From: Leisingera sp. SS27
GTDB taxonomy: Bacteria; Pseudomonadota; Alphaproteobacteria; Rhodobacterales; Rhodobacteraceae
Direction: 5' to 3'
Assembly: GCF_028368855.1 (NCBI RefSeq)
Contig: NZ_JAQNCY010000003.1
Coordinates: 124,001-188,000, forward strand
DNA: 64,000 nucleotides
A program made the translations under genes and the position numbers. Below are positions 1 through 64,000 of this stretch, one piece after another; position 1 is the stretch's first letter, and every line of letters begins with the position of its first letter. The notes beneath the pieces were generated by a model. That model saw only the letters and a list, made by a program, of their open reading frames with translations, made no database searches and was not told where the DNA came from.

Positions 1-1307
1 CCGAAACGGCCGATGCCCGCGATGATCACCGGCCCTTCTTCGTCGATTTCGTCCGGTTCAGGTGCCTGCAGCGGCTCTCCCATGCGCTTGGACAGCAGAT
101 CATAGGCGATGAACAACAGGGGAGTGATCAGCATAGACAGCGCGATCACCAGCAGCAGTTTCTCTGACAGTGCCGCGGGAATAACGTTTAGCTGGGTGGA
201 GAACGCCAGCAGGACAAAGCCGAATTCCCCGGCCTGTGCCAGGCTGAGGGTGAATAGCCACAGCCGGCGCCGGCGCAGCCCGAAGGCACGGCCGACAGCA
301 AACAGCACTACTCCCTTGGCGAAGATCACCAACAGCGCCAGCCCGATCAGATCGCCGGGGTCGGCCAGGAACTGGCGGTAATTGATGCCGGCCCCCACGG
401 TGATGAAGAACAGTCCGAGCAAAAGCCCCTTGAATGGGTTGAGGTCGCTTTCCATTTCGTGCCGGAACTCGGAGTTGGCCAGCACCACGCCCGCCAGGAA
501 GGCGCCAAGCGCCGGAGACAGGCCGACAAGTGTCATCACGAAGGAAATGCCAACCACAATCATCAGCGCCAGTGCCGTATACATCTCGCGCAGGTTGGAG
601 GCGTGAATGAAGCGGAACAGGGGCCGGGTCAGGTAAATGCCTGCCAAGATGATGAGGGCGATCGCAGCCAGGGTCACCAAAGCCACGGCCCAGCCGGGCA
701 GCCCCTCTACCAGTGACAAGGAGCCATGCCCGCCGCCATGCCCGCCCGCAGCTTCACGGCTGATGGAGCCGTCGGCAGAGAATTGCGGAATGGCGTAGGT
801 ACCCAGAAGCGGCAGAAAGGCGAGGATCGGAATCACCGCGATATCCTGCGTCAGCAGCACCGAAAAGGACGCGCGGCCACCGCCGGTCTGCATCAGCCCC
901 TTTTCCGATAATGTCTGCAGCACAATCGCGGTGGAAGACAGCGATAGTGCCAGCCCCACCGCCAGGCTCACATGCCATGGCTGACCCATGGCCATTGCTG
1001 CGCCCATCAGGACAATTGTCGAAGCAGTGACTTGCATGCCACCCAAGCCAATCAGCTTGTCCCGCATTGCCCACAGCGCGCGGGGTTCCAGTTCCAACCC
1101 GATCAGGAACAGCATCATCACCACGCCAAATTCAGCAAAATGGCGCAGATCTTCGGTTTCAGCGCCGGTCAGACCCAAAACCGGGCCGATGGCAATGCCG
1201 GCCGCCAGATACCCCAGCACCGACCCCAGGCCGAGACGTGCTGCCAAAGGCACCGCGATGACCGCGGCGCCCAGGTAAATGGTTGCCTGATAGAAAAACT
1301 CTTCCAT
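1..1307 (-). CDS. Kef-type monovalent cation:proton antiporter (CPA2 family), 3' part outside window
   Basis: Inner-membrane antiporter expected to exchange K+ or Na+ for protons. The reading frame is open from the ATG at 1307 to the window edge, so about 435 residues are visible and the C-terminus is missing. The visible part is a long series of hydrophobic segments typical of the Na+/H+ exchanger fold, with the motifs GYLAAGIAIGP, SLSSTAIVLQTL and LTQDIAVIP near the N-terminus. A His/Gly-rich loop (GGHGGGHG) sits midway. The last visible residues, VIIAGIGRFG, are the start of a Rossmann TrkA-N (RCK) nucleotide-binding domain, which separates KefB/KefC-like proteins from plain exchangers. 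The family is clear. The ion and the glutathione gating known for E. coli KefB/KefC cannot be read from this fragment. Confidence 0.9.
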   Translation of the reverse strand, partial: MEEFFYQATIYLGAAVIAVPLAARLGLGSVLGYLAAGIAIGPVLGLTGAETEDLRHFAEFGVVMMLFLIGLELEPRALWAMRDKLIGLGGMQVTASTIVLMGAAMAMGQPWHVSLAVGLALSLSSTAIVLQTLSEKGLMQTGGGRASFSVLLTQDIAVIPILAFLPLLGTYAIPQFSADGSISREAAGGHGGGHGSLSLVEGLPGWAVALVTLAAIALIILAGIYLTRPLFRFIHASNLREMYTALALMIVVGISFVMTLVGLSPALGAFLAGVVLANSEFRHEMESDLNPFKGLLLGLFFITVGAGINYRQFLADPGDLIGLALLVIFAKGVVLFAVGRAFGLRRRRLWLFTLSLAQAGEFGFVLLAFSTQLNVIPAALSEKLLLVIALSMLITPLLFIAYDLLSKRMGEPLQAPEPDEIDEEGPVIIAGIGRF

Positions 1308-1395
1308 GAAACAGGTATCGCAAGCCTGCCGGTGCCTTGGCAATGGCTTTGCAGCGGCAGGGCTGGCTGTTATGGCAAATGAGCGCCTGCGGGCG

Positions 1396-2616
1396 CTACT
1401 GCTCCAGCATACGAATGTCTTCGCTGAGGCTTGCGATCCGGTCCAACCGCCGTGAAATCCGTTCCTGGAACCCGCCGAGCTGGTCGATGATATCGGCCAG
1501 GGTCTCCCCGGAATCAGTCAGCCGGGCGCTTTCGATCTTGAGGAGCACACGCGTGGAGCTGAGGCCCAGGAAGTGACGATGCATGATCTGGCAGGCGCCG
1601 GTGATGCGCGCGGCTTCCTCATCCACTTCCTTCATTCCGTCCTCAGACCGTTTCACCTGGTCTTTCACAAGGTCCCCCAGGATTTTTCGCTCATCCTCCA
1701 TGTCTGCGCTGCCCAGGTCACGGCGTTCCTTCTGCAACTGTGTGTCGCATTCGATCAGGATGCGGGCCATTCCCTCGACAAAGAGGCTGTCGTTCACTGA
1801 GGATTTGATCTTGGCGAAGTTGCTGTTCTCACCCATTACGTGGGCGCCAAACCAGTCGGACATTTGCCGGGACATAGCGCCATAATTCTGGGACAGGACA
1901 GTGACGGGGCCGCCCGAAGGTTCGATGCGGGAGGCCAGCACGCGCAGGTTATGCGGAATGGTGTGCATGGCATCGAAGTCGGCAATCAGCCCATCGGTTT
2001 CCTCTGCAAGCTTTTCAGCATCACGCAGCATGCTTGTCAGCTCTTGAATTCGGGCATGAACCTGGTTTCCCAGTCCCTGATCCCGCGCGATCAGTTCCTG
2101 GCTGAGGGCATGGGCGGCAAACTGATGATAGTTTTCGTAGCCCTGGCCCTTGAGCCAGTCGAGCAGGTGCTGGGCGCTTTCCTCCGGCTTGACACCTTCT
2201 TCTTTTTCACGCTTCAGCATCTTGGCATAGAGGCCGCGCACCTCGTCAAACAGCTTGCTGCTCGGTTTGATGCGGGCAGACAGATAACCGTCCTGACAGG
2301 GGACCACCACAGCGAACACCCAGTAGTACAGTCCGTCTTTCGCTTTGTTCTTCACGTAGGCGCCCATGCTTTCGCCGCGCTGGATGGTGTTCCAGAATAG
2401 CGAAAAAACCCCTTTTGGCATGTCCGGGTGGCGGATCACCTTGTGCGGTGCGCCAATCAGTTCTTCCCAAGGGTAGGCGCCGACGCGGCGGAAGACGTAG
2501 TTCCCGGCCCGGATCACACCGCGGCCGTCAGTACGGGAAAAGAACACCTCATTGAGGCCAAACGGAGCCTCGCCGCTGGTTGGGCGGGTTTCAACACGGC
2601 GGTCTACAAAAGACAC
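1396..2616 (-). CDS. Aer-like PAS domain protein without a receptor signalling domain
   Basis: A 406-residue soluble protein. Residues about 20-120 form an Aer/aerotaxis-type PAS domain, with YPWEELIGAPHKVIRHPDMP, a WNTIQRGE stretch and YYWVFA. In known family members this type of PAS often binds FAD or haem to sense redox or oxygen. The rest is helical and charged, with possible coiled coils around residues 130-260 and 310-406. The methyl-accepting hairpin (EAARAGE-type tip) is absent, and there is no HAMP or transmembrane segment. It may therefore be a cytoplasmic redox sensor that works through a partner. It lies 88 bases upstream of the antiporter on the same strand, so co-transcription is possible. 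Partner and output are unknown. Confidence 0.75.
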   Translation of the reverse strand: MSFVDRRVETRPTSGEAPFGLNEVFFSRTDGRGVIRAGNYVFRRVGAYPWEELIGAPHKVIRHPDMPKGVFSLFWNTIQRGESMGAYVKNKAKDGLYYWVFAVVVPCQDGYLSARIKPSSKLFDEVRGLYAKMLKREKEEGVKPEESAQHLLDWLKGQGYENYHQFAAHALSQELIARDQGLGNQVHARIQELTSMLRDAEKLAEETDGLIADFDAMHTIPHNLRVLASRIEPSGGPVTVLSQNYGAMSRQMSDWFGAHVMGENSNFAKIKSSVNDSLFVEGMARILIECDTQLQKERRDLGSADMEDERKILGDLVKDQVKRSEDGMKEVDEEAARITGACQIMHRHFLGLSSTRVLLKIESARLTDSGETLADIIDQLGGFQERISRRLDRIASLSEDIRMLEQ

Positions 2617-2683
2617 GGAACAGTTCCACTTTAGGTTACAAAGGTCGCTCCTGCATCATTAAGTCAGAATCCTTCCCAGCTGG

Positions 2684-3139
2684 TTAAGTCGGCAGCGGTG
2701 CATCGCGTTTTAATTGTGCCATCACGATTTGGCTCTGAACCCTCGCGACGCCGGGATGGGGCAGCAGAATCTCGTGGATCAGCGTGTTCAGCGCCTGCAA
2801 GTCAGTGCAGTAGACGCGCAGCAGGTAATCGGCCTCGCCGGTCATGGTCCAGGCTGAAGTGATTTCCGGCTGGCTGGCCACCAGACGTGCGAATCCCTTC
2901 GATTGCTCCGGCCCATGGCTGCTGAGGTGCACCTGCACGAATCCCTGTACGGCCAGCCCCAGCTTGGCAGGGTTCAGCCGGGCAGCATAACCTTCGATGT
3001 AGCCTTCGGCCTCCAGCCTCTGCCGCCGGCGGCCAGCTTGGCTGGGGGACAGGTTCAGCATTTCTCCCAGCTCTTGTGCTGTCAGGTGTGCGTTTTTCTG
3101 CAAAGCCGCGAGCAGTCTCGTGTCAGTTGGGTCGATCAT
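2684..3139 (-). CDS. Lrp/AsnC family transcriptional regulator next to hppD
   Basis: A 151-residue regulator. The N-terminal winged helix-turn-helix (about residues 1-60) opens with IDPTDTRLLAALQKNAH and contains LNLSPSQAGRRRQRLE. The C-terminal half is the RAM/ligand-binding domain, with the conserved GEADYLLRV. I chose the internal ATG at 3139 because GAAAGGAAAAAT sits just upstream; a longer frame to 3187 lacks a site. It is divergent from hppD with about 150 bases between them, so it most likely controls aromatic amino acid breakdown and itself. Regulators of this family commonly sense an amino acid such as tyrosine or phenylalanine; the ligand here is inferred from context only. Confidence 0.88.
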   Translation of the reverse strand: MIDPTDTRLLAALQKNAHLTAQELGEMLNLSPSQAGRRRQRLEAEGYIEGYAARLNPAKLGLAVQGFVQVHLSSHGPEQSKGFARLVASQPEITSAWTMTGEADYLLRVYCTDLQALNTLIHEILLPHPGVARVQSQIVMAQLKRDAPLPT

Positions 3140-3168
3140 GCGTGATTTTTCCTTTCTCGAGCATAATG

Positions 3169-3185
3169 GTGCGTGATGCACGCAC
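3169..3185. promoter_or_regulatory. Perfect inverted repeat, candidate Lrp operator
   Basis: GTGCGTG-ATG-CACGCAC is a perfect 7+3+7 inverted repeat, 30 bases upstream of the Lrp start and 105 bases upstream of hppD. Its place between two divergent genes and its symmetry suit a binding site for the dimeric Lrp-type protein. The assignment is inference. Confidence 0.45.
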
Positions 3186-3290
3186 AAATCAACTTCTTGA
3201 TGCGCAACTTTGCGGAAAACCTGCGCGGCAAATGCGGTATTCTTGATTCAAGTAATCACACTTCCCTGAATGACATGAAGGAGACGCGCT

Positions 3291-4391
<1,101 letters not shown>

Positions 4392-4412
4392 TCTCGGGCT
4401 GAAAAACTGACT

Positions 4413-4445
4413 GGGCCGGGTCTGTTCTGCAGGCCCGGCTCTTTT
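4413..4445 (+). terminator. Rho-independent terminator of hppD
   Basis: GGGCCGGGTCTG pairs with CAGGCCCGGCTC (12 bp including two G-U pairs, loop TTCTG), and a T4 run follows. It lies just after the hppD stop codon. Confidence 0.8.
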
Positions 4446-4563
4446 GCGGCTGGATTGCGCCGGTTAGGGCGATTTCGAGCGAACAACGGTGCTGATGCTT
4501 TCCATGCAGCGGGCCTCAGGGGGTGCCGGTGCCATAGCATTCTGGATTATTAGCTTTTGGTGC

Positions 4564-7083
4564 TCAGCTCTTGGGCATTGTCAGGGTACGGTTGCGGCCG
4601 CCCTTCTGATACTGAAGCTGGCCTTCGCCGATGGCTATGACCCTGCCGCCATCGATGCGGTCGCCAACTTGCACTTTCTTGTAGCGGCCCGAGGGCAAGC
4701 GTACCAGGGCGCGGCGGTTGGCTGCTGTGCCATAGACGCCGATCAGGTTCAGCTTTCGCAGGTTGAGGGCGTTGCTGACGGTGGCGCGGCGGGCGACAGA
4801 GGCGCTGGTCGGAATACGCGGCGGCGCCGCCGCTGCGGCGGCAGGAACGGCAGCGGCAACCTGCACTTGGTTTTGTGCATTGCGGCGGGCGCGGTCGACC
4901 AGATTGGCGAAATTGGCAGGACGGCCGCGCGGCACGACTGAGGAGGCGATGGCCCGCGCGGTGACCGGCAGCTCCTCCTCTTCTGCCGGTTTCAGAGTTG
5001 CGGGCCGGTGGCGCGGGCGCAGGCTGGCCAGTTCGGCGCGGCTGAGGCCGCCATTCTGGGCCCGTTCGACCTGTTCCGCCAGATCAGCCGGGCGGGCTTT
5101 AGGCCGTTTGCGTGACAGCACCTGATTGCGGGCGACTTCTTCTGCCAGCGCCTCGGCAGCCGGGTCGCTGCGGTCCGGCGCAGGCGGCGGCACTTTCTTG
5201 GGGCGGCCAAGAAAAACGGTGATGCCATCAGGATTGAGCGCCCCTTCGGGCGTTGCCTTGACCAGGCCGCGTGCGTCCAGATCAAAGGCTGATCCTGCCG
5301 CGGCAGGGGATGCAACGGCCGCCGGCGCATCATCCTGATCATAGGACTGGGGGTCCGGCAGGGCCACGGCGTCAGCAGCAAATTCGGTGCGGTCAACAGA
5401 CGCTGTGTAGAGCTCATCCAGACCGGTAGCTGCCGGGATGCCGTCGAGGTCCGGTGCCACTGCCCAGACACCGGTTGCCGCATAGCGCGCGGCCAAAGCC
5501 AGCTCATCCAGTTCGGGGGAAACGGGTGTGTCCGCGGCGCCAGGCTGCAGGGCTTCTGGATCCAGGAAAGCGGTATCGGTTCCTTCTTCCGGCGGTTCCA
5601 CGCCGTCAGCAACGGCTTCATCCTCGGCTGTGGGGGCCGCATCCGTATCGCTGGCCTCAGGGAGGCCGACATCGGAGAGCCCAGGGTCCAGCTGATCAGC
5701 CAGCACGCTAACTTGCGGTGCAATATCCCCTGCAGTTCCGGTTGCGCTGGAGCGCTGGGGGGAAGCGGTTCCGTTGCTGCTGATGGCTGGGGCAGGGGAG
5801 AGGTCGCCGCCGGTTTCCGTCAGCGCAGCAAGCAAGCCGTCCTCGCGGAACAGCGCCCACGCAGCGATTGCCGCCAGGAGCAGCGCGGCAGTCAGGGCCA
5901 GGCCAAGCGGACGCCGCTTGCCGCCGGTTGCAGTCTTGTGTGCCGGTGCAGTTTCCGGCGGCCGCACCTGCGCGGCAGGGGACGGAGCGCGCAGGGCAGC
6001 AGGAGCGGGCGGAATTGTTCGCGCCTGTCCGGCCTGTCCCTCCGCGGGAGCGGCACTTGCCGGTCCCAGCGGTTTCACCGCTGCAGGATTTGCTGCGCTT
6101 GAACTTCTTTCCGTCAGGACAAATGGGGCGGGTTTCGCTGCAGATGGTGAACCGCCGGGAGAACTCTCCTTGGCTCCGGGCACTTTTGCTGGTGCCTGGG
6201 AGTTGGTGTTTTCTATCGTTTCCGGCCTTGCCCCTTCCGGGACAGCGACGCTGACGGTTGCGGGAGCGGCAGGCGGCGCAAGTGGTACGTTCGCCGGCAT
6301 TGCAGCGGGTTCCGGCTGATTGCAGCCCTCTTCATTTGCAGTTTTCGGGTGTTTTTGCAGACTTGACGGGGCCAGGGCGTTTGGTTCCCCGCTGACTTCA
6401 GAGGCTTCTTCACCTGCAGCAGTTTCCCTGGTGGATGCAGCAGGAGCCGGAGCTTCCTCGGGTTCTGCGGCGGCCGCGTTCTGGTTTTCGGCGTCTACGT
6501 CTGGCGCGGCATCGGGAAGCTGCACTGCACCGATAACTTTGACCGCGCTGCTGTCGGGCTCAACTTCGGTTCCCCGGATCACCCGGGTGGTGCCAAAGAA
6601 CGGCTCCCCCTGAAAACCGCCGTCTTCTGGCACCGCCACGAAACTGACAGGCCCGAAGCCATGCTCAACCGCAAAAGTCTCTGCCTCGTCCAGGGTTTCC
6701 AGCGCCACTGCGGCCACATGGGTCACATTGCCGTCAGCGCACACATCAAAAGCCAGTTCGTCCACCGGATAAGGCGTGGCGCCTTCCAGTGCCCGCTGTG
6801 CCGCCGCAATCCGTTCCCCGGCAGGCAGGCCGCCGGTTTCAATGCTCAGATACCGGATCTGGTCATTGGGCAGGATCAGCTTGCTGTAAATCCCTTCCGG
6901 CACCAGCCGCAGCGCATCAGCCCGGATTGCGGCCAGTGCGGCGGGAAGGTCCTCGGTGTTGAACGGAGTGCTGGCGACGCTCCTCCAGCCGTCCCCGGCA
7001 CGGTAGATCAATGCGATCCCGTCGGCGGAAAGCGAAAGAGCAAAGGCCGGTTTCATACTTTGGGTCAAACCATCCAAATCCAT
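4564..7083 (-). CDS. Large Ala/Pro-rich envelope protein with PilP/GspC-like C-terminal domain
   Basis: An 839-residue bitopic protein. Residues about 10-180 form a compact cytoplasmic domain (begins MKPAFALSLSADGIALIYRA) that resembles, loosely, PilM/GspL-type actin-like domains. Residues 190-385 are a low-complexity Ala/Pro/Glu linker. A single membrane segment lies at about 391-412 (LGLALTAALLLAAIAAWALF). A second long acidic periplasmic linker follows. The last ~70 residues (LNLIGVYGTAANRRALVRL, VGDRIDGGRVIAIGEGQLQY) look like the small beta domain of PilP/GspC pilotins and are the conserved part. The frame stays open upstream to 7515, but that would run into the divergent SIMPL gene. ATG 7083 or ATG 7056 is more likely. 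The function is not established; a role in envelope or secretion assembly is inferred from domain order. Confidence 0.65.
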   Translation of the reverse strand: MDLDGLTQSMKPAFALSLSADGIALIYRAGDGWRSVASTPFNTEDLPAALAAIRADALRLVPEGIYSKLILPNDQIRYLSIETGGLPAGERIAAAQRALEGATPYPVDELAFDVCADGNVTHVAAVALETLDEAETFAVEHGFGPVSFVAVPEDGGFQGEPFFGTTRVIRGTEVEPDSSAVKVIGAVQLPDAAPDVDAENQNAAAAEPEEAPAPAASTRETAAGEEASEVSGEPNALAPSSLQKHPKTANEEGCNQPEPAAMPANVPLAPPAAPATVSVAVPEGARPETIENTNSQAPAKVPGAKESSPGGSPSAAKPAPFVLTERSSSAANPAAVKPLGPASAAPAEGQAGQARTIPPAPAALRAPSPAAQVRPPETAPAHKTATGGKRRPLGLALTAALLLAAIAAWALFREDGLLAALTETGGDLSPAPAISSNGTASPQRSSATGTAGDIAPQVSVLADQLDPGLSDVGLPEASDTDAAPTAEDEAVADGVEPPEEGTDTAFLDPEALQPGAADTPVSPELDELALAARYAATGVWAVAPDLDGIPAATGLDELYTASVDRTEFAADAVALPDPQSYDQDDAPAAVASPAAAGSAFDLDARGLVKATPEGALNPDGITVFLGRPKKVPPPAPDRSDPAAEALAEEVARNQVLSRKRPKARPADLAEQVERAQNGGLSRAELASLRPRHRPATLKPAEEEELPVTARAIASSVVPRGRPANFANLVDRARRNAQNQVQVAAAVPAAAAAAPPRIPTSASVARRATVSNALNLRKLNLIGVYGTAANRRALVRLPSGRYKKVQVGDRIDGGRVIAIGEGQLQYQKGGRNRTLTMPKS

Positions 7084-7234
7084 ACTGCCCGGAGGCGCAC
7101 GGCGCGCCCGGTGTTTTGCTGCGGACCTTAAAGCAGGAACCTGCCGAGTTAAAGGAAAAGACATTTCCTGGCTCTTGCGGGCGGCGGTTTGCCGTTCCCA
7201 TCTAAGGGGTATTCGGAAAAGGAGCTTTTTCAGT

Positions 7235-7954
7235 ATGAAGGCAAAGAAACTTCTGGCAGCCGCACTGATGCTGTCGATGAGCGCAAGCGCCCTGGCCGCA
7301 AGCGAAACCGTGCCGCCGCGCCAGATTACCGTAAACGGTGAAAGCACCCTGCAAGTGCCGCCTGAACTGGCAACAATCACTCTGGGCGTGACAGAGGAAG
7401 CCGAGGAAGCCGCTGCCGCTATGACCGCAGTGTCGCAAGCCATGGGGGCGGTGATCACCCGGCTCAAGGAGGGTGGCATCGCCGCCGAGGACATGCAGAC
7501 CCAGCAGATATCCATGCGCCCTGTCTGGTCGCAGGACCGTTCCTATGACAGCAGCGGGCGGCGCGAGATTACCGGTTTCGAGGCCTCGAACACGCTGATG
7601 GTTCGGGTCCGGGATCTGGACGGCCTGGGTCCCGTTCTGGACAAGGTTCTGGCTGCAGGGGCGAACCGGTTTCAGGGCTTGAGTTTCGGCGTATCTGATC
7701 CCGCCGCAGTGATTGACCAGATCCGCGGCGAGGCGGTCAAGGATGCCATCCGCAAGGCGCAGCAGCTGGCGGATGCCGCGGGCATGGAGCTGGGACCGGT
7801 GCGCTCAATCTCGGAGCACGGCGGCGGAGGCGGCCGTCCGATGATGGCAATGGAAATGGCCCGCAGCGACGCGATGCCGATTGAGGCCGGGGAGCTGAGC
7901 TTTACCCACAATGTCTCGGTTGTCTTCGACATGACGGTGCCGGGCGGAGAGTAA
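7235..7954 (+). CDS. SIMPL (DUF541) domain periplasmic protein
   Basis: A 239-residue secreted protein. Residues 1-22 are a signal peptide (MKAKKLLAAALMLSMSASAL, cleavage after ALAA). The rest is the SIMPL domain: ITVNGESTLQVPPELATITL, a GFEASNTLMVRVRDLDGLG block, GANRFQGLSFGVSD, and near the end SFTHNVSVVFDM. E. coli YggE is the best known relative and is linked to lowering oxidative stress; the biochemical activity of the family is unsettled. The start at 7235 is chosen because AAGGAG lies 12 bases upstream and the signal peptide begins there. It is divergent from the PilP-like gene and convergent with metY, sharing a bidirectional terminator. Confidence 0.9.
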   Translation: MKAKKLLAAALMLSMSASALAASETVPPRQITVNGESTLQVPPELATITLGVTEEAEEAAAAMTAVSQAMGAVITRLKEGGIAAEDMQTQQISMRPVWSQDRSYDSSGRREITGFEASNTLMVRVRDLDGLGPVLDKVLAAGANRFQGLSFGVSDPAAVIDQIRGEAVKDAIRKAQQLADAAGMELGPVRSISEHGGGGGRPMMAMEMARSDAMPIEAGELSFTHNVSVVFDMTVPGGE

Positions 7955-7965
7955 CATCAAACGAA

Positions 7966-7994
7966 GAAAGGCCGGGCAGGGTGCCCGGCCTTTC
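7966..7994. terminator. Bidirectional terminator between SIMPL gene and metY
   Basis: A perfect 13-bp stem, GAAAGGCCGGGCA / TGCCCGGCCTTTC, with a GGG loop. It sits between the convergent stop codons at 7954 and 8014 and can serve both strands. Confidence 0.85.
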
Positions 7995-8013
7995 CATTCG
8001 GATAGAGCAAGCC

Positions 8014-9306
8014 TTAGCCGCAGGCTTTGGCCAGTGCCTGATCCAGGTCGCGGATAAGATCGTCCGCATCTTCGATGCCGATGGAGACCCGGACCACATT
8101 CGGACCGGCACCTGCCGCTTCCTGCTGCTCCGGGGTCAGCTGCCGGTGCGTGGTCGAAGCCGAGTGGATGATCAGCGAGCGGGTGTCGCCGAGGTTGGCC
8201 ACATGGCTGAAAATCTCCAGCGAATCCACCAGCTTGACGCAGGCATCATAGCCGCCCTTGACCGCAAAGGTGAACAAGCCGCCGGTTCCCTTGGGATAGC
8301 AAGCCTGGGCGCGCTCGTAGTAGGGCGAAGACGGCAGCCCGGCATAGGTCACATAATCGACGCGGCTGTCATTCTCCAGCCATCCAGCCACCTTGCGGGC
8401 GTTCTCGCAATGGCGCTGCATCCGCAAGGAAAGGGTTTCAATCCCCATCAGCGTGTAATGCGCGGCTTGCGGATTCATCGTCATGCCCAGATCGCGCAGG
8501 CCGATTGCGATGCCGTGGAAGGTATAGGCCAGCGGGCCGAAGGTTTCGTGGAACTTGAGGCCGTGATAGGCGGTTTCCGGCTCTGACAGCGATGGAAACT
8601 TGTCATTCGCGGACCAATCGAACTGGCCGCTGTCGATAACACAGCCCCCGGTGACGGTGCCATTGCCAGTCAGGTACTTGGTTGTCGAATGCACCACCAG
8701 CGTCGCGCCTTGGGAAATCGGGTTGCACAGGTACGGGGTGGCAGACGTGTTGTCGACGATCAGCGGAATGCCCGCGCCATCGGTTATGTCTGCAAGCGAC
8801 CGGATGTCGGTCACATAGCCGCCAGGGTTGGCGACGGATTCGCAGAACACCGCGCGGGTGTTCTCGTCGATCGCGGCCTTCACCGCGTCCAGATCGTCGG
8901 TATCGACGAATTTCGCCGACCAGCCGAAGCGTTTGATGGTCTGGCTGAACTGGGTGACGGTGCCGCCGTAAAGGCGGGTCGAGGCCACGACGTTGCAGCC
9001 CGGGCCCATCAGCGGGAACAGCGCCATGATCTGCGCCGCGTGGCCGGAGGAGCAGCAGACCGCGCCGACGCCGCCCTCCAGCGTCGCAAGGCGCTCCTGC
9101 AGTACTGCAACTGTGGGGTTGGTAAGCCGCGAATAGATGAAGCCGACTTCCTGAAGGTTGAACAATGCGGCCGCGTGTTCGGCATCGCGGAAGACATACG
9201 CGGTGGACTGATAGATCGGTGTCTGCCGTGCGCCGGTGGCCGGGTCCGGCTTGGCGCCGGCGTGAATTTGCAAGGTGTCAAACCCATAGGACGGGGCGTC
9301 GGTCAT
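8014..9306 (-). CDS. metY: O-acetylhomoserine sulfhydrylase (aminocarboxypropyltransferase)
   Basis: A PLP enzyme of the Cys/Met metabolism family that makes homocysteine from O-acetylhomoserine and sulfide in methionine synthesis. It has 430 residues, the usual size for this branch and longer than cystathionine gamma-synthase (~390). The PLP-binding Lys210 lies in VVHSTTKYLTG. Other family marks are TPIYQSTAYVF near residue 30, YSRLTNPT, SSGHAAQ and DNTSATPYLCNPISQGA. The start at 9306 follows AGGGAGACATACAG. A possible SAM-responsive leader lies about 115 bases upstream. Cystathionine gamma-lyase-type activity is less likely given the length and the MetY-like insertions. Confidence 0.92.
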   Translation of the reverse strand: MTDAPSYGFDTLQIHAGAKPDPATGARQTPIYQSTAYVFRDAEHAAALFNLQEVGFIYSRLTNPTVAVLQERLATLEGGVGAVCCSSGHAAQIMALFPLMGPGCNVVASTRLYGGTVTQFSQTIKRFGWSAKFVDTDDLDAVKAAIDENTRAVFCESVANPGGYVTDIRSLADITDGAGIPLIVDNTSATPYLCNPISQGATLVVHSTTKYLTGNGTVTGGCVIDSGQFDWSANDKFPSLSEPETAYHGLKFHETFGPLAYTFHGIAIGLRDLGMTMNPQAAHYTLMGIETLSLRMQRHCENARKVAGWLENDSRVDYVTYAGLPSSPYYERAQACYPKGTGGLFTFAVKGGYDACVKLVDSLEIFSHVANLGDTRSLIIHSASTTHRQLTPEQQEAAGAGPNVVRVSIGIEDADDLIRDLDQALAKACG

Positions 9307-9422
9307 CTGTATGTCTCCCTGAGAGGTCTTCTGTTGCGCGCACCTCAGCATGGCTGCGCGCGGAAGGCAATCGCGCGAATGCCGCAGCGGCAGCGTCCTG
9401 TCAGCCACAGACCGTTGAATAA

Positions 9423-9468
9423 CCTTAGCATTGAGGCGCCAGTTGCTTGGAGATCAAGCGCCCTGCCT
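9423..9468 (-). promoter_or_regulatory. Possible degenerate SAM-II-like leader of metY
   Basis: On the minus strand a 6-bp stem (GGGCGC / GCGCCT) encloses a loop starting TTGATCT, and the sequence CAATGCTAAGG follows. That is the order of elements in alphaproteobacterial SAM-II riboswitches (stem, GATTT-like loop, then GCTAAA). The match is imperfect: the CTTGC block is not clear and the pseudoknot pairing is short. The position, 115 bases before a methionine gene, is what makes it worth recording. Confidence 0.25.
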
Positions 9469-9500
9469 GAAGTCCGGTGATTGAAAGGGCCTGAGGCTGT

Positions 9501-10541
9501 TCATGGGTTGGCGCCCTGGCCAAAGGTATCGCTCCAGAACTTGAGCAGCAGAGCGCGCCGGTTGGCATCGAGCGCGACCAGCAGGGACGGTGACAAAGGA
9601 ATGTATCGGCGGGCACTGGCGGTTAGCCCGGAGCCGGTCTCCTCGATCACGGCGACGAGCCCGGCTTTGACGAGCATCTCTTGCGCCTCGGCGCTCAGCA
9701 GAAAATCGAGCAGCTCTGCAGATGCGCGTCGCTGTGCGGCGTGCTTGGGGATCATAAAGGCACGGGACAGAACCAGCGTGTAATCCTCTGGCAGAATGGT
9801 GCCGACCTCCGGCGCGGAGGCGTTGGCAACATAGGATCCCAAGACGTTGTAGGCGATCAGAAACCGGCCCTCCGCAACGCCAGCGATGATTTCGGCGGAA
9901 CAGCAGGTGGCAACAGCATCGACCCGGGCAAAGCCCTCCATCAGCGCGCCAAAGGTGGTGGCTTCCAGACTGTCGCTGTAGGCGAACAAATAACCCAGGC
10001 CTGAGGCGGCGATGTCGTAGGTGGCGATTTTGCCGCGGTAGAGATCAGGTTCGGCGCGCAGCGCATCCAGCAGGGCAAACCGGCTGCGGGGCACATCGGC
10101 GACATCAAGCAGCTGTTTGTTGTAGACGATCACTGCCGGTTCGGTGGTGATCCCCCACAGTTCGTCGCGCCAGCGTCGCGATGGCGGCAGTACCACTGTT
10201 GCGGGCGAGCGGTGCGGTTGCGCACAGGCCGCGTTGACCAGCCAGACCATCTGCTGCACGGCCGAGGACAGGATCGCATCAGCGGGCGGGTTGCCCTCCC
10301 GGCAATCGGTGCGGCTTTGGGTGAAAAGCGCGTTGGATCCCCATTGCTCATAAGTGATTGCCAGCTCCGGATTGCGCTCTGCAAAACGCTCGATGACCGG
10401 CTGGATGATACTGTTGTCGGTGGTTGAGCGGACCAGGAAGGGCACTGGGCCGCTGCCGTACTGATGGGTTGCTTCCTGCGCAGCGGTAGCAGCAGGAAGC
10501 AGTGCGGCAAGGAGCAACAGAATTCGCCAAGCCCGCATCAT
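9501..10541 (-). CDS. Periplasmic solute-binding protein encoded with a two-component system (PgtC-like)
   Basis: A 346-residue exported protein: signal peptide of about 22 residues (MMRAWRILLLLAALLPAATA) and then a type 2 periplasmic binding fold of the Fe3+/spermidine kind (VPFLVRSTTDNSIIQPVIERF, LWGITTEPAVIVYNKQLL). The start overlaps the kinase stop codon (ATGA at 10538-10541) behind GGAGGATAAACT. No permease or ATPase adjoins it. It is the third gene of a regulator-kinase-binding protein operon, the same gene set as Salmonella pgtABC, in which PgtC is a periplasmic regulatory binding protein. I therefore infer it presents a ligand to the neighbouring kinase rather than serving an ABC importer. 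Confidence 0.8.
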   Translation of the reverse strand: MMRAWRILLLLAALLPAATAAQEATHQYGSGPVPFLVRSTTDNSIIQPVIERFAERNPELAITYEQWGSNALFTQSRTDCREGNPPADAILSSAVQQMVWLVNAACAQPHRSPATVVLPPSRRWRDELWGITTEPAVIVYNKQLLDVADVPRSRFALLDALRAEPDLYRGKIATYDIAASGLGYLFAYSDSLEATTFGALMEGFARVDAVATCCSAEIIAGVAEGRFLIAYNVLGSYVANASAPEVGTILPEDYTLVLSRAFMIPKHAAQRRASAELLDFLLSAEAQEMLVKAGLVAVIEETGSGLTASARRYIPLSPSLLVALDANRRALLLKFWSDTFGQGANP

Positions 10542-11929
10542 AGTTTATCCTCCGCAGCCGGGAGGATCAGCGCCGCGCGGAAGCCGCCTTCCTCGCGCGC
10601 CATCTCTAGCCGACCGCCAAAAGCAGCGGCCACGGAGGTCACGATCGACAGGCCGATGCCGGTGCTGTTTTCCTGGCTGCCCGTGCTGCGGTTGAAGCGG
10701 CTGCCAAGCTGTGCGGTGACCGCAGGCGCAGGGCCAGGGCCTGCGTCGCGCACCCACAGGATGGCTTCGCCGCCGCGCCGCTCTGTGCCGATGGACACTG
10801 GCGGGGTGCCGTGCCTGAGCGCATTGCCCAGCAGGTTGCCGGCTGCCTCGCCAAGGGAGAAGGCATCAGCCAGCACCATCACGGGGTCCTCGCCGATCTC
10901 CAGCCGCAGGTCGCTGCCGGGGGCAAGCAATGCGTGGTCGTCGCGCTCCATGATTTCCAATGCCACCTCACGCAGGTCGACGGGCAGCCGCGGGGCGCTG
11001 TCGGTGCGGTGCACCACCAGCGCACGGCTGAGAAGCTGATCCAGCAGCCTCCCAAGCGAGCGTGTGCGCGCCAGCAGCCGGTCCAGGGCGCGGCGGCGGG
11101 CGGTTTCACCGGGTTCGGCAATCGCGGATTCCGCCTGCACGCGCATCGCAGCGACCGGGGTGCGCAACTGATGTGCAGTGTCGGAGATCAGATTGCGCAT
11201 CGCCTCGACCTGACCATCCAGACGGCCCATGAACCGGTTCATAGCCCCCAGCACCACCTGCAATTCCCGCGGCAGCCGGCCGGTGGCAATCGGAGTCAGG
11301 TCATAAGGGTCGCGGCGGGCAAGGTCTTCGGTGATAGCATCAAGCGGCCGCAGGGCGGTGCGGATGACCAGCCAGGCCATTGCCATAAGTGCCAGCCCCG
11401 CCACTGCCATGGGCAATAGAGCATCCAGCATCAGCTCCGCCGTCATAGCCTTGCGCGCCCGCAGTGTCTGCCCGACCACAACCTCGACTGTTCCGGAAAA
11501 GCTGCGCTCCGCAAAACGGCGGGTGATCCGCACGAAGCGCGCGGGTTCGCCGTTGAGTGCGGACTCAAAGTAATCCGGCGCACCTGAACCGGGTCTAGGC
11601 ATCTGGATTTCATTGTTGGGATCGACACCGGTGATGAACATCTGCCCGGGCCCAAGCACGGCATAATAGATGCGGTCATCGGGAGCCTGTGCCAGCAGCT
11701 GGAAAGCCGAGACCGGCAGGTCGGTGACAGGGATAGCCTCCTGGACCCGAACCGACTCGGCGATATCTCTGGCCGCTCCCAGCAGGATGCGGTCATAGGC
11801 CTGGCGCGCGGCCTGCTGGCCGTTCAGCCAGGCTGAGCCGGACACCAGCACGCCGCCGAGAAGCAGGATCAGCAGAACCGCCCCCAGCACCCGGGCCGCC
11901 AGCGTAAGCGGCGGGCGCGGCTCAGCCAT
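10538..11929 (-). CDS. tctE: Sensor histidine kinase, TctE-like
   Basis: A 463-residue inner-membrane kinase. Membrane segments at about residues 11-33 and 168-190 flank a periplasmic sensor domain of about 135 residues. A HAMP-like linker follows, then the dimerisation/phosphoacceptor helix with His253 in SDTAHQLRTPVAAM, and the ATPase domain with N box (GEAAGNLLGNALRHG), G1 box (VRDAGPGPA) and G2 box (STGIGLSIV). It overlaps the response regulator by 8 bases and the binding protein by 4, so the three are translationally coupled. Divergent from tctCBA, which it is expected to control in response to external carboxylate. The substrate is not shown by sequence. Confidence 0.9.
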   Translation of the reverse strand: MAEPRPPLTLAARVLGAVLLILLLGGVLVSGSAWLNGQQAARQAYDRILLGAARDIAESVRVQEAIPVTDLPVSAFQLLAQAPDDRIYYAVLGPGQMFITGVDPNNEIQMPRPGSGAPDYFESALNGEPARFVRITRRFAERSFSGTVEVVVGQTLRARKAMTAELMLDALLPMAVAGLALMAMAWLVIRTALRPLDAITEDLARRDPYDLTPIATGRLPRELQVVLGAMNRFMGRLDGQVEAMRNLISDTAHQLRTPVAAMRVQAESAIAEPGETARRRALDRLLARTRSLGRLLDQLLSRALVVHRTDSAPRLPVDLREVALEIMERDDHALLAPGSDLRLEIGEDPVMVLADAFSLGEAAGNLLGNALRHGTPPVSIGTERRGGEAILWVRDAGPGPAPAVTAQLGSRFNRSTGSQENSTGIGLSIVTSVAAAFGGRLEMAREEGGFRAALILPAAEDKL

Positions 11930-12593
11930 TCAGATGCAGCCGGTAACCGACCCCCCGCTGGGTGCTGATGCTGACACTGCTGCCGGCGATCTTCTTGCGC
12001 AGGCGGGCGATATACAGCTCAATTGCGTTTTCCCCCACATCGGCATCTTCGAAACCATAGAGCGAGTCATAAAGGCGCGCTTTGGACAGGTAGCGGTCCT
12101 GGTGGCGGATCAGCATGTCCAGCAGCGCCGCCTCGCGCCGGGTCAGCTCCATCAGGCGGCCGTCCAGCCGGGCGCTGCGGTCACTGGGGGAAAAGGCCAG
12201 ACCGCCCAGGACGATCTGCTCTTCCTTGCGATCAGCCTGCCGCCGCACCAGGGCCCGCAGCCGCGCTTCGAGCTCGCGCTGGTTGAAAGGTTTGCCGAGG
12301 TAGTCATCCGCCCCCTGATCCAGCGCTGCCACCCGGTCGTCCACCGAGGTCAGTGCGGTCAGCATCAGCACCGGGGACGGGTCGCCCGCCATGCGCATCT
12401 CGCGCAGCAGCGACAGGCCGGAGCCGTCCGGCAGGTTGATGTCCAGTATCACCGCGTCATAGGCTTGCACCGCCCGGCAGTCGCGGGCGCTTTCGATGTC
12501 CGGTGCCAGATCACAGGCAATTCCCGAACGGGCCAGGTGGGCGGTCACCCCCTCGGCCAGATCCTCTGCATCCTCAACCATCAAGACCCGCAT
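11922..12593 (-). CDS. tctD: OmpR/PhoB-type response regulator, TctD-like
   Basis: A 223-residue DNA-binding response regulator. The receiver domain (1-115) has the acidic pair Glu7-Asp8, phosphoacceptor Asp51 (AVILDINLPDGS) and the conserved KPF near residue 101. The C-terminal winged helix (about 125-220) has LTRREAALLDML and the closing ISTQRGVGYRL. It is the first gene of the overlapping regulator-kinase-binding protein operon and diverges from tctC, with about 155 bases between starts. That is the usual arrangement for TctD control of tctCBA. Confidence 0.9.
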   Translation of the reverse strand: MRVLMVEDAEDLAEGVTAHLARSGIACDLAPDIESARDCRAVQAYDAVILDINLPDGSGLSLLREMRMAGDPSPVLMLTALTSVDDRVAALDQGADDYLGKPFNQRELEARLRALVRRQADRKEEQIVLGGLAFSPSDRSARLDGRLMELTRREAALLDMLIRHQDRYLSKARLYDSLYGFEDADVGENAIELYIARLRKKIAGSSVSISTQRGVGYRLHLNG

Positions 12594-12749
12594 TCAATGG
12601 CGCTCCGCTTTGCTGAAACCGGCGACAGGTTGGTGACAGCTTCAATGGGTAAACATGTCTAACCCGCAGAAAAGGAGCTGCCAAAGCGAATTCTTGCGGG
12701 TGATCTCCGGCGCCTGGGAGTGCGCCGGCCACGACCTGAGGAGGAACGC

Positions 12750-13727
12750 ATGAAAATTACCGTCACCCGCGGCCTGGTTGCCGCTGCCGCCCTGTCGCTG
12801 TCCGCCTTTGCGGCCCAGGCACAGGAAAACCCCGAATGCATCGCCCCGGCCAATCCGGGCGGCGGCTGGGACTTTACCTGCCGCCAGGTCGGCAAGTCGC
12901 TGCAGGATCTGGGACTGATCGACAAGACCATGCAGGTGGTGAACCTGGCTGGCGGCGGCGGCGGCGTGGCCTTTGCCGAGGTGGTGAACAAGCGCACGGA
13001 CGACAACAGCCTGATCGTTGCTGCCTCCAGCGCCACCGCGACGCGCCTGGCACAGGGCGCCTATCCGGGCAACAGCATGGACCAGGTGCGCTGGCTGGCG
13101 GCTATCGGCGCGGACTACGGTGTGATTGCGGTGTCTGCCGACAGCGAGGTCGAAACGCTGCCGCAGCTGTTGGACACCATCAAGGCGGACCCAACCTCTG
13201 TCTCCGTCGCCGGCGGTTCCGCGGTGGGCGGCTGGGACCACCTGAAGGTTCTGATCGCGGCCAGTGCCTATGGCATCGAAGACGTCCGCAGCGTCAAATA
13301 CATCGCCTTTGACGGCGGCGGCGAGGCCGTGACCCAGTTGCTGGCAGGTTCCGTGCAGGCCTTCACTGGCGATATCTCCGAGGCCAAGGGCTTTGTGGAC
13401 TCCGGTGACATCAAGGTGATCGCAGTGCTGTCGCCGGAACGCCTGCCGGGTGAGTTCGCGGACTTCCCGACCGCCAAGGAACAAGGCGTGGAGGCCATTG
13501 GAGCCAACTGGCGCGGCTTTTACGCGCCGGGCGGAATGTCGGATGAGGCCTATGATGCCTGGGTATCGAAGATCGGCGACCTCTATGCTTCCGGCGAATG
13601 GAAAGAGGTCATGGCCGCCAACGGCCTGGCGCCGCTGGACCTGCAGGGGGCGGATTTCCAGGAATTCGTGGCCGGTTCGGTTGCGCAGATCCAGTCGATT
13701 TCCAAGGACATCGGCATAATCAAGTAA
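12750..13727 (+). CDS. tctC: TTT transporter substrate-binding protein TctC
   Basis: Periplasmic receptor of a tripartite tricarboxylate transporter, 325 residues. Signal peptide of 24 residues ending AFAAQAQ. The mature protein opens ENPECIAPANPGGGWDFTCR, the loop that contacts the carboxylate in Bug/TctC proteins, followed by VVNLAGGGGGVAF and VAGGSAVGGWDHLKVL. The start at 12750 follows GAGGAGGAACGC. It heads the tctCBA operon next to tctDE-like regulators, a layout shared with the Salmonella citrate system. A citrate or tricarboxylate substrate is likely but inferred. Confidence 0.9.
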   Translation: MKITVTRGLVAAAALSLSAFAAQAQENPECIAPANPGGGWDFTCRQVGKSLQDLGLIDKTMQVVNLAGGGGGVAFAEVVNKRTDDNSLIVAASSATATRLAQGAYPGNSMDQVRWLAAIGADYGVIAVSADSEVETLPQLLDTIKADPTSVSVAGGSAVGGWDHLKVLIAASAYGIEDVRSVKYIAFDGGGEAVTQLLAGSVQAFTGDISEAKGFVDSGDIKVIAVLSPERLPGEFADFPTAKEQGVEAIGANWRGFYAPGGMSDEAYDAWVSKIGDLYASGEWKEVMAANGLAPLDLQGADFQEFVAGSVAQIQSISKDIGIIK

Positions 13728-13798
13728 CCTGCTGCGGGGCGGTTCGGCACAGCAGTCTGCCAGCCCGCCCCGTCTGAATACCCGAACTGGAGACCGCC

Positions 13799-14230
13799 AT
13801 GAGCGATCGTATATTCGGGGTTTTCGGCATCATCCTTGCCGTCGGCTATGTCATTGCCGCGCTTGCGATCGAGGAAAGTTTTCTCTCAGATGCTGTCGGC
13901 CCCAAGGCCTTTCCCCTGATCATTGCCGCCATCCTCGCCCTTTCGGGTGCCGTGATCGCGCTGCGCCCGGACCCCGAGCCGCACTGGCCCGCCTTGGCAC
14001 GTCTGGCAGAAGTTGCTGCGGCCGTGGTGGTGCTGATCCTCTACGCCGAAATGCTGCCGGTCGCGGGCTTTGTCATCGCTACCGCTTTTGCCGCCGCCTA
14101 TCTGGCCTGGCGCCTGGGATCGGGACCGCTGGAAACAGTGGCCGTGGGCGCCGGAACTTCCATCGGCATCTATGTCACCTTTCACCTGATCCTCGGTCTG
14201 TCGCTGGCCAAGGGTCCGCTTGGCTTCTGA
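13799..14230 (+). CDS. tctB: TTT transporter small membrane subunit TctB
   Basis: A 143-residue membrane protein with four hydrophobic segments. The motif VGPKAFPLIIAAIL near residue 35 is typical of TctB, the small subunit that partners TctA. It lies 71 bases after tctC and 12 bases before tctA. TGGAGACCGCC precedes the ATG. Its exact role in transport is not known for the family, but it is required in the characterised systems. Confidence 0.9.
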   Translation: MSDRIFGVFGIILAVGYVIAALAIEESFLSDAVGPKAFPLIIAAILALSGAVIALRPDPEPHWPALARLAEVAAAVVVLILYAEMLPVAGFVIATAFAAAYLAWRLGSGPLETVAVGAGTSIGIYVTFHLILGLSLAKGPLGF

Positions 14231-14242
14231 GGAGGGCGCCGC

Positions 14243-15781
14243 ATGGAGCTTCTCGCAAATCTTGGCGACGGCTTTGCCATCGCGCTCAGCTGGCAGAACA
14301 TCGGCCTCGCGCTGCTGGGCTGTTTCCTGGGCACCATCATGGGGGCGCTGCCGGGGCTGGGGCCATCGAACGGGGTTGCCATCCTGATCCCGCTGGCCTT
14401 CACCCTGGGGTTGGGGGCGACACCCTCGCTGATCCTGCTGACCAGCGTCTACTATGGTGCCATGTACGGCGGCCGCATCAGTTCGATCCTGCTGAACATC
14501 CCCGGGGATGAGCCGGCCATGATGACCTGCCTGGACGGCCACCCGATGGCCAAGAAGGGCCTGGCTGGCGAAGCGCTGTCACTGTCGGGCATCGCGTCTT
14601 TCGTTGGCGCCTTCCTGGCCACATGGGGGCTGATCCTGCTGGCTCCGCAGCTGGTCAAGATCGCCCTTCTGTTCGGCCCGGCGGAATACTTCGCGCTGTT
14701 TGCGCTCGCCTTCATGACCTTGGGCGGCGTGTCCTCGACCAATCAGGCAAAATCGGCCTTTGCCGCAGCGCTGGGCCTGGGTCTGGCGACCATCGGCGTC
14801 GACACCCAGACCGGCGTGCCGCGGTTCACCTTTGGTGAGGTGCATCTCTATGACGGGCTGGATTTCCTGGTTGCCATCGTTGGCCTGTTCGCCCTGTCTG
14901 AGGTCTTTATTTTCCTGGAGACCCGGCACGGCGGATCCGACGCCGCGGGGCGCAAACTGACCATCGGCAAGCTGTATCCGCCGGTTTCGATGATCCGGCA
15001 GACCACCCCGACCATGCTTCGGACGTCCTTTTTAGGCTTCATTGCCGGTGTTCTGCCCGGCGCAGGCGCCTCTCTGGGGTCGTTCATCTCTTATTCGATG
15101 GAAAAGAAACTGGTCGACAAAGAAGGCACCTTCGGCACCGGGGATCCGCGCGGTGTGGCAGCGCCTGAGGCAGGCAACAACGCCGCTGCCGGTGGCGCGC
15201 TGGTGCCGATGCTGGCGCTGGGGGTGCCGGGATCAGGCACAACCGCGGTGCTGCTGGCAGTGCTGCTGGCGCTGAATATCACCCCCGGCCCGCTGCTGTT
15301 CAGCCAGAACCCGGATGTGGTCTGGGGCCTGATCGCTGCGCTGTTCATTGCCAACTTCATGCTATTGGCGATGAATATCCCCATGGTCGGCCTGTTCACC
15401 CGTGTGCTGATGATCCCCTCGCGCATCCTGATGCCTATCGTGGCAATGGTCAGCTTTGTCGGAATCTATGGCATCTCGGGCAGCACCTTCGACCTGCTGG
15501 TGATGATTGGCTTTGGTGTAATGGGCTGGGTGCTGCGCAAACTGGATGTGCCGCTGGTGCCGATCATTCTGGGCACGCTGCTGGGCAATTCGATGGAGAA
15601 CAACCTGCGCCGCGCGGTTACCATCGACAACGGCAATTGGTGGACGCTGGCCGACAGCCCGCTGTCCATTACGCTGTGGGCGATTGCTATCATCGGCTTT
15701 GTGCTGCCGCTGATCGTCGGCGCGCGAGTCAAAGCCAAAATGCACCAGCGCCGGGACGAGGAGGGGGCAATCAGCGACTAA
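14243..15781 (+). CDS. tctA: TTT transporter large permease TctA
   Basis: The transport subunit, 512 residues with about a dozen membrane segments. Two conserved family blocks are seen: GTIMGALPGLGPSNGVAILIP near residue 30 and the repeat-like GFIAGVLPGAGASLGSFISY near 265, plus GDPRGVAAPEAGNNAAAGGALVPML. The internal pseudo-repeat of glycine/proline loops is normal for TctA. GAGGAGGGCGCCGC precedes the ATG. It uses an ion gradient rather than ATP to import the ligand delivered by TctC. A hairpin follows the stop codon. Confidence 0.93.
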   Translation: MELLANLGDGFAIALSWQNIGLALLGCFLGTIMGALPGLGPSNGVAILIPLAFTLGLGATPSLILLTSVYYGAMYGGRISSILLNIPGDEPAMMTCLDGHPMAKKGLAGEALSLSGIASFVGAFLATWGLILLAPQLVKIALLFGPAEYFALFALAFMTLGGVSSTNQAKSAFAAALGLGLATIGVDTQTGVPRFTFGEVHLYDGLDFLVAIVGLFALSEVFIFLETRHGGSDAAGRKLTIGKLYPPVSMIRQTTPTMLRTSFLGFIAGVLPGAGASLGSFISYSMEKKLVDKEGTFGTGDPRGVAAPEAGNNAAAGGALVPMLALGVPGSGTTAVLLAVLLALNITPGPLLFSQNPDVVWGLIAALFIANFMLLAMNIPMVGLFTRVLMIPSRILMPIVAMVSFVGIYGISGSTFDLLVMIGFGVMGWVLRKLDVPLVPIILGTLLGNSMENNLRRAVTIDNGNWWTLADSPLSITLWAIAIIGFVLPLIVGARVKAKMHQRRDEEGAISD

Positions 15782-15792
15782 CCACACAAAGA

Positions 15793-15820
15793 GCCATTCC
15801 AGAATACCCTCTGGAATGGC
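15793..15820 (+). terminator. Terminator hairpin after tctCBA
   Basis: An 11-bp perfect stem, GCCATTCCAGA / TCTGGAATGGC, with loop ATACCC, starts 12 bases after tctA. There is no good T run, so efficiency is uncertain. It lies in the convergent gap with the CoA ligase gene. Confidence 0.6.
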
Positions 15821-15909
15821 CTCTATTGGACTAAAGAACGATGATTTGGTCCCATCAGCTTCTATTTTTTGCCTGATCCAGATTCCGTGGTATTGCCGTG
15901 TTAAGCAGC

Positions 15910-17418
15910 TTAGACAGACCGGCGGGCAGTGGATATCACTGCCAGTATTTTGTTTCGCTGGATTTTCCCTGAAGGGCCTTTGGGCAGTTCGTTCAGGAAA
16001 TGCACCCCGTCAGGCGATTTGAACTTTCCAAGCTGCGCCCGGCAAATTTCGATCAGCTCCCATTCGGTCAGCGCCGAACCGTCGCGGACCTTCACCGCCG
16101 CCTCCACCGTCTCGCCGTAGCTGCTGCAGGGGCGTCCGAAGGCGGCTGCCTCGATCACGTCGGGGTGGGAATAGAGCGCTTCGTCGATCTCGCGCGGGGC
16201 GATGTTTTCGCCGCCCTTGATGATCAGCTCCTTGAGGCGCCCGGTTACGAAAACATAGCCGTCACCGTCGATCCGCGCCAGATCCCCGGTGCGCAGCCAG
16301 CCGTCCTGGGTAAAGGTGTCCGCGGTGTCCACGGGGTTATTGAGGTACTCTTGCATCACGTTTGGGCCGCGCACGGCAAGCTCGCCCACGGTGCAGTCCG
16401 TGACTTGCTCCAGTTTTTTGTCCAGAATGCAGACCTCGTTGCCATAGGCAATACCGGGCGAACCTATCTTGCGTGTGCCCGGGGGCAGGGGGTTGGACAG
16501 GATCTGGGCGGCGGTCTCGGTCAGTCCCATGGTCTCGATGATGGGCATGCCAAAGCGACCCTCGAAAGCGCGCTGCACTTCCGGTGCCAGCGCTGAGGAG
16601 GCGGAACGCCCGAACCGTATGCGCGCCTTGGTGCTTTCGACTGGGTCCAGTTCTGAATGCAGGAGGTGCGAAATGATAGTGGGCACCACAGAGAACCAGG
16701 TGGCCTCGGACCATCCGGCATGAGCCCAGAAGCGGCTGGCAGAGAATCGTTCGCACATCGCCAGTGAGCCGCCGGAAATCAGCGTCCCCATAACCGTCAC
16801 GCAGAGCCCGTTTATGTGATAGATCGGCAGCACGCAGAGGCCACGGTCCTGCGGCGTCAGCTCATGCGCCACGGCTGTGGTCCAGCCGCCTGCCAGCAGG
16901 CTCGCATGGGTATGCACCACGCCCTTGGGGCGGCCGGTGGTGCCGGAGGTGTACATCAGCAAAGCGTGGTCACCGGCAGAGAGCGGGTGCAGCTCTGCCG
17001 GCGGACCAGCAGTTGCCGCCGCCTGGTCCAAAGGGGAGATGTTGGACAGGTCGGCAGTCTGCTCGAAAAGCCCGGTCTGACTGGCGTGCACAAAGGCAAA
17101 GCGGGCGCCGCTGTGTTGCAACGCGTAGGAGACGGCGCTGGTGCCCGCGACCAGATTGATCATGGTTGCGCGGAAGCCGCCGTAGAGCACCCCGAACAGG
17201 CACTCCAGCGCCTCGCGCCCGTTCGGGTGCAGGATGGCGATGCTTTCGCCCTTGGCGATGCCCCGGGCAGCCAGCGCACGGGCGATGTCCCGGGCCGTAT
17301 CGCGCAGTTCCGGCCAGCTGAGATCCGGGGCGCCGTCAGGGAAGACAAAGCCGGTGCCGCCCTCAGTTGCGCGTGTATCCAGCCAGTCGCGAATGGTTCC
17401 CTTGGGCGGTTCCATCAT
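15910..17418 (-). CDS. sauT: AMP-forming acyl-CoA ligase, candidate sulfoacetate-CoA ligase
   Basis: A 502-residue ANL-family adenylating enzyme. P-loop-like LMYTSGTTGRPKGVVHTHAS near residue 165, ETMGLTETAA (A5), WLRTGDLARIDGDGYVFVTGR (A7/A8) and the catalytic lysine in KGPSGKIQRNK (A10) are all present. The ATG at 17418 overlaps the stop codon of the upstream dehydrogenase and follows GGAGGCAGGCCA, so the two are coupled. A CoA ligase next to a CoA-acylating aldehyde dehydrogenase is the SauT-SauS pair of Cupriavidus necator: sulfoacetate to sulfoacetyl-CoA to sulfoacetaldehyde. The substrate is inferred from this pairing; another short carboxylate is possible. Confidence 0.65.
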   Translation of the reverse strand: MMEPPKGTIRDWLDTRATEGGTGFVFPDGAPDLSWPELRDTARDIARALAARGIAKGESIAILHPNGREALECLFGVLYGGFRATMINLVAGTSAVSYALQHSGARFAFVHASQTGLFEQTADLSNISPLDQAAATAGPPAELHPLSAGDHALLMYTSGTTGRPKGVVHTHASLLAGGWTTAVAHELTPQDRGLCVLPIYHINGLCVTVMGTLISGGSLAMCERFSASRFWAHAGWSEATWFSVVPTIISHLLHSELDPVESTKARIRFGRSASSALAPEVQRAFEGRFGMPIIETMGLTETAAQILSNPLPPGTRKIGSPGIAYGNEVCILDKKLEQVTDCTVGELAVRGPNVMQEYLNNPVDTADTFTQDGWLRTGDLARIDGDGYVFVTGRLKELIIKGGENIAPREIDEALYSHPDVIEAAAFGRPCSSYGETVEAAVKVRDGSALTEWELIEICRAQLGKFKSPDGVHFLNELPKGPSGKIQRNKILAVISTARRSV

Positions 17419-18836
17419 TGGCCTGCCTCCGCCCAGTAGCTGCCAAAGATGTCTTCCAGCGCAGGTTCGCGGGAGGGGATTTCGCGCACGATCTTGGTGC
17501 TTTGCACGAAGTGGCGCCAGTTGAGGTTGGTATCGATCGAATTGCCGCCCCAGCTGCCGCATCCCATCGATAGAGAAAACGGCATGCCATTGGTAAAGGC
17601 GCCGCCGGTGGCGAATGTATGGGCCTGATTGACGATCACCCGGCAGGTGGGCATGTCGCGGCCCATTTGCACTGCGCGTTCGTCCCGGGTTGTATGAATG
17701 CCGATGGAGTGGCCAGCGCCCTGATGATCGAGGATGCGGGAAGCGGTGGCTTTGGCATCCGTGAAATCAGCAGCCCGGTAGACAGACAGAATACGGCTCA
17801 GCTTTTCGCCGGACAGCGGGTGGTCCGGGCCGATGCCCTTGGTTTCCACCGCCAGGAATTTGGTGTCAGCCGCCACTTTGTAATCCATGCCAAGCGCGGC
17901 CAGCATCTTGTCCGCATCCTGTGCGATGACTTCGCGGTTCAGGTGACCGTCCGGCCAGAGCCTGGCGATGATGCCTGCGGCGTCCGCCTCGGGCACCAGC
18001 GCGCCGCCTTCCCGGGAGAGCGCTTCAAAGAACTGATCGTAGATGGTGTCCACCACCACGACGGAATTCTCCGACGAGCAGGAAGTGGCATTGTCGAAAC
18101 ATTTGGAGGCTGTGATCTTGGCCGCTGCATCGGCCAGGTCCGCGGTTTCATCCACGATCACGGTCACATTGCCGGCGCCGACTGCTACGGCAGGCGTGCC
18201 GCAAGACTGGGCGCGGTGGACATTGTTCTGGCTGCCGGTGCAGATCACCCGGTCGGCGGCTTCCATCAGCGCCTGGGTCTTCGCCTTGGAGCCGGGGGCA
18301 GGAATCATCTGCACCAGATCCGGATCCAAGCCGAGCTTGGCAAATTCGGCGTGGATATAGGAAAGCAGCAGCTCGCAGGAGGCGACGCCCTTGGGCGAGG
18401 GGGCCACCACGATGGCATTGCCGCCCTTCAGCGCGTTGATGATGTTGTTGGCAGGCGTCGCCGCCGGGTTGGTCGAGGGGACAACGGCCCCGATCACGCC
18501 GATGGGGCGCATGATCTCGGTGATGCCGGTTTCCGGGTCGTCGCTGATGACGCCATGGGTCTGGACGTCCGCGATGTCGCGCAGCAGTCCCAGCGTCTTG
18601 CGGTGGTTCTTGGTGATCTTGTCCGCCACATTGCCAAGGCCGGTGGTTTCCACCGCCAGCTCTGCCAGGGCGCGGTTGCGGGCGGGTTCCATGATGGCCC
18701 AGCCTGCCGCCAGGGCTGCCTTGTCGTAAAGCGCCTGGCTTCCCTTGACTTCAAAACCCCGTTGGGCGGTGCGGGCGCGCACCATGATCTGTTCCACCTC
18801 GGCGGTGCCGGAGGCGACTGCGTCCTGAGCGTTCAT
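17415..18836 (-). CDS. sauS: CoA-acylating aldehyde dehydrogenase, candidate sulfoacetaldehyde dehydrogenase
   Basis: A 473-residue aldehyde dehydrogenase of the AdhE/EutE-like acylating branch. The branch is shown by RPIGVIGAVVPSTNPAATP near residue 110, APSPKG, the catalytic Cys253 in FDNATSCSSENSVVVV, and the absence of the Glu general base found in hydrolytic ALDHs. It would reduce an acyl-CoA to the aldehyde, or the reverse, in the cytoplasm. Starts at 18836 behind GAGGTAAGAC. The ligase gene overlaps its end and a TTT transporter lies upstream on the same strand. SauS of C. necator has this size and partner. Propionaldehyde or other acylating dehydrogenases remain alternatives. No xsc or pta gene is in the window. 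Confidence 0.65.
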   Translation of the reverse strand: MNAQDAVASGTAEVEQIMVRARTAQRGFEVKGSQALYDKAALAAGWAIMEPARNRALAELAVETTGLGNVADKITKNHRKTLGLLRDIADVQTHGVISDDPETGITEIMRPIGVIGAVVPSTNPAATPANNIINALKGGNAIVVAPSPKGVASCELLLSYIHAEFAKLGLDPDLVQMIPAPGSKAKTQALMEAADRVICTGSQNNVHRAQSCGTPAVAVGAGNVTVIVDETADLADAAAKITASKCFDNATSCSSENSVVVVDTIYDQFFEALSREGGALVPEADAAGIIARLWPDGHLNREVIAQDADKMLAALGMDYKVAADTKFLAVETKGIGPDHPLSGEKLSRILSVYRAADFTDAKATASRILDHQGAGHSIGIHTTRDERAVQMGRDMPTCRVIVNQAHTFATGGAFTNGMPFSLSMGCGSWGGNSIDTNLNWRHFVQSTKIVREIPSREPALEDIFGSYWAEAGQ

Positions 18837-18906
18837 GTCTTACCTCGATATCTTGGCCAGGACGCGCGCTGCGGCGGCGCGCGCCCCGTAGGAGTTCCGG
18901 CTGGGG

Positions 18907-19866
18907 TCAGAGCCCGGCCAGAAGCTCTTTCAGTGTTTGTTCACGGGCAGCCCACATCGCCTTGACCTCGTCGCGGGTCATGATGTGCATGGGCGATCCG
19001 CCAGCCTGCATCTTCTTGGCGACACGGGGGTTGGCGAACATCTCAGGCACGGTGGCGGCCAGTTCGTCGATCACCTCCTGCGGGGTGCCCTTGGGCACCA
19101 TCACGCCGCGGAAGTTGACGGAGGAATTGTCAACGTCCAGCCCCTGTTCCTGCATGGTGGGCACGTTTGGCAGGAAGTCAGAGCGCTGCAGATCCGCAAC
19201 GCCCAGGATTTTCACGTTGCCTGCCTCCTGCGCGCGGAAAGCGTCGGACAGGTTGTTGATGCCGCCCATGACCTCACCGGCGATCACCGCCTTCATCGCC
19301 GCCGCGCCGCCGCCCTTGGTCGGGATATAGGCCATCTTCACGCCTGCAGCCTTTTCGATCTGCAGCGCAGCGATGTGGTGGCCAACGAACAGGCCCGCGC
19401 CGGAGAAGGTGAGCTTGCCCGGGTTTTCCTTGGCATGGGCAACCACATCTGCCATCGAATTGAAGGGGCTGTCAGCACCGACAACAAAGACCGCCGGGTC
19501 GGCTCCCCAGTTGGCGATGGGTTCAAAGCTGTCTGCGGAATAGGAGACGCCGCCCTTGATCGACTGGGCGATGAAGTGGGGCACGTTGTAGGCCGCCAGG
19601 GTGTATCCGTCCGCATCGGCCTGAGTGGCAAACCAGTTCCAGCCGACACGGCCGCCGGCGCCGGGCTTGTTGATGATGGCGATGGGCATTCCCAGCGCAT
19701 CCTCGTTGCCTGCGGTCATGGTAACGATCCGGGCCTGGAAATCGGTCGCCCCGCCGGCCCCGTAAGAGACCATCATCATGATGGGGCGGTCAGGGTACTC
19801 CTCGGCCATGGCGGTGCCTGCCAGGCCCATCAGCGCCATGGCGGCGCCTGCGATCAGATTCTTCAT
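18907..19866 (-). CDS. TTT transporter substrate-binding protein (second system)
   Basis: A 319-residue TctC-family periplasmic receptor. Signal peptide MKNLIAGAAMALMGLAGTAMA, then EEYPDRPIMMMVSYGAGGATDF, the family's ligand loop, and KPGAGGRVGWNWFAT. Tryptophan-rich loops (VGWNW, ANWGAD) differ from the first system's receptor, so the substrate probably differs. It lies between the acylating dehydrogenase and its TctB/TctA partners, all on the minus strand. I infer delivery of the substrate of the CoA ligase, plausibly sulfoacetate. Confidence 0.88.
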   Translation of the reverse strand: MKNLIAGAAMALMGLAGTAMAEEYPDRPIMMMVSYGAGGATDFQARIVTMTAGNEDALGMPIAIINKPGAGGRVGWNWFATQADADGYTLAAYNVPHFIAQSIKGGVSYSADSFEPIANWGADPAVFVVGADSPFNSMADVVAHAKENPGKLTFSGAGLFVGHHIAALQIEKAAGVKMAYIPTKGGGAAAMKAVIAGEVMGGINNLSDAFRAQEAGNVKILGVADLQRSDFLPNVPTMQEQGLDVDNSSVNFRGVMVPKGTPQEVIDELAATVPEMFANPRVAKKMQAGGSPMHIMTRDEVKAMWAAREQTLKELLAGL

Positions 19867-19907
19867 TTTCTTCTCCTCCCTAATGGTATCGGACCGGGTT
19901 CAGGCGG

Positions 19908-20363
19908 TCAGAACAGAATTTCCCGCGGCGTGTAGACGCTCAGCAGCTTGGCAAAGAGGCCGTACATCACCGCCACGAATACGCCCGTGATCAGCGCCCG
20001 CTTGACCCATGTCTTGCCTTCGGAGTGCGGCGCGGGATCGTAGAGCGACAGCAGGATGAAAAAGCCGATGGCGGTGGCGGTGTAGAACCCCAGCGCCTTG
20101 GCGGCCCAGAAAACATAGACCAGCATCAGAGCCAGCCCCGGCACCATGTTCAGGAACATGGTGCGTGAGATGCCCGAGCCGACCTTGCTAAGTCCCATGA
20201 CGGCTTTGCCGAAGGTCCAGCCTGCCAGCACCACGAACACCGATGCGATCAGGCGCGGGAACAGGAAGGCCTCGGCAGGCTCTTGCGTAAAGCTGACCCA
20301 GGCGACCCAAATGCCTACGGCAAAGACCAGGCCGGAGCCAACAATGTGCTGAGACCGGTTCAT
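19908..20363 (-). CDS. TTT transporter small membrane subunit, TctB-like (second system)
   Basis: A 151-residue protein with four hydrophobic segments and the TctB mark AFLFPRLIASVFVVLAGW near residue 30. The ATG at 20363 overlaps the tctA-like stop codon (ATGA), so translation is coupled. A longer frame to 20771 lies wholly inside the TctA-like gene and is not the start. Confidence 0.85.
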   Translation of the reverse strand: MNRSQHIVGSGLVFAVGIWVAWVSFTQEPAEAFLFPRLIASVFVVLAGWTFGKAVMGLSKVGSGISRTMFLNMVPGLALMLVYVFWAAKALGFYTATAIGFFILLSLYDPAPHSEGKTWVKRALITGVFVAVMYGLFAKLLSVYTPREILF

Positions 20364-21871
20364 GCCTGCGCCTCCTCTTTGGTGGTGTACCGGCGGCTGC
20401 GCAGTTCCATCCAGGCCGAGTAGGCGATGGAGGCGGCGACCACGGCGATCAGGAAGATGTTCAGCCCGCCGGTCAGGAAGTAGCTGGCCTTGCCCACGGT
20501 GGCGTCGGCGATCATGCCGCCCTGGATGAAATTCGCCTCGGCAATCGGGCCCAGGATCAGACCAAGCACCAGCGGCGCAGCGGAAAAGCCGAAACGCTCC
20601 AGGAAATACATACCAATGCCGAGGCAGGCCATGACATAGACGTCTCCCATGGAGCTTTGCACCGAGTAGGCTCCGAAGACCGACAGGGCCAGCACGATGG
20701 CAGCCATCACCGATTGCGGCACCTGGGCAACGCGGGCGGCAAGACCGGCGATGTACAGACCGAAGAGGCACATCAGGACCTGGCCCACCAGCATCGAGTT
20801 GATGAAGGTCCAGGCCACATCCGGGTGATTGTCGAACAGATCGGAGCCGGGGAAAATGCCGTGGATCAGCAACCCGCCCAACAGCACGGCGGCGGTGGGG
20901 CTGCCGGGGATCGACAGCGTCAAGAGCGGCACCAGCGACGGGCCGACCATGGCGTTGTTGGCGGCCTCTGCGGCGATCACGCCTTCGCTGTGGCCCTTGC
21001 CGAATTTCTCCTTCTCGGAAGAAAACTTCTTGGTCTGGTCATAGGCCACGAGCCCGGCGATCTGGCCGCCGACGCCGGGTATCAGTCCGATGACGGAGCC
21101 GGTGATGGTGCCGATGCCAAGCGCGCGTGGGCAGCGCAGCAGTTCACGTGTGGCGTCGAGGACGGAATGTTTCTGCACCTCGATCACTTCGGCGCCCTCC
21201 GTGCGGCGGCCCTTGGCAAACATGGTCAGCACCTGCGGGATGGCAAACAGGCCGATGAGGGCTGCAATGATGTTGATGCCGCCGCCCAGTGACGGGTGGA
21301 AGATAAAGCGCTGGGCACCCATGATGTCGTCAAAGCCGATGGTCGCCAGCCACAACCCGATGCAACCCGACAGCAGCCCCTTCACGACAGAGGCCGAATC
21401 CAGCGAGCCGATCACGGTGACGCCCAGGATTGCCAGCCAGAACAGGTGCGAGGGGCCGAAAGCCAGAGCCCACTCAGCCAGCAGCGGGGTCAGGAAAATC
21501 AGCAGGAGCACGCCGAAGATACCGCCCGCGGCAGAGGCGAGGAAGGACAGCTGCAGCGCCTTGGCGCCCTGGCCCTGCTTGGCCATCTTGTGGCCGTCCA
21601 GCGTGGTGGCGATATTGGCGGGCGCGCCGGGGATTTTCAGCAGGATCGCGCTGACCGCGCCCCCCGCCACAGTAGAGGTATAGGCGGCACCCAAAAGGAT
21701 CAGGCCCTGAACCGCCTCCAGGTGGAAGGTGAAGGGGATCAGCAGCGCCACTGCCATTGTCGGGGAAAGTCCCGGAGTTGCCCCCAGGATCAGCCCGCCG
21801 ATGGTACCGCCCAGAAGCAGCAGGAATGACAGCGGCGAGAACACGTCTCCGAAGTAATAAATGAACTCCAT
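20360..21871 (-). CDS. TTT transporter large permease, TctA-like (second system)
   Basis: A 503-residue polytopic membrane protein, first gene of the minus-strand transporter-dehydrogenase-ligase run. It shows LGATPGLSPTMAVALLIPFT near residue 30, SVIGLIPGVGGQIAGLVAYD near 260, and GHSEGVIAAEAANNAMVGPSLVPLL, the TctA signature. It is divergent from the LacI regulator across a 113-base gap containing a LacI-type operator. In C. necator the transporter of the sau cluster is an MFS protein (SauU). Here a TTT system appears to take that place. Confidence 0.92.
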   Translation of the reverse strand: MEFIYYFGDVFSPLSFLLLLGGTIGGLILGATPGLSPTMAVALLIPFTFHLEAVQGLILLGAAYTSTVAGGAVSAILLKIPGAPANIATTLDGHKMAKQGQGAKALQLSFLASAAGGIFGVLLLIFLTPLLAEWALAFGPSHLFWLAILGVTVIGSLDSASVVKGLLSGCIGLWLATIGFDDIMGAQRFIFHPSLGGGINIIAALIGLFAIPQVLTMFAKGRRTEGAEVIEVQKHSVLDATRELLRCPRALGIGTITGSVIGLIPGVGGQIAGLVAYDQTKKFSSEKEKFGKGHSEGVIAAEAANNAMVGPSLVPLLTLSIPGSPTAAVLLGGLLIHGIFPGSDLFDNHPDVAWTFINSMLVGQVLMCLFGLYIAGLAARVAQVPQSVMAAIVLALSVFGAYSVQSSMGDVYVMACLGIGMYFLERFGFSAAPLVLGLILGPIAEANFIQGGMIADATVGKASYFLTGGLNIFLIAVVAASIAYSAWMELRSRRYTTKEEAQA

Positions 21872-21944
21872 TCAGGGCCTCCCAACCCGGCTGATCGCGC
21901 TTTTGCTTTTGTTGACAAAACAGGTTAGGCCATGAAAATAGTAT

Positions 21945-21958
21945 TGCAAACGTTTTCA
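21945..21958. promoter_or_regulatory. LacI-family operator between TTT/sau-like operon and its regulator
   Basis: TGCAAACGTTTTCA is a near-perfect palindrome with the central CG and the TGNAAA half sites typical of LacI/GalR operators (one mismatch). On the minus strand a possible -35 TTGCAA overlaps it, with TAACCT 16 bases downstream. On the plus strand TTGACA lies at 21912. Binding here would repress both directions until the inducer binds. Confidence 0.65.
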
Positions 21959-21984
21959 TAAATCTTGCCGGAGGAGGGGAGATT

Positions 21985-23010
21985 GTGGCGCCGAAACAAA
22001 AGGGTAATGTGGATATCGTGGCTGTGGCAAAGGCTGCCAAAGTGTCGCCTTCCACGGTGTCGCGCACCTTCAATCATCCCGATCTGGTGAGCCCGGCGAC
22101 TCGCAAGAAGATCAATCGCGCGGTGCAGAAACTGGGCTATGTCAGGAACCGCGCGGCGCAGATGATGCACGGCAAGCGCTCCGGCACCATCGGGCTGGTG
22201 GTGCCGACCATCAACCACGCGATTTTCGCCGAGGTGATCCAGGCCTTCTCAGACGCCATTGACCAGGAAGGGTTCACCCTGCTGCTGGCCTCGCACGGGT
22301 ATGACCTGGACCGCGAATACGAGATGGTGCGCAAGCTGATGGAGCACCGGGTGGACGGTGTGGCGCTTATCGGGCTGCAGCACTCGGCGGCCACGTCCCG
22401 GCTGATTGCGCAGCAGGAAACGCCTGCGATGGCGATCTGGAACTATACCGAGGATTCCGAATTGCCCTGTGTTGGCGCTGATAACCGTCTGGCCGGGCGG
22501 ATGGCGGCGGAGCACTTGCTGGAGCTGGGCCATCGGGACATCGGTCTGATCTTTCCGGACACTCGCGGCAATGACCGGGCCCAGTACAGATTATCGTCGG
22601 CTTTGGAGACTCTTCAGAAAGGAGGTGTGTCTGTTCCCGAAGACCGCATGTCAGAAGCCCCTTACAGTGTGGCGCAGGCAAAGCAGGCGGCGATCAGGCT
22701 TCTCTCGGGGCCGGCCAGGCTCACGGCACTGTTGTGCGGCAATGACGTGATCGCTCAAGGCGCCGTTTACGGCGCGCAAAATTGCGGCCTTCGGGTGCCC
22801 GGGGACGTGTCAATCATTGGGATCGGCGATTTCAAGGGATCCGCGGATATCGAACCTGGGCTGACCACCATCCGTATACCAGCTGAAACCATCGGAACGC
22901 TCGCAGGGCAGCGATTTACAGCATACATCACTTCAGAAACGCGTGAGCAGTTCAGGCTGCGCTGCAGGTTGGAACGCGTCGTCCGGGGGACAACCTGTTC
23001 AGCGGCCTGA
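21985..23010 (+). CDS. LacI family transcriptional regulator
   Basis: A 341-residue repressor. The N-terminal helix-turn-helix is VDIVAVAKAAKVSPSTVSRT (about residues 9-28), followed by the hinge GYVRNRAAQMMHGKRSGTIG and a periplasmic-binding-protein-like sensor domain (GLVVPTINHAIFAEVIQAF; CGNDVIAQGA; GIGDFKGS). Within the GntR-like branch of LacI proteins such sensors bind sugar acids or carboxylates. The start is GTG behind the strong site GGAGGAGGGGA. Divergent from the TTT/acylating dehydrogenase/ligase operon, which it most likely controls. Confidence 0.9.
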   Translation: MAPKQKGNVDIVAVAKAAKVSPSTVSRTFNHPDLVSPATRKKINRAVQKLGYVRNRAAQMMHGKRSGTIGLVVPTINHAIFAEVIQAFSDAIDQEGFTLLLASHGYDLDREYEMVRKLMEHRVDGVALIGLQHSAATSRLIAQQETPAMAIWNYTEDSELPCVGADNRLAGRMAAEHLLELGHRDIGLIFPDTRGNDRAQYRLSSALETLQKGGVSVPEDRMSEAPYSVAQAKQAAIRLLSGPARLTALLCGNDVIAQGAVYGAQNCGLRVPGDVSIIGIGDFKGSADIEPGLTTIRIPAETIGTLAGQRFTAYITSETREQFRLRCRLERVVRGTTCSAA

Positions 23011-23042
23011 AGGCATATCACCACTAATGCAGCCTAAGGCTG

Positions 23043-23207
23043 TTAACGTCGATAGCACCTGGATTTCTGTCCAAACCCGCTGGGAGAACAAACGTAAGTT
23101 CCCTTTGCCAGTTTTGTTTCTCCGGCGTCGGTTTTGCCGCCCTGAGCACTTGCGCTGCTCAGGCTGACGGCAAGGCCCAGAGCCGCCGCGCAGGCAAATT
23201 TAACCAC
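23043..23207 (-). CDS. Small secreted two-cysteine peptide
   Basis: A 54-residue candidate: GTG start, signal peptide of about 21 residues (VKFACAAALGLAVSLSSASAQ) and a mature tail that ends KGTYVCSPSGFGQKSRCYRR. The two cysteines could form a disulphide loop. I recall similar short exported proteins ending GTYVCSPxGFGxKSxCY in Rhodobacterales, but that is from memory. The start is uncertain: an in-frame ATG further upstream, near 23257, follows GACGAGGTGCAG and would add about 16 residues before the hydrophobic stretch. Function unknown. Confidence 0.5.
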   Translation of the reverse strand: MVKFACAAALGLAVSLSSASAQGGKTDAGETKLAKGTYVCSPSGFGQKSRCYRR

Positions 23208-23537
23208 ATGAAAAAAGACCGGCGTGCGCCGGGACTCCGCAGATACTGCGTACATGAACTGCACCTCGTCCTCATCGACCCCGGGCTGCTCTTTAGTGCC
23301 TGAACGGCACGCGGCAGCCAAACGGCCATGTCACTCACCGCGCGGTCTGCGCAGCAAGTAATTTTTAGAGGCCTTGACATTTTTTTTCAACGCAATTGTG
23401 CGGAAATCCGCTCAATGCCCCTGCAACTGTGCTGTGTTGCACAATATCGCCATCAAAATCAAAGAGTTCCAAAAAACCTCTGAGCAGCAGGCTTTCCCAG
23501 TCAGCCAGTTGCGCAATTGGTCGGGATGCAGCGTGGC
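23208..23537. other. Non-coding stretch between small peptide and GH26-like gene
   Basis: No convincing gene is seen. It contains a T8 run near 23382 and AT-rich sequence that may carry the small peptide's promoter on the minus strand and the end of the polysaccharide operon. Confidence 0.5.
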
Positions 23538-24446
23538 CTAGTTTCCGGCGGTTTCTATGCGCACTCTGTGCTCTACTCGCCAATCGGGCAGGCCGAAACC
23601 ATCAGGCCACGGATAAACTTCCTGCTGGTTGAAATAGACGACACCTGTCAGGGCCGGGTAGCCGCTCTTGTCCCGGCGCACGTTCTGCTCCCAGCGTGCG
23701 ACGTAGGTTTCATCGCCCGAGTAGCCAAGTTCAGCCACCATGACGGGCTTGCCGTAACCTTTCACGCGCTCATAGCGGGGAGCAAAAATGTCATCAAAAC
23801 TCATCTCGCCGCCCCGGTAGATCTGCTCCCAGGGCTGCAGGCCAAAAACCGAGAGTCCGATGATATCGACGTAATCGTCGCCGGGATAATAGTCCTGCAG
23901 GTTCTCATACCCCAGCGGAGACCACATAACATCTATCTCCGGTGCCTTGTTCCGGCAGATGTCAATCATGCGCTTGAAGGCGTAAATATACGTTTCCGGC
24001 TGCCATTGAGCCCAGATGAACTGACCGCTGTCATCGTCCATTTCCTGCGCCCAGCGGACAGTGACCTTGCTTTCGAACTCGTTCAGAACTTCACATATCG
24101 CAGCCATGTTGCCGTCGTATGTTCCGTCCCGGATGCCGCGGATCAGACGTTGCGGTGTGTTGCGGGCGTCGCGGGTCCATGTCCAGGGTTCAATCGTGAC
24201 AAGCACATCGCGGTTGCGTTCCTTGGCGTATTTATCGGCCTCTATCAGTGACCCCAGGAACAAGTCTTCCCACGGCAGGAACAGATGTTCGATCTGAACA
24301 TTCTGTTCGTCAGAGAAATCTCCGTCCGGATCATAGACACCAAAGGGAAAATCACCCGGTGGCGGAGGGAAGGATTGCAGCGCAGAGCCAAGGAATGTTG
24401 CAGCCGCGGCGGCGGTGATCAGGAGGTGCCGGTTTCGATAGGACAT
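23538..24446 (-). CDS. Exported GH26-like glycoside hydrolase
   Basis: A 302-residue protein with an N-terminal hydrophobic signal (HLLITAAAAATFLGSALQSF) and a TIM-barrel glycosidase domain. The proposed acid/base is Glu135 in VRWAQEMDDDSGQFIWAQ, equivalent to the RFxHEMxxxWxxW signature of GH26 mannanases and related enzymes. The nucleophile would be Glu239 in VMVAELGYSGD. It is the last gene of the uxs-epimerase-glycosyltransferase run, 3 bases after the glycosyltransferase stop. A hydrolase encoded with a BcsA-like synthase usually trims or releases the polymer in the periplasm, as BcsZ does for cellulose. The polymer is unknown. Confidence 0.75.
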   Translation of the reverse strand: MSYRNRHLLITAAAAATFLGSALQSFPPPPGDFPFGVYDPDGDFSDEQNVQIEHLFLPWEDLFLGSLIEADKYAKERNRDVLVTIEPWTWTRDARNTPQRLIRGIRDGTYDGNMAAICEVLNEFESKVTVRWAQEMDDDSGQFIWAQWQPETYIYAFKRMIDICRNKAPEIDVMWSPLGYENLQDYYPGDDYVDIIGLSVFGLQPWEQIYRGGEMSFDDIFAPRYERVKGYGKPVMVAELGYSGDETYVARWEQNVRRDKSGYPALTGVVYFNQQEVYPWPDGFGLPDWRVEHRVRIETAGN

Positions 24447-24449
24447 GGT

Positions 24450-26276
24450 CTACTCCATTTTCTGCTGGAACAGGGATTTCCCCGGCCATTCCAGGTTCAT
24501 TTCGTAGGTAACTGTGCCCGGCGGGCCGAGACCCGCGCCGGACACGATGTATTTGGGTGTGTATGGGGTGAATACGCCGCTTCCATAGGACAGCGCATAA
24601 AGGCTGTGTGCGCCCTGACCGCCAAGCGCAGCAGCGATCACAACGACAAGCGCCGCACTTGCGGAGGCCTGAAAGGCGGAGGCAAGCGGCCACTTGAACG
24701 GTGAAATGCGGTTCTCCCGCAGATGCTGGATCGCGATCACGGTGAACAGCAGCGTGTAAACGGCGGCGTTCAGCAGGCTCAGCACCACAAAGCCCGCCGC
24801 CTGTTCCAAGTCGTGGACAAAAAGCGGCGGCAGCGCTGCTCCTATGGCCAGCAGCAGGTAAGGCAGCAGGACCCGCAATGGCACCGGGGGGGCCTTGTCG
24901 CCGCCCTTTGGTGTTACACGGAAATCGACAAATCCGCCGCGAAGCCGATCAGCAACGGCGGTGCCGCAGCCCAGCAAAACCCAGGGCCATTGCGCGCAGG
25001 GAAACAGGGCGCGTTCCCAGCTGAGCACCTTTGCATCATATGGTCTCAGAGTATCCCGCGCCCGCATCAAATAGACGAACAGGATAACTGCGGCGGTCGA
25101 CGGCAGCGCGTGCAGAACAAACCCGATGAAGGTCACTCCGGCGAACCTGATATCAAACAAAAGCGCGGCAATGGGGAACATGTACATCAAAGCCATGAAC
25201 AGCGCGAAAAGCGGATACCACAGCTGGCACAGCAGAAACTGAAACCGAAGCCGCGGCGGCAATCCCCTCAGGTAGCGCGGGGTATAGCTCAGCAGCAGCG
25301 TTGTCAGGCTGCGCGACCATTGGAACTCCTGGGTGGCCAGATCGGCCATGCAGGCCGGTCCGGCGCCATGTGCTATGGCATCTGCGGCATGTGTGCCGCG
25401 CCATCCTGCGGAGTTCATCAGCATCGTTGTGGAATGATCTTCCGCCAGCTCCGGTCCCAGACCGCCAGCCTGCCGCAGCGCGCGCGTGCGCACGGCATAG
25501 TGCGACCCAATACACATCGGCGCCCATCCGGTGCTGTAGCCAAGCTGGATGCCCCCATGGAACGGCGCTTCAGCGTACAGCCGCATCCTTGCGGCCCAGC
25601 TCTCGTTTGCATTGCTGCTGCAAATTGACGGAGCGCTGACATAACCCGTTTCAGGGTCATCGAAACTGTTCAGAACGGCTTCCAGATACCTGGACTGAGG
25701 CACATGGTCAGCGTCGAGCTGGGAGACGATGTCGTATGCCTCGTAGCCGTAAAGGTCGTAAAAATAGGTCAGGTTTCCTTCCTTGCATCGGGTTCTGCGC
25801 GGCCACTCCTTGCGGTGATAGGCATCAACTCCTTTGCGGGTGGAGATCCTGACTCCATGAGCCGCGCACCAGGCGCGGGTTTCCTCGTCCGGATCTTCAT
25901 CGGCCAGCCAGGTATCATGCGGCGGTCCTTGCGCAAGCATGGCGGAGAGGGTCTCTTTCAGCACTGCCAGGGGTTCTGCTGGTGTCTTGGTGGTGACCAT
26001 TGCCACCCGCATCGGCCCTTGCAGTGCAGGCCGCCGGCGGCGGCGTGTGCCGTTCAGGAAGAACAGCATGAAATACGCCTGCAGGAAGTAGAGCCATAAG
26101 ATGGCCAGTGAGACCGTAACATAGCGCCCTGTGCCGATATTGTGGCCAGGCAGAAGCCACCAGTGCCAGAAATAGGCCGCCGCCAGCAGCCATAAGGCAA
26201 ACACTGCAGCGGCAGCCCCGTCACAGCCGGGCTTGCGGCGGGCTGAGGCCCGGTTATTCCGCAGCATGGCGCCCAT
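24450..26276 (-). CDS. BcsA-like family 2 glycosyltransferase, membrane synthase
   Basis: A 608-residue polysaccharide synthase. Two N-terminal membrane segments (about 22-43, 53-75) precede a GT-A catalytic domain, and several membrane segments follow. Catalytic marks: MVTTKTPAEPLAVLKETL (90-110), WLADEDPDE (123-131), the DxD-like DADH at 188-191, and the base motif ED at 279-280. The acceptor motif normally QxxRW is QEFQW here (316-320), so Arg is replaced by Gln. No PilZ domain is visible. The start at 26276 overlaps galE by 23 bases and follows GAGAAAGGCACGCC. It would polymerise sugars from UDP-donors made by the two upstream enzymes and export the chain. Confidence 0.85.
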   Translation of the reverse strand: MGAMLRNNRASARRKPGCDGAAAAVFALWLLAAAYFWHWWLLPGHNIGTGRYVTVSLAILWLYFLQAYFMLFFLNGTRRRRRPALQGPMRVAMVTTKTPAEPLAVLKETLSAMLAQGPPHDTWLADEDPDEETRAWCAAHGVRISTRKGVDAYHRKEWPRRTRCKEGNLTYFYDLYGYEAYDIVSQLDADHVPQSRYLEAVLNSFDDPETGYVSAPSICSSNANESWAARMRLYAEAPFHGGIQLGYSTGWAPMCIGSHYAVRTRALRQAGGLGPELAEDHSTTMLMNSAGWRGTHAADAIAHGAGPACMADLATQEFQWSRSLTTLLLSYTPRYLRGLPPRLRFQFLLCQLWYPLFALFMALMYMFPIAALLFDIRFAGVTFIGFVLHALPSTAAVILFVYLMRARDTLRPYDAKVLSWERALFPCAQWPWVLLGCGTAVADRLRGGFVDFRVTPKGGDKAPPVPLRVLLPYLLLAIGAALPPLFVHDLEQAAGFVVLSLLNAAVYTLLFTVIAIQHLRENRISPFKWPLASAFQASASAALVVVIAAALGGQGAHSLYALSYGSGVFTPYTPKYIVSGAGLGPPGTVTYEMNLEWPGKSLFQQKME

Positions 26277-27273
26277 GGCGTGCCTTTCTCGCGTCTGCCA
26301 GCCCAAAGGACGGGGCGGCATCGCTGATGATCTGGTCCAGCCCGGAATGTTCGGTTCGAAAGCCCAGCGTTTTTGCCGCAAGCTCCGCGTCCGCCGTCAG
26401 CGAAGGCGGGTCGCCGGGGCGGCGACCTACCAGTTCATGCGGGACTGGCGCCCCCGTTACCCTTTGAATAGCGGCCAGTACTTCAAAGACCGTGTGGCCG
26501 GTGCCGCTGCCCAGGTTCAGGGCGGTGCTGGGGCCGCCCGCGGCCAGATAGTCTGCCGCCAGGACATGGCCGCGGGCCAAGTCGCTGACATGAATGTAAT
26601 CCCGCTCGCAGCTGCCGTCGCGCGTGCAGTAATCCGTTCCAAAAACCTGCAGGGGCCCGCGCTGGCCGGAAGCCGCCTGCAGCGCCAAAGGCAGCAGATG
26701 GGTTTCCGGGTCATGGCGCTCGCATAGCTCACCCTCGGGGTCTGCACCGGCAGCATTGAAATACCGCAACGCTGCAAACCGCAGTCCATGGCCGGAAGAA
26801 CAATCGCGCAGCATCTCCTCGCACATCAGCTTGCTGCGGCCATAGGGGTTGATTGGCGCCTGTGGGGTGGTCTCGCGGATCGGGCCGCCAGCAGGGATGC
26901 CATAGGTCGCACAGCTGGAGGAGAACACGATTTGCTTTACTCCTGTGCTGATGCAGGCGTTGATTAATGCGATCATGCCCCCGGCATTGTTGTCGTAGTA
27001 GAACGCCGGCCGCGTCATCGACTCTCCGACATACGCGGAAGCAGCAAAATGTATCACAGCTTCGACATCATGCTCGCGGATGGTTCGGCACAAGGCTGTC
27101 TGATCGCGCACGTCTGCGTTTACCAAAGGTCCCCACTTGACCGCATCGGCATGACCGGTGCTCAAATTGTCCACCGTTACCGGCAGGTATCCCGCCTGGC
27201 TCAGGGCTTTGCATGCGTGGCTGCCAATGAAGCCGGCACCGCCTGTCACGAGTATGGGGAACCGCAGCGCCAT
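26254..27273 (-). CDS. galE: UDP-sugar 4-epimerase (GalE/Uxe type)
   Basis: A 339-residue extended SDR epimerase. NAD-binding VTGGAGFIGSHACKAL at the N-terminus, catalytic SSSCATYG and YGRSK (Tyr-x-x-x-Lys), and ALRYFNAAGADPEGE are the GalE signatures. Starts on the base where the UDP-xylose synthase stop codon ends, so it is coupled. GalE interconverts UDP-glucose and UDP-galactose. In Sinorhizobium a GalE-like protein beside a UDP-xylose synthase was shown to be a UDP-xylose 4-epimerase making UDP-arabinose. The same pairing here makes a pentose substrate plausible. Sequence alone cannot decide. Confidence 0.88.
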   Translation of the reverse strand: MALRFPILVTGGAGFIGSHACKALSQAGYLPVTVDNLSTGHADAVKWGPLVNADVRDQTALCRTIREHDVEAVIHFAASAYVGESMTRPAFYYDNNAGGMIALINACISTGVKQIVFSSSCATYGIPAGGPIRETTPQAPINPYGRSKLMCEEMLRDCSSGHGLRFAALRYFNAAGADPEGELCERHDPETHLLPLALQAASGQRGPLQVFGTDYCTRDGSCERDYIHVSDLARGHVLAADYLAAGGPSTALNLGSGTGHTVFEVLAAIQRVTGAPVPHELVGRRPGDPPSLTADAELAAKTLGFRTEHSGLDQIISDAAPSFGLADARKARHGRHAAE

Positions 27274-28307
27274 CAGCGCGCCGCCGCTGAAATGTGATCT
27301 GTCTCTGCCATTTCCGCCTGAAAGTGGCGGATGGTCCGGCGCAGCCCGTCTTTCAGGCGCACTTTTGGGTGCCAGCCGAGTTTGGCCGTGGCAAAGCTGA
27401 TGTCTGGCTTGCGCTGCTTCGGGTCGTCCTGCGGTAAATCCTTGAACACCAATTGCGACCTTGTGCCGGTCAATGCGCAGACCTTTCGGGCCAGTTCAAG
27501 CACTGTGAATTCTCCCGGATTACCCAGATTGACCGGCGCAGGCGCGGTTTCATTCAGGTCCATCAGGGCTTCGATGGCGTCCAGCAGGTCGCCGGCATAG
27601 CAGAAAGACCGCGTCTGCCTGCCGCCGCCATACACGGTTATGTCTTCGCCCCTCAGCGCCTGGGTGATGAAATTGGACACCACACGGCCATCCTGCGGAT
27701 CCATGTAGGGGCCATAAGTGTTGAATATCCGGGCGATGGAAATCTGCACGCCGTAACGGTGGTAATAGTCATGGAAAAGCGTTTCCGCTGCTCGCTTGCC
27801 TTCGTCATAGCAGGCGCGGGGGCCAAAGGTGTTGACGCTGCCGCGGTATCCTTCCGGCTGAGGGCTGATCTCAGGATCACCATAGATTTCGGAGGTCGAC
27901 GCCTGAAATACTTTGGCACCCTTTTCCCGGGCCAGATCCAATGCGTTCATTGCCCCCATCACGCTGGTTTTAAAGGTGTGTATAGGGTCCATCTGGTACT
28001 TCGGCGGAGACGCGGGGCAGGCGAGATTGAATATCTGATGCACCGGTCCCTTGAGCTGGTAGGGGGTAATAACGTCATGCTCGATAAAGCGGAAACTGCG
28101 GTGCGACATCAGCGGGGTGATATTGCGCATCCGGCCGGTTTGCAGGTTGTCCAGGCAAATCACCTGATGGCCCTGCTCGAGCTTGCGGGCACACAGTTGC
28201 GATCCCAGAAAGCCTGCGCCGCCGGTAACCAGGACCGTTTTGCGCAAAGGCAAACACGGTTTTACCGGCGTGTGCACCGCACGCTTATTCCCATTTGGCA
28301 GCGTCAT
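27273..28307 (-). CDS. uxs: UDP-glucuronate decarboxylase (UDP-xylose synthase)
   Basis: A 344-residue extended SDR enzyme. Marks: [20 protein letters not shown], the family-specific [47 protein letters not shown] with the Tyr-x-x-x-Lys pair, and [20 protein letters not shown]. It makes UDP-xylose from UDP-glucuronate, releasing CO2. The ATG at 28307 follows GGGGGTTAGGTAC; longer frames to 28517 are less likely. First gene of a four-gene operon (synthase, epimerase, glycosyltransferase, GH26-like), so the polymer probably contains xylose or arabinose. Confidence 0.93.
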
Positions 28308-28959
28308 GTACCTAACCCCCATTTGGTACAGCACCGCAATACGATTGCAGGGAGTTTCGGTCCCTGAATTTCCGCCTGATACGGCGGTGTTCCTATTTCC
28401 GGCTGGTCTTGCTTTAACGCTTATGAACCAGCGCATTTGGACAAACTTAATTGCGTTGCGTTTTACAATATCTGCGCGCCTCAGGAAAAACGATAGGAGC
28501 GGGGTGCGCCCCATCAAGAATAAGCAGCGCCTCTAATACTTAATCGTGCCGGACTACCACTTTTGGAAGGGCTGCAAGATCCCGGCCGCCGCCCTTAAGG
28601 GCGATTAAATGTGCCTAAAGATCGCCGTTGCCGTGTGATGCCTGAGGAACGAAGCGCTCAGCTTTTACCGCCCCTCTTTCGCAGGCAATGCCTTTACGCA
28701 GCTACGCTGCGCGAGCCGGCATCTGGAAGTCTTCAAATTGAACCGGGTTAATGCGTGCTTTCTTCCACCTTCTTCTCTGGCCTTTGGTTTGACTTGTCAA
28801 AATAAAACTCCAGCTAAACTAGAAGATTAAGAGGATCCGCGCCGTTTGCCTTTGGAGGCCGCGGTTCGCCAAGTGGCGAAACTGGCGGCGTTAATGGGGC
28901 AGTTAGGCGTGCAACCGAATGGGACTTGGAAATTTCAGAGAGTAGAAAAGGGTTATCAG
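28308..28959. other. Intergenic region with promoters and an inverted repeat
   Basis: No gene is supported over about 650 bases between two divergent units. TTTGAC-TT-GTCAAA at 28788-28801 is a perfect 6+2+6 inverted repeat upstream of the lipoprotein gene and may be an operator or a promoter element. A hairpin TTCGCC-AAGT-GGCGAA lies at 28866-28881. The left end should hold the promoter of the polysaccharide operon; I see no clear consensus boxes there. Confidence 0.5.
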
Positions 28960-29208
28960 ATGAAAGTGGCAAACTTTTTGGCAGCAGCTGCAGCGGGCTT
29001 AATTCTGTCTGGATGCGAGGAATTCGAAGGTGAGCAGGCTCCTGAAGTCACGCCGCCGGAATACTATCCGTGCAGGGAGTTGCCTCAGGCGATCGCACAG
29101 GCCGACGCTGTCGTCCGTAACCCTGACAGGTTGAGCGGAAATGAGCAAAATTACTGGTTCGACCGCAAGGACCGCCTGGTCAAGCGCGCCTGGGAGTGCA
29201 AATCCTAG
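28960..29208 (+). CDS. Small lipoprotein of unknown function
   Basis: An 82-residue exported lipoprotein. The signal peptide MKVANFLAAAAAGLILSGC ends in the lipobox LSGC, so Cys19 would be lipidated. The mature part is acidic at first (EEFEGEQAPEVTPPEYYPC), then has two more cysteines, one near the start and one at the very end (WECKS). Glu after the lipidated Cys does not suggest inner-membrane retention, so outer membrane is likely. The start at 28960 is preceded by AAAAGGGTTATC. Transcribed alone. No family recognised. Confidence 0.7.
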   Translation: MKVANFLAAAAAGLILSGCEEFEGEQAPEVTPPEYYPCRELPQAIAQADAVVRNPDRLSGNEQNYWFDRKDRLVKRAWECKS

Positions 29209-30328
29209 TCTACTATCGGTGCGCCTGGTGTTTCAGTCTGAGATTTCTTTTGCTTAGAACCGCAGTGTCGGCATAACGGTCCGGCGCTTGCGGTGTGTTT
29301 TGAGCTTGTCTTAGTCCTAGCGGCCTAGATCCGGCACGGGGTCGTGCAGCGCCTGCACAATCGTCAGTTTTAATCGTTTCTCAACAAAGACGGACCGTGC
29401 GACCGGGCCAGATAGGGCAGGCAGAAAGGGTGGGGGTAACGGCAAGCCAGCCGGCGCACCACTGCACAGCGGAGGCCACCTCTGCAAACCCGGCGGGCCC
29501 GCATCGACCTGCTGGACCAGCCAGTTCAAGGCATTGCCGGCGGCTGCCTCGATCAGGAAAACGGTTTCGCAGAGAGAAAGGCGCAGAACTGCAGCCGGAT
29601 ACCCGAGCTTGCGAAAGGGCCTGGCAGCGGCCAGCTGATAGAAGAGGAAGCCTGCGACGCTGGCCAGGCAACCCGTATCCAGGGCCAGAGGTATTACCAA
29701 GGGAAGCGCATCGAACTTGGCAGTTGCGGCCCGCGCCAGAACCCAAACGGGAGCTAGTTTTTTCTGGCCAGCCTCTTTCAGGCGAGGGCATGCCGCGCAG
29801 CTTACGGAGCGCAGGCGCCTGGTCCTGCTGACCCCGGCGCACCTGACCGCGGTAACCGGAATGGATGCCCTTGGAGTTGCCTTTTTGCGGGCAAGGAGAG
29901 GGAATGGCTCAAGTTACCAATTGTTCATAGTCGTTCCAGGCATCACTCGGAGTTTGGCGTGTCATGTGGTGGATTGTGGAAATATGTTGACATTTGAGGG
30001 TGATTCAAGAAAATTTCCTCAAAAGATCCAAGAAAACGCACAAAAACCCTCGTTTGAGACGGAAAGGCTTTTTGTCTTAATGCCACGAGATTGCTGTCTC
30101 CTGCCGGAATGCGTGTGTCATCTGTGTGGCACTGGCGGGATCTGCGGCTGTGCTGGACAGGGCGCGCAGGGAAGGTAAGTGGTATAGGCGCGGCCTATGA
30201 TGTGATGGGTATTACCGATTTTTATTGATGGGAAAACCTGTCAAACTGCCAGTCGAAGAAAAAACTAAGACCAGAAAAGCCCCGTTAGAGGGTGACCAAT
30301 AATAACACCCAACCAACAGAGGAAATCC
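29209..30328. other. Long gap with only doubtful reading frames
   Basis: About 1.1 kb without a recognisable gene. On the minus strand one frame is open from about 29317 back past 29700 and encodes a partly hydrophobic sequence (PLVIPLALDTGCLASVAGFL; LRLSLCETVFLIEAAAGNAL). It lacks a clear ribosome binding site and resembles nothing I know, so it could be a decayed membrane-protein gene or a GC-driven open frame. From about 29880 to 30328 the DNA is more AT-rich and probably carries the promoter of the next ABC operon. Confidence 0.4.
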
Positions 30329-31348
30329 ATGACACAGAAAGCGTCTTTCTTAACCGCTCTGGCCTTTACTATGACGGCCGCCAGCGCGGCCTTCGCCGAA
30401 ACGGAGCTGACGGTATATACCGCTGTCGAGGCGGAAGATCTTGCCCGCTATGCCGAAACCTTCAACCAAAGCCATCCGGACATCAAAATCAACTGGGTGC
30501 GCGACTCGACCGGGATCATCACCGCCAAGCTGTTGGCCGAGCGTGACAATCCGCAGGCGGATGTGGTTTGGGGGCTGGCGGCAACCTCGCTGCTGCTGCT
30601 GAAGTCCGAGGGCATGCTGGAACCCTATGCGCCAGCCGGAGTGGATCAGCTGGATCCGAAGTTCGTTGATGGTGACAACCCGCCCAGCTGGGTTGGCATG
30701 GACGCCTGGGTGGCCTCTGTCTGCTACAACACGGTTGAGGCAGAGAAACAGGGCCTGACGCCGCCCGCGTCCTGGAAGGATCTGACCGATCCGCAGTATG
30801 CCGGCCATGTGATCATGCCGAACCCGAATTCCTCCGGCACCGGCTTCCTGGATGTGTCCAGCTGGCTGCAGATGTTCGGAGAGAAGAAGGGTTGGAAGTT
30901 CATGGACGCGCTGCATGAAAATATTGCGCGCTACACGCATTCCGGTTCCAAGCCCTGCAAGCTGGCGGCGGCTGGCGAGATCCCGATCGGCATTTCTTTC
31001 GCCTTCCGCGGTGCCAAGTCCAAGGCCGCAGGCGCACCGCTGGAGATCATTGTGCCATCGGAGGGCGTCGGCTGGGACATGGAAGCAACTGCCATCGTGG
31101 CTGGTACCGCAAATCTGGAAGCGGCGCAGACACTTGTCGACTTCACAGTCACCAAGGAAGCCAACGAAATGTACAACACCGGCTATGCGGTTGTGGCTTA
31201 CCCGGGCGTCGCGAAGCCGGTTGAACATTTCCCCGAAGGGCTGCTGGACGCGATGATCGACAATGATTTCGAGTTCGCGGCCAACAACCGTGCCGCGATC
31301 CTCAAGGAGTGGCAGGCCCGCTACGACGGCAAGTCGGAAGCGAAATAA
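30329..31348 (+). CDS. ABC transporter substrate-binding protein, 2-aminoethylphosphonate type
   Basis: A 339-residue periplasmic protein with a signal peptide of 23 residues (ending ASAAFAE) and an Fe3+/AEP-type binding fold: LTVYTAVEAEDLARYAETF, VRDSTGIITAKLLAE, DVVWGLAATSLLLL, WVASVCYNT, GTGFLDVSSWL. These match my recollection of the PhnS2/AepX group of putative 2-aminoethylphosphonate receptors. Iron-binding Tyr pairs typical of FbpA are not evident. AGAGGAAATCC precedes the ATG. First gene of a three-gene operon; a hairpin after it probably lowers expression of the ATPase and permease. No AEP-degrading enzymes (phnW, phnX, phnA) lie nearby. Confidence 0.8.
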   Translation: MTQKASFLTALAFTMTAASAAFAETELTVYTAVEAEDLARYAETFNQSHPDIKINWVRDSTGIITAKLLAERDNPQADVVWGLAATSLLLLKSEGMLEPYAPAGVDQLDPKFVDGDNPPSWVGMDAWVASVCYNTVEAEKQGLTPPASWKDLTDPQYAGHVIMPNPNSSGTGFLDVSSWLQMFGEKKGWKFMDALHENIARYTHSGSKPCKLAAAGEIPIGISFAFRGAKSKAAGAPLEIIVPSEGVGWDMEATAIVAGTANLEAAQTLVDFTVTKEANEMYNTGYAVVAYPGVAKPVEHFPEGLLDAMIDNDFEFAANNRAAILKEWQARYDGKSEAK

Positions 31349-31356
31349 GCTTTCGG

Positions 31357-31380
31357 GGGCGGCGGGTTAGCCTTCCGCCC
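31357..31380 (+). terminator. Attenuator-like hairpin after the binding-protein gene
   Basis: GGGCGG / CCGCCC with a 12-base loop, followed by TTCTGTCTT. It lies between the binding-protein gene and the ATPase gene, where partial termination commonly gives excess receptor. Confidence 0.45.
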
Positions 31381-31476
31381 TTCTGTCTTCCTCATCCTCA
31401 CTGCCCCATGCCCTGAGCCATGCCGCCCGTTGACAAAAGACAGGGTGCCGCGTTGGCATATGCAAGGACCAACGAC

Positions 31477-32592
31477 GTGCTTCAAATGACCCCGCCAAAA
31501 GAAACCTACCTGAGCATCCGCGACCTCTGGAAAGCCTTCGGCAGCTTCATCGCGCTCAAAGATATCTCCCTGGACGTGACGGAGGGCGAATTCATCTGCT
31601 TCCTCGGCCCCTCCGGCTGCGGAAAGACAACCCTGCTGCGCGCCATTGCGGGTCTGGATCTGCAATCTAAGGGCACCGTGACCCAGGGCAATCAGGACGT
31701 ATCAAACCTGCCGCCATCAGAGCGGGATTTCGGTATCGTGTTTCAGTCCTATGCGCTGTTTCCGAACCTCACCATTGAGAAGAACATTGCCTTCGGCCTG
31801 GAAAACGCGGGCCGCAGCAAGCAGGAAATCAATGCGCGCGTCGCGGAACTTCTTGAACTGGTCGGCTTGCCGGATCAGGGCCGCAAGTACCCGGCTCAGC
31901 TGTCCGGGGGGCAGCAGCAGCGGATCGCCTTGGCGCGCGCCATTGCGACCAATCCGGGCCTCTTGCTGCTGGATGAGCCGCTGTCTGCCTTGGATGCCAA
32001 GGTGCGCGTCCACCTGCGCCATGAGATCAAGGAACTGCAGCGCAAGCTGGGCGTGACCACCATTATGGTGACCCATGACCAGGAAGAGGCGCTGGCCATG
32101 GCCGACCGGATCGTGGTGATGAACCACGGTGTGATTGAACAGGTCGGCTCTCCCACCGAGATCTACCGGGAGCCAGCCAACCTCTTTGTGGCCGACTTCA
32201 TCGGTGAGATGAATCAAATCAGCTCGTCCGTTGCCAAAGGGGGACGTCTGGCTGTGGGTGAAAAGACCTTTGCCTGCCTGCCGCATGACTTTGCCGATGG
32301 CACGCCCGTCATTGCCGCCATCCGGCCTGAGGACGTGATCCCGCATGAGGCCGGCTATTTGGAAAGCAGCGGCAACCGGAACTGTATCGACGTCCAACTG
32401 GCGGAAATGGAATTCCTCGGCTCCTTCTGGCGCTGCAGGCTGACGAATGAACGCTTTGGCGGCAAGGAGCTGATTGCCGACTTCTCCATTAACGCGGTGC
32501 GGCGCCTGGATCTGGAGGCCGGCTGCCAGATGGAAATCGAACTGCCCGACAACCGGCTGATGGCCTTTGCGCAAGACGGGCAGGGGGTTTAA
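31477..32592 (+). CDS. ABC transporter ATPase, 2-aminoethylphosphonate type
   Basis: A 371-residue importer ATPase. Walker A GPSGCGKTTLL, Q-loop VFQSYALFP, signature LSGGQQQR, Walker B LLLLDEPLSALD and the switch His in MVTHDQEEAL are all present. A C-terminal TOBE-like regulatory domain (about 240-371) follows. I set the start at the GTG at 31477 because AAGGA lies 8 bases upstream; ATG 31486 (MTPPKETYLS) has no site, and an upstream ATG at 31420 is possible. It pairs with the fused permease six bases downstream. Confidence 0.88.
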   Translation: MLQMTPPKETYLSIRDLWKAFGSFIALKDISLDVTEGEFICFLGPSGCGKTTLLRAIAGLDLQSKGTVTQGNQDVSNLPPSERDFGIVFQSYALFPNLTIEKNIAFGLENAGRSKQEINARVAELLELVGLPDQGRKYPAQLSGGQQQRIALARAIATNPGLLLLDEPLSALDAKVRVHLRHEIKELQRKLGVTTIMVTHDQEEALAMADRIVVMNHGVIEQVGSPTEIYREPANLFVADFIGEMNQISSSVAKGGRLAVGEKTFACLPHDFADGTPVIAAIRPEDVIPHEAGYLESSGNRNCIDVQLAEMEFLGSFWRCRLTNERFGGKELIADFSINAVRRLDLEAGCQMEIELPDNRLMAFAQDGQGV

Positions 32593-32597
32593 CGCAG

Positions 32598-34613
32598 ATG
32601 ACTGATACCACGCAATCCGTCATGCCTGCAGGCCCTTTGGTCAAAGGCAAGCTCAGCCGCGACGACATCATCATGCGCGGCAGCATGATCATCATCGCGC
32701 TTTACTTGGTCGTGTCACTGGTATTCCCGCTTTATGCGATGCTGTCGAAGTCCTTCTCCACCTACCGGGTGGAGCTGTCGCAGTTTGAATTCCAAGTCAG
32801 CGATGAGGCCGGGACGTTTGATGGCAGCATCCTGACCGGTGCGGACCTGAACGCCAGAACTGCCACCTTTGCCGAAGCCGATCTGTCTACAGGGGCCGAC
32901 GGGCGGCTGCCGGTCACTGGCTTTTTCCCGGACTTCAGCTTCCGCAGCCCGGTGATGTATCAGATCCGCAATACCTCCAGCACCGGCCGTTTCTTGATCG
33001 GCTCCAACCTGCAAACTGGCACCGAATGGGTTACGCTCGATTCCAACACCTTCCGCCGCGTGCAGCTGCGCCCCGTGAAAGCGCAGGGTCTGGACAATTT
33101 CGTTTCCTACTTCTCGACGCCTGCGCTGTTCAATTCGATAAAGAACTCGCTGTGGATTGCAGTGCTCAGTACCGTTGTCACCGTCTCGCTTGCGTTCTGG
33201 TTCGCCTACGCGCTGAACCGCAGCTGCATGAAGTACAAAGGCGTGTTCCGCCTGATTGCCATGGCGCCGATCCTGGTGCCGTCGCTGCTGCCCGGTATCG
33301 CGCTGGTCTACCTGTTCGGCAACCAGGGCATGATCAAGGAACTGCTGTTCGGCGCCAGCATATACGGCCCCATAGGCATCGTGATCGGCTCGGTTTTCTT
33401 CACCTTCCCGCATGCGTTCATCATCATCTCAACTGCGCTGGCGATCTCTGACGCGCGCCTTTACGAGGCCGCTGCCAGCCTGCGCTCCACCCCCTGGCGC
33501 ACCTTCTGGACAGTCACGGTGCCCGGCGCGCGCTATGGCCTGATCTCGGCAGCCTTCGTGGTTTTCAATCTGGTGATCACCGACTTTGGCCTGCCCAAGG
33601 TGATCGGCGGCCAGTTTAACGTGCTGGCGGTGGATATCTACAAGCAGGTGATCGGCCAACAGAACTTTGAAATGGGCGCGGTGGTCTCAGTGGTTCTGGT
33701 GATCCCGGCAATCCTCGCCTTTGCCATCGACCGCATGGTGCAGTCGAAACAAGTGGCGTTGCTGTCGGCGCGCTCGGTCCCGTATGAGCCGCTGCCGAAC
33801 AAGAAGATGGATCGTATCTTTTTTGCCTATTGCACCCTGATCGGCCTGTTCATTGCCGGGCTGCTGGCGGTGTGCCAGTTTGCGGCGCTGATCAAGTTCT
33901 GGCCTTACGATCTCAGCTTCAGCCTGAACAACTACCAATTCGACAAGATGGACGGCGGCGGCTGGGGGTCTTATGTGAACTCCATCAAGCTGGCGCTGAT
34001 GACGGCAGTGGCCGGCACGGCGGTGGTGTTCTTCGGCGCTTATCTGGTGGAAAAATCCAAGGGCTTCCGCACCGGCCGCGCCATCTTCCAGATGTTTGCG
34101 ATGCTGCCAATGGCCATTCCGGGCATGGTGCTGGGGCTGGCCTATATCTTCTTTTTCAACAACCCGGCCAACCCGCTGAATGCAATCTACGGCACCATGG
34201 CGATCCTGGTTGTCTGCACCGTAACCCACTTCTACACGGTGTCGCACCTGACGGCGGTCACGGCACTGAAGCAGATGGACAGGGAGTTTGAATCCGTCGC
34301 CGCGTCGCTCAAGCAGCCGACCATGAAGCTGTTTGCCCGCGTTACGGTGCCAGTCTGCCTTCCCGCGGTGCTCGACATCTCCATCTACCTCTTTGTGAAC
34401 GCGATGACGACAGTGTCTGCGGTGGTGTTCCTCTATTCACCCAAGACCACGCTGGCGTCGATTGCGGTGCTGAACATGGATGATGCGGGCGACATCGCCC
34501 CTGCGGCGGCGATGGGGATGATGATCTTCTACACCAACGCGCTGGCGCGGATCATCCACCTGCTCGCATCGCGGGGCATCCTGAGGAGAACCCAGGCCTG
34601 GCGCAGCCGCTGA
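32598..34613 (+). CDS. Fused double-domain ABC permease, 2-aminoethylphosphonate type
   Basis: A 671-residue membrane protein with two BPD_transp_1 units in one chain, as in FbpB/PhnU2-type permeases. The first EAA loop is YEAAASLRSTPWRTFWTVTVP (about residue 288) and the second is FESVAASLKQPTMKLFARVTVP (about 565). A long periplasmic insert of about 120 residues (from SQFEFQVSDEAGTF to TFRRVQLRPVK) follows the first membrane helix, which is unusual for this family. The ATG follows a GGGGG site. With two permease domains in one chain, a single copy can form the whole channel. A hairpin follows the stop. Confidence 0.9.
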   Translation: MTDTTQSVMPAGPLVKGKLSRDDIIMRGSMIIIALYLVVSLVFPLYAMLSKSFSTYRVELSQFEFQVSDEAGTFDGSILTGADLNARTATFAEADLSTGADGRLPVTGFFPDFSFRSPVMYQIRNTSSTGRFLIGSNLQTGTEWVTLDSNTFRRVQLRPVKAQGLDNFVSYFSTPALFNSIKNSLWIAVLSTVVTVSLAFWFAYALNRSCMKYKGVFRLIAMAPILVPSLLPGIALVYLFGNQGMIKELLFGASIYGPIGIVIGSVFFTFPHAFIIISTALAISDARLYEAAASLRSTPWRTFWTVTVPGARYGLISAAFVVFNLVITDFGLPKVIGGQFNVLAVDIYKQVIGQQNFEMGAVVSVVLVIPAILAFAIDRMVQSKQVALLSARSVPYEPLPNKKMDRIFFAYCTLIGLFIAGLLAVCQFAALIKFWPYDLSFSLNNYQFDKMDGGGWGSYVNSIKLALMTAVAGTAVVFFGAYLVEKSKGFRTGRAIFQMFAMLPMAIPGMVLGLAYIFFFNNPANPLNAIYGTMAILVVCTVTHFYTVSHLTAVTALKQMDREFESVAASLKQPTMKLFARVTVPVCLPAVLDISIYLFVNAMTTVSAVVFLYSPKTTLASIAVLNMDDAGDIAPAAAMGMMIFYTNALARIIHLLASRGILRRTQAWRSR

Positions 34614-34638
34614 CCGCCGTTTCCGCCAGACAGTCAAA

Positions 34639-34671
34639 GGGGCGTCGCAGCCATAAGGTGTGCGTCGCCCC
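34639..34671 (+). terminator. Terminator after the ABC operon
   Basis: GGGGCGTCGCA / TGCGTCGCCCC, an 11-bp stem with one mismatch and an 11-base loop, 26 bases after the permease stop. Confidence 0.6.
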
Positions 34672-34804
34672 GTCAAGATTCCATAGATTGTATTTTAAAA
34701 ATAAAAAACAGCCGCAAATGCACGTTCAGGGTGCATCGGTATCCTGTTGTTAACAGCTGTCCCTCAATTTGGCCTCGAAACGTTTATATGAGTGAGGCGA
34801 AACT

Positions 34805-37066
34805 ATGGGTGCGAACGAAATGGCAGCAGCGCCGGAAACAGGTCAGGCCAGCAACGACCTTCAGGGGGTTGTGGACGCAATAAACCGTGTCCAGGCTGTT
34901 ATTGAGTTTGAGCTGGATGGCACAATCATAACGGCGAACGAGAACTTCCTGGCTACGGTCGGTTACACGCTGGGGGAGATTGCGGGCAAGCACCACCGTA
35001 TGTTCTGCGATCCGGACTATGCGGCGTCTGACGAATACAGGGATTTCTGGCTTCAGCTCGCGATGGGCGAGTTTTCGGCCGGCGAATACAAACGCCTGGG
35101 CAAAAACGGCACTGAGGTTTGGATCAACGCCTCCTACAATCCAGTGTTTGATGGGAGCGGCAAACCCTACAAGGTGGTCAAGTTTGCCACAGATGTCACC
35201 AATCAAAAAAAGCTGGAACAGGTAAACCTGCGCAAGACCACGGGGTATGAGAACGCCTCCGCCGCCATGATGACCGTTGACCGGGACTTTATCGTCACCG
35301 ATGTCAACGCCGCGACCCGTGAGTTGTTGAGCCGCAGTGCAGAGGCTTTTGCACAAGTCTGGCCGAACTTCGATCCGGCCCATATCATCGGCACCTGCAT
35401 CGACCAGTTTCACAAGAACCCGGCCCACCAGCGCAAGCTGCTGTCTGACCCTGCCAATCTGCCGTACAAGACCGACATTACAATCGGAGACTTTAAGTTC
35501 GCGCTGAATGTGGGCGGCATCTTCGATCAAGGCGGCGAATATGTCGGCAATATGCTGGAATGGGACGATGTGACAGAAGCCCGGATGAACGCCGGGGTCC
35601 TGGCCGCTCTAGACCGGGCACAGGCCATCATCGAATTCACTCCGGACGGGAAGATCACCAATGCCAACGAGAACTTCCTGGCAACGGTGGGGTATTCTCT
35701 GGATGAAATCGTGGGCCAGCATCACCGCATGTTCTGCGATCCGGACTATGTCAGTTCAGCGGAGTACAGCAAGTTCTGGGCCGATCTGGCCGCAGGAGAA
35801 TATGCGGCCGGCGAATTCAAACGCTTCGGCAAGGGCGGTGCCGAAGTTTGGATCAACGCCTCCTACAACCCGATTTTGGACGCAGGCGGCAAGACCTTCA
35901 AGGTGGTGAAATTCGCCAGTAACATCACCGAGGAAAAACAGCGCACAGCTGAGCAGGACGGCAAGATGGCCGCCATCAGCCGGGCCCAGGCCATGATCGA
36001 GTTTGAACTGGACGGCACAATTCTGACCGCCAACCAGAACTTCCTGGCAACCGTCGGATATTCGCTCGACGAGATCCGCGGCCAGCATCACCGGATGTTC
36101 TGCGACCCGGAATACACAAGCTCGCCAGAGTACCGGAAGTTCTGGGCGGATTTGGCCGCCGGCGAATTTTCAGCCGGTGAATACAAGCGTTTCGGCAAGG
36201 GCGGCAATGAGGTGTGGATCAACGCCTCCTACAACCCGGTGTTAAATGCCGATGGCGAACCCTTCAAGGTGGTGAAATTCGCCACCAACATTACTGCTGA
36301 AAAACAGGTCGCGCAGGAAGTGACCCGGATTGCAACGCAGTTTGCTGAACAGTCCAAGAAGATCTCGGAGCAGGCCCATACGGTTGCCGGCGGTGCCCAG
36401 ACCCTCGGCTGCACAACCGAGGAAATCAGCGCCTCCGTTGAGGAACTGAGCGCCTCCATCGACTCGATTGCACAGAACAGCAATCATTCCGACGAGATAG
36501 CTCAGAAAACCAAGGGCGAAGCTGATCTTGGGGCAAAAGCGATCGAGAGGTCGATTGAGGCCATGGATCTGATCAATGCCTCCTCCGAGGAGATCAGCGA
36601 AATCGTCAAGACGATCAGCGAGATTGCCGGGCAGACCAACCTGCTGGCTTTCAATGCGGCGATTGAGGCGGCGCGGGCAGGCGAGCACGGCCTGGGCTTT
36701 TCGGTTGTTGCTGACGAGGTGCGCAAGCTGGCGGAGCGGTCGTCGCAATCCGCCAAGGAAATCAGCAAGCTGATCAATGAAACGGTAAAGCGCGTGACCC
36801 AGGGCAGCGAGGTCTCCAGAGAGGCTGGGGCTGCCTTCACCAAGATCCTCACGGGCATCTCGGATACAACCGATTCCATCGCCCAGATTTCAGTGGCCGC
36901 AAACGAGCAGCAGACAGCAGCGCGGGACGTCTCCGAAGCCATCCAAAGCATTGTTGACGCGTCTGAAGAAGCTGTGATCGCCTCGGACTCCATTGCCGCT
37001 GCGACCGAGGAGCTGAACAGCGGAGCGCAGGAACTGAAGACGGAAGTTGGCCGGCTCGGCTGCTGA
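34805..37066 (+). CDS. Soluble methyl-accepting chemotaxis protein with four PAS domains
   Basis: A 753-residue cytoplasmic receptor with no transmembrane segment. PAS units at about residues 26-136, 268-378 and 390-500 are near copies of one another, each with HHRMFCDP and [11 protein letters not shown] different PAS lies between the first two (about 145-262, [20 protein letters not shown]). The signalling domain (about 510-750) has the conserved tip [20 protein letters not shown] and [13 protein letters not shown]. It probably senses redox state or a small cytoplasmic ligand through bound cofactors. It heads a receptor-cheR-cheD-cheW3 operon with no CheA, CheY or CheB, so it must feed a kinase encoded elsewhere. 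Confidence 0.93.
34880..36304 (+). repeat. Three in-gene PAS repeats in the receptor gene
   Basis: Units at about 34880-35212, 35606-35938 and 35972-36304, each about 333 bases. The encoded 111-residue units share long identical runs (for example [34 protein letters not shown]). Units 2 and 3 are adjacent, while unit 1 is separated by a dissimilar PAS. This points to internal duplication within the gene. Confidence 0.85.
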
Positions 37067-37093
37067 TCCATTGCGTTGGCGAAAGGACCGGGG

Positions 37094-37948
37094 ATGAGAA
37101 AACCTGAAACTGACATAAGCATGAGCGATGGGGATTTTACCAAACTCCGTGCCATCGTTCACCGGAACACCGGAATAACCATCGGCGAGACCCGCAAGAC
37201 CATGCTGGTCAGCCGCTTGCGGCGGCGGCTGCGGGAGGTCGATGAGCCGAGTTTCGCATCTTATATCTCCCGGCTCGCTTCCGACCCCGAAGAGATGCAG
37301 GAACTGACAAACCGGGTGACCACCAACGAAACTTATTTTTACCGCACGCCGCGGGTCTGGGACTATTTCCAGGAAGTGTTCCTGCCGGACTTCCATGCGC
37401 GGGGGGGGAACACCCGGATGCGTGTCTGGTCGGCTGCTGCCTCAACCGGGGAGGAGGCCCATACCATCGGCACCATCCTGGAACAGCAGCGGCTGGAAAA
37501 GCCGGGCTTCGATTATTCCGTGCTTGGCACGGATGTTTCTTCGCGGGTTCTGGATGTGGCGCAAACCGGGGTCTACAACGGCCGCTCGATTGCCCGTTTC
37601 CGCAAAGAACAGCCTGACCTGTTTGCCAGCCACATGAAAGGCAACGATGCAGATGGGTATAAGGCAGTGCCGCAGATCCGGGCGCGCCTGAAGTTCAAGC
37701 TGCATAATCTTCTGGAAAGGCTGGGTGGCACCAGCCCGTTTGATGCCGTTTTTTTGCGCAATGTGCTGATTTACTTCACTGACGAAGATCAAGAGAAGAT
37801 TCTTCAGAATGTCAGGGATCTGATCAAGCCTGATGGTGTTCTGTTCATCGGTGAAAGTGAGACACTGAACAATCTTCGTACCGGGTTCGAGCAACTGGCA
37901 CCAATTATCTACCGGCCGTCCGCCAGGGTTAGCAGCCCATGTGCGTGA
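37094..37948 (+). CDS. cheR: Chemotaxis protein methyltransferase CheR
   Basis: A 284-residue SAM-dependent enzyme that methylates glutamates on chemoreceptors for adaptation. N-terminal helical domain, then NRVTTNETYFYRTPRVWDYF with the conserved Thr-Asn-Glu-Thr-x-Phe/Tyr motif, VWSAAASTGEEAHTIG (SAM-binding), GTDVSSRVLDVA and FDAVFLRNVLIYF. The ATG at 37094 follows GAAAGGACCGGGG; an upstream TTG frame is unlikely. It lies 27 bases after the receptor and overlaps cheD by 10 bases. No VWRPW-type tail-binding site is needed on the soluble receptor. Confidence 0.95.
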   Translation: MRKPETDISMSDGDFTKLRAIVHRNTGITIGETRKTMLVSRLRRRLREVDEPSFASYISRLASDPEEMQELTNRVTTNETYFYRTPRVWDYFQEVFLPDFHARGGNTRMRVWSAAASTGEEAHTIGTILEQQRLEKPGFDYSVLGTDVSSRVLDVAQTGVYNGRSIARFRKEQPDLFASHMKGNDADGYKAVPQIRARLKFKLHNLLERLGGTSPFDAVFLRNVLIYFTDEDQEKILQNVRDLIKPDGVLFIGESETLNNLRTGFEQLAPIIYRPSARVSSPCA

Positions 37949-38430
37949 ATGATGTTCAGAAAATCCACGTGCAGATCGGCCAGGTGAAAACCGGACGGGC
38001 AGGACAATCGCTGAACGCGATTCTCGGCTCCTGCATCGGGTTGGGGCTCCTGAATCCCGCCAAGGGGATCTACGGGCTGGCGCATTGCCTGCTGTCCAAG
38101 TCTCCGGATACCTCAGATGCCATCAGCGGCAGGCATGTTGATCAGGCGCTCAGGTCGCTGCAGTCCTTGATGGAGGTGTCCGGCAAGGATCTACGCAAAC
38201 TCCAGGCGATTGTTGTTGGCGGCGCCAATATGACGATGCCGGCAGATACGGATCCCGAGCGGCTTGTTGGGAGCATCAATGCGCGCTCCGCCTACCGGGC
38301 CCTGCGGGATGCCGGCGTCCGTAATATCCACGAGGATGTCGGTGGTATGCAGGGGCGGCAAGTGAGCATTGACTGCAGCAGCGGCGAGTTCACTGTCAAA
38401 TCCATTCCGCGCTTGGGGGTGCAGTCATGA
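37939..38430 (+). CDS. cheD: Chemoreceptor glutamine deamidase CheD
   Basis: A 163-residue deamidase that converts receptor glutamines to glutamates. The catalytic Cys32 lies in AILGSCIGLGLLNPAKGIYG and His49 in LAHCLLSK, the family's 17-residue spacing. VVGGANM and NARSAYRALRDAGV are also conserved. By memory of the Thermotoga enzyme the position six residues before the Cys is Thr; here it is Asn26, which deserves a check. Start overlaps cheR and the stop overlaps the triple-CheW gene (ATGA), so the three are coupled. Confidence 0.92.
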   Translation: MCVNDVQKIHVQIGQVKTGRAGQSLNAILGSCIGLGLLNPAKGIYGLAHCLLSKSPDTSDAISGRHVDQALRSLQSLMEVSGKDLRKLQAIVVGGANMTMPADTDPERLVGSINARSAYRALRDAGVRNIHEDVGGMQGRQVSIDCSSGEFTVKSIPRLGVQS

Positions 38431-40040
38431 AACCGGAAACCACGCCCCCGCTGATCCTTGGCGCGCAAATCCTTCCTCAGGGACTAACAGACGGTTCCGT
38501 GGTCGGCGCAGAGGATAGCGCAGCAGCCCCGCAGGCCACGGCTTCGCCGCCTGCGGCCAGGGCGCAGCGCAGCAACTCGAGCAAATACGGGTCTTTCCTG
38601 ATCGATGACAGTGAATTTGCGATCCCTGTCTCCGCGCTGCAGGAGATCGTGAATGAACCGGAGGATATTTCACCGGTGCCGCTTGCCCCGCCCTTTATGC
38701 TGGGTCTGTTCAACCTTCGGGGCATGATTGTTCCAGTGATAGATTTGCGCCGCCTGCTGGAGTTTCCGGAGTCCGGCGCCGCGCACGCGCGGAAAGTCGC
38801 CATCATTGAACACGGCGCCCATTGCATTGGCCTGCTGTTTGACCGGACTGGCGAGGTTTTGAATGGAAAGGGCGTGGCGCGGGTGGATTTCCGCCCCAAT
38901 GGCGACGGCATAAAGGATGTGGTCATCGATGGGGTGCTCAAATTCGACGGCGGTGAAAGGCTGGTGCAGATACTGGACCCGCATGAATTGCTGAACCTGG
39001 AGAAACTGCCACGGGCGGACAATGAGGCGAGAAAGGAAAACGTCAAACTCAGCAGGGGCAAAAAGCTTGCCTGCGTGTCTTTCCAAACCGGCCACACGAC
39101 CTGTGCAATTGACCTCCGCTATGTAAAGGAGGTCAAAGCCGTTCCTGAGCTGGAACAGTCATTGCTGGCCGGCGGCAACGTGATCGGCACCGCCAATCTG
39201 CGCGGCGTTATTCTGCCTGTGATAGATTTCCGCGGTTTCATGGGGGATGAAGCAAAGTTCACGCTTGGGGCGACCATTCCCAAGGCACGAAGAATGCTGG
39301 TCATCGAAACCGAAGAAGGGCCGGTGGGGCTGATGGTTTTCTCCATCGACAGTATCCTGCCGTACTTCGAGGACGAAGTGCTTCCCTTTGCCAAACTTGC
39401 CCTGCCGCGCGGCGATCTGGTGAACGGGTGCCTGCTCGACAAGAATAATCAAATTGTTATGATGCTGGACCCGGAAAAGCTTTTGACAGAGCCCAGTTTC
39501 CTTGCCGCGGCAAAGTCCTGCCAGGAAGTCTTTCCACCCGATACGGCGGAACATGACGCGGCTGAAGTTGAAGCGCGGTCGGCACGGCGCACCTTCATCA
39601 AATTCACCTTTGATAAAAAGTTTGCGCTCGACACGTCGCAGGTCAGCGAGGTGATCAACCGTCCCCGGGATCTGCTTGAGCCACCGTTTTCCCTTAACTT
39701 CGTCGAAGGCATTCTCAATTTACGGGGAGAGCTGATCACACTGTTTAACCCCCGGATGCTTTATGGTCTGCCGCCGGTGTCGGGGCAGGACCAAAAGGTA
39801 CTCATTTTCAGGCATGAAGCGCAGAAGTTCGGAATACTCGTGGACTCCGTCGACGAGATTATCATCACGACTCAAAGCCGTGTGGCTGAACTGAAACCCT
39901 TGGACCAGCAGAGCACCTCCAAAAGCATTGCAGAGGATGTGTCCGGCTGTTTGCAGCACAAAACAGTGGACGGCATGCATGAGTCGATTTTGATCCTCGA
40001 CACAACGGCCCTGGTGGACCGTTGCTTCAATGCCGCCTGA
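38427..40040 (+). CDS. Triple CheW-domain scaffold protein
   Basis: A 537-residue protein made of three CheW domains in tandem (about 50-190, 205-360, 385-537). Each shows the pattern (F/Y)-x-I-x-(V/I)-x-x-V-x-E-V/I and a NLRG motif: LFNLRGMIVPVIDLR, TANLRGVILPVIDFR, LNLRGELITLFNPR. An ordinary CheW has one domain of ~150 residues. An Ala/Pro-rich N-terminal tail of about 45 residues precedes the first. No CheY receiver or HATPase domain is fused. Such multi-CheW proteins are thought to link receptors and kinases in larger or alternative arrays. Last gene of the chemosensory operon. Confidence 0.9.
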   Translation: MKPETTPPLILGAQILPQGLTDGSVVGAEDSAAAPQATASPPAARAQRSNSSKYGSFLIDDSEFAIPVSALQEIVNEPEDISPVPLAPPFMLGLFNLRGMIVPVIDLRRLLEFPESGAAHARKVAIIEHGAHCIGLLFDRTGEVLNGKGVARVDFRPNGDGIKDVVIDGVLKFDGGERLVQILDPHELLNLEKLPRADNEARKENVKLSRGKKLACVSFQTGHTTCAIDLRYVKEVKAVPELEQSLLAGGNVIGTANLRGVILPVIDFRGFMGDEAKFTLGATIPKARRMLVIETEEGPVGLMVFSIDSILPYFEDEVLPFAKLALPRGDLVNGCLLDKNNQIVMMLDPEKLLTEPSFLAAAKSCQEVFPPDTAEHDAAEVEARSARRTFIKFTFDKKFALDTSQVSEVINRPRDLLEPPFSLNFVEGILNLRGELITLFNPRMLYGLPPVSGQDQKVLIFRHEAQKFGILVDSVDEIIITTQSRVAELKPLDQQSTSKSIAEDVSGCLQHKTVDGMHESILILDTTALVDRCFNAA

Positions 40041-40194
40041 GGCATCCGGTGGCGCCGGGTTTTGAAATGCCTCTGATGCCATCCGGGTTTCTGTTGCAAA
40101 ATCCATAGCAGCAGGCCGGACTGCTTAGGTTTCACAAGGAAACCTGCCCTCCGGTGAAGTTTTTCTTGCCGCAGGAGAGGTGATGCGCTACGCG

Positions 40195-40375
40195 CGCTTT
40201 ACCGGTCCCGCAAGGGCTAAGAGGGAATCCGTGGCGCCGGCTGGCGCCAACCGGAACTGCCCCCGCAACTGTAGGCAGCGAGTGCTGTGTCATGATGTCA
40301 CTGGACCTGTTGGTCCGGGAAGGCGGCACAGGCAATGACCCGCCAGTCAGGAGACCTGCCGGTCAAAACTGAAGC
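40195..40375 (+). promoter_or_regulatory. Cobalamin riboswitch
   Basis: The core blocks are clear: CCCGCAAGGGCTAAGAGGGAA at about 40207, CCGGAACTGCCCCCGCAACT at about 40251 with GTAGGCAGCGAG next to it, and the closing CGCCAGTCAGGAGACCTGCC near 40341. They lie in the right order and spacing for a class I B12 aptamer. It precedes a BtuFCD-like operon by about 145 bases and should reduce its expression when adenosylcobalamin is plentiful. Confidence 0.92.
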
Positions 40376-40518
40376 ACACCGGACGGGGTTGTCCGGGGAG
40401 GTTGCCGGCAGGATGCGCCGCCAGTATTGGAGGCTGCAAGAAGGGTCAAACGCCTTCGCCTGGCCGGTCAATGCCCTTTCACCCGTTCTCCGGTCATTGA
40501 CACATGGAGATCGAAATC

Positions 40519-41529
40519 ATGTTTCTGCGTTCCGGCCTGATGGGCCTTTCCTTCATTGCGGCCGCTCAGGCTGCTTCCGCGGGCGAAAACTTCCCGCTGA
40601 CCCTTCAAAACTGCGGCGAGACGGTCACTTTCGAGGCGCCGGTTGCGTCCTCCGTGACAGTCGGCCAAGCGGCAACTGAGGTGCTCTATGCGCTCGGCCT
40701 GGGAAACAAGGTGCTGGGCACTTCGGTCTGGTTCAACGATGTGCTGCCCGAATTTGCTGAGCTGAACGACAAGGTCGAACGCCTCGCGGACAACGACCCG
40801 AGCTTTGAAAGCGTCGTCGCCAAGCGTCCTGGATTGGTGGCGGCCCAGTATGAATGGCATGTAGGACCAGAAGGCGTGGTCGCCAAGCGCGAGCAGTTCC
40901 ATGACCTCGGCATACCGACCTATGTGATGCCTGCCGATTGCGTCGGCAAGGACAACACCACCGGCGGCGACGGAACCCGGACCGAAATGTTCACCACCGA
41001 CAGCCTCTATCAGGGCATCGAGGAACTGGCGGCGATCTTCGGCGACGCCGAAAAAGGCGCTGAGCTGGTAGCCGACTACAAGGCACGTGAGGCCGCTGCT
41101 GTGGCCAAGGCGCAGGAGGTTTCGCTGGAAGACGCCTCAGCCGTGTTCTGGTTCTCTTCACCCGAGATCGAGAGCGATCCGTTTGTAGCCGGTCAAAAGG
41201 GCGCACCGGGCTACATGATGCAGCAGCTGGGCCTGAAAAACGTCATCGAAACCGACGAAGAATGGCCGACCGTTGGCTGGGAAACCATTGCCAAGGCCAA
41301 CCCGACGGTGATCGTGATCGCCCGCATGGACCGCCGCCGCTTCGCCGCCGACGACTATGAAAAGAAGCTGGAATTCCTGCGTACTGACCCGGTTGCCAGC
41401 CAAATGGACGCGGTGAAGAACGATCGCATCGTGGTGATGGACGCGCAGGCAATGGACGCCACCATCCGCGCCATCCCGGCGCTGGAGGACCTGGCCGCTG
41501 AACTCAGCGCGATCGGCAACGGCGAATGA
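40519..41529 (+). CDS. Periplasmic binding protein of a cobalamin-regulated ABC importer (BtuF-like)
   Basis: A 336-residue type III (FecB/BtuF) binding protein. Signal peptide MFLRSGLMGLSFIAAAQAAS, then FPLTLQNCGETVTFEAPVAS, GQAATEVLYALGLGNKVLGTS and a C-terminal VGWETIAKANPTVIVI helix-strand unit. The ATG at 40519 has GGAG nine bases before it; an ATG at 40504 (MEIEI) would spoil the signal peptide. The riboswitch upstream points to cobalamin or a precursor as ligand. Siderophore binding proteins share the fold, so the call leans on the riboswitch. Confidence 0.85.
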   Translation: MFLRSGLMGLSFIAAAQAASAGENFPLTLQNCGETVTFEAPVASSVTVGQAATEVLYALGLGNKVLGTSVWFNDVLPEFAELNDKVERLADNDPSFESVVAKRPGLVAAQYEWHVGPEGVVAKREQFHDLGIPTYVMPADCVGKDNTTGGDGTRTEMFTTDSLYQGIEELAAIFGDAEKGAELVADYKAREAAAVAKAQEVSLEDASAVFWFSSPEIESDPFVAGQKGAPGYMMQQLGLKNVIETDEEWPTVGWETIAKANPTVIVIARMDRRRFAADDYEKKLEFLRTDPVASQMDAVKNDRIVVMDAQAMDATIRAIPALEDLAAELSAIGNGE

Positions 41530-42575
41530 GCGCAGCCGCCGCACTGGCCTTGCAGGGCATCCGGGGCGTTTGCCTGGCCCTGCCGGTTCTGGCTGCGGCG
41601 GTTCTGGCGGGCGCAATGATCGGGGAAACCCCGCTTGCGCCCGACCTTGTCCTGTCCGTTCTGGCCAACAAGCTGGCGGGCGCAGGCCTGCCGGTTGATC
41701 CGGTGGACCAGGGCATTGTCTGGAGCTACCGGCTGCCGCGGGCACTGGTGGCAGCGGCCTGCGGGGCGGCCCTGGCGGTGGCCGGCGTGGTGCTGCAGGC
41801 GCTGCTGCGCAACGCGCTGGCGGACCCTTACATTCTGGGCATTTCCGCCGGCGCCTCGACCGGCGCCGTGGCTGTCACAATTGCAGGGCTGGGCGGCGGC
41901 GCCCTGTCACTGTCTTTTGGCGCCTTCAACGGGGCGCTCCTGGCCTTTGGTTTTGTTGCCATTCTGGCGCGCGCCGCCGGGGCAGGGGGCAACCGTGCAG
42001 CGGCGGCGCAGATCGTGCTGGCGGGCATTGCCGGTTCACAGCTGTTCAATGCGCTTACCGCCTTCATCATTGCCAAGTCCGCCAATGCCGATCAGGCCCG
42101 CGGCATCATGTTCTGGCTGATGGGCAACCTCAGCGGCGTTCGCTGGACGGATGTGTGGCTGGCGGTGCCTCTGGCGCTGGCGGGCTGGATCATCTGCCGG
42201 TTCCATGCCCGCGCCCTTGACGCCTTCACTTTTGGCGCCGATTCCGCAGCTTCGCTTGGTATCCCGGTCCGCCGCGTGCAAGTGGTGCTGATTTTTGCCA
42301 CTGCGCTAATGACCGCGGTCATGGTGTCGATTGTTGGCTCCATCGGCTTCGTCGGTCTTGTGATCCCCCATGCAGCGCGGTTTCTGGTTGGTCCTGGCCA
42401 CCGCAGGCTGATGCCTGCCGCAGCTCTTACCGGCGCGGTGTTCCTGATTGCCGCCGACATTGTGTCCCGCATCATCATCCCCGGCCAGGTGCTGCCCATC
42501 GGGGTCGTTACCGCGCTGATCGGCGCGCCGTCCTTTGCGGTGATCCTGGTGCGCGGGCAAAGGGCCGCCCGATGA
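41526..42575 (+). CDS. FecCD/BtuC-type ABC permease
   Basis: A 349-residue membrane protein with about ten hydrophobic segments. YRLPRALVAAACGAALAVAGVVLQ, NALADPYILGISAGASTGAV, FWLMGNLSG and VGSIGFVGLVIPHAARFLVG are the standard signatures of BtuC/FecC/FhuB permeases. Overlaps the binding-protein stop codon (ATGA) and the ATPase start. Works as a homodimer with the binding protein and ATPase of this operon, under the upstream riboswitch. Confidence 0.92.
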   Translation: MSAAAALALQGIRGVCLALPVLAAAVLAGAMIGETPLAPDLVLSVLANKLAGAGLPVDPVDQGIVWSYRLPRALVAAACGAALAVAGVVLQALLRNALADPYILGISAGASTGAVAVTIAGLGGGALSLSFGAFNGALLAFGFVAILARAAGAGGNRAAAAQIVLAGIAGSQLFNALTAFIIAKSANADQARGIMFWLMGNLSGVRWTDVWLAVPLALAGWIICRFHARALDAFTFGADSAASLGIPVRRVQVVLIFATALMTAVMVSIVGSIGFVGLVIPHAARFLVGPGHRRLMPAAALTGAVFLIAADIVSRIIIPGQVLPIGVVTALIGAPSFAVILVRGQRAAR

Positions 42576-43333
42576 AGATCGAAGCCCGCAACCTATCTTT
42601 TGCCGTGCGCGGCAAAACCCTGCTGCAGGATGTGTCTCTATCCGTTGAGCCGGGCGAGACGCTGGCGCTGGTTGGTCCCAACGGCTCTGGCAAGTCGACC
42701 CTGATGCGTCTGCTTTCCGGTATCGCGAGACCGACACAGGGGCAGGTGCTGCTGGCAAACAAACCGCTGGCGCAGCTGACCCGCCGCCAGATTGCTCAGC
42801 GGATTGCCATTGTTGAACAGCAAGCTGAAACCGCGGAACGCATCACCGCCCGGTCGGTGGTGGAACTCGGGCGTACCCCCTGGCTGACGGCCCTGAACCC
42901 TTGGAGCGGTGACGACACTGCGCTGGTGGACAAGGCACTGGGCACGGTGGAGATGGAAAGCTTTGCTCTCCGGGAGTGGTCCACCCTGTCTGGTGGTGAG
43001 CGCCAGCGGCTTCACATCGCCCGCGCTTTGGCACAGCGTCCGGGGCTCTTGCTGCTGGATGAGCCGACGAACCACCTGGACATCCATCACCAGCTGTCGA
43101 TCCTGAATTGCATCCGCAATCTGAAAGTGACATCCGTTGTGGCTCTGCATGACCTGAACCAGGCCCTGACATGTGACAAGGTGGCAGTTCTGTCGCATGG
43201 GCGTCTGGCGGCCTTCGGAGCGCCGGAACAGGCGCTGGCGCCGGAAACGGTGTCGGATATCTTTGGGATCAGGGCCCGCTGGGTCCGGGACGCCGAAGGG
43301 GCAGATCCCTTTCTATCATTCCAGCTGACCTGA
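42572..43333 (+). CDS. ABC importer ATPase (BtuD/FecE-like)
   Basis: A 253-residue ATPase. Walker A VGPNGSGKSTLMRLL, Q-loop IVEQQAET, signature LSGGERQRLHIARAL, Walker B LLLLDEPTNHLDI and the switch His in VVALHDLNQAL identify the iron-siderophore/cobalamin import class. Start overlaps the permease stop. Last gene of the riboswitch-controlled operon and convergent with the LysR gene. Confidence 0.92.
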   Translation: MKIEARNLSFAVRGKTLLQDVSLSVEPGETLALVGPNGSGKSTLMRLLSGIARPTQGQVLLANKPLAQLTRRQIAQRIAIVEQQAETAERITARSVVELGRTPWLTALNPWSGDDTALVDKALGTVEMESFALREWSTLSGGERQRLHIARALAQRPGLLLLDEPTNHLDIHHQLSILNCIRNLKVTSVVALHDLNQALTCDKVAVLSHGRLAAFGAPEQALAPETVSDIFGIRARWVRDAEGADPFLSFQLT

Positions 43334-43386
43334 TCTTAACCGGCGTGACCCTGACCGGTCTGAGCATAGGGCCGCGGGCCAGCATT

Positions 43387-44274
43387 TCAGCCAGGTTCCC
43401 CGGACAAGTCGCAGAACTGGATGAAATTGCAGCATTCCTCGGTCAGCGCGGCAAAGCGGGACCGCTCGCGCTGGTAAAGGTAAACCGCACGCTTGTCAGG
43501 CAGGTCGGCAATCGGGCGGAACGCAGTGGCCTCCGGCATGAAACGTGCAACCGTCTGCGGCAGGACCGTTACCCATTTGCCGGTCCGCACCATGGTGATC
43601 AGCGAATGGGTGTTGTGGATCGTTATATCGGCTTTGCTGCTAGCTTCGACAAAGCGCTCATTCCTGATTAGATCGCACAGCGCATTACGGACAAAGGATG
43701 CGCCGGTCACATCGGCAATCGTCGGGACAGTCTTTTGCCGGTACAGAGGGTGTGCCGTGGAACAGACCAGGCCAAAACGGTCCTCGAACAAAGGAACTGC
43801 CTTCACGCCGTTCAGCGGGTGGTAGCCGGAGGCAATACCGATGTCCGCCTTGCCCTCCGCCAGCGCATCCAGCACCTCCTGGCTGTCGGTGTCGCGAAGC
43901 TCCACCTTGAGGCCTGGGTGGCGGGCCGTCATGTGCTCCAGCACAGCCGGGAAAACCAGGGCTGCAACCGACGGAACCGAGACGATTTGCAGCAGCCCGT
44001 GGGCCGCCTCTGCCGCCAATTCGATGCTTTGCACGGTTTGGTCGAAGCGCCGAACCTGCTGCTGGGCCAGTTCAAAAACCTGTGCGCCCAAAGGCGACAG
44101 CTGGTTTTTGCGCTCGCCCTCGAACAGCTTCTTACCCAGATGGTCCTCCATCTGCTTCAGAGTCATTGAAACGGCGGACTGGGTCCGGCCCAGCCTGTTT
44201 GCGGCCTCAGACAGGTTGCCGGTTTGGGCTACAGTGCAAAAGGCGCGCAGCATTTCGATTTTCAGGGCCATCAT
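43387..44274 (-). CDS. LysR-type regulator of the neighbouring catabolic operon
   Basis: A 295-residue LysR regulator. Helix-turn-helix at about residues 5-65 (MLRAFCTVAQTGNLSEAANRL, QSAVSMTLKQMEDHLG), followed by a ligand-binding domain (GLLQIVSVPSVAALVFPAVLE; ADIGIASGYHPLNGVK). Divergent from the aldehyde dehydrogenase gene with about 100 bases between starts, the usual place for LysR control of an adjacent pathway. The inducer is unknown and is likely to be the substrate of the downstream operon. Confidence 0.9.
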   Translation of the reverse strand: MMALKIEMLRAFCTVAQTGNLSEAANRLGRTQSAVSMTLKQMEDHLGKKLFEGERKNQLSPLGAQVFELAQQQVRRFDQTVQSIELAAEAAHGLLQIVSVPSVAALVFPAVLEHMTARHPGLKVELRDTDSQEVLDALAEGKADIGIASGYHPLNGVKAVPLFEDRFGLVCSTAHPLYRQKTVPTIADVTGASFVRNALCDLIRNERFVEASSKADITIHNTHSLITMVRTGKWVTVLPQTVARFMPEATAFRPIADLPDKRAVYLYQRERSRFAALTEECCNFIQFCDLSGEPG

Positions 44275-44375
44275 TCAAGTTTTCTGAAGTTACTTACAGT
44301 TTATTGAGTTTGACTGATGTGGCTGGCAGAGTCCATCCTGCTGCAAACCTGAAATTCATCATCTGGGGCCGTACT

Positions 44376-45821
44376 GTGACCAAACTGAACCTGATTGCCG
44401 GCGAATGGCTGGCGGGCGAAAGCGAAATCGAAAACCGCAACCCTTCAGATCTAAGCGATCTGGTCGGCATGTTTGCCCAGGCCAGCTCCGATCAGCTGGA
44501 CGCCACTCTGGAACAGGCGCAAATCGCACAGCGGGAATGGGCGGCTTACGGGCTGGAACGCAAACAGGCGGTGCTGATGAACATCGGCAATGAGCTGATG
44601 GCCCGCGCAGAGGAATTGGGCACGCTCTTGAGCCGCGAAGAAGGCAAGCCGCTGGCCGAGGGCAAGGGCGAAGTTTACCGCGCCGGACAGTTCTTCACCT
44701 ATTATGCTGCCGAATGCTTGCGTCAGATCGGTGAAAACGCCGACTCCGTGCGTCCGGACATCGAAGTGGACGTGCGCCGCGAAGCGGTGGGTGTGGTGGC
44801 CATCATCTCCCCCTGGAACTTTCCGACAGCAACCGCGTCGTGGAAAATCGCGCCGGCGCTGTGCTACGGCAATGCCGTGGTATGGAAGCCCGCGAACATC
44901 ACTCCTGCATCGGCTGTTGCCCTGACTGAAATCATTGCCAAGCAGGACATCCCGAAGGGCCTGTTCTCGCTGGTCATGGGATCCGGCCGCTCAATCGGCC
45001 AGCGCCTGGTCGAAAGCCCCAAGGTGAATGCTATTTCGTTCACCGGCTCTGTGCCGGTGGGCAAAGGCATTGCGTCCGCCGCCATCCAGAACCTGACCAA
45101 GGTGCAGATGGAGATGGGTTCCAAGAACGCACTCGCCGTCATGGATGACGCTGACCTCGATCTGGCTGTCACCCTGGCGCTGGGCGGCGCCTTCGGCGGC
45201 ACCGGGCAGAAATGCACCGCCTCCTCCCGGCTCGTGGTCCACGCGGCCATTCATGATGCCTTTGTCGACAAGCTTGTCGCCGGGGCACAGGCCATGAAAG
45301 TGGGCCACGCGCTGGAAGCGGGCGTGCAGATGGGGCCGGTGGTCAGCGAGCAGCAGCTGAATGAAAACCTGTCCTATGTTGACCTTGGCACATCTGAAGG
45401 CGCCGAACTGGCCTGCGGCGGCCAGCGCCTCGAGATGCCGCACGAAGGCTTCTACATGTCCCCGGGCGTGTTCCTGAACACCACCAACGACATGCGCATC
45501 AACCGCGAGGAAATGTTTGCGCCGCTGACCAGCGTTATCAAGGTCGGCAGCTATGACGAAGCGCTGAGTGTAGTGAATGACACCAACTTCGGCCTGACCT
45601 CCGGCATCGTGACCCAGTCGCTGGCCCGCGCCACCCACTTCCGCCGCAATGCGCGCACCGGTGTGGTGACCGTCAACCTGCCGACCGCAGGCACCGACTA
45701 TCACGTGCCTTTCGGCGGCCGCGGCGACAGCTCCTATGGCCCGCGCGAGCAAGGCAAGGCTGCGGCGGAGTTCTACACCACCGTCAAGACCGCCTACATC
45801 AGCGCCGGCAAGCCGACCTGA
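44376..45821 (+). CDS. NAD(P)-dependent aldehyde dehydrogenase, semialdehyde type
   Basis: A 481-residue ALDH. General base Glu246 in VQMEMGSKN, nucleophile Cys280 in GTGQKCTASSRLVV, cofactor loop ISPWNFPTATASWKIAPAL and FTGSVPVGKGI. The GQKCTASSR context is like that of alpha-ketoglutarate semialdehyde and related dehydrogenases, so the substrate may be an acidic semialdehyde; this is inference. I set the start at the GTG at 44376 (VTKLNLIAGEW aligns with ALDH N-termini); a longer frame back to 44082 overlaps the LysR gene. First gene of the operon running to the BCCT transporter. Confidence 0.88.
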   Translation: MTKLNLIAGEWLAGESEIENRNPSDLSDLVGMFAQASSDQLDATLEQAQIAQREWAAYGLERKQAVLMNIGNELMARAEELGTLLSREEGKPLAEGKGEVYRAGQFFTYYAAECLRQIGENADSVRPDIEVDVRREAVGVVAIISPWNFPTATASWKIAPALCYGNAVVWKPANITPASAVALTEIIAKQDIPKGLFSLVMGSGRSIGQRLVESPKVNAISFTGSVPVGKGIASAAIQNLTKVQMEMGSKNALAVMDDADLDLAVTLALGGAFGGTGQKCTASSRLVVHAAIHDAFVDKLVAGAQAMKVGHALEAGVQMGPVVSEQQLNENLSYVDLGTSEGAELACGGQRLEMPHEGFYMSPGVFLNTTNDMRINREEMFAPLTSVIKVGSYDEALSVVNDTNFGLTSGIVTQSLARATHFRRNARTGVVTVNLPTAGTDYHVPFGGRGDSSYGPREQGKAAAEFYTTVKTAYISAGKPT

Positions 45822-45957
45822 GACTGAAATCCTGGCCGTGCCGAAGACCGGCCTGCCAGTTTGCGGAAGCGCCCGCCCTCTTGTTTCCCCTGTGGCGGGC
45901 GCGTCCTGCCCGCCGCCTGAGGGCCGGGTGCGCGACATTGATAACCGAGGTGCTTGA

Positions 45958-46941
45958 ATGACCGGATACCGTATCGACTGCCTGCAGTATGCCAACTGGT
46001 CCGAGAAAATTTTCCGCCAGCTGCGCGAGGGCGGCGTGGACGCAATCCATGTCACCATTGCCTATCACGAGACCTTCCGCGAGACGGTCCTGAACTTCGA
46101 GAAATGGAACCGCTGGTTCGAGCAGTACCCGGACCTGATTATGAAGGGGCAGTGGGCTTCTGACATCGACAAGGCCCGTGAAACCGGCCGCACGGCAGTG
46201 TTTTTTGGCTTTCAGAACCCCTCGCCGATGGAGGATGATATCGGGCTGGTCGAGATCCTGCACACGCTCGGCGCCCGATTCATGCAGCTCACCTACAATA
46301 ACCAGTCGCTGCTGGCGACGGGCTGCTACGAGGCCGAAGACATGGGCATCACCCGCATGGGCAAGCAGGTGATCAAGGAAATGAACCGGGTTGGCCTGGT
46401 CGTGGACATGAGCCATTCCGCTGACCGCTCCACCATTGAGGCGGCGGAGATTTCCACCCGTCCGATTGCCATAACCCATGCCAACCCGCATGAATGGTCG
46501 CCTGCGCTGCGCAACAAGAAGGATGACGTCATCCGCGCGGTCACCGGCCATGGCGGTATGCTGGGGTTCTCGGTCTATCCGCACCACTTGAAGGGCAAGT
46601 CCGACTGTACCCTGCAAAGCTTCTGCGAGATGATCGCGCGCACTGCCGAGAAATACGGGGTGGAGCATCTCGGGATCGGTACTGATCTCTGCCAGGATCA
46701 GCCCGACAGCATCGTTGAATGGATGCGCGTGGGCCGCTGGACGAAAGAGATCGACTACGGCGAAGGATCAGCCGCCGCACCGGGTTTCCCGGCAATGCCT
46801 AGCTGGTTCAACGATAACCGCGACTTTGGAAACATCGAAGAAGGCCTTCGCGCGACAGGCATGAACGATGACGAGGTCAGCGGCATCATGGGCGGGAACT
46901 GGTACCGGTTCTTTGCCGAAAACTTTGGCCCAAAGGGATAG
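45958..46941 (+). CDS. M19 (renal dipeptidase)-like protein lacking usual metal ligands
   Basis: A 327-residue amidohydrolase-fold protein. The second-half signatures of family M19 are kept: LTYNNQSLLATGCYE (about 111-125), VVDMSHSA with His153, ITHANPH with His174 and His178, and GIGTDLCQ with Asp243. The N-terminal DGHND metal motif is missing; the start reads MTGYRIDCLQYANWSEKIF. The bridging Glu of the usual GVEG is Gln86 (GFQNPSP). So a normal two-zinc centre is unlikely and true dipeptidase activity doubtful. The ATG follows GAGGTGCTTGA. From memory, a similar dipeptidase-like gene sits in Pseudomonas dimethylglycine clusters, also of unknown role. Confidence 0.8.
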   Translation: MTGYRIDCLQYANWSEKIFRQLREGGVDAIHVTIAYHETFRETVLNFEKWNRWFEQYPDLIMKGQWASDIDKARETGRTAVFFGFQNPSPMEDDIGLVEILHTLGARFMQLTYNNQSLLATGCYEAEDMGITRMGKQVIKEMNRVGLVVDMSHSADRSTIEAAEISTRPIAITHANPHEWSPALRNKKDDVIRAVTGHGGMLGFSVYPHHLKGKSDCTLQSFCEMIARTAEKYGVEHLGIGTDLCQDQPDSIVEWMRVGRWTKEIDYGEGSAAAPGFPAMPSWFNDNRDFGNIEEGLRATGMNDDEVSGIMGGNWYRFFAENFGPKG

Positions 46942-46944
46942 GTC

Positions 46945-48633
46945 ATGGAAACAACCGCGCAGACAACGATATCACGACGGGATCCGGCTCAGGTGATGCG
47001 CCTCAGCCGTCTTGGCTCTTTGCATCAGTGCCGCCTCAGCTTCATGCGGGTGCTCACTCGGCGGATGGCCCGGGAAAACTGGAGCTTTGCACGCCCCAAG
47101 TTCGATATCGATGCCAAGGGCGTCGGCGTGGCGGTGTATACTGCCACCGGCCCTGCGCGGACCTATTCTCTGATTGCCTTTGCGCACGACCTGCCGCCTG
47201 AAATGCGGTCGGACCGGGTGATTGCCACTGCCTGGGACGCTACCTTTACCCTGTTTGACGGGGTGCCAACGGACGACGACATTGAACGCTTGTCAAAAAA
47301 CGTGCCGTATCAGGAAGCGGGCCGGGTCAATGAGAAATCCCTGTCTGTTTCCCGCGCCAACCGCTCAGTGCGCCTCTGGGCGCATTTCGTTGACGCGCTA
47401 TCACAGGGCCGGCAGCCGGACCCCGCGCAGGTGGAGGCTGTCGGTTACCTGATGCGAACCACCGCCGTCTACGGCTCCGGCAAGCTGGGAGCTGCAGACC
47501 GTGAGGCGATTGCCGACCGCCCCGAACTCGTCGCACCATTCCAGGCAGAGATGCTGTCGGTCTATCTGACCCGCGTTTTTGTCCGCGATCTGGTTGAACA
47601 TATGGCCCGCGCAAAAGGCGGCGAAAACGCTGTGCCGCTGGCGCCGGAAACCGCACGGCGGCTGGGCATCGGCAATTCCACCGGCCTTGGCATGGCGCCG
47701 TATATCGTCAACCACCCGGTGCTGTTCAACAACTGGATCATGGCGCGGGAAGAGGCGATTGCCCGGGTGCGATCGGTCGAAACTGCGACCGATGAGGAAG
47801 CCGCTTGCTTCCGCCGGATGCTGCGGCGGAGCGAGCTGTCAGCAGGGCGCTGGCACTCCGAACACCCAGTGCAGATCGAAAAACTGGCCAGCCTGCGCAA
47901 GGATCTGGATGCGCTGGCCGCCTGGGTCGCCTCCGATGATTTGCTCAACGATAAACCCTGGAACCGCTTGATCCGCTGGAGCGAGACAGAACTGAGCCTT
48001 GAAGGGCAGGAACTGGCGGCTTCGCTGATCCTTGAACCCTATGCTGAGCTGGTGGACGGGCTGTCCGACTGCATGGCCGACGCAAACAAAGACGCCTTTA
48101 TCATCAACGGTGCTATGCCGGTCGCGCAGGTGCGGGAGCTTCTCAGGGACAGTTTTGGCTGGGCGCTGGATCTGGACTGGTCTGCCCGCGAAAACATCGC
48201 CCGCGCCTGGTATGTCTCGGAGGAGAAACTGGAGCCGCGCATGGGCGAGCGTTTTGATGAGCCGATTGCTGAATATGAACAGCCGCTGGCCCCGGCCCGC
48301 GACGCGGCTGCCGCTCATGCAGCGCTGGCCGGCTGGGAGGGAGAGGAGCCCATCGCAGCTTTCCTGCTGCGCCATCCGGAACACCGCCACACCGTGCGCC
48401 GGGCGCAGATGAGCCTGGTTGCGCCTTATGGTGAAATCCGCAGCAACACCATCAGCGATCGTGTGCTGCCGATCGATATGCTGCGGGCCAAGCTTGCGTT
48501 TTTTGGGGCCACCCATTTCGACCCGCGTTCTGACCGCTGGGTGCGGATCTGCATGTATGCGGGTGCGCCGTATCCGGAGGACCTGTCCACCTCCAACGCC
48601 GATCTGTGGGTTTATCCGGAGGCAGACCAATGA
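46945..48633 (+). CDS. 562-residue protein of unrecognised family in the catabolic operon
   Basis: A soluble protein with no signal peptide or membrane segment and no motif I recognise. It begins after a 3-base gap from the M19-like gene and overlaps the DUF3726-like gene by 28 bases, so all three are probably made together. Features that can be seen: a basic N-terminus (LSRLGSLHQCRLSFMRVLTRRM), repeated Trp-rich helices, an invariant-looking NSTGLGMAPYIVNHPVLFN block at about 250, and a C-terminal SLVAPYGEIRSNTISDRVLP with HFDPRSDRWVRICMY. The N-Ser-Thr-Gly-Leu-Gly-Met stretch could bind a nucleotide or substrate. I cannot assign a function. Confidence 0.8.
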   Translation: METTAQTTISRRDPAQVMRLSRLGSLHQCRLSFMRVLTRRMARENWSFARPKFDIDAKGVGVAVYTATGPARTYSLIAFAHDLPPEMRSDRVIATAWDATFTLFDGVPTDDDIERLSKNVPYQEAGRVNEKSLSVSRANRSVRLWAHFVDALSQGRQPDPAQVEAVGYLMRTTAVYGSGKLGAADREAIADRPELVAPFQAEMLSVYLTRVFVRDLVEHMARAKGGENAVPLAPETARRLGIGNSTGLGMAPYIVNHPVLFNNWIMAREEAIARVRSVETATDEEAACFRRMLRRSELSAGRWHSEHPVQIEKLASLRKDLDALAAWVASDDLLNDKPWNRLIRWSETELSLEGQELAASLILEPYAELVDGLSDCMADANKDAFIINGAMPVAQVRELLRDSFGWALDLDWSARENIARAWYVSEEKLEPRMGERFDEPIAEYEQPLAPARDAAAAHAALAGWEGEEPIAAFLLRHPEHRHTVRRAQMSLVAPYGEIRSNTISDRVLPIDMLRAKLAFFGATHFDPRSDRWVRICMYAGAPYPEDLSTSNADLWVYPEADQ

Positions 48634-49259
48634 GCTATGCGCTGAACGAAGTCGAAGCCACCGCCAAACGTGCCGCCCGCGGCGCGGGTTACAATTGGGG
48701 GCTGGCCGAGGAGGCCGCAAAGGCCACCCGCTGGCTCTGTGCGCAAGGGTTGGACGGAACCGCCGTACTGGCAGGCTTGCTTGAGGCGGGATATGCCGCG
48801 GACCTGTCCGCCCATGTGCCGCAAAGCTTGCAGGGAGAGTGGCAGGCCGGGGCACCGCTCTGTCCGCTGGCAACCGGTGCTGCCGTGTCGGACTGCGCTG
48901 CCGGTCTGAAGCAGGCTCCTCTAGAGCTTGGATCTGTCTCCCAGCCCGCGATGGTCCTGCCTTTCGCGGCGTTGGCCGCCCGCCAAACAGGCACCTGCAT
49001 CACTGTCGAAGGGAAGGGCTTTCAAGCCGTTACCGACGGGTTCCAGCTGCAGTGCGAAGGCACTCTCCCGGATGCGGCGGACAGGCTGACAATCCGCGCT
49101 GCGGGTAATATCGCCCAGCCGAACCCAAGCTGCACCCGGGCAGAACCGGAGGAGTCCGTCTGGGCTACCCTGAACCGCTATGCCCATAAAACCTACGCTC
49201 CGGCCACTGAGGAGTCGCGCCTGCTGGGCGCCGGCGCCGGACTGTCGGACAACGACTGA
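48606..49259 (+). CDS. DUF3726-like protein
   Basis: A 217-residue soluble protein. The N-terminus (LNEVEATAKRAARGAGYNWG LAEEA) is the part I associate with DUF3726, from memory. There is a hydrophobic middle (QPAMVLPFAALAARQTG) but no signal peptide. Overlaps the 562-residue gene and precedes the Ldh2 reductase by 12 bases. A helper or processing role in the pathway is possible; function unknown. Confidence 0.65.
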   Translation: MGLSGGRPMSYALNEVEATAKRAARGAGYNWGLAEEAAKATRWLCAQGLDGTAVLAGLLEAGYAADLSAHVPQSLQGEWQAGAPLCPLATGAAVSDCAAGLKQAPLELGSVSQPAMVLPFAALAARQTGTCITVEGKGFQAVTDGFQLQCEGTLPDAADRLTIRAAGNIAQPNPSCTRAEPEESVWATLNRYAHKTYAPATEESRLLGAGAGLSDND

Positions 49260-49271
49260 AGAGGCGTCAAC

Positions 49272-50282
49272 ATGACCGAAACCAGAACCATGACCCTTGC
49301 CGAGATCGAGGACCTGTCCTTCCGCGCCCTGGTGGCCGCAGGCACGTCCGAGGCCAACGCCCGCCCGCTGGCGGTCGCCACAGCCGCGACTGAGGCAGAC
49401 GGCGTCGCCAGCCATGGCCTCGCCTATATCCCGATCTATGCTGAGCATGTGCAATGCGGAAAGGTGGACGGGCAGGCGGTTCCAGTGCTGGCCCGCCCGC
49501 GTCCCGGTGTCGTGGCGGTGGATGCCGCCACCGGCTTTGCCCATTCCGCCATCGATCAGGGCTTTGAGGCGCTGATCCCGGCGGTACGCGAGCAGGGCGT
49601 CGCGGTTCTGGCGATTCGTAACAGCTACAACTGCGGTGTTCTGGGCTACCATACCGCCCGCCTGGCACGCGCCGGGCTGGTCGGCCTCGGCTTCACCAAC
49701 GCGCCGGCTTCCATTGCGCCGTCGGGTGGTAAAAAGCCGGTTGTCGGCACCAATCCGTTCTCGGTTGCTGTGCCAGGCGCGGACGGCGAGCCGGAACTGC
49801 TGATCGACCAGAGCGCCAGCACCATTGCCAAAAGCGAAGTGATGAAGCACGCCCGCGAGGGCAAGGAAATCCCGCTGGGCTGGGCGCTGGATGCCGACGG
49901 CAACCCGACCACCGATCCGGATGCAGGCCTCAAGGGTTCGATGGCGCCTTCGGGCGGTTACAAGGGTGTCGGCGTTGCGCTGCTGACCGAAATCATGGCT
50001 GCCGCGCTGACCGGCGCGACCCTTGGCATCAACGCCTCGCCCTTCTCGGGCACTGCAGGCGGGCCGCCGAAAACCGGCCAGATGTTCATTGCAATCGACC
50101 CGGATGCGACAGCAAATGACGCTTTTGGTGCCGGAATGGCCGGGATCGTGGAAGCGGTGCGCGGGCAAGACGGCGCACATCTGCCCGGAGACGGGCGGCG
50201 GGCAAAGCGCTTGCAGGCCCGTCAGGACGGCGTCGCTGTCAGCGTAGCAACGCTGGCGAGGATCGAAGCCCTGCTGGGCTGA
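49272..50282 (+). CDS. Ldh2-family NAD(P)H oxidoreductase (imine/2-keto acid reductase type)
   Basis: A 336-residue enzyme of the malate/L-lactate dehydrogenase (Ldh_2) family, whose members reduce 2-keto acids, delta1-pyrroline-2-carboxylate or delta1-piperideine-2-carboxylate. Seen: ADGVASHGLAYIPIYAEHV with the conserved Ser-His-Gly, VVAVDAATGFAHSAID, NSYNCGVLGYHTARLA where DpkA-type enzymes have NSHH, GTNPFSVAVPG and SGGYKGVGVALLTEIM. GAGGCGTCAAC precedes the ATG. With the semialdehyde-type ALDH it suggests breakdown of a cyclic imino acid or hydroxy acid. The exact substrate cannot be read. Confidence 0.85.
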   Translation: MTETRTMTLAEIEDLSFRALVAAGTSEANARPLAVATAATEADGVASHGLAYIPIYAEHVQCGKVDGQAVPVLARPRPGVVAVDAATGFAHSAIDQGFEALIPAVREQGVAVLAIRNSYNCGVLGYHTARLARAGLVGLGFTNAPASIAPSGGKKPVVGTNPFSVAVPGADGEPELLIDQSASTIAKSEVMKHAREGKEIPLGWALDADGNPTTDPDAGLKGSMAPSGGYKGVGVALLTEIMAAALTGATLGINASPFSGTAGGPPKTGQMFIAIDPDATANDAFGAGMAGIVEAVRGQDGAHLPGDGRRAKRLQARQDGVAVSVATLARIEALLG

Positions 50283-50359
50283 CGCCAGATACCGGCGGTT
50301 GCGCGAACCGCCGGACAATCCGCACCCCGGTGCGGCACGTGCGAAACGGGAGGAAACGC

Positions 50360-52183
50360 ATGTCAATAAAACAACCTTTTACGGATCTGGAGATCAAGAC
50401 CTCCGACGAGGGCTTCTACAAGGGGCACAGCGTCGAGATCGCCTTGCTCAGCAAGGGGATCATGGTCGCCCTGGTTCTTTGGGCACTGGTCTGGCCGGCA
50501 AACGCTACTGGCGTGCTGGGCAGCCTCAACTGGCGTATTCTTGAGGATTTCAACGCCTTCTACATCGTCATCGTCGGTTTCTTCGCCTTTTTCCTGTTTG
50601 TGGTCGCCGCATTGCCGCAAACCGGTAAGCGGATCATGGGGGGACCGGGCCAAGGCAAGGAATTCTCGGATTTCTCGTGGTTCTCGATGATGTTCGGCGC
50701 CGGTCTGGGCGTCGGCCTGATGGTCTTCGCAACCGCTGAGCCGCTGGGCCTGTGGGGTTCCAACCCCGTGGTTCTGGCGCAGGAAGTGGCCGGAAACACC
50801 GAAGAAGCGGTACAGTCCGGCTTCCGCTACACCTTCCTGCACTACGGCTTTCACGCCTGGGCTATCTATGTGGTGACCGGCCTGTCGCTGGCCTACTACG
50901 CCTATACCCGTGACATGCCGCTGACCATCCGCACTGCGCTGACTCCGCTGTTCGGTAAGCTGATGAACGGTTTCCTGGGTCACGTCGTTGACGTGCTGGG
51001 TGTTGTCGCCACCATCCTGGGTGTCTCCGTGACTATCGGCTTCGGTGTGTCCCAGTTCGTGGACGGCGCCTATGCCATCACCGGCATGGAGTGGATGATG
51101 GACATGAGCGGCGATGCACCGGCACCGGGCACCGTTGGCCTGCTGGCCGGCCTGTTCGCAATCATGGGTCTGTCGATCATCTCGGCTGTGTCCGGCGTTG
51201 GCCGCGGCGTGAAGTATCTGTCGAACCTGAACCTGGTTCTGTCGATCATCCTGCTGCTGACCTTCGTGGTCTTCGGTTCCTTCATGTTCGCCATGACCAC
51301 CTATGCGTCCGCCTTCGTGGACTACATCCTGCACTTCACCTCGCTGAGCTTCGGCGCCTATGGCCCGCAGTCGGCAGCTGACTTCGCAGCAGCCCTTCCG
51401 GCGGATGCCGCACCCTACGCAGATGCTCTGCGCGGCGGTGCAACCAATGCCTGGGGTTCCTTCGATGGCTTCAAGTCCGGCCTGGAAGGCGAAGCTGCTG
51501 CTCTGTCCGACGACGTTCTGGCAGCAACCTATGCAGCCGGTGAAGCACAGCGCCAGTTCGGCTGGCAGGCTGGCTGGACCACCTTCTACTGGGCCTGGTG
51601 GATTGCTTTCTCGCCCTTCGTCGGCCTGTTCCTGGCACGCATTTCCCGTGGCCGTTCGGTGCGTGAGTTCATCGTGGGCTGCGTGTTCGCACCGGCGCTG
51701 GTCTGCTTTGCCTGGATGACCATCCTGGGCGGCACTGCCATCGACCTGGAACTGACCGGCGGCGCCGAAGGCGCAATCATCGGCGCATCGAACACCGCCA
51801 AGCTGTTCGTGACCCTGGGCCAGATGATCGACGGCGGCCTGCTGTCCGGCATCACCATCATGTGCGTTGTGCTGATCATGACCTTTCTGGTCACCTCGGC
51901 AGACTCCGGCATCCTGGTGATGAACACCATCATGTCCGGCGGCGACCAGAACATCGGCAACAAGCACAAGATCGTTTGGGGCCTGATCCTGACCGCCGTG
52001 ATCGGCACCCTGCTGTTCGCAGGCAAGCAGAACGGCGGAGCCGATCCGATGGAAGCGCTGAAAAGCGCGATGATCATCGGCGCGCTGCCCTTCACCATGG
52101 TCATGGGCCTGATGTGCGTGTCCCTGGCCAAGGCGCTGTTCCGCGACGGCCAGCGTGAAAAGGCTGCGGCTCCGGCCGAATGA
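50360..52183 (+). CDS. BCCT family transporter
   Basis: A 607-residue carrier of the betaine/carnitine/choline family with about 12 membrane segments. GLGVGLMVFATAEPLGLWGSNP is the signature first loop and FYWAWWIAFSPFVGLFLARISRG carries the conserved Trp-rich segment of TM8. LVTSADSGILVMNTIMSGG is also conserved. A loop of about 65 residues, rich in Ala and Asp (around 345-410), interrupts the middle. The start at 50360 follows GGGAGGAAACGC. As the last gene of the LysR-linked operon it most likely imports the operon's substrate, a quaternary ammonium or sulfonium zwitterion by family habit. Confidence 0.92.
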   Translation: MSIKQPFTDLEIKTSDEGFYKGHSVEIALLSKGIMVALVLWALVWPANATGVLGSLNWRILEDFNAFYIVIVGFFAFFLFVVAALPQTGKRIMGGPGQGKEFSDFSWFSMMFGAGLGVGLMVFATAEPLGLWGSNPVVLAQEVAGNTEEAVQSGFRYTFLHYGFHAWAIYVVTGLSLAYYAYTRDMPLTIRTALTPLFGKLMNGFLGHVVDVLGVVATILGVSVTIGFGVSQFVDGAYAITGMEWMMDMSGDAPAPGTVGLLAGLFAIMGLSIISAVSGVGRGVKYLSNLNLVLSIILLLTFVVFGSFMFAMTTYASAFVDYILHFTSLSFGAYGPQSAADFAAALPADAAPYADALRGGATNAWGSFDGFKSGLEGEAAALSDDVLAATYAAGEAQRQFGWQAGWTTFYWAWWIAFSPFVGLFLARISRGRSVREFIVGCVFAPALVCFAWMTILGGTAIDLELTGGAEGAIIGASNTAKLFVTLGQMIDGGLLSGITIMCVVLIMTFLVTSADSGILVMNTIMSGGDQNIGNKHKIVWGLILTAVIGTLLFAGKQNGGADPMEALKSAMIIGALPFTMVMGLMCVSLAKALFRDGQREKAAAPAE

Positions 52184-52248
52184 ACAAAACACCGGGCAGC
52201 GCTGCCGCGCTTGCCCGGCCGTTTTCGAACCGCCCCTGATGGGGTTGA

Positions 52249-52280
52249 GAAGCCGGAGGAAAGATCCTCCGGCTTCTTTT
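52249..52280 (+). terminator. Terminator after the BCCT gene
   Basis: A perfect 12-bp stem, GAAGCCGGAGGA / TCCTCCGGCTTC, with loop AAGA, followed by a T4 run. Confidence 0.88.
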
Positions 52281-52315
52281 ATTGCCGTGCAGCGGCGGGC
52301 TGGAACACCGCGCAC

Positions 52316-52344
52316 AAAAAGGCGCCCCGGATATCCGGGGCGCC
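52316..52344 (-). terminator. Terminator of katG
   Basis: The perfect 24-base palindrome GGCGCCCCGGATATCCGGGG CGCC lies 22 bases after the katG stop. On the minus strand a T5 run follows. Confidence 0.88.
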
Positions 52345-52366
52345 TCTATGCTTTGCCTTTGGCGGT

Positions 52367-54706
<2,340 letters not shown>

Positions 54707-54775
54707 TCATGAGGCTAGCAGGGAAAAGTCATTGGGATAAGTTGCATTTATTCATCGCTCTGATAATCAATTCCT

Positions 54776-55693
54776 ATGATAAACGTGACCCTTCGCCAGA
54801 TGCGCTACTTCGAGGCGCTGGCCCTGCACCGCCATTTCGGACGCGCGGCCGATGCCTGCGCGGTGTCTCAGCCAGCTTTGTCTGTTCAGATCAAGGAGTT
54901 GGAGGAGGCACTGGGCGTGCAGCTGGTGGAACGCGGAGCCCGACAGGTGCGGCTCACCAGCCTGGGCGAGGATCTGGCCGCCCGCGTGCGCGGCATTCTG
55001 CGCTCGGTGGATGAGCTGGGCGAGCTGGCGCGGGCCTCGCGTGACGGGCTGGCAGGGCGGCTGCGCATCGGGGTGATTCCCACCATTGCACCCTATTTGC
55101 TGCCCTCCATCGTGGGTACGCTCACCCGCCAGTACCCCGAGGCCGACATCCGCGTCCGCGAAACGGTGACGCCCAAGCTGCTGGAGGAGCTGGGGGAGGG
55201 GCGGCTTGACACGGCCATCGTCGCACTGCCGGTGTCTGAGCCATCCTATGAAGAGGTGCCGCTGTTTGCTGAGGACTTTGTTCTGGTGCGCCCGGGAGAA
55301 GATGCCGGCACGCCGGTTCCGGGTCCCGAAGGCTTGCGCGAGATGCGCCTCCTGCTGCTGGAGGAGGGGCATTGCTTCCGCGATCAGGCGCTCTCCTTCT
55401 GCAACATGCAGTCCGCCGCCCCGCGGGAACTCTTGGACGGCAGCTCCCTGTCAACTCTGGTGCAGATGGTCAGCGCCGGGATCGGTGTGACGCTGATCCC
55501 GGAAATGGCGGTGCCGGTGGAAACCCGCTCGGCGGAAGTGTCGGTTGCCCGTTTCCGCGACCCGCAACCCTCGCGCACCATCGGCATGATCTGGCGCCGC
55601 AGCAACCCGCTGGCACGGCAGCTGATGCAGGTGGCAGAGGTGGTCCGCCAGGCTGCGGACGGGTTGCGGTCCAGCTATGCGCCGATGGGCTGA
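54776..55693 (+). CDS. oxyR: Hydrogen peroxide-responsive regulator OxyR
   Basis: A 305-residue LysR-type regulator. The N-terminal helix-turn-helix is FGRAADACAVSQPALSVQIK. The redox pair that marks OxyR is present: Cys200 and Cys209 in LLLLEEGHCFRDQALSFCNM, matching the Cys199/Cys208 pair of E. coli. Divergent from katG across 207 bases that include an AT-rich stretch (CTGATAATCAATTCCTATGATAA) just ahead of oxyR. Oxidation of the cysteines should switch on katG. Confidence 0.95.
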   Translation: MINVTLRQMRYFEALALHRHFGRAADACAVSQPALSVQIKELEEALGVQLVERGARQVRLTSLGEDLAARVRGILRSVDELGELARASRDGLAGRLRIGVIPTIAPYLLPSIVGTLTRQYPEADIRVRETVTPKLLEELGEGRLDTAIVALPVSEPSYEEVPLFAEDFVLVRPGEDAGTPVPGPEGLREMRLLLLEEGHCFRDQALSFCNMQSAAPRELLDGSSLSTLVQMVSAGIGVTLIPEMAVPVETRSAEVSVARFRDPQPSRTIGMIWRRSNPLARQLMQVAEVVRQAADGLRSSYAPMG

Positions 55694-55881
55694 CGTAAGG
55701 TTCGCAGTGCTGCGCTCGGGCTGCCCTGCAGGCGGCTTGCCGCCTGAGACGTCCCGGATGCATTGGAAATGGTGCCTATAGAGCACGCTCACAGGCATAT
55801 TGGCGGCCCACTGTTTCCAGGCGCGCGCCGCATTGTTAATGTTTCGTTAATAATTAAAAGACGAAGCAGGCATACAGGCAG

Positions 55882-56943
55882 ATGAAGACGGGCTTTCGTG
55901 GCACGTTTGTTATTTCCTGGTCGCAAACCGAGATCGACGGCCTTCCGGCTGCGCCCATGGACGCACTTGATGCGGGGGCGGCGTGGTCCTGGCACGGAGA
56001 TGCCGTGCAGGTGGATGGGCCTGCAGGGCTTTTGCGGCTGGATGGGGCAAACGGCGAGGCAGAATTGCGCCGCCGGGCGGCACGTTCGGTGCGCCGGCTG
56101 GTGGGGGCTGCGGTGCAGAACAGGACCGATCTCGCGGCGGTCGAGTTCGACGAGCCTCTGATGGACAGCTGGTTTGTTGTCACCAATGGGGTGCAAAGCT
56201 TCACGGCTACGGTGATAGAGACGGGGCCGGGCCAGAACCCGCTATTGATGTTTGTTGATCAGCTGCCGCCGCGCCGCACCGACCTGTGGGTCGTGCACCA
56301 CGTGCTTGGCGCCGCCGGGACAGCCCGTCCAGGTGGCGAAGCCGGGGTCATCTGCTTTACACCCGGCACGCGGATTGCAACCCCTGACGGGCCGCAGCCG
56401 GTGGAGCAGCTGCGCGAAGGCGGCAAGGTTCAGACACGGGACAATGGCGTGCAGGAAATCCTCTGGATCGGATCCCGCCGGATCAGCGGCGCACGGCTGT
56501 ACGTCATGCCGCAGTTGCGGCCAGTCCGCATTCAGGCGGGGGCCTTGGGTATTGACCGGCCGGAGCGGGAACTGCTGGTCTCCCCTGATCACCGGATGCT
56601 GCTGCGCGGTGCCGGAGTGCGGGCACTGTTCAACACCCCCGAGGTACTGGTTGCTGCCGGTGATCTGGTCAATGGCTCCACCATCCAGCCCGACACCTCC
56701 GTGCGCGAAGTCACCTATATCCACCTGATGCTGGCCAGTCACCAGGTGCTCTGGGCCAACGGAGTGGAAACGGAGAGCTTCCATCCTTCCAACGCGTCGC
56801 TGACTGCACTGAGCGGGCCTGACAGGGATCGCCTGTTCCGGCTGCAGCCGGAGCTGGAGCATAGTCCGCAGGCCTATGGCGCCCATGCGCGCCGCAACCT
56901 CAGCGCCACCGAAGCGGCGATTCTGAGGCATGAAGCAGCCTGA
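55882..56943 (+). CDS. Hint-domain protein
   Basis: A 353-residue protein with a Hedgehog/intein-type (Hint) domain at about residues 155-300. It begins VICFTPGTRIATPDGPQPVE, with the catalytic Cys at the start, and has LLVSPDHRMLL and VTYIHLMLASHQVLWANGVETESFHPS later. Hint domains in Rhodobacterales often stand in large secreted proteins; here the N-terminal part (about 150 residues, no signal peptide) is unrecognised. No extein-like C-terminal Asn-Cys/Ser junction is clear, so self-cleavage without splicing is the more likely chemistry if it is active. Transcribed alone between oxyR and rpsD. Confidence 0.8.
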   Translation: MKTGFRGTFVISWSQTEIDGLPAAPMDALDAGAAWSWHGDAVQVDGPAGLLRLDGANGEAELRRRAARSVRRLVGAAVQNRTDLAAVEFDEPLMDSWFVVTNGVQSFTATVIETGPGQNPLLMFVDQLPPRRTDLWVVHHVLGAAGTARPGGEAGVICFTPGTRIATPDGPQPVEQLREGGKVQTRDNGVQEILWIGSRRISGARLYVMPQLRPVRIQAGALGIDRPERELLVSPDHRMLLRGAGVRALFNTPEVLVAAGDLVNGSTIQPDTSVREVTYIHLMLASHQVLWANGVETESFHPSNASLTALSGPDRDRLFRLQPELEHSPQAYGAHARRNLSATEAAILRHEAA

Positions 56944-57030
56944 AGCCTTTTTCCGGCAAGGCCGGGATGCTATTTCGCGGCCGAGGCCGCGGTTCGACGC
57001 AGATTTCCGGCCGAAGACCCCTTCACAGTG

Positions 57031-57058
57031 TTGACTCTGCCCCATCCCCCTATATAAG
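57031..57058 (+). promoter_or_regulatory. Promoter of rpsD
   Basis: TTGACT (57031-57036) and TATAAG (57053-57058) with 16 bases between, close to sigma-70 consensus. A leader of about 95 bases follows. It holds small hairpins, including GCC-GAAA-GGC at about 57112, and may take part in S4 autoregulation. Confidence 0.65.
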
Positions 57059-57159
57059 CGCGGCTTCATTGGTGTTGGTGGCCCCCGCAAGGGGATCCCT
57101 GTCATGCCGAAAGGCAAGAGGACAACGCCCTTCGAAACCACATACGAAGGAGATCAGCC

Positions 57160-57780
57160 GTGACCAAACGCACGTCTGCCAAGTACAAAATCGACCGCCG
57201 CATGGGCGAAAACATCTGGGGCCGCCCGAAGTCCCCGGTCAACCGCCGCGACTACGGCCCGGGCCAGCACGGCCAGCGCCGCAAGGGCAAACTGTCCGAC
57301 TTCGGCATCCAGCTGCGCGCCAAGCAGAAGCTCAAGGGCTACTACGGCGACCTGACCGAAAAGCAGTTCCGCCGCATCTACGGCGAAGCCGAGCGCGTCA
57401 AGGGCGACACCGGTGAAAACCTGATCGGCCTGCTGGAACGCCGCCTGGATGCGGTTGTTTACCGCGCCAAGTTCGTGCCGACCGTGTTCGCGGCCCGTCA
57501 GTTCGTGAACCACGGCCACGTCCTGGTCAACGGCAAGCGCGTGAACATCCCCTCCTACCGCGTCAAAGAAGGCGACGTGATCGAGGTTCGCGACAAATCC
57601 AAGCAGATGGTTGCTGTTCTGGAAGCCGTCCAGCTGGCTGAGCGCGATGTGCCGGATTACATCGAAGCCGACCACTCCAAGATGACCGCAACCTTCGTGC
57701 GCACCCCGGCTCTGGGCGACGTGCCGTACCCGGTTGTGATGGAACCGAACCTGGTCGTCGAATTCTACGCCAAGAACTAA
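57160..57780 (+). CDS. rpsD: 30S ribosomal protein S4
   Basis: A 206-residue primary 16S rRNA-binding protein that starts assembly of the 30S body. The S4 N-terminal domain ([21 protein letters not shown]) and the S4 RNA-binding fold [42 protein letters not shown] are clear. In alphaproteobacteria it is usually alone, outside the main ribosomal operons, as here. The start is GTG behind GAAGGAGATCAGCC, a strong site. Confidence 0.98.
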
Positions 57781-57809
57781 GCCTGCTGCCCACCGGGGCA
57801 TCTGGCGGA

Positions 57810-57838
57810 AGGGCTGTCCTCGCGGGCAGCCCTTTTTC
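57810..57838 (+). terminator. Terminator of rpsD
   Basis: AGGGCTGTCC / GGGCAGCCCT (10 bp with one G-U pair, loop TCGC), then a T5 run. Confidence 0.88.
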
Positions 57839-57943
57839 TTTGGCGCGCCGGCCCTGCCGGGTGCCCGCGGCAAGTGTTTTCAAAATCGGTGGCCCGCTGG
57901 GGCCGTTGGGTCTATCCTGATCCAAAACATCAGGGAGTGACCA

Positions 57944-58516
57944 ATGAAGATCTTGATGAAAGCCGCCGCCGCGGCAATGTTCGCGGTACTGGCTGCGTCG
58001 GCCAGCGCCGCACCGCTGAAACTCGCGCCGGCGAACCCGCAGCCCTCCGGCATCAAGCCCGGCCTGGCGGTGGTTTACGCCTATCCGCAGGATGTGAAGA
58101 CACTGGCCGAAGCCTCCTCTGCGCTGAAAATCAGCAGCGAACCGGGCCGTCCGATCGCCGGGCTGGACAACCGCGATACGGAGGAGGGGCAGAACACGCT
58201 GACCGCCAAACGGCCGATGCATGTGGCGGCCCGTATCACTGGCTATGTCAAGCTCGACACCCCGGGTGTCCACAATATCGACTTCCTGACCAACGACGGG
58301 CTGCTGGCCAGGATCGGCGGACAGGTTGTGGGTGAGTACGACGGCCGCCAGTCCTGCGACAGCACCATCGTCACCCAGGTCGAGGTGCCCTCGGCCGGAT
58401 GGTACCCGGTCGATATCCTCTATTTCCAGCGCCTTGGCACCGCCTGCCTGCACATGCGCATGGGCCCGGATGGTAAACGGCCGAAATGGATGAAAGACAG
58501 CGCCTTCGGGCACTGA
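57944..58516 (+). CDS. Secreted PA14-like domain protein
   Basis: A 190-residue exported protein. Signal peptide MKILMKAAAAAMFAVLAASA, cleaved at about SAA. The mature part resembles a compact PA14-type beta-sandwich: HVAARITGYVKLDTPGVHNI, FLTNDGLLARIGGQVVGEYD and VPSAGWYPVDILYFQR. Two cysteines (CDSTIV, ACLHM) could form a disulphide. PA14 domains often bind glycans. Transcribed alone and followed by a hairpin shared with the convergent Lrp gene. Function unknown. Confidence 0.75.
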   Translation: MKILMKAAAAAMFAVLAASASAAPLKLAPANPQPSGIKPGLAVVYAYPQDVKTLAEASSALKISSEPGRPIAGLDNRDTEEGQNTLTAKRPMHVAARITGYVKLDTPGVHNIDFLTNDGLLARIGGQVVGEYDGRQSCDSTIVTQVEVPSAGWYPVDILYFQRLGTACLHMRMGPDGKRPKWMKDSAFGH

Positions 58517-58530
58517 CGGCCTTGCCGCGG

Positions 58531-58552
58531 GGCAGGGGGCTAAACCCCTGCC
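58531..58552. terminator. Hairpin between convergent PA14-like and Lrp genes
   Basis: GGCAGGGG / CCCCTGCC with loop GCTAAA, between the two stop codons. No strong T run on either side. Confidence 0.6.
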
Positions 58553-58559
58553 AGCTTCC

Positions 58560-59021
58560 TTACAAGGGCAGCGGGCGTCCCTCGGCGATGGCCTCCATCG
58601 CGAAATAGGAGGTTACGCTGTCCAGCTCCACGCCGGCGATCAGCCGCTGATAAACCTTGTCATAGCTGGCCATGTCCTCGGTCACCACTTTCAGCTGATA
58701 GTCGTAGTCACCGCCTATGCGGTGGAAATCCACCACTTCGGGAATAGTCAGCACATGGCGGCGGAATTTTTGCAGCCAGTCTGCCGAATGATGCCGGGTG
58801 CGCAGCAGCACGAACACCACCAGATCCAGCCCCAGCTGCTTGCGGTCCAGCCGTGCGGTGGAGCCCTTCAGCAGTCCGCTTTCATTCAGCGCTTTCAGCC
58901 GCCGCCAGCAGGCGTTCTGCGACAGTCCCACCTGGTCTGCCAGTTCCCGCTGCGACAGGCTGGCATCCTGCTGCAGGGCGCGCAGGATGGCTCGGTCAAT
59001 ATTGTCTGCATTTTTGCTCAT
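58560..59021 (-). CDS. Lrp/AsnC family regulator divergent from an aminotransferase
   Basis: A 153-residue regulator. Helix-turn-helix LSQRELADQVGLSQNACWRRLK at about residues 25-46 and a RAM domain with GGDYDYQLKVV. ATG 59021 (MSKNADNID) is used; an ATG six codons upstream is also in frame and neither has a strong ribosome binding site. Divergent from a class V aminotransferase/cysteine desulfurase-like gene 105 bases away, which it probably controls in response to an amino acid, likely a sulphur amino acid. That last step is inference. Confidence 0.9.
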   Translation of the reverse strand: MSKNADNIDRAILRALQQDASLSQRELADQVGLSQNACWRRLKALNESGLLKGSTARLDRKQLGLDLVVFVLLRTRHHSADWLQKFRRHVLTIPEVVDFHRIGGDYDYQLKVVTEDMASYDKVYQRLIAGVELDSVTSYFAMEAIAEGRPLPL

Positions 59022-59125
59022 GGAGCAATCATATGACACAAAGATTTAGTAATCCACTCAGTAATTGATAAGGTTTTCGCGCTAGAAGTCGTTCATCATG
59101 CCTCTACAGATTTTGGAGGCGCGAC

Positions 59126-60550
59126 ATGACCCTGGCATCATTCAAACAGACAATCCGGCAAGCCGCACAGGACGGAACCCTTGGCCGCAGCGTGATTGGC
59201 GATGGCGTGATGATCCCCGGCCTCAATGGTGATGTGCCATTGATCTATGCCGATTACGTCGCCTCCGGCCGCGCCCTGCGCCAGGTGGAGGACTTCGTGG
59301 CAGGCCAGGTGCTGCCCTTCTACGCCAACTCCCATACTGAGGCATCCTATTGCGGCACCCAGATGACCCGGCTGCGCCGCGAGGCACGCGGGGAAATCGC
59401 CCGCATCACCGGCGCCACCGCAGAGGACGCGGTGATCTTCACCGGCTCGGGCGCCACCGCGGGTCTCAACCGTTTGGTCAGCCTGTTCGGCGTCAATGAG
59501 GCAGCCCGCCCGGTGGTCTTCATCGGCCCGTACGAGCATCACTCCAACATCCTGCCCTGGCGTGAAAGCAAGGCGGAGGTTGTTGAAATTCCCGAGGCTG
59601 CAGAAGGCGGCCCGGACCTGGCGGTACTGGAGCTGGCGCTCAAGCAGCACGCGGACAGCGATCTGAAAATCGGCAGCTTCGCTGCCGCCTCCAATGTGAC
59701 CGGCATCGTCACTGATCCCGACCCCATCTGCCGCCTGCTGCATGCGCATGGCGCGCTGGCGGTCTGGGATTACGCCGGCGGCGGCCCCTATTTGCCTATC
59801 GACATGGGGCAGGGCGGCGCTGCGCGGAAAGACGCCGTCGTTGTCTCTCCGCACAAGTTCCCAGGCGGCCCCGGCGCTTCCGGCGTGCTGATCGTCAACC
59901 AGACCGCAGTGCGCCGCCGCTGCCCGTCCTGGCCCGGCGGCGGCACCGTCAGCTTCGTCTCGCCCTGGCGGCATGAATACAGCGAGGACCTGGCCGCCCG
60001 CGAGGAGGCCGGCACTCCTAACGTGATCGGCGACATCCGCGCGGCCCTGGCGTTTCTGGTCAAGGAAGCCGTCGGCCAGGAGCAGATCGAAGCCCGCGAG
60101 GCGAAATTCGCGCAGATGGCCTGGCAGGGCTGGTCTGCCAACCCGCGCCTGCGCGTCCTCGGCCACCGGGAGGCGCACCGGCTGCCGATCTTCTCCTTTC
60201 TGGTCTCCGACGGCGATGGAAACCCGGTGCACCAGCAGCTGTTCACCCGCATGCTGAGCGATATCTGCGGCATTCAGGCCCGCGGCGGCTGCGCCTGTGC
60301 AGGCCCTTATGCGCACCGCCTGCTGGGCATCAACCAGCCTGAATCAGAAGCCCTGTTTGCTGATCTGCAGGCAGGCGAGGAAATGAAGAAACCCGGCTGG
60401 GTGCGCCTTAACTTTTCCTACCTGATGGAGGAGGAGACAGCGCAATACATCATTGACTGCGTCAATGAGCTGTCGATGAAGGCAGGGGAGTTTGCGTCCC
60501 GCTACAATGCTGACCCGGCAACCGCGCGGTTCAAGTCCCAGGCAGCCTGA
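59126..60550 (+). CDS. Class V aminotransferase, cysteine desulfurase/selenocysteine lyase-like
   Basis: A 474-residue PLP enzyme. The PLP lysine is Lys244 in VVVSPHKFPGGPGASG. FTGSGATAGLNRL binds the phosphate, and a YEHHSNILPWRES block and DYAGGGPYLPIDM follow. RGGCACAGPYAHRLLG near residue 388 puts a pair of cysteines (RGGCACAG) where SufS-type enzymes keep the catalytic Cys. It is longer than IscS/SufS (~400), with a C-terminal extension of about 60 residues. It is not in an isc/suf cluster, so a catabolic role on cysteine or a related thiol amino acid is more likely. The divergent Lrp gene is the probable regulator. Confidence 0.85.
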   Translation: MTLASFKQTIRQAAQDGTLGRSVIGDGVMIPGLNGDVPLIYADYVASGRALRQVEDFVAGQVLPFYANSHTEASYCGTQMTRLRREARGEIARITGATAEDAVIFTGSGATAGLNRLVSLFGVNEAARPVVFIGPYEHHSNILPWRESKAEVVEIPEAAEGGPDLAVLELALKQHADSDLKIGSFAAASNVTGIVTDPDPICRLLHAHGALAVWDYAGGGPYLPIDMGQGGAARKDAVVVSPHKFPGGPGASGVLIVNQTAVRRRCPSWPGGGTVSFVSPWRHEYSEDLAAREEAGTPNVIGDIRAALAFLVKEAVGQEQIEAREAKFAQMAWQGWSANPRLRVLGHREAHRLPIFSFLVSDGDGNPVHQQLFTRMLSDICGIQARGGCACAGPYAHRLLGINQPESEALFADLQAGEEMKKPGWVRLNFSYLMEEETAQYIIDCVNELSMKAGEFASRYNADPATARFKSQAA

Positions 60551-60564
60551 AACAATCGCAACGG

Positions 60565-60609
60565 GTGCTTTCCTGCATAAGGGAAGCACGTCACATATTC
60601 GTGATATGT
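60565..60609 (+). terminator. Hairpin and adjoining inverted repeat after the aminotransferase
   Basis: GTGCTTTCC / GGGAAGCAC (one G-U pair, loop TGCATAA, 60565-60589) lies just after the stop but has no T run. Next to it ACATAT-TCGTG-ATATGT (60593-60609) is a perfect 6+5+6 inverted repeat, possibly an operator of the following gene. Confidence 0.5.
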
Positions 60610-60720
60610 AGGTGCCGTCTTCAGTCATTTAAAGGGGGAATGTGTCACCCAAATCCCCCGCGACGCACCGCTTAGGCCATGTCAGGCTTCCAACAGTAGT
60701 TATTTTGTTGGAGCAATGTC

Positions 60721-62367
60721 ATGGCTCTCAAGCTTTCCGCCCCTGTTGGCGACAAGAAACGGATTACCAAGCCGGACCCGAAAACCGGCGAAAGCAAATT
60801 TAAACCGGTCAAGAACGCCCCGGCAGATGTCGAACTTGTGCGCCTGATGCTCAAGGCGAACGGCTATTCGATCGAGGTCAGCACTAAATGCGATTCCGGT
60901 CTGATCAGCACCATCAAGGATTTCCAGAAGAAGAAGCTGGGGTTCAGAAAGCCTGACGGCATCGTTGATCCCGGCATGCGCACCTGGAACGCGGGCCTGC
61001 CCAAACTGGCGGCGATGCATGCAGCCGACACCAAGGTCGAACGGGTTGAGGTCGTCGAGAACGGCAAGACCAAGCTGATCACGGTGGCAGAGTTTGAGGC
61101 CGGACAGGAGGAGCTGCGCCGCAAGCTTCTGGCCAAGGCCGAAATGATGTACGGCCAGGCGGAATGCTGGGTGGATTTCTGCAACGACGTTGAAAGCACC
61201 CGGCAGGGCAACGAAACCTTCCTGAATGCGCTGACCGAATTTGCCGTCAGCATGGTCAACGACAAGACCGATCCGCCCTGGACCCCGATCCTGAATGCGC
61301 GGTCTGAGGCAAGCTTCCTCAAGACACTGACCAGCAAGAAAAAACCGGACTGGAAAAAGGTCTACAAGCAGGATGTGAAAGCCTCCAAAGCCTATAACAC
61401 CGGCGGCAAGGCCTTCAAAAAGTTCATTGACCAACGGATCGCTACGGCCGGCGGCATCGTCTGGAAGCTTGAAGTGGTGCGTGAGGTCTCTTTTGCCGTG
61501 GTCGAAACCTACATGACCGCGCGCCTTGTCGCGACCAAGGGCATGTCGCCCGCCAAGGCCCACGCCATTGCCGCCGCAAGCACCGAAGCGCTGAAATCCA
61601 GCGCAGGCCAGCTGGGCGAGCACCTGGCGGGCAACAACGTGACCTGGGACGGTGCCGCCAAGAAGGTCTTCATCGACAGCTTCATCGCAGGCCTGGCAGG
61701 TGCCGCCGGCGGCAAGCTGACCGCCAAGCTGTCAGCAGGCCTTGCCGATGATCTGGCCAAGGCCGCAGCATCCAGGCTGTCACGCGAGATGCCCAAAAAG
61801 GCCGTCAAAGCCTTCTTTGAGAAGTTCCTGAAATCCAAGGCTGGCGAGGCCATGGTGACAGAAGCGCTCAAGGAGACCATCGGTCTGGCAAAGCCACTGA
61901 TTGAAAAGGGCCGCCCGCCCAACACCAAGGAGATCAAGGAAAGCATTGCCAAGATCCTGACCGCGGGCATCATGTCCGCAGGCGCAGGCAAGGCGCTGGA
62001 GAAATTCTCCTCCGGCTTCACCGGGGCTGCCGAGAAATTCCTCAAGACCAAATTGGCCCCTGCCGCCATGGAGGGCGCGGTCAAGAAGGATCTCATCGCC
62101 AAATACGGCACCAAGGCGACAGAGGACTTCATCAAGCTGCACGGCGACGCTGTCTATGGCGAGATCGCCAAGCAGATCTCGGGCAAGACGCTCAGCAAAT
62201 ATGCCGGCGAGGCGCTGAACGGGGCCGATGGCTCGCAATCGGCCTCGACCATGCAGAAACAGGCCAACGAGGCGATGCGCAAGGATATGGAACTGCGCAA
62301 GCAGATCCAGAAGATCATCATGGCAGAGGCCAAACGGAAAATGCCCAAGTCTGCATCTGCGCATTAA
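60721..62367 (+). CDS. Orphan basic protein with N-terminal peptidoglycan-binding-like domain; possible effector
   Basis: A 548-residue lysine-rich protein without signal peptide. Residues about 30-100 look like a PG_binding_1 domain (DVELVRLMLKANGYSIEVST, IKDFQKKKLGFRKPDGIVDP). The middle (about 130-300) is helical and charged. From about 310 come Ala/Gly-rich helices (FIDSFIAGLAGAAGGKLTAK; ILTAGIMSAGAGKALEKF), similar in texture to pore-forming or pre-toxin regions. The tail is very basic. Lack of a signal peptide with a wall-binding domain fits cargo of a contractile or type VI-type injector, but no injector genes or immunity gene are nearby. TTGGAGCAATGTC precedes the ATG. I do not recognise the family. 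Confidence 0.7.
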   Translation: MALKLSAPVGDKKRITKPDPKTGESKFKPVKNAPADVELVRLMLKANGYSIEVSTKCDSGLISTIKDFQKKKLGFRKPDGIVDPGMRTWNAGLPKLAAMHAADTKVERVEVVENGKTKLITVAEFEAGQEELRRKLLAKAEMMYGQAECWVDFCNDVESTRQGNETFLNALTEFAVSMVNDKTDPPWTPILNARSEASFLKTLTSKKKPDWKKVYKQDVKASKAYNTGGKAFKKFIDQRIATAGGIVWKLEVVREVSFAVVETYMTARLVATKGMSPAKAHAIAAASTEALKSSAGQLGEHLAGNNVTWDGAAKKVFIDSFIAGLAGAAGGKLTAKLSAGLADDLAKAAASRLSREMPKKAVKAFFEKFLKSKAGEAMVTEALKETIGLAKPLIEKGRPPNTKEIKESIAKILTAGIMSAGAGKALEKFSSGFTGAAEKFLKTKLAPAAMEGAVKKDLIAKYGTKATEDFIKLHGDAVYGEIAKQISGKTLSKYAGEALNGADGSQSASTMQKQANEAMRKDMELRKQIQKIIMAEAKRKMPKSASAH

Positions 62368-62489
62368 CGCGAACATGCGGCCGGGGCAGGCTGCTGCTGG
62401 GGGGCGGCAGCATGGGGGAAGCGTCATCTTGGTGCTTCCCCGCCAGCGTTTGGGCCGTTATGACGGGTTGGAATTAAGGAGCCCGTATT

Positions 62490-63575
62490 ATGACCCAACT
62501 CACACCGCAGCCCGGTATCATGGACATCGCTCTGTATCAGGGCGGGGCTGCCCATGTGAAAGGGGTGAGCAATGTTGTGAAGCTCTCCTCGAACGAGAAC
62601 CCGCTTGGCCCCAGCCCGCGCGCTGTTCAGGCGATGCAGGACGCGGCGGCGAATATGCACCGCTATCCCGGCTCGGATCACGCGGCGCTGCGGCAGGCGA
62701 TCGGCGAGGTGCACGGGCTGGATCCGGAGCAGATCATCTGCGGCGCCGGCAGCGACGAGATTATCGCCTTCCTTTGCCAGGCCTATGCCGGCCCGGGGGA
62801 TGAGGTGCTTTACACCGAACACGGCTTTGCGATGTACCGGATCAGCGCGCTGGCTGCCGGCGCTACCCCGGTGGAGGTGAAGGAGCGCGAGCGTGTTACA
62901 GACGTGGATGCGCTGCTGGCAGGCTGCACCTCCAGGACCAAGCTGGTGTTCATCGCCAACCCCAACAACCCGACTGGCACCATGATCAGCGAGGCCGAGG
63001 TGGCCCGGCTGGCCGATGGCATCCCCGCGGGCGCGCTGCTGGTGCTGGACGGCGCCTATGCGGAATATGTCGAGGGTTTTGATGCCGGCGCGGCCATCAT
63101 TGCCTCCCGCAGCAACGTTTTCATGACCCGCACCTTCTCCAAGATCTACGGTTTAGGCGGCGCCCGGATCGGCTGGGGCTATGGTCCCAGGGAAATCATC
63201 AACGTGCTGAACCGGGTGCGCGGCCCCTTCAACGTCTCCAGCACCGCGCTGGCGGGGGCAGAGGCGTCGGTACGCGACACGGATTACGTGGACCACTGCC
63301 GCGCTGAGAATGCCAGGTGGCGCGCCTGGCTGGCCAATGCGCTGGCGGAGTTGGGTGTGCCGTCTGACGTCTCCAGCACCAACTTTATTCTGGCCCGCTT
63401 TTCCAGCCAGGCGGAGGCGGAGGCCTGCGATCTTTACCTGCAGGCGCAGGGTCTGATTGTGCGCCGGGTGGCGGGCTACAACCTGCCCACCGCGTTGCGT
63501 ATCACCATCGGCGACGAGGACTCCTGCCGCCGTATTGCGCAAGGTGTCAAAGCGTTCAAAGAGGGCAAGGCATGA
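62490..63575 (+). CDS. hisC: Histidinol-phosphate aminotransferase
   Basis: A 361-residue class I/II PLP aminotransferase. [20 protein letters not shown] at about residue 30, [35 protein letters not shown], and the PLP lysine in [20 protein letters not shown] are HisC signatures. TAAGGAGCCCGTATT precedes the ATG. Its stop overlaps the next start (ATGA). In alphaproteobacteria a hisC copy placed beside tyrC often also serves aromatic amino acid synthesis, transaminating prephenate or 4-hydroxyphenylpyruvate, so the product may be used in tyrosine and phenylalanine synthesis rather than only histidine. Confidence 0.93.
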
Positions 63576-64000
63576 GCGAGCAAGTGTATGGCCGCGTCGC
63601 GCTGATCGGCCTGGGCCTGATTGCATCCTCGATGTTCTGGGCGATGAAACGCGCAGGCCTTGCAGGCGAGGTCACCGGTTATGCCCGCAGCGCGGAAACC
63701 CGCGAAACCGCCCGCCGCATCGGCCTGTGCGACCGCGTGTGCGACAGTGCGCGCGAGGCGGTGCAGGACGCCGATCTGATTGTGCTTTGCGTCCCCGTTG
63801 GCGCCATGGGGCCGGTGATGGAAGACATCGCACCAGTGCTGAAAACCGGCGCGACCGTTTCGGACGTCGGTTCGGTCAAACGCCATGTGATCGAGGCGGT
63901 GCAGCCGCACATCCCCGAAAGTGTGCATTTCGTGCCTGCCCACCCGCTGGCAGGGACTGAGCATTCCGGCCCCGAATCCGGCTTTGCCGAACTGTTCGAC
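63572..64000 (+). CDS. tyrC: Prephenate/cyclohexadienyl dehydrogenase, truncated by window end
   Basis: The first 143 residues are visible. [21 protein letters not shown] is the NAD(P) Rossmann loop of TyrA-type dehydrogenases. [35 protein letters not shown] and [19 protein letters not shown], with the catalytic His in the PAHPLAGTE motif, confirm the family. It oxidatively decarboxylates prephenate or arogenate for tyrosine synthesis. ATG overlaps the hisC stop codon, so the two are translated together. Confidence 0.95.

Follow-up and report, generated by a model that had tools for sequence, protein, structure and literature searches.

The seven-gene cluster analysed here is probably the homarine catabolic (hom) operon of Leisingera sp. 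SS27. Homarine (N-methylpicolinate) is a common algal osmolyte, and we regard it as the likely substrate of a pathway that would lead from uptake by a BCCT-family carrier to N-methylglutamate. The cluster lies in the window, by which we mean the whole 64-kb stretch of DNA that was analysed, and this stretch has one full-length match within its own genome (4.8 Mb, 30 contigs). In window coordinates, its features are:

43387..44274, minus strand: LysR-type regulator, candidate homR (Pfam HTH_1 1e-17, LysR_substrate 3e-32)
44275..44375, no strand: divergent promoter region, with TTCA...TGAA and TTGAGTTTGACTGAT stretches kept in an alignment of 10 relatives
44376..45821, plus strand: aldehyde dehydrogenase, ALDH (Pfam Aldedh 3e-149; GTG start)
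45958..46941, plus strand: M19-like protein, proposed N-formyl hydrolase (Pfam Peptidase_M19 1e-71)
46945..48633, plus strand: U562, a 562-aa protein without a family, proposed main subunit of a ring-opening enzyme
48630..49259, plus strand: DUF3726 protein, proposed small subunit of U562 (Pfam DUF3726 5e-21)
49272..50282, plus strand: Ldh2-family reductase (Pfam Ldh_2 7e-92)
50360..52183, plus strand: BCCT-family transporter, proposed homarine importer (Pfam BCCT 4e-140)

All seven frames are free of internal stops, and the layout given by the initial annotation, with six genes on the plus strand and the LysR gene divergent, was confirmed. Pfam backs six of the seven gene names, the exception being U562. 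The intergenic distances, in gene order, are 101 bp (divergent), 136, 3, -4 (an ATGA overlap), 12 and 77 bp; the short gaps or overlaps described earlier thus apply to most junctions but not to ALDH-M19 or Ldh2-BCCT. The middle genes are tightly packed, as seen from the overlap of U562 with DUF3726 and the 3 bp that separate M19 from U562. The conserved stretches of the promoter region likely form a LysR operator, and the GTG start of the ALDH gene recurs in 9 of 10 aligned sequences.

The cluster is real, and its order is conserved far beyond chance. Among the best 80 of 142 U562 relatives, which were selected through U562 similarity and are therefore no random sample, M19, U562 and DUF3726 are collinear on a single strand in every locus (80/80), and the full series ALDH-M19-U562-DUF3726-Ldh2 is collinear in 69, so that the synteny of the five enzymes, which the initial annotation had proposed as its check, is found in relatives. 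A divergent LysR gene lies upstream in 66 of these 69 loci. ALDH and/or Ldh2 is missing nearby in the other 11 (Ldh2 in 10, ALDH in 5); most of these had a long enough flank, and for L061 and L098 the cause is perhaps a contig that is too short or an incomplete match. The operon is conserved in Rhodobacterales. Loci whose U562 is 86-96% identical to ours (best segment) are all titled Leisingera except for one metagenome-assembled Rhodobacteraceae (L031). A U562 relative is present in 54 of 120 family genomes, our own counted, in 53 of 385 genomes of the class sample and in 29 of 398 of the phylum sample. Four of the class-sample genomes are small (1.2-1.4 Mb, 94-99% complete), and the low G+C of the U562 loci taken from them (28-36%) suggests that they are of the SAR11 type.

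M19-U562-DUF3726 is a tighter core, which recurs in other Proteobacteria, in some cases lacking Ldh2 and in others ALDH as well, and is also present in the small genomes of 1.2-1.4 Mb. To describe it we used a wider set of 129 loci, comprising the 80 above and hand-picked additions of 20 family loci (the paralogue from our own genome included), 18 loci from outside the family and 11 plasmid records. Within 6 kb of U562, M19 is present in 126/129 loci (the exceptions being L108, L119 and L126), ALDH in 91 and an Ldh2-family gene in 87; these counts were summed by hand at loose score limits, and some of the loci are close relatives or one contig under two identifiers. Sinorhizobium meliloti pSymA, Aminobacter aminovorans and Variovorax sp. 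SRS16 carry the order IclR-U562-small protein-M19 with no neighbouring Ldh2; the small protein falls below the Pfam DUF3726 threshold and aligns at low identity with DUF3726 proteins, and we call it DUF3726-like because of its position and this alignment. Ldh2 was not found near U562 in Pseudomonas sp. MPC6 and Vibrio sp. THAF190c, where ALDH, M19 and BCCT genes are present, and it is also missing beside the Phaeobacter inhibens DSM 17395 copy. Some genomes, our own among them, hold two U562 copies. The second one here is a 43% paralogue, accompanied by a LysR gene and by a frame that appears DUF3726-like by eye and gave no match to the DUF3726 profile. In Mesorhizobium sp. 131-2-1, U562 and DUF3726 are fused in a single 814-aa gene. 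The simplest reading of these arrangements is that U562 and DUF3726 would be two subunits of one enzyme, that the M19 protein would act on its direct product, and that ALDH and Ldh2 would supply further steps for a particular substrate. Since the core also occurs without the latter two, its substrate range may extend beyond a single compound.

The better characterised families in the cluster give some indication of its chemistry. The NCBIfam models nearest to the ALDH are those for alpha-ketoglutaric semialdehyde and 2,5-dioxovalerate dehydrogenases, which act on C5 semialdehydes, and it scores below their cut-offs (479 bits against 770 for the alpha-ketoglutaric semialdehyde dehydrogenase equivalog). 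The M19 protein belongs to the Pfam family, with the profile match beginning at position 33. M19 dipeptidases hold a binuclear zinc centre through an HxD motif and a bridging Glu. In all 11 aligned sequences, two of which are 98% identical, HxD is absent and GxQN replaces GxEG, exchanging the bridging Glu for Gln, with His153, His174, Arg185 and Asp243 invariant; judged by this alignment, the protein lacks the classical dipeptidase metal ligands. Its closest solved relative, 2i5g (entered in the PDB as an 'amidohydrolase'), likewise has Gln for the bridging Glu, and both begin with 'IDxL'. The Ldh2-family reductase matches PDB entries 1wtj, 2cwf and 2cwh at E 4e-57 over 333 residues, while staying under the threshold of each of the five NCBIfam Ldh2-type models listed. 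Its nearest solved relative is the delta1-piperideine-2-carboxylate reductase DpkA (1wtj), which reduces a C=N bond beside a carboxylate; the two share the Ldh2 family and match over their full length, yet they are distant, and a corresponding activity for the operon's enzyme is a prediction. DpkA also has N-methyl-amino-acid reductase activity. The BCCT protein reaches 375 bits against a cut-off of 650 for the NCBIfam glycine betaine BCCT equivalog. In 38 loci of the 80 (best 80 of 142 relatives), a BCCT gene like that of the window lies less than 400 bp beyond Ldh2, and the transporter slot varies across relatives: an extra BCCT gene lies between M19 and U562 in Ruegeria sp. TM1040 (whose counterpart genes are TM1040_RS02315 to RS02345) and in locus L034, Aminobacter sp. 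SR38 has a glycine-betaine-type ABC system, and Mesorhizobium has one of the branched-chain type. BCCT and glycine-betaine ABC systems are the usual carriers of betaine-like compounds.

We propose the following scheme. Homarine would be imported by the BCCT carrier, and its pyridinium ring would be opened between C5 and C6 by U562 with its small partner DUF3726, giving an N-formyl-N-methyl-amino semialdehyde. The ALDH would oxidise the C5 aldehyde, the M19 protein would hydrolyse the N-formyl group (a formamide) off as formate, and Ldh2 would reduce the N-methyl imine so formed, yielding N-methylglutamate. This product would be converted to glutamate and a C1 unit by N-methylglutamate dehydrogenase (mgdABCD), encoded elsewhere in the genome, and the LysR protein would act as regulator. 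The calculated net balance to N-methylglutamate would be C7H7NO2 + O2 + 2 H2O + 2[H] -> C6H11NO4 + HCOOH. N-methylglutamate made from homarine would have to retain ring carbons C2 to C5 and lose C6. C5-C6 cleavage of pyridine carboxylates gives N-formyl intermediates in the nicotinate and trigonelline pathways. Together, the loss of C6 and these N-formyl precedents would allow every gene to be assigned with none left over. The main alternative for the first step, hydrolytic opening to 2-(methylamino)muconate semialdehyde, would leave the loss of one carbon unexplained.

The link between the operon and N-methylglutamate dehydrogenase comes from genomic neighbourhoods. In Aliiroseovarius crassostreae, an AraC-type gene and then a complete soxBDAG-type operon lie beyond the operon's LysR gene, and in Ruegeria sp. 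TM1040, whose flank is truncated, this AraC gene recurs and is accompanied by the alpha and gamma subunits at least. An MgdC-type gene occurs within 6 kb in 5 loci of the 80 (L040, L055, L056, L089 and L103; best 80 of 142 relatives) and anywhere in the flank in 6, making adjacency a minority pattern; the link is also seen in plasmid records L129 and L130. Of the 37 family genomes that hold a close relative of U562, 4 (G075, G086, G100 and G117) have an MgdC-type gene within 7 kb, as read by eye from the positions; two of these genomes supplied loci L169 and L170. Our own genome holds four long relatives of the alpha subunit. One of them, the C3 copy, adjoins an AraC gene that is 51% identical to that of Aliiroseovarius crassostreae and a trimethylamine monooxygenase gene, tmm, that scores above the NCBIfam cut-off. 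In a tree of 13 alpha subunits, the C3 copy clusters with the operon-near copies of six Rhodobacterales loci with support of 100/99; these six (L040, L055, L103, L130, L169 and L170) represent five genomes, as L169 is the Shimia contig of L055 again, with identical sequence. In the trimethylamine cluster of Ruegeria pomeroyi, mgdABCD adjoins the AraC-type gene tmaR, according to the part of PMC13390433 available to us, and the C3 cluster has this arrangement. This clade and the surroundings of the C3 copy point to the operon's neighbour being of the Mgd type.

Loci L155, L171 and L172, from three small genomes, have soxA-type neighbours; these were considered as mgd genes and rejected, as they fall outside the Mgd group in the tree. 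L155 clusters with another copy from our own genome (L149), and L171 and L172 stand apart; these rows carry long-branch and composition warnings. Across the 120 family genomes, an mgd-like subunit is present in 35 of 37 genomes with a U562 of at least 57% identity versus 50 of 83 without (Fisher p 6e-5, relatedness ignored), and in 49 of 54 versus 36 of 66 when distant U562 relatives are included (p 1.4e-5, relatedness again ignored). The test accepted any alpha subunit above 1000 bits and so pools the C3 and C23 types of our own genome, and one of the 37 genomes, G115, has its U562 in pieces only.

Three other readings of the operon were weighed. The first is that another N-methylated zwitterion, such as trigonelline or hydroxyproline betaine, is degraded by the same kind of steps, which we consider unlikely. 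In its favour, BCCT carriers take many betaines, some genomes, such as our own, hold two U562 copies, and the U562 relative lies near Rieske, racemase-like and further BCCT genes in Pseudomonas sp. MPC6 and near a trimethylamine methyltransferase-like gene in Aminobacter aminovorans. The conserved set, however, includes no demethylase of its own, whereas a demethylase of the mgd type recurs beside the operon. Trigonelline is degraded by TgnABCDE, in which the flavin monooxygenase TgnB works with the flavin reductase TgnA. That pathway shares with our scheme an N-methylpyridinium carboxylate substrate class, an ALDH and a formamide-type intermediate, but Pfam recognised no TgnAB-like pair among the seven proteins, and the operon would use U562/DUF3726 instead. 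Improbable, in our view, is a route in which cleavage of the substrate yields methylamine plus a keto acid, and mgd is linked only via methylamine use through gamma-glutamylmethylamide and N-methylglutamate. The membership of mgd in methylamine use (PMC13390433, in the part consulted) and the resemblance of the linked AraC protein to the trimethylamine-cluster regulator would accord with it, but such a route would leave no obvious function for an imine reductase of the Ldh2 family. Automatic annotation reads the genes as routine salvage of dipeptides or amino acids, with an M19 dipeptidase, ALDH, malate/lactate dehydrogenase and transporter; this is very improbable given the loss of HxD and the bridging Glu in all 11 aligned M19 relatives, transporters that are BCCT or betaine-type or branched-chain-type ABC systems and not annotated peptide carriers, and an Ldh2 protein nearest to an imine reductase.

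For U562 itself, searches of Pfam, NCBIfam, PADLOC and PHROGs gave no match at E 0.01, and the best PDB hits were at E 0.12 by sequence and 0.026 by profile. The latter, from a profile of 15 divergent members, was to V-ATPase subunit C, and we rejected it as not credible. An alignment of 15 members chosen for divergence has 58 invariant positions, rich in Arg and Gly and including His257, Glu269, Glu356, Glu364 and Tyr423, and no metal, flavin or other cofactor motif was recognised by eye. Its partner belongs to DUF3726 (74.8 bits against the Pfam cut-off of 22.1), a family named in no paper found by our literature search, and has a conserved end, TYAPATEESRLLGAGAG..., which suggests a functional tail. 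We rejected the idea that DUF3726 is a degenerate Ldh2 domain, as profile-profile comparison gave a probability of 3.8% and the sole PDB profile hit (E 0.45) was to an unrelated repressor. Two distant proteins in the DUF3726 position show weak Pfam Ldh_2 matches (E 0.025 and 0.0054).

We tentatively suggest, at somewhat less than an even chance, that U562-DUF3726 is an enzyme of a new type. Its two subunits would lack any known fold or recognisable cofactor site, and it would dearomatise N-methylpyridinium compounds and cleave their ring, perhaps also acting on further substrates of the cationic ring or betaine kind. An M19-derived deformylase would act alongside it, and in different Proteobacteria, including those with small ocean-type genomes, this core would have been combined with varying regulators, transporters and accessory enzymes.

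The homarine pathway as such has probably been published already. The operon is reportedly designated homABCDER, with N-methylglutamate as its product. The number of enzymes plus a regulator, a marine Rhodobacterales host and the link to mgd are common to that system and to ours, and the five enzymes and one regulator found here fit its name; the two are probably the same operon. The initial annotation had expected an uptake-to-semialdehyde pathway for a betaine-like or N-heterocyclic osmolyte, which fits: homarine was among its listed candidates and the mgd linkage points to it, with the steps being those proposed above. Its further statement that this gene set matches no known pathway probably fails, given a conserved homarine pathway published in 2026; the part of PMC13390433 available to us cites Ferrer-Gonzalez et al. 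2026 (Nat Microbiol) for a reported role of Mgd in the breakdown of homarine. No description of hom genes was found in the literature searched, judged by titles, the openings of abstracts and the accessible portions of PMC12817926, PMC13390433, PMC9723723, PMC9038784, PMC10130141 and PMC9870897.

In diatom-derived medium, Ruegeria pomeroyi takes up homarine among other metabolites, its mean lifetime being at most 2 h, as stated in the portion of PMC12817926 consulted; with uptake this fast, homarine degradation is likely to be a real flux of carbon and nitrogen in the ocean. If the cluster is indeed hom, the paired U562 and DUF3726 genes would serve as a marker for metagenome searches, and ring opening without a recognised oxygenase would become directly testable with two proteins. 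It is the chemistry of this first step that goes beyond the probably published pathway, in that two proteins with no assigned function are proposed to open an aromatic pyridinium ring.

Within the operon, the intergenic gap between the ALDH and M19-like genes could form a strong GC-rich hairpin, as predicted by folding. This gap measures about 120-170 bp in Leisingera-type loci among the named loci (the best 80 of 142 relatives of U562, the 562-aa protein). Both genes are present in 75 named loci, and 60 of these have a gap shorter than 40 bp. The operon is preceded by ABC uptake genes and directly followed by a catalase-peroxidase-like/OxyR-like LysR pair that lies outside the conserved gene set.

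Features in the window (strand not given unless indicated)
45822-45957: ALDH-M19 gap, possible hairpin (z -3.07)
40504-43333: ABC binding protein, permease and ATPase, iron/cobalamin type by eye
52367-55693: catalase-peroxidase-like gene (-) and divergent OxyR-like LysR gene, both named by eye

Elsewhere, U562 and DUF3726 are fused in one gene of Mesorhizobium sp. 131-2-1 (L135:8944-11388), and the U562 match of L016 (G015:C6:138271-139932) contains a single internal TGA, reflecting either a pseudogene or a sequencing error. The Sinorhizobium meliloti pSymA cluster, which additionally has an aminotransferase and a semialdehyde dehydrogenase, is an uncharacterised relative.

Features outside the window (strand not given)
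L132:8220-19324: pSymA cluster, IclR-U562-small protein-M19-ABC transporter
G000:C23:80543-83527 (L148): second alpha subunit of N-methylglutamate dehydrogenase/sarcosine-oxidase type, score below the NCBIfam cut-off
L108:7535-11036 (G000:C7): U562 paralogue, 43%

The last two belong to the window's own genome. The alpha subunit, on the same contig as the window but outside it, has a glutamate-dehydrogenase-like gene nearby. Beside the paralogue are a LysR gene and a frame judged by eye to be DUF3726-like, and no M19 gene was found near it; this locus may perhaps serve a second substrate.
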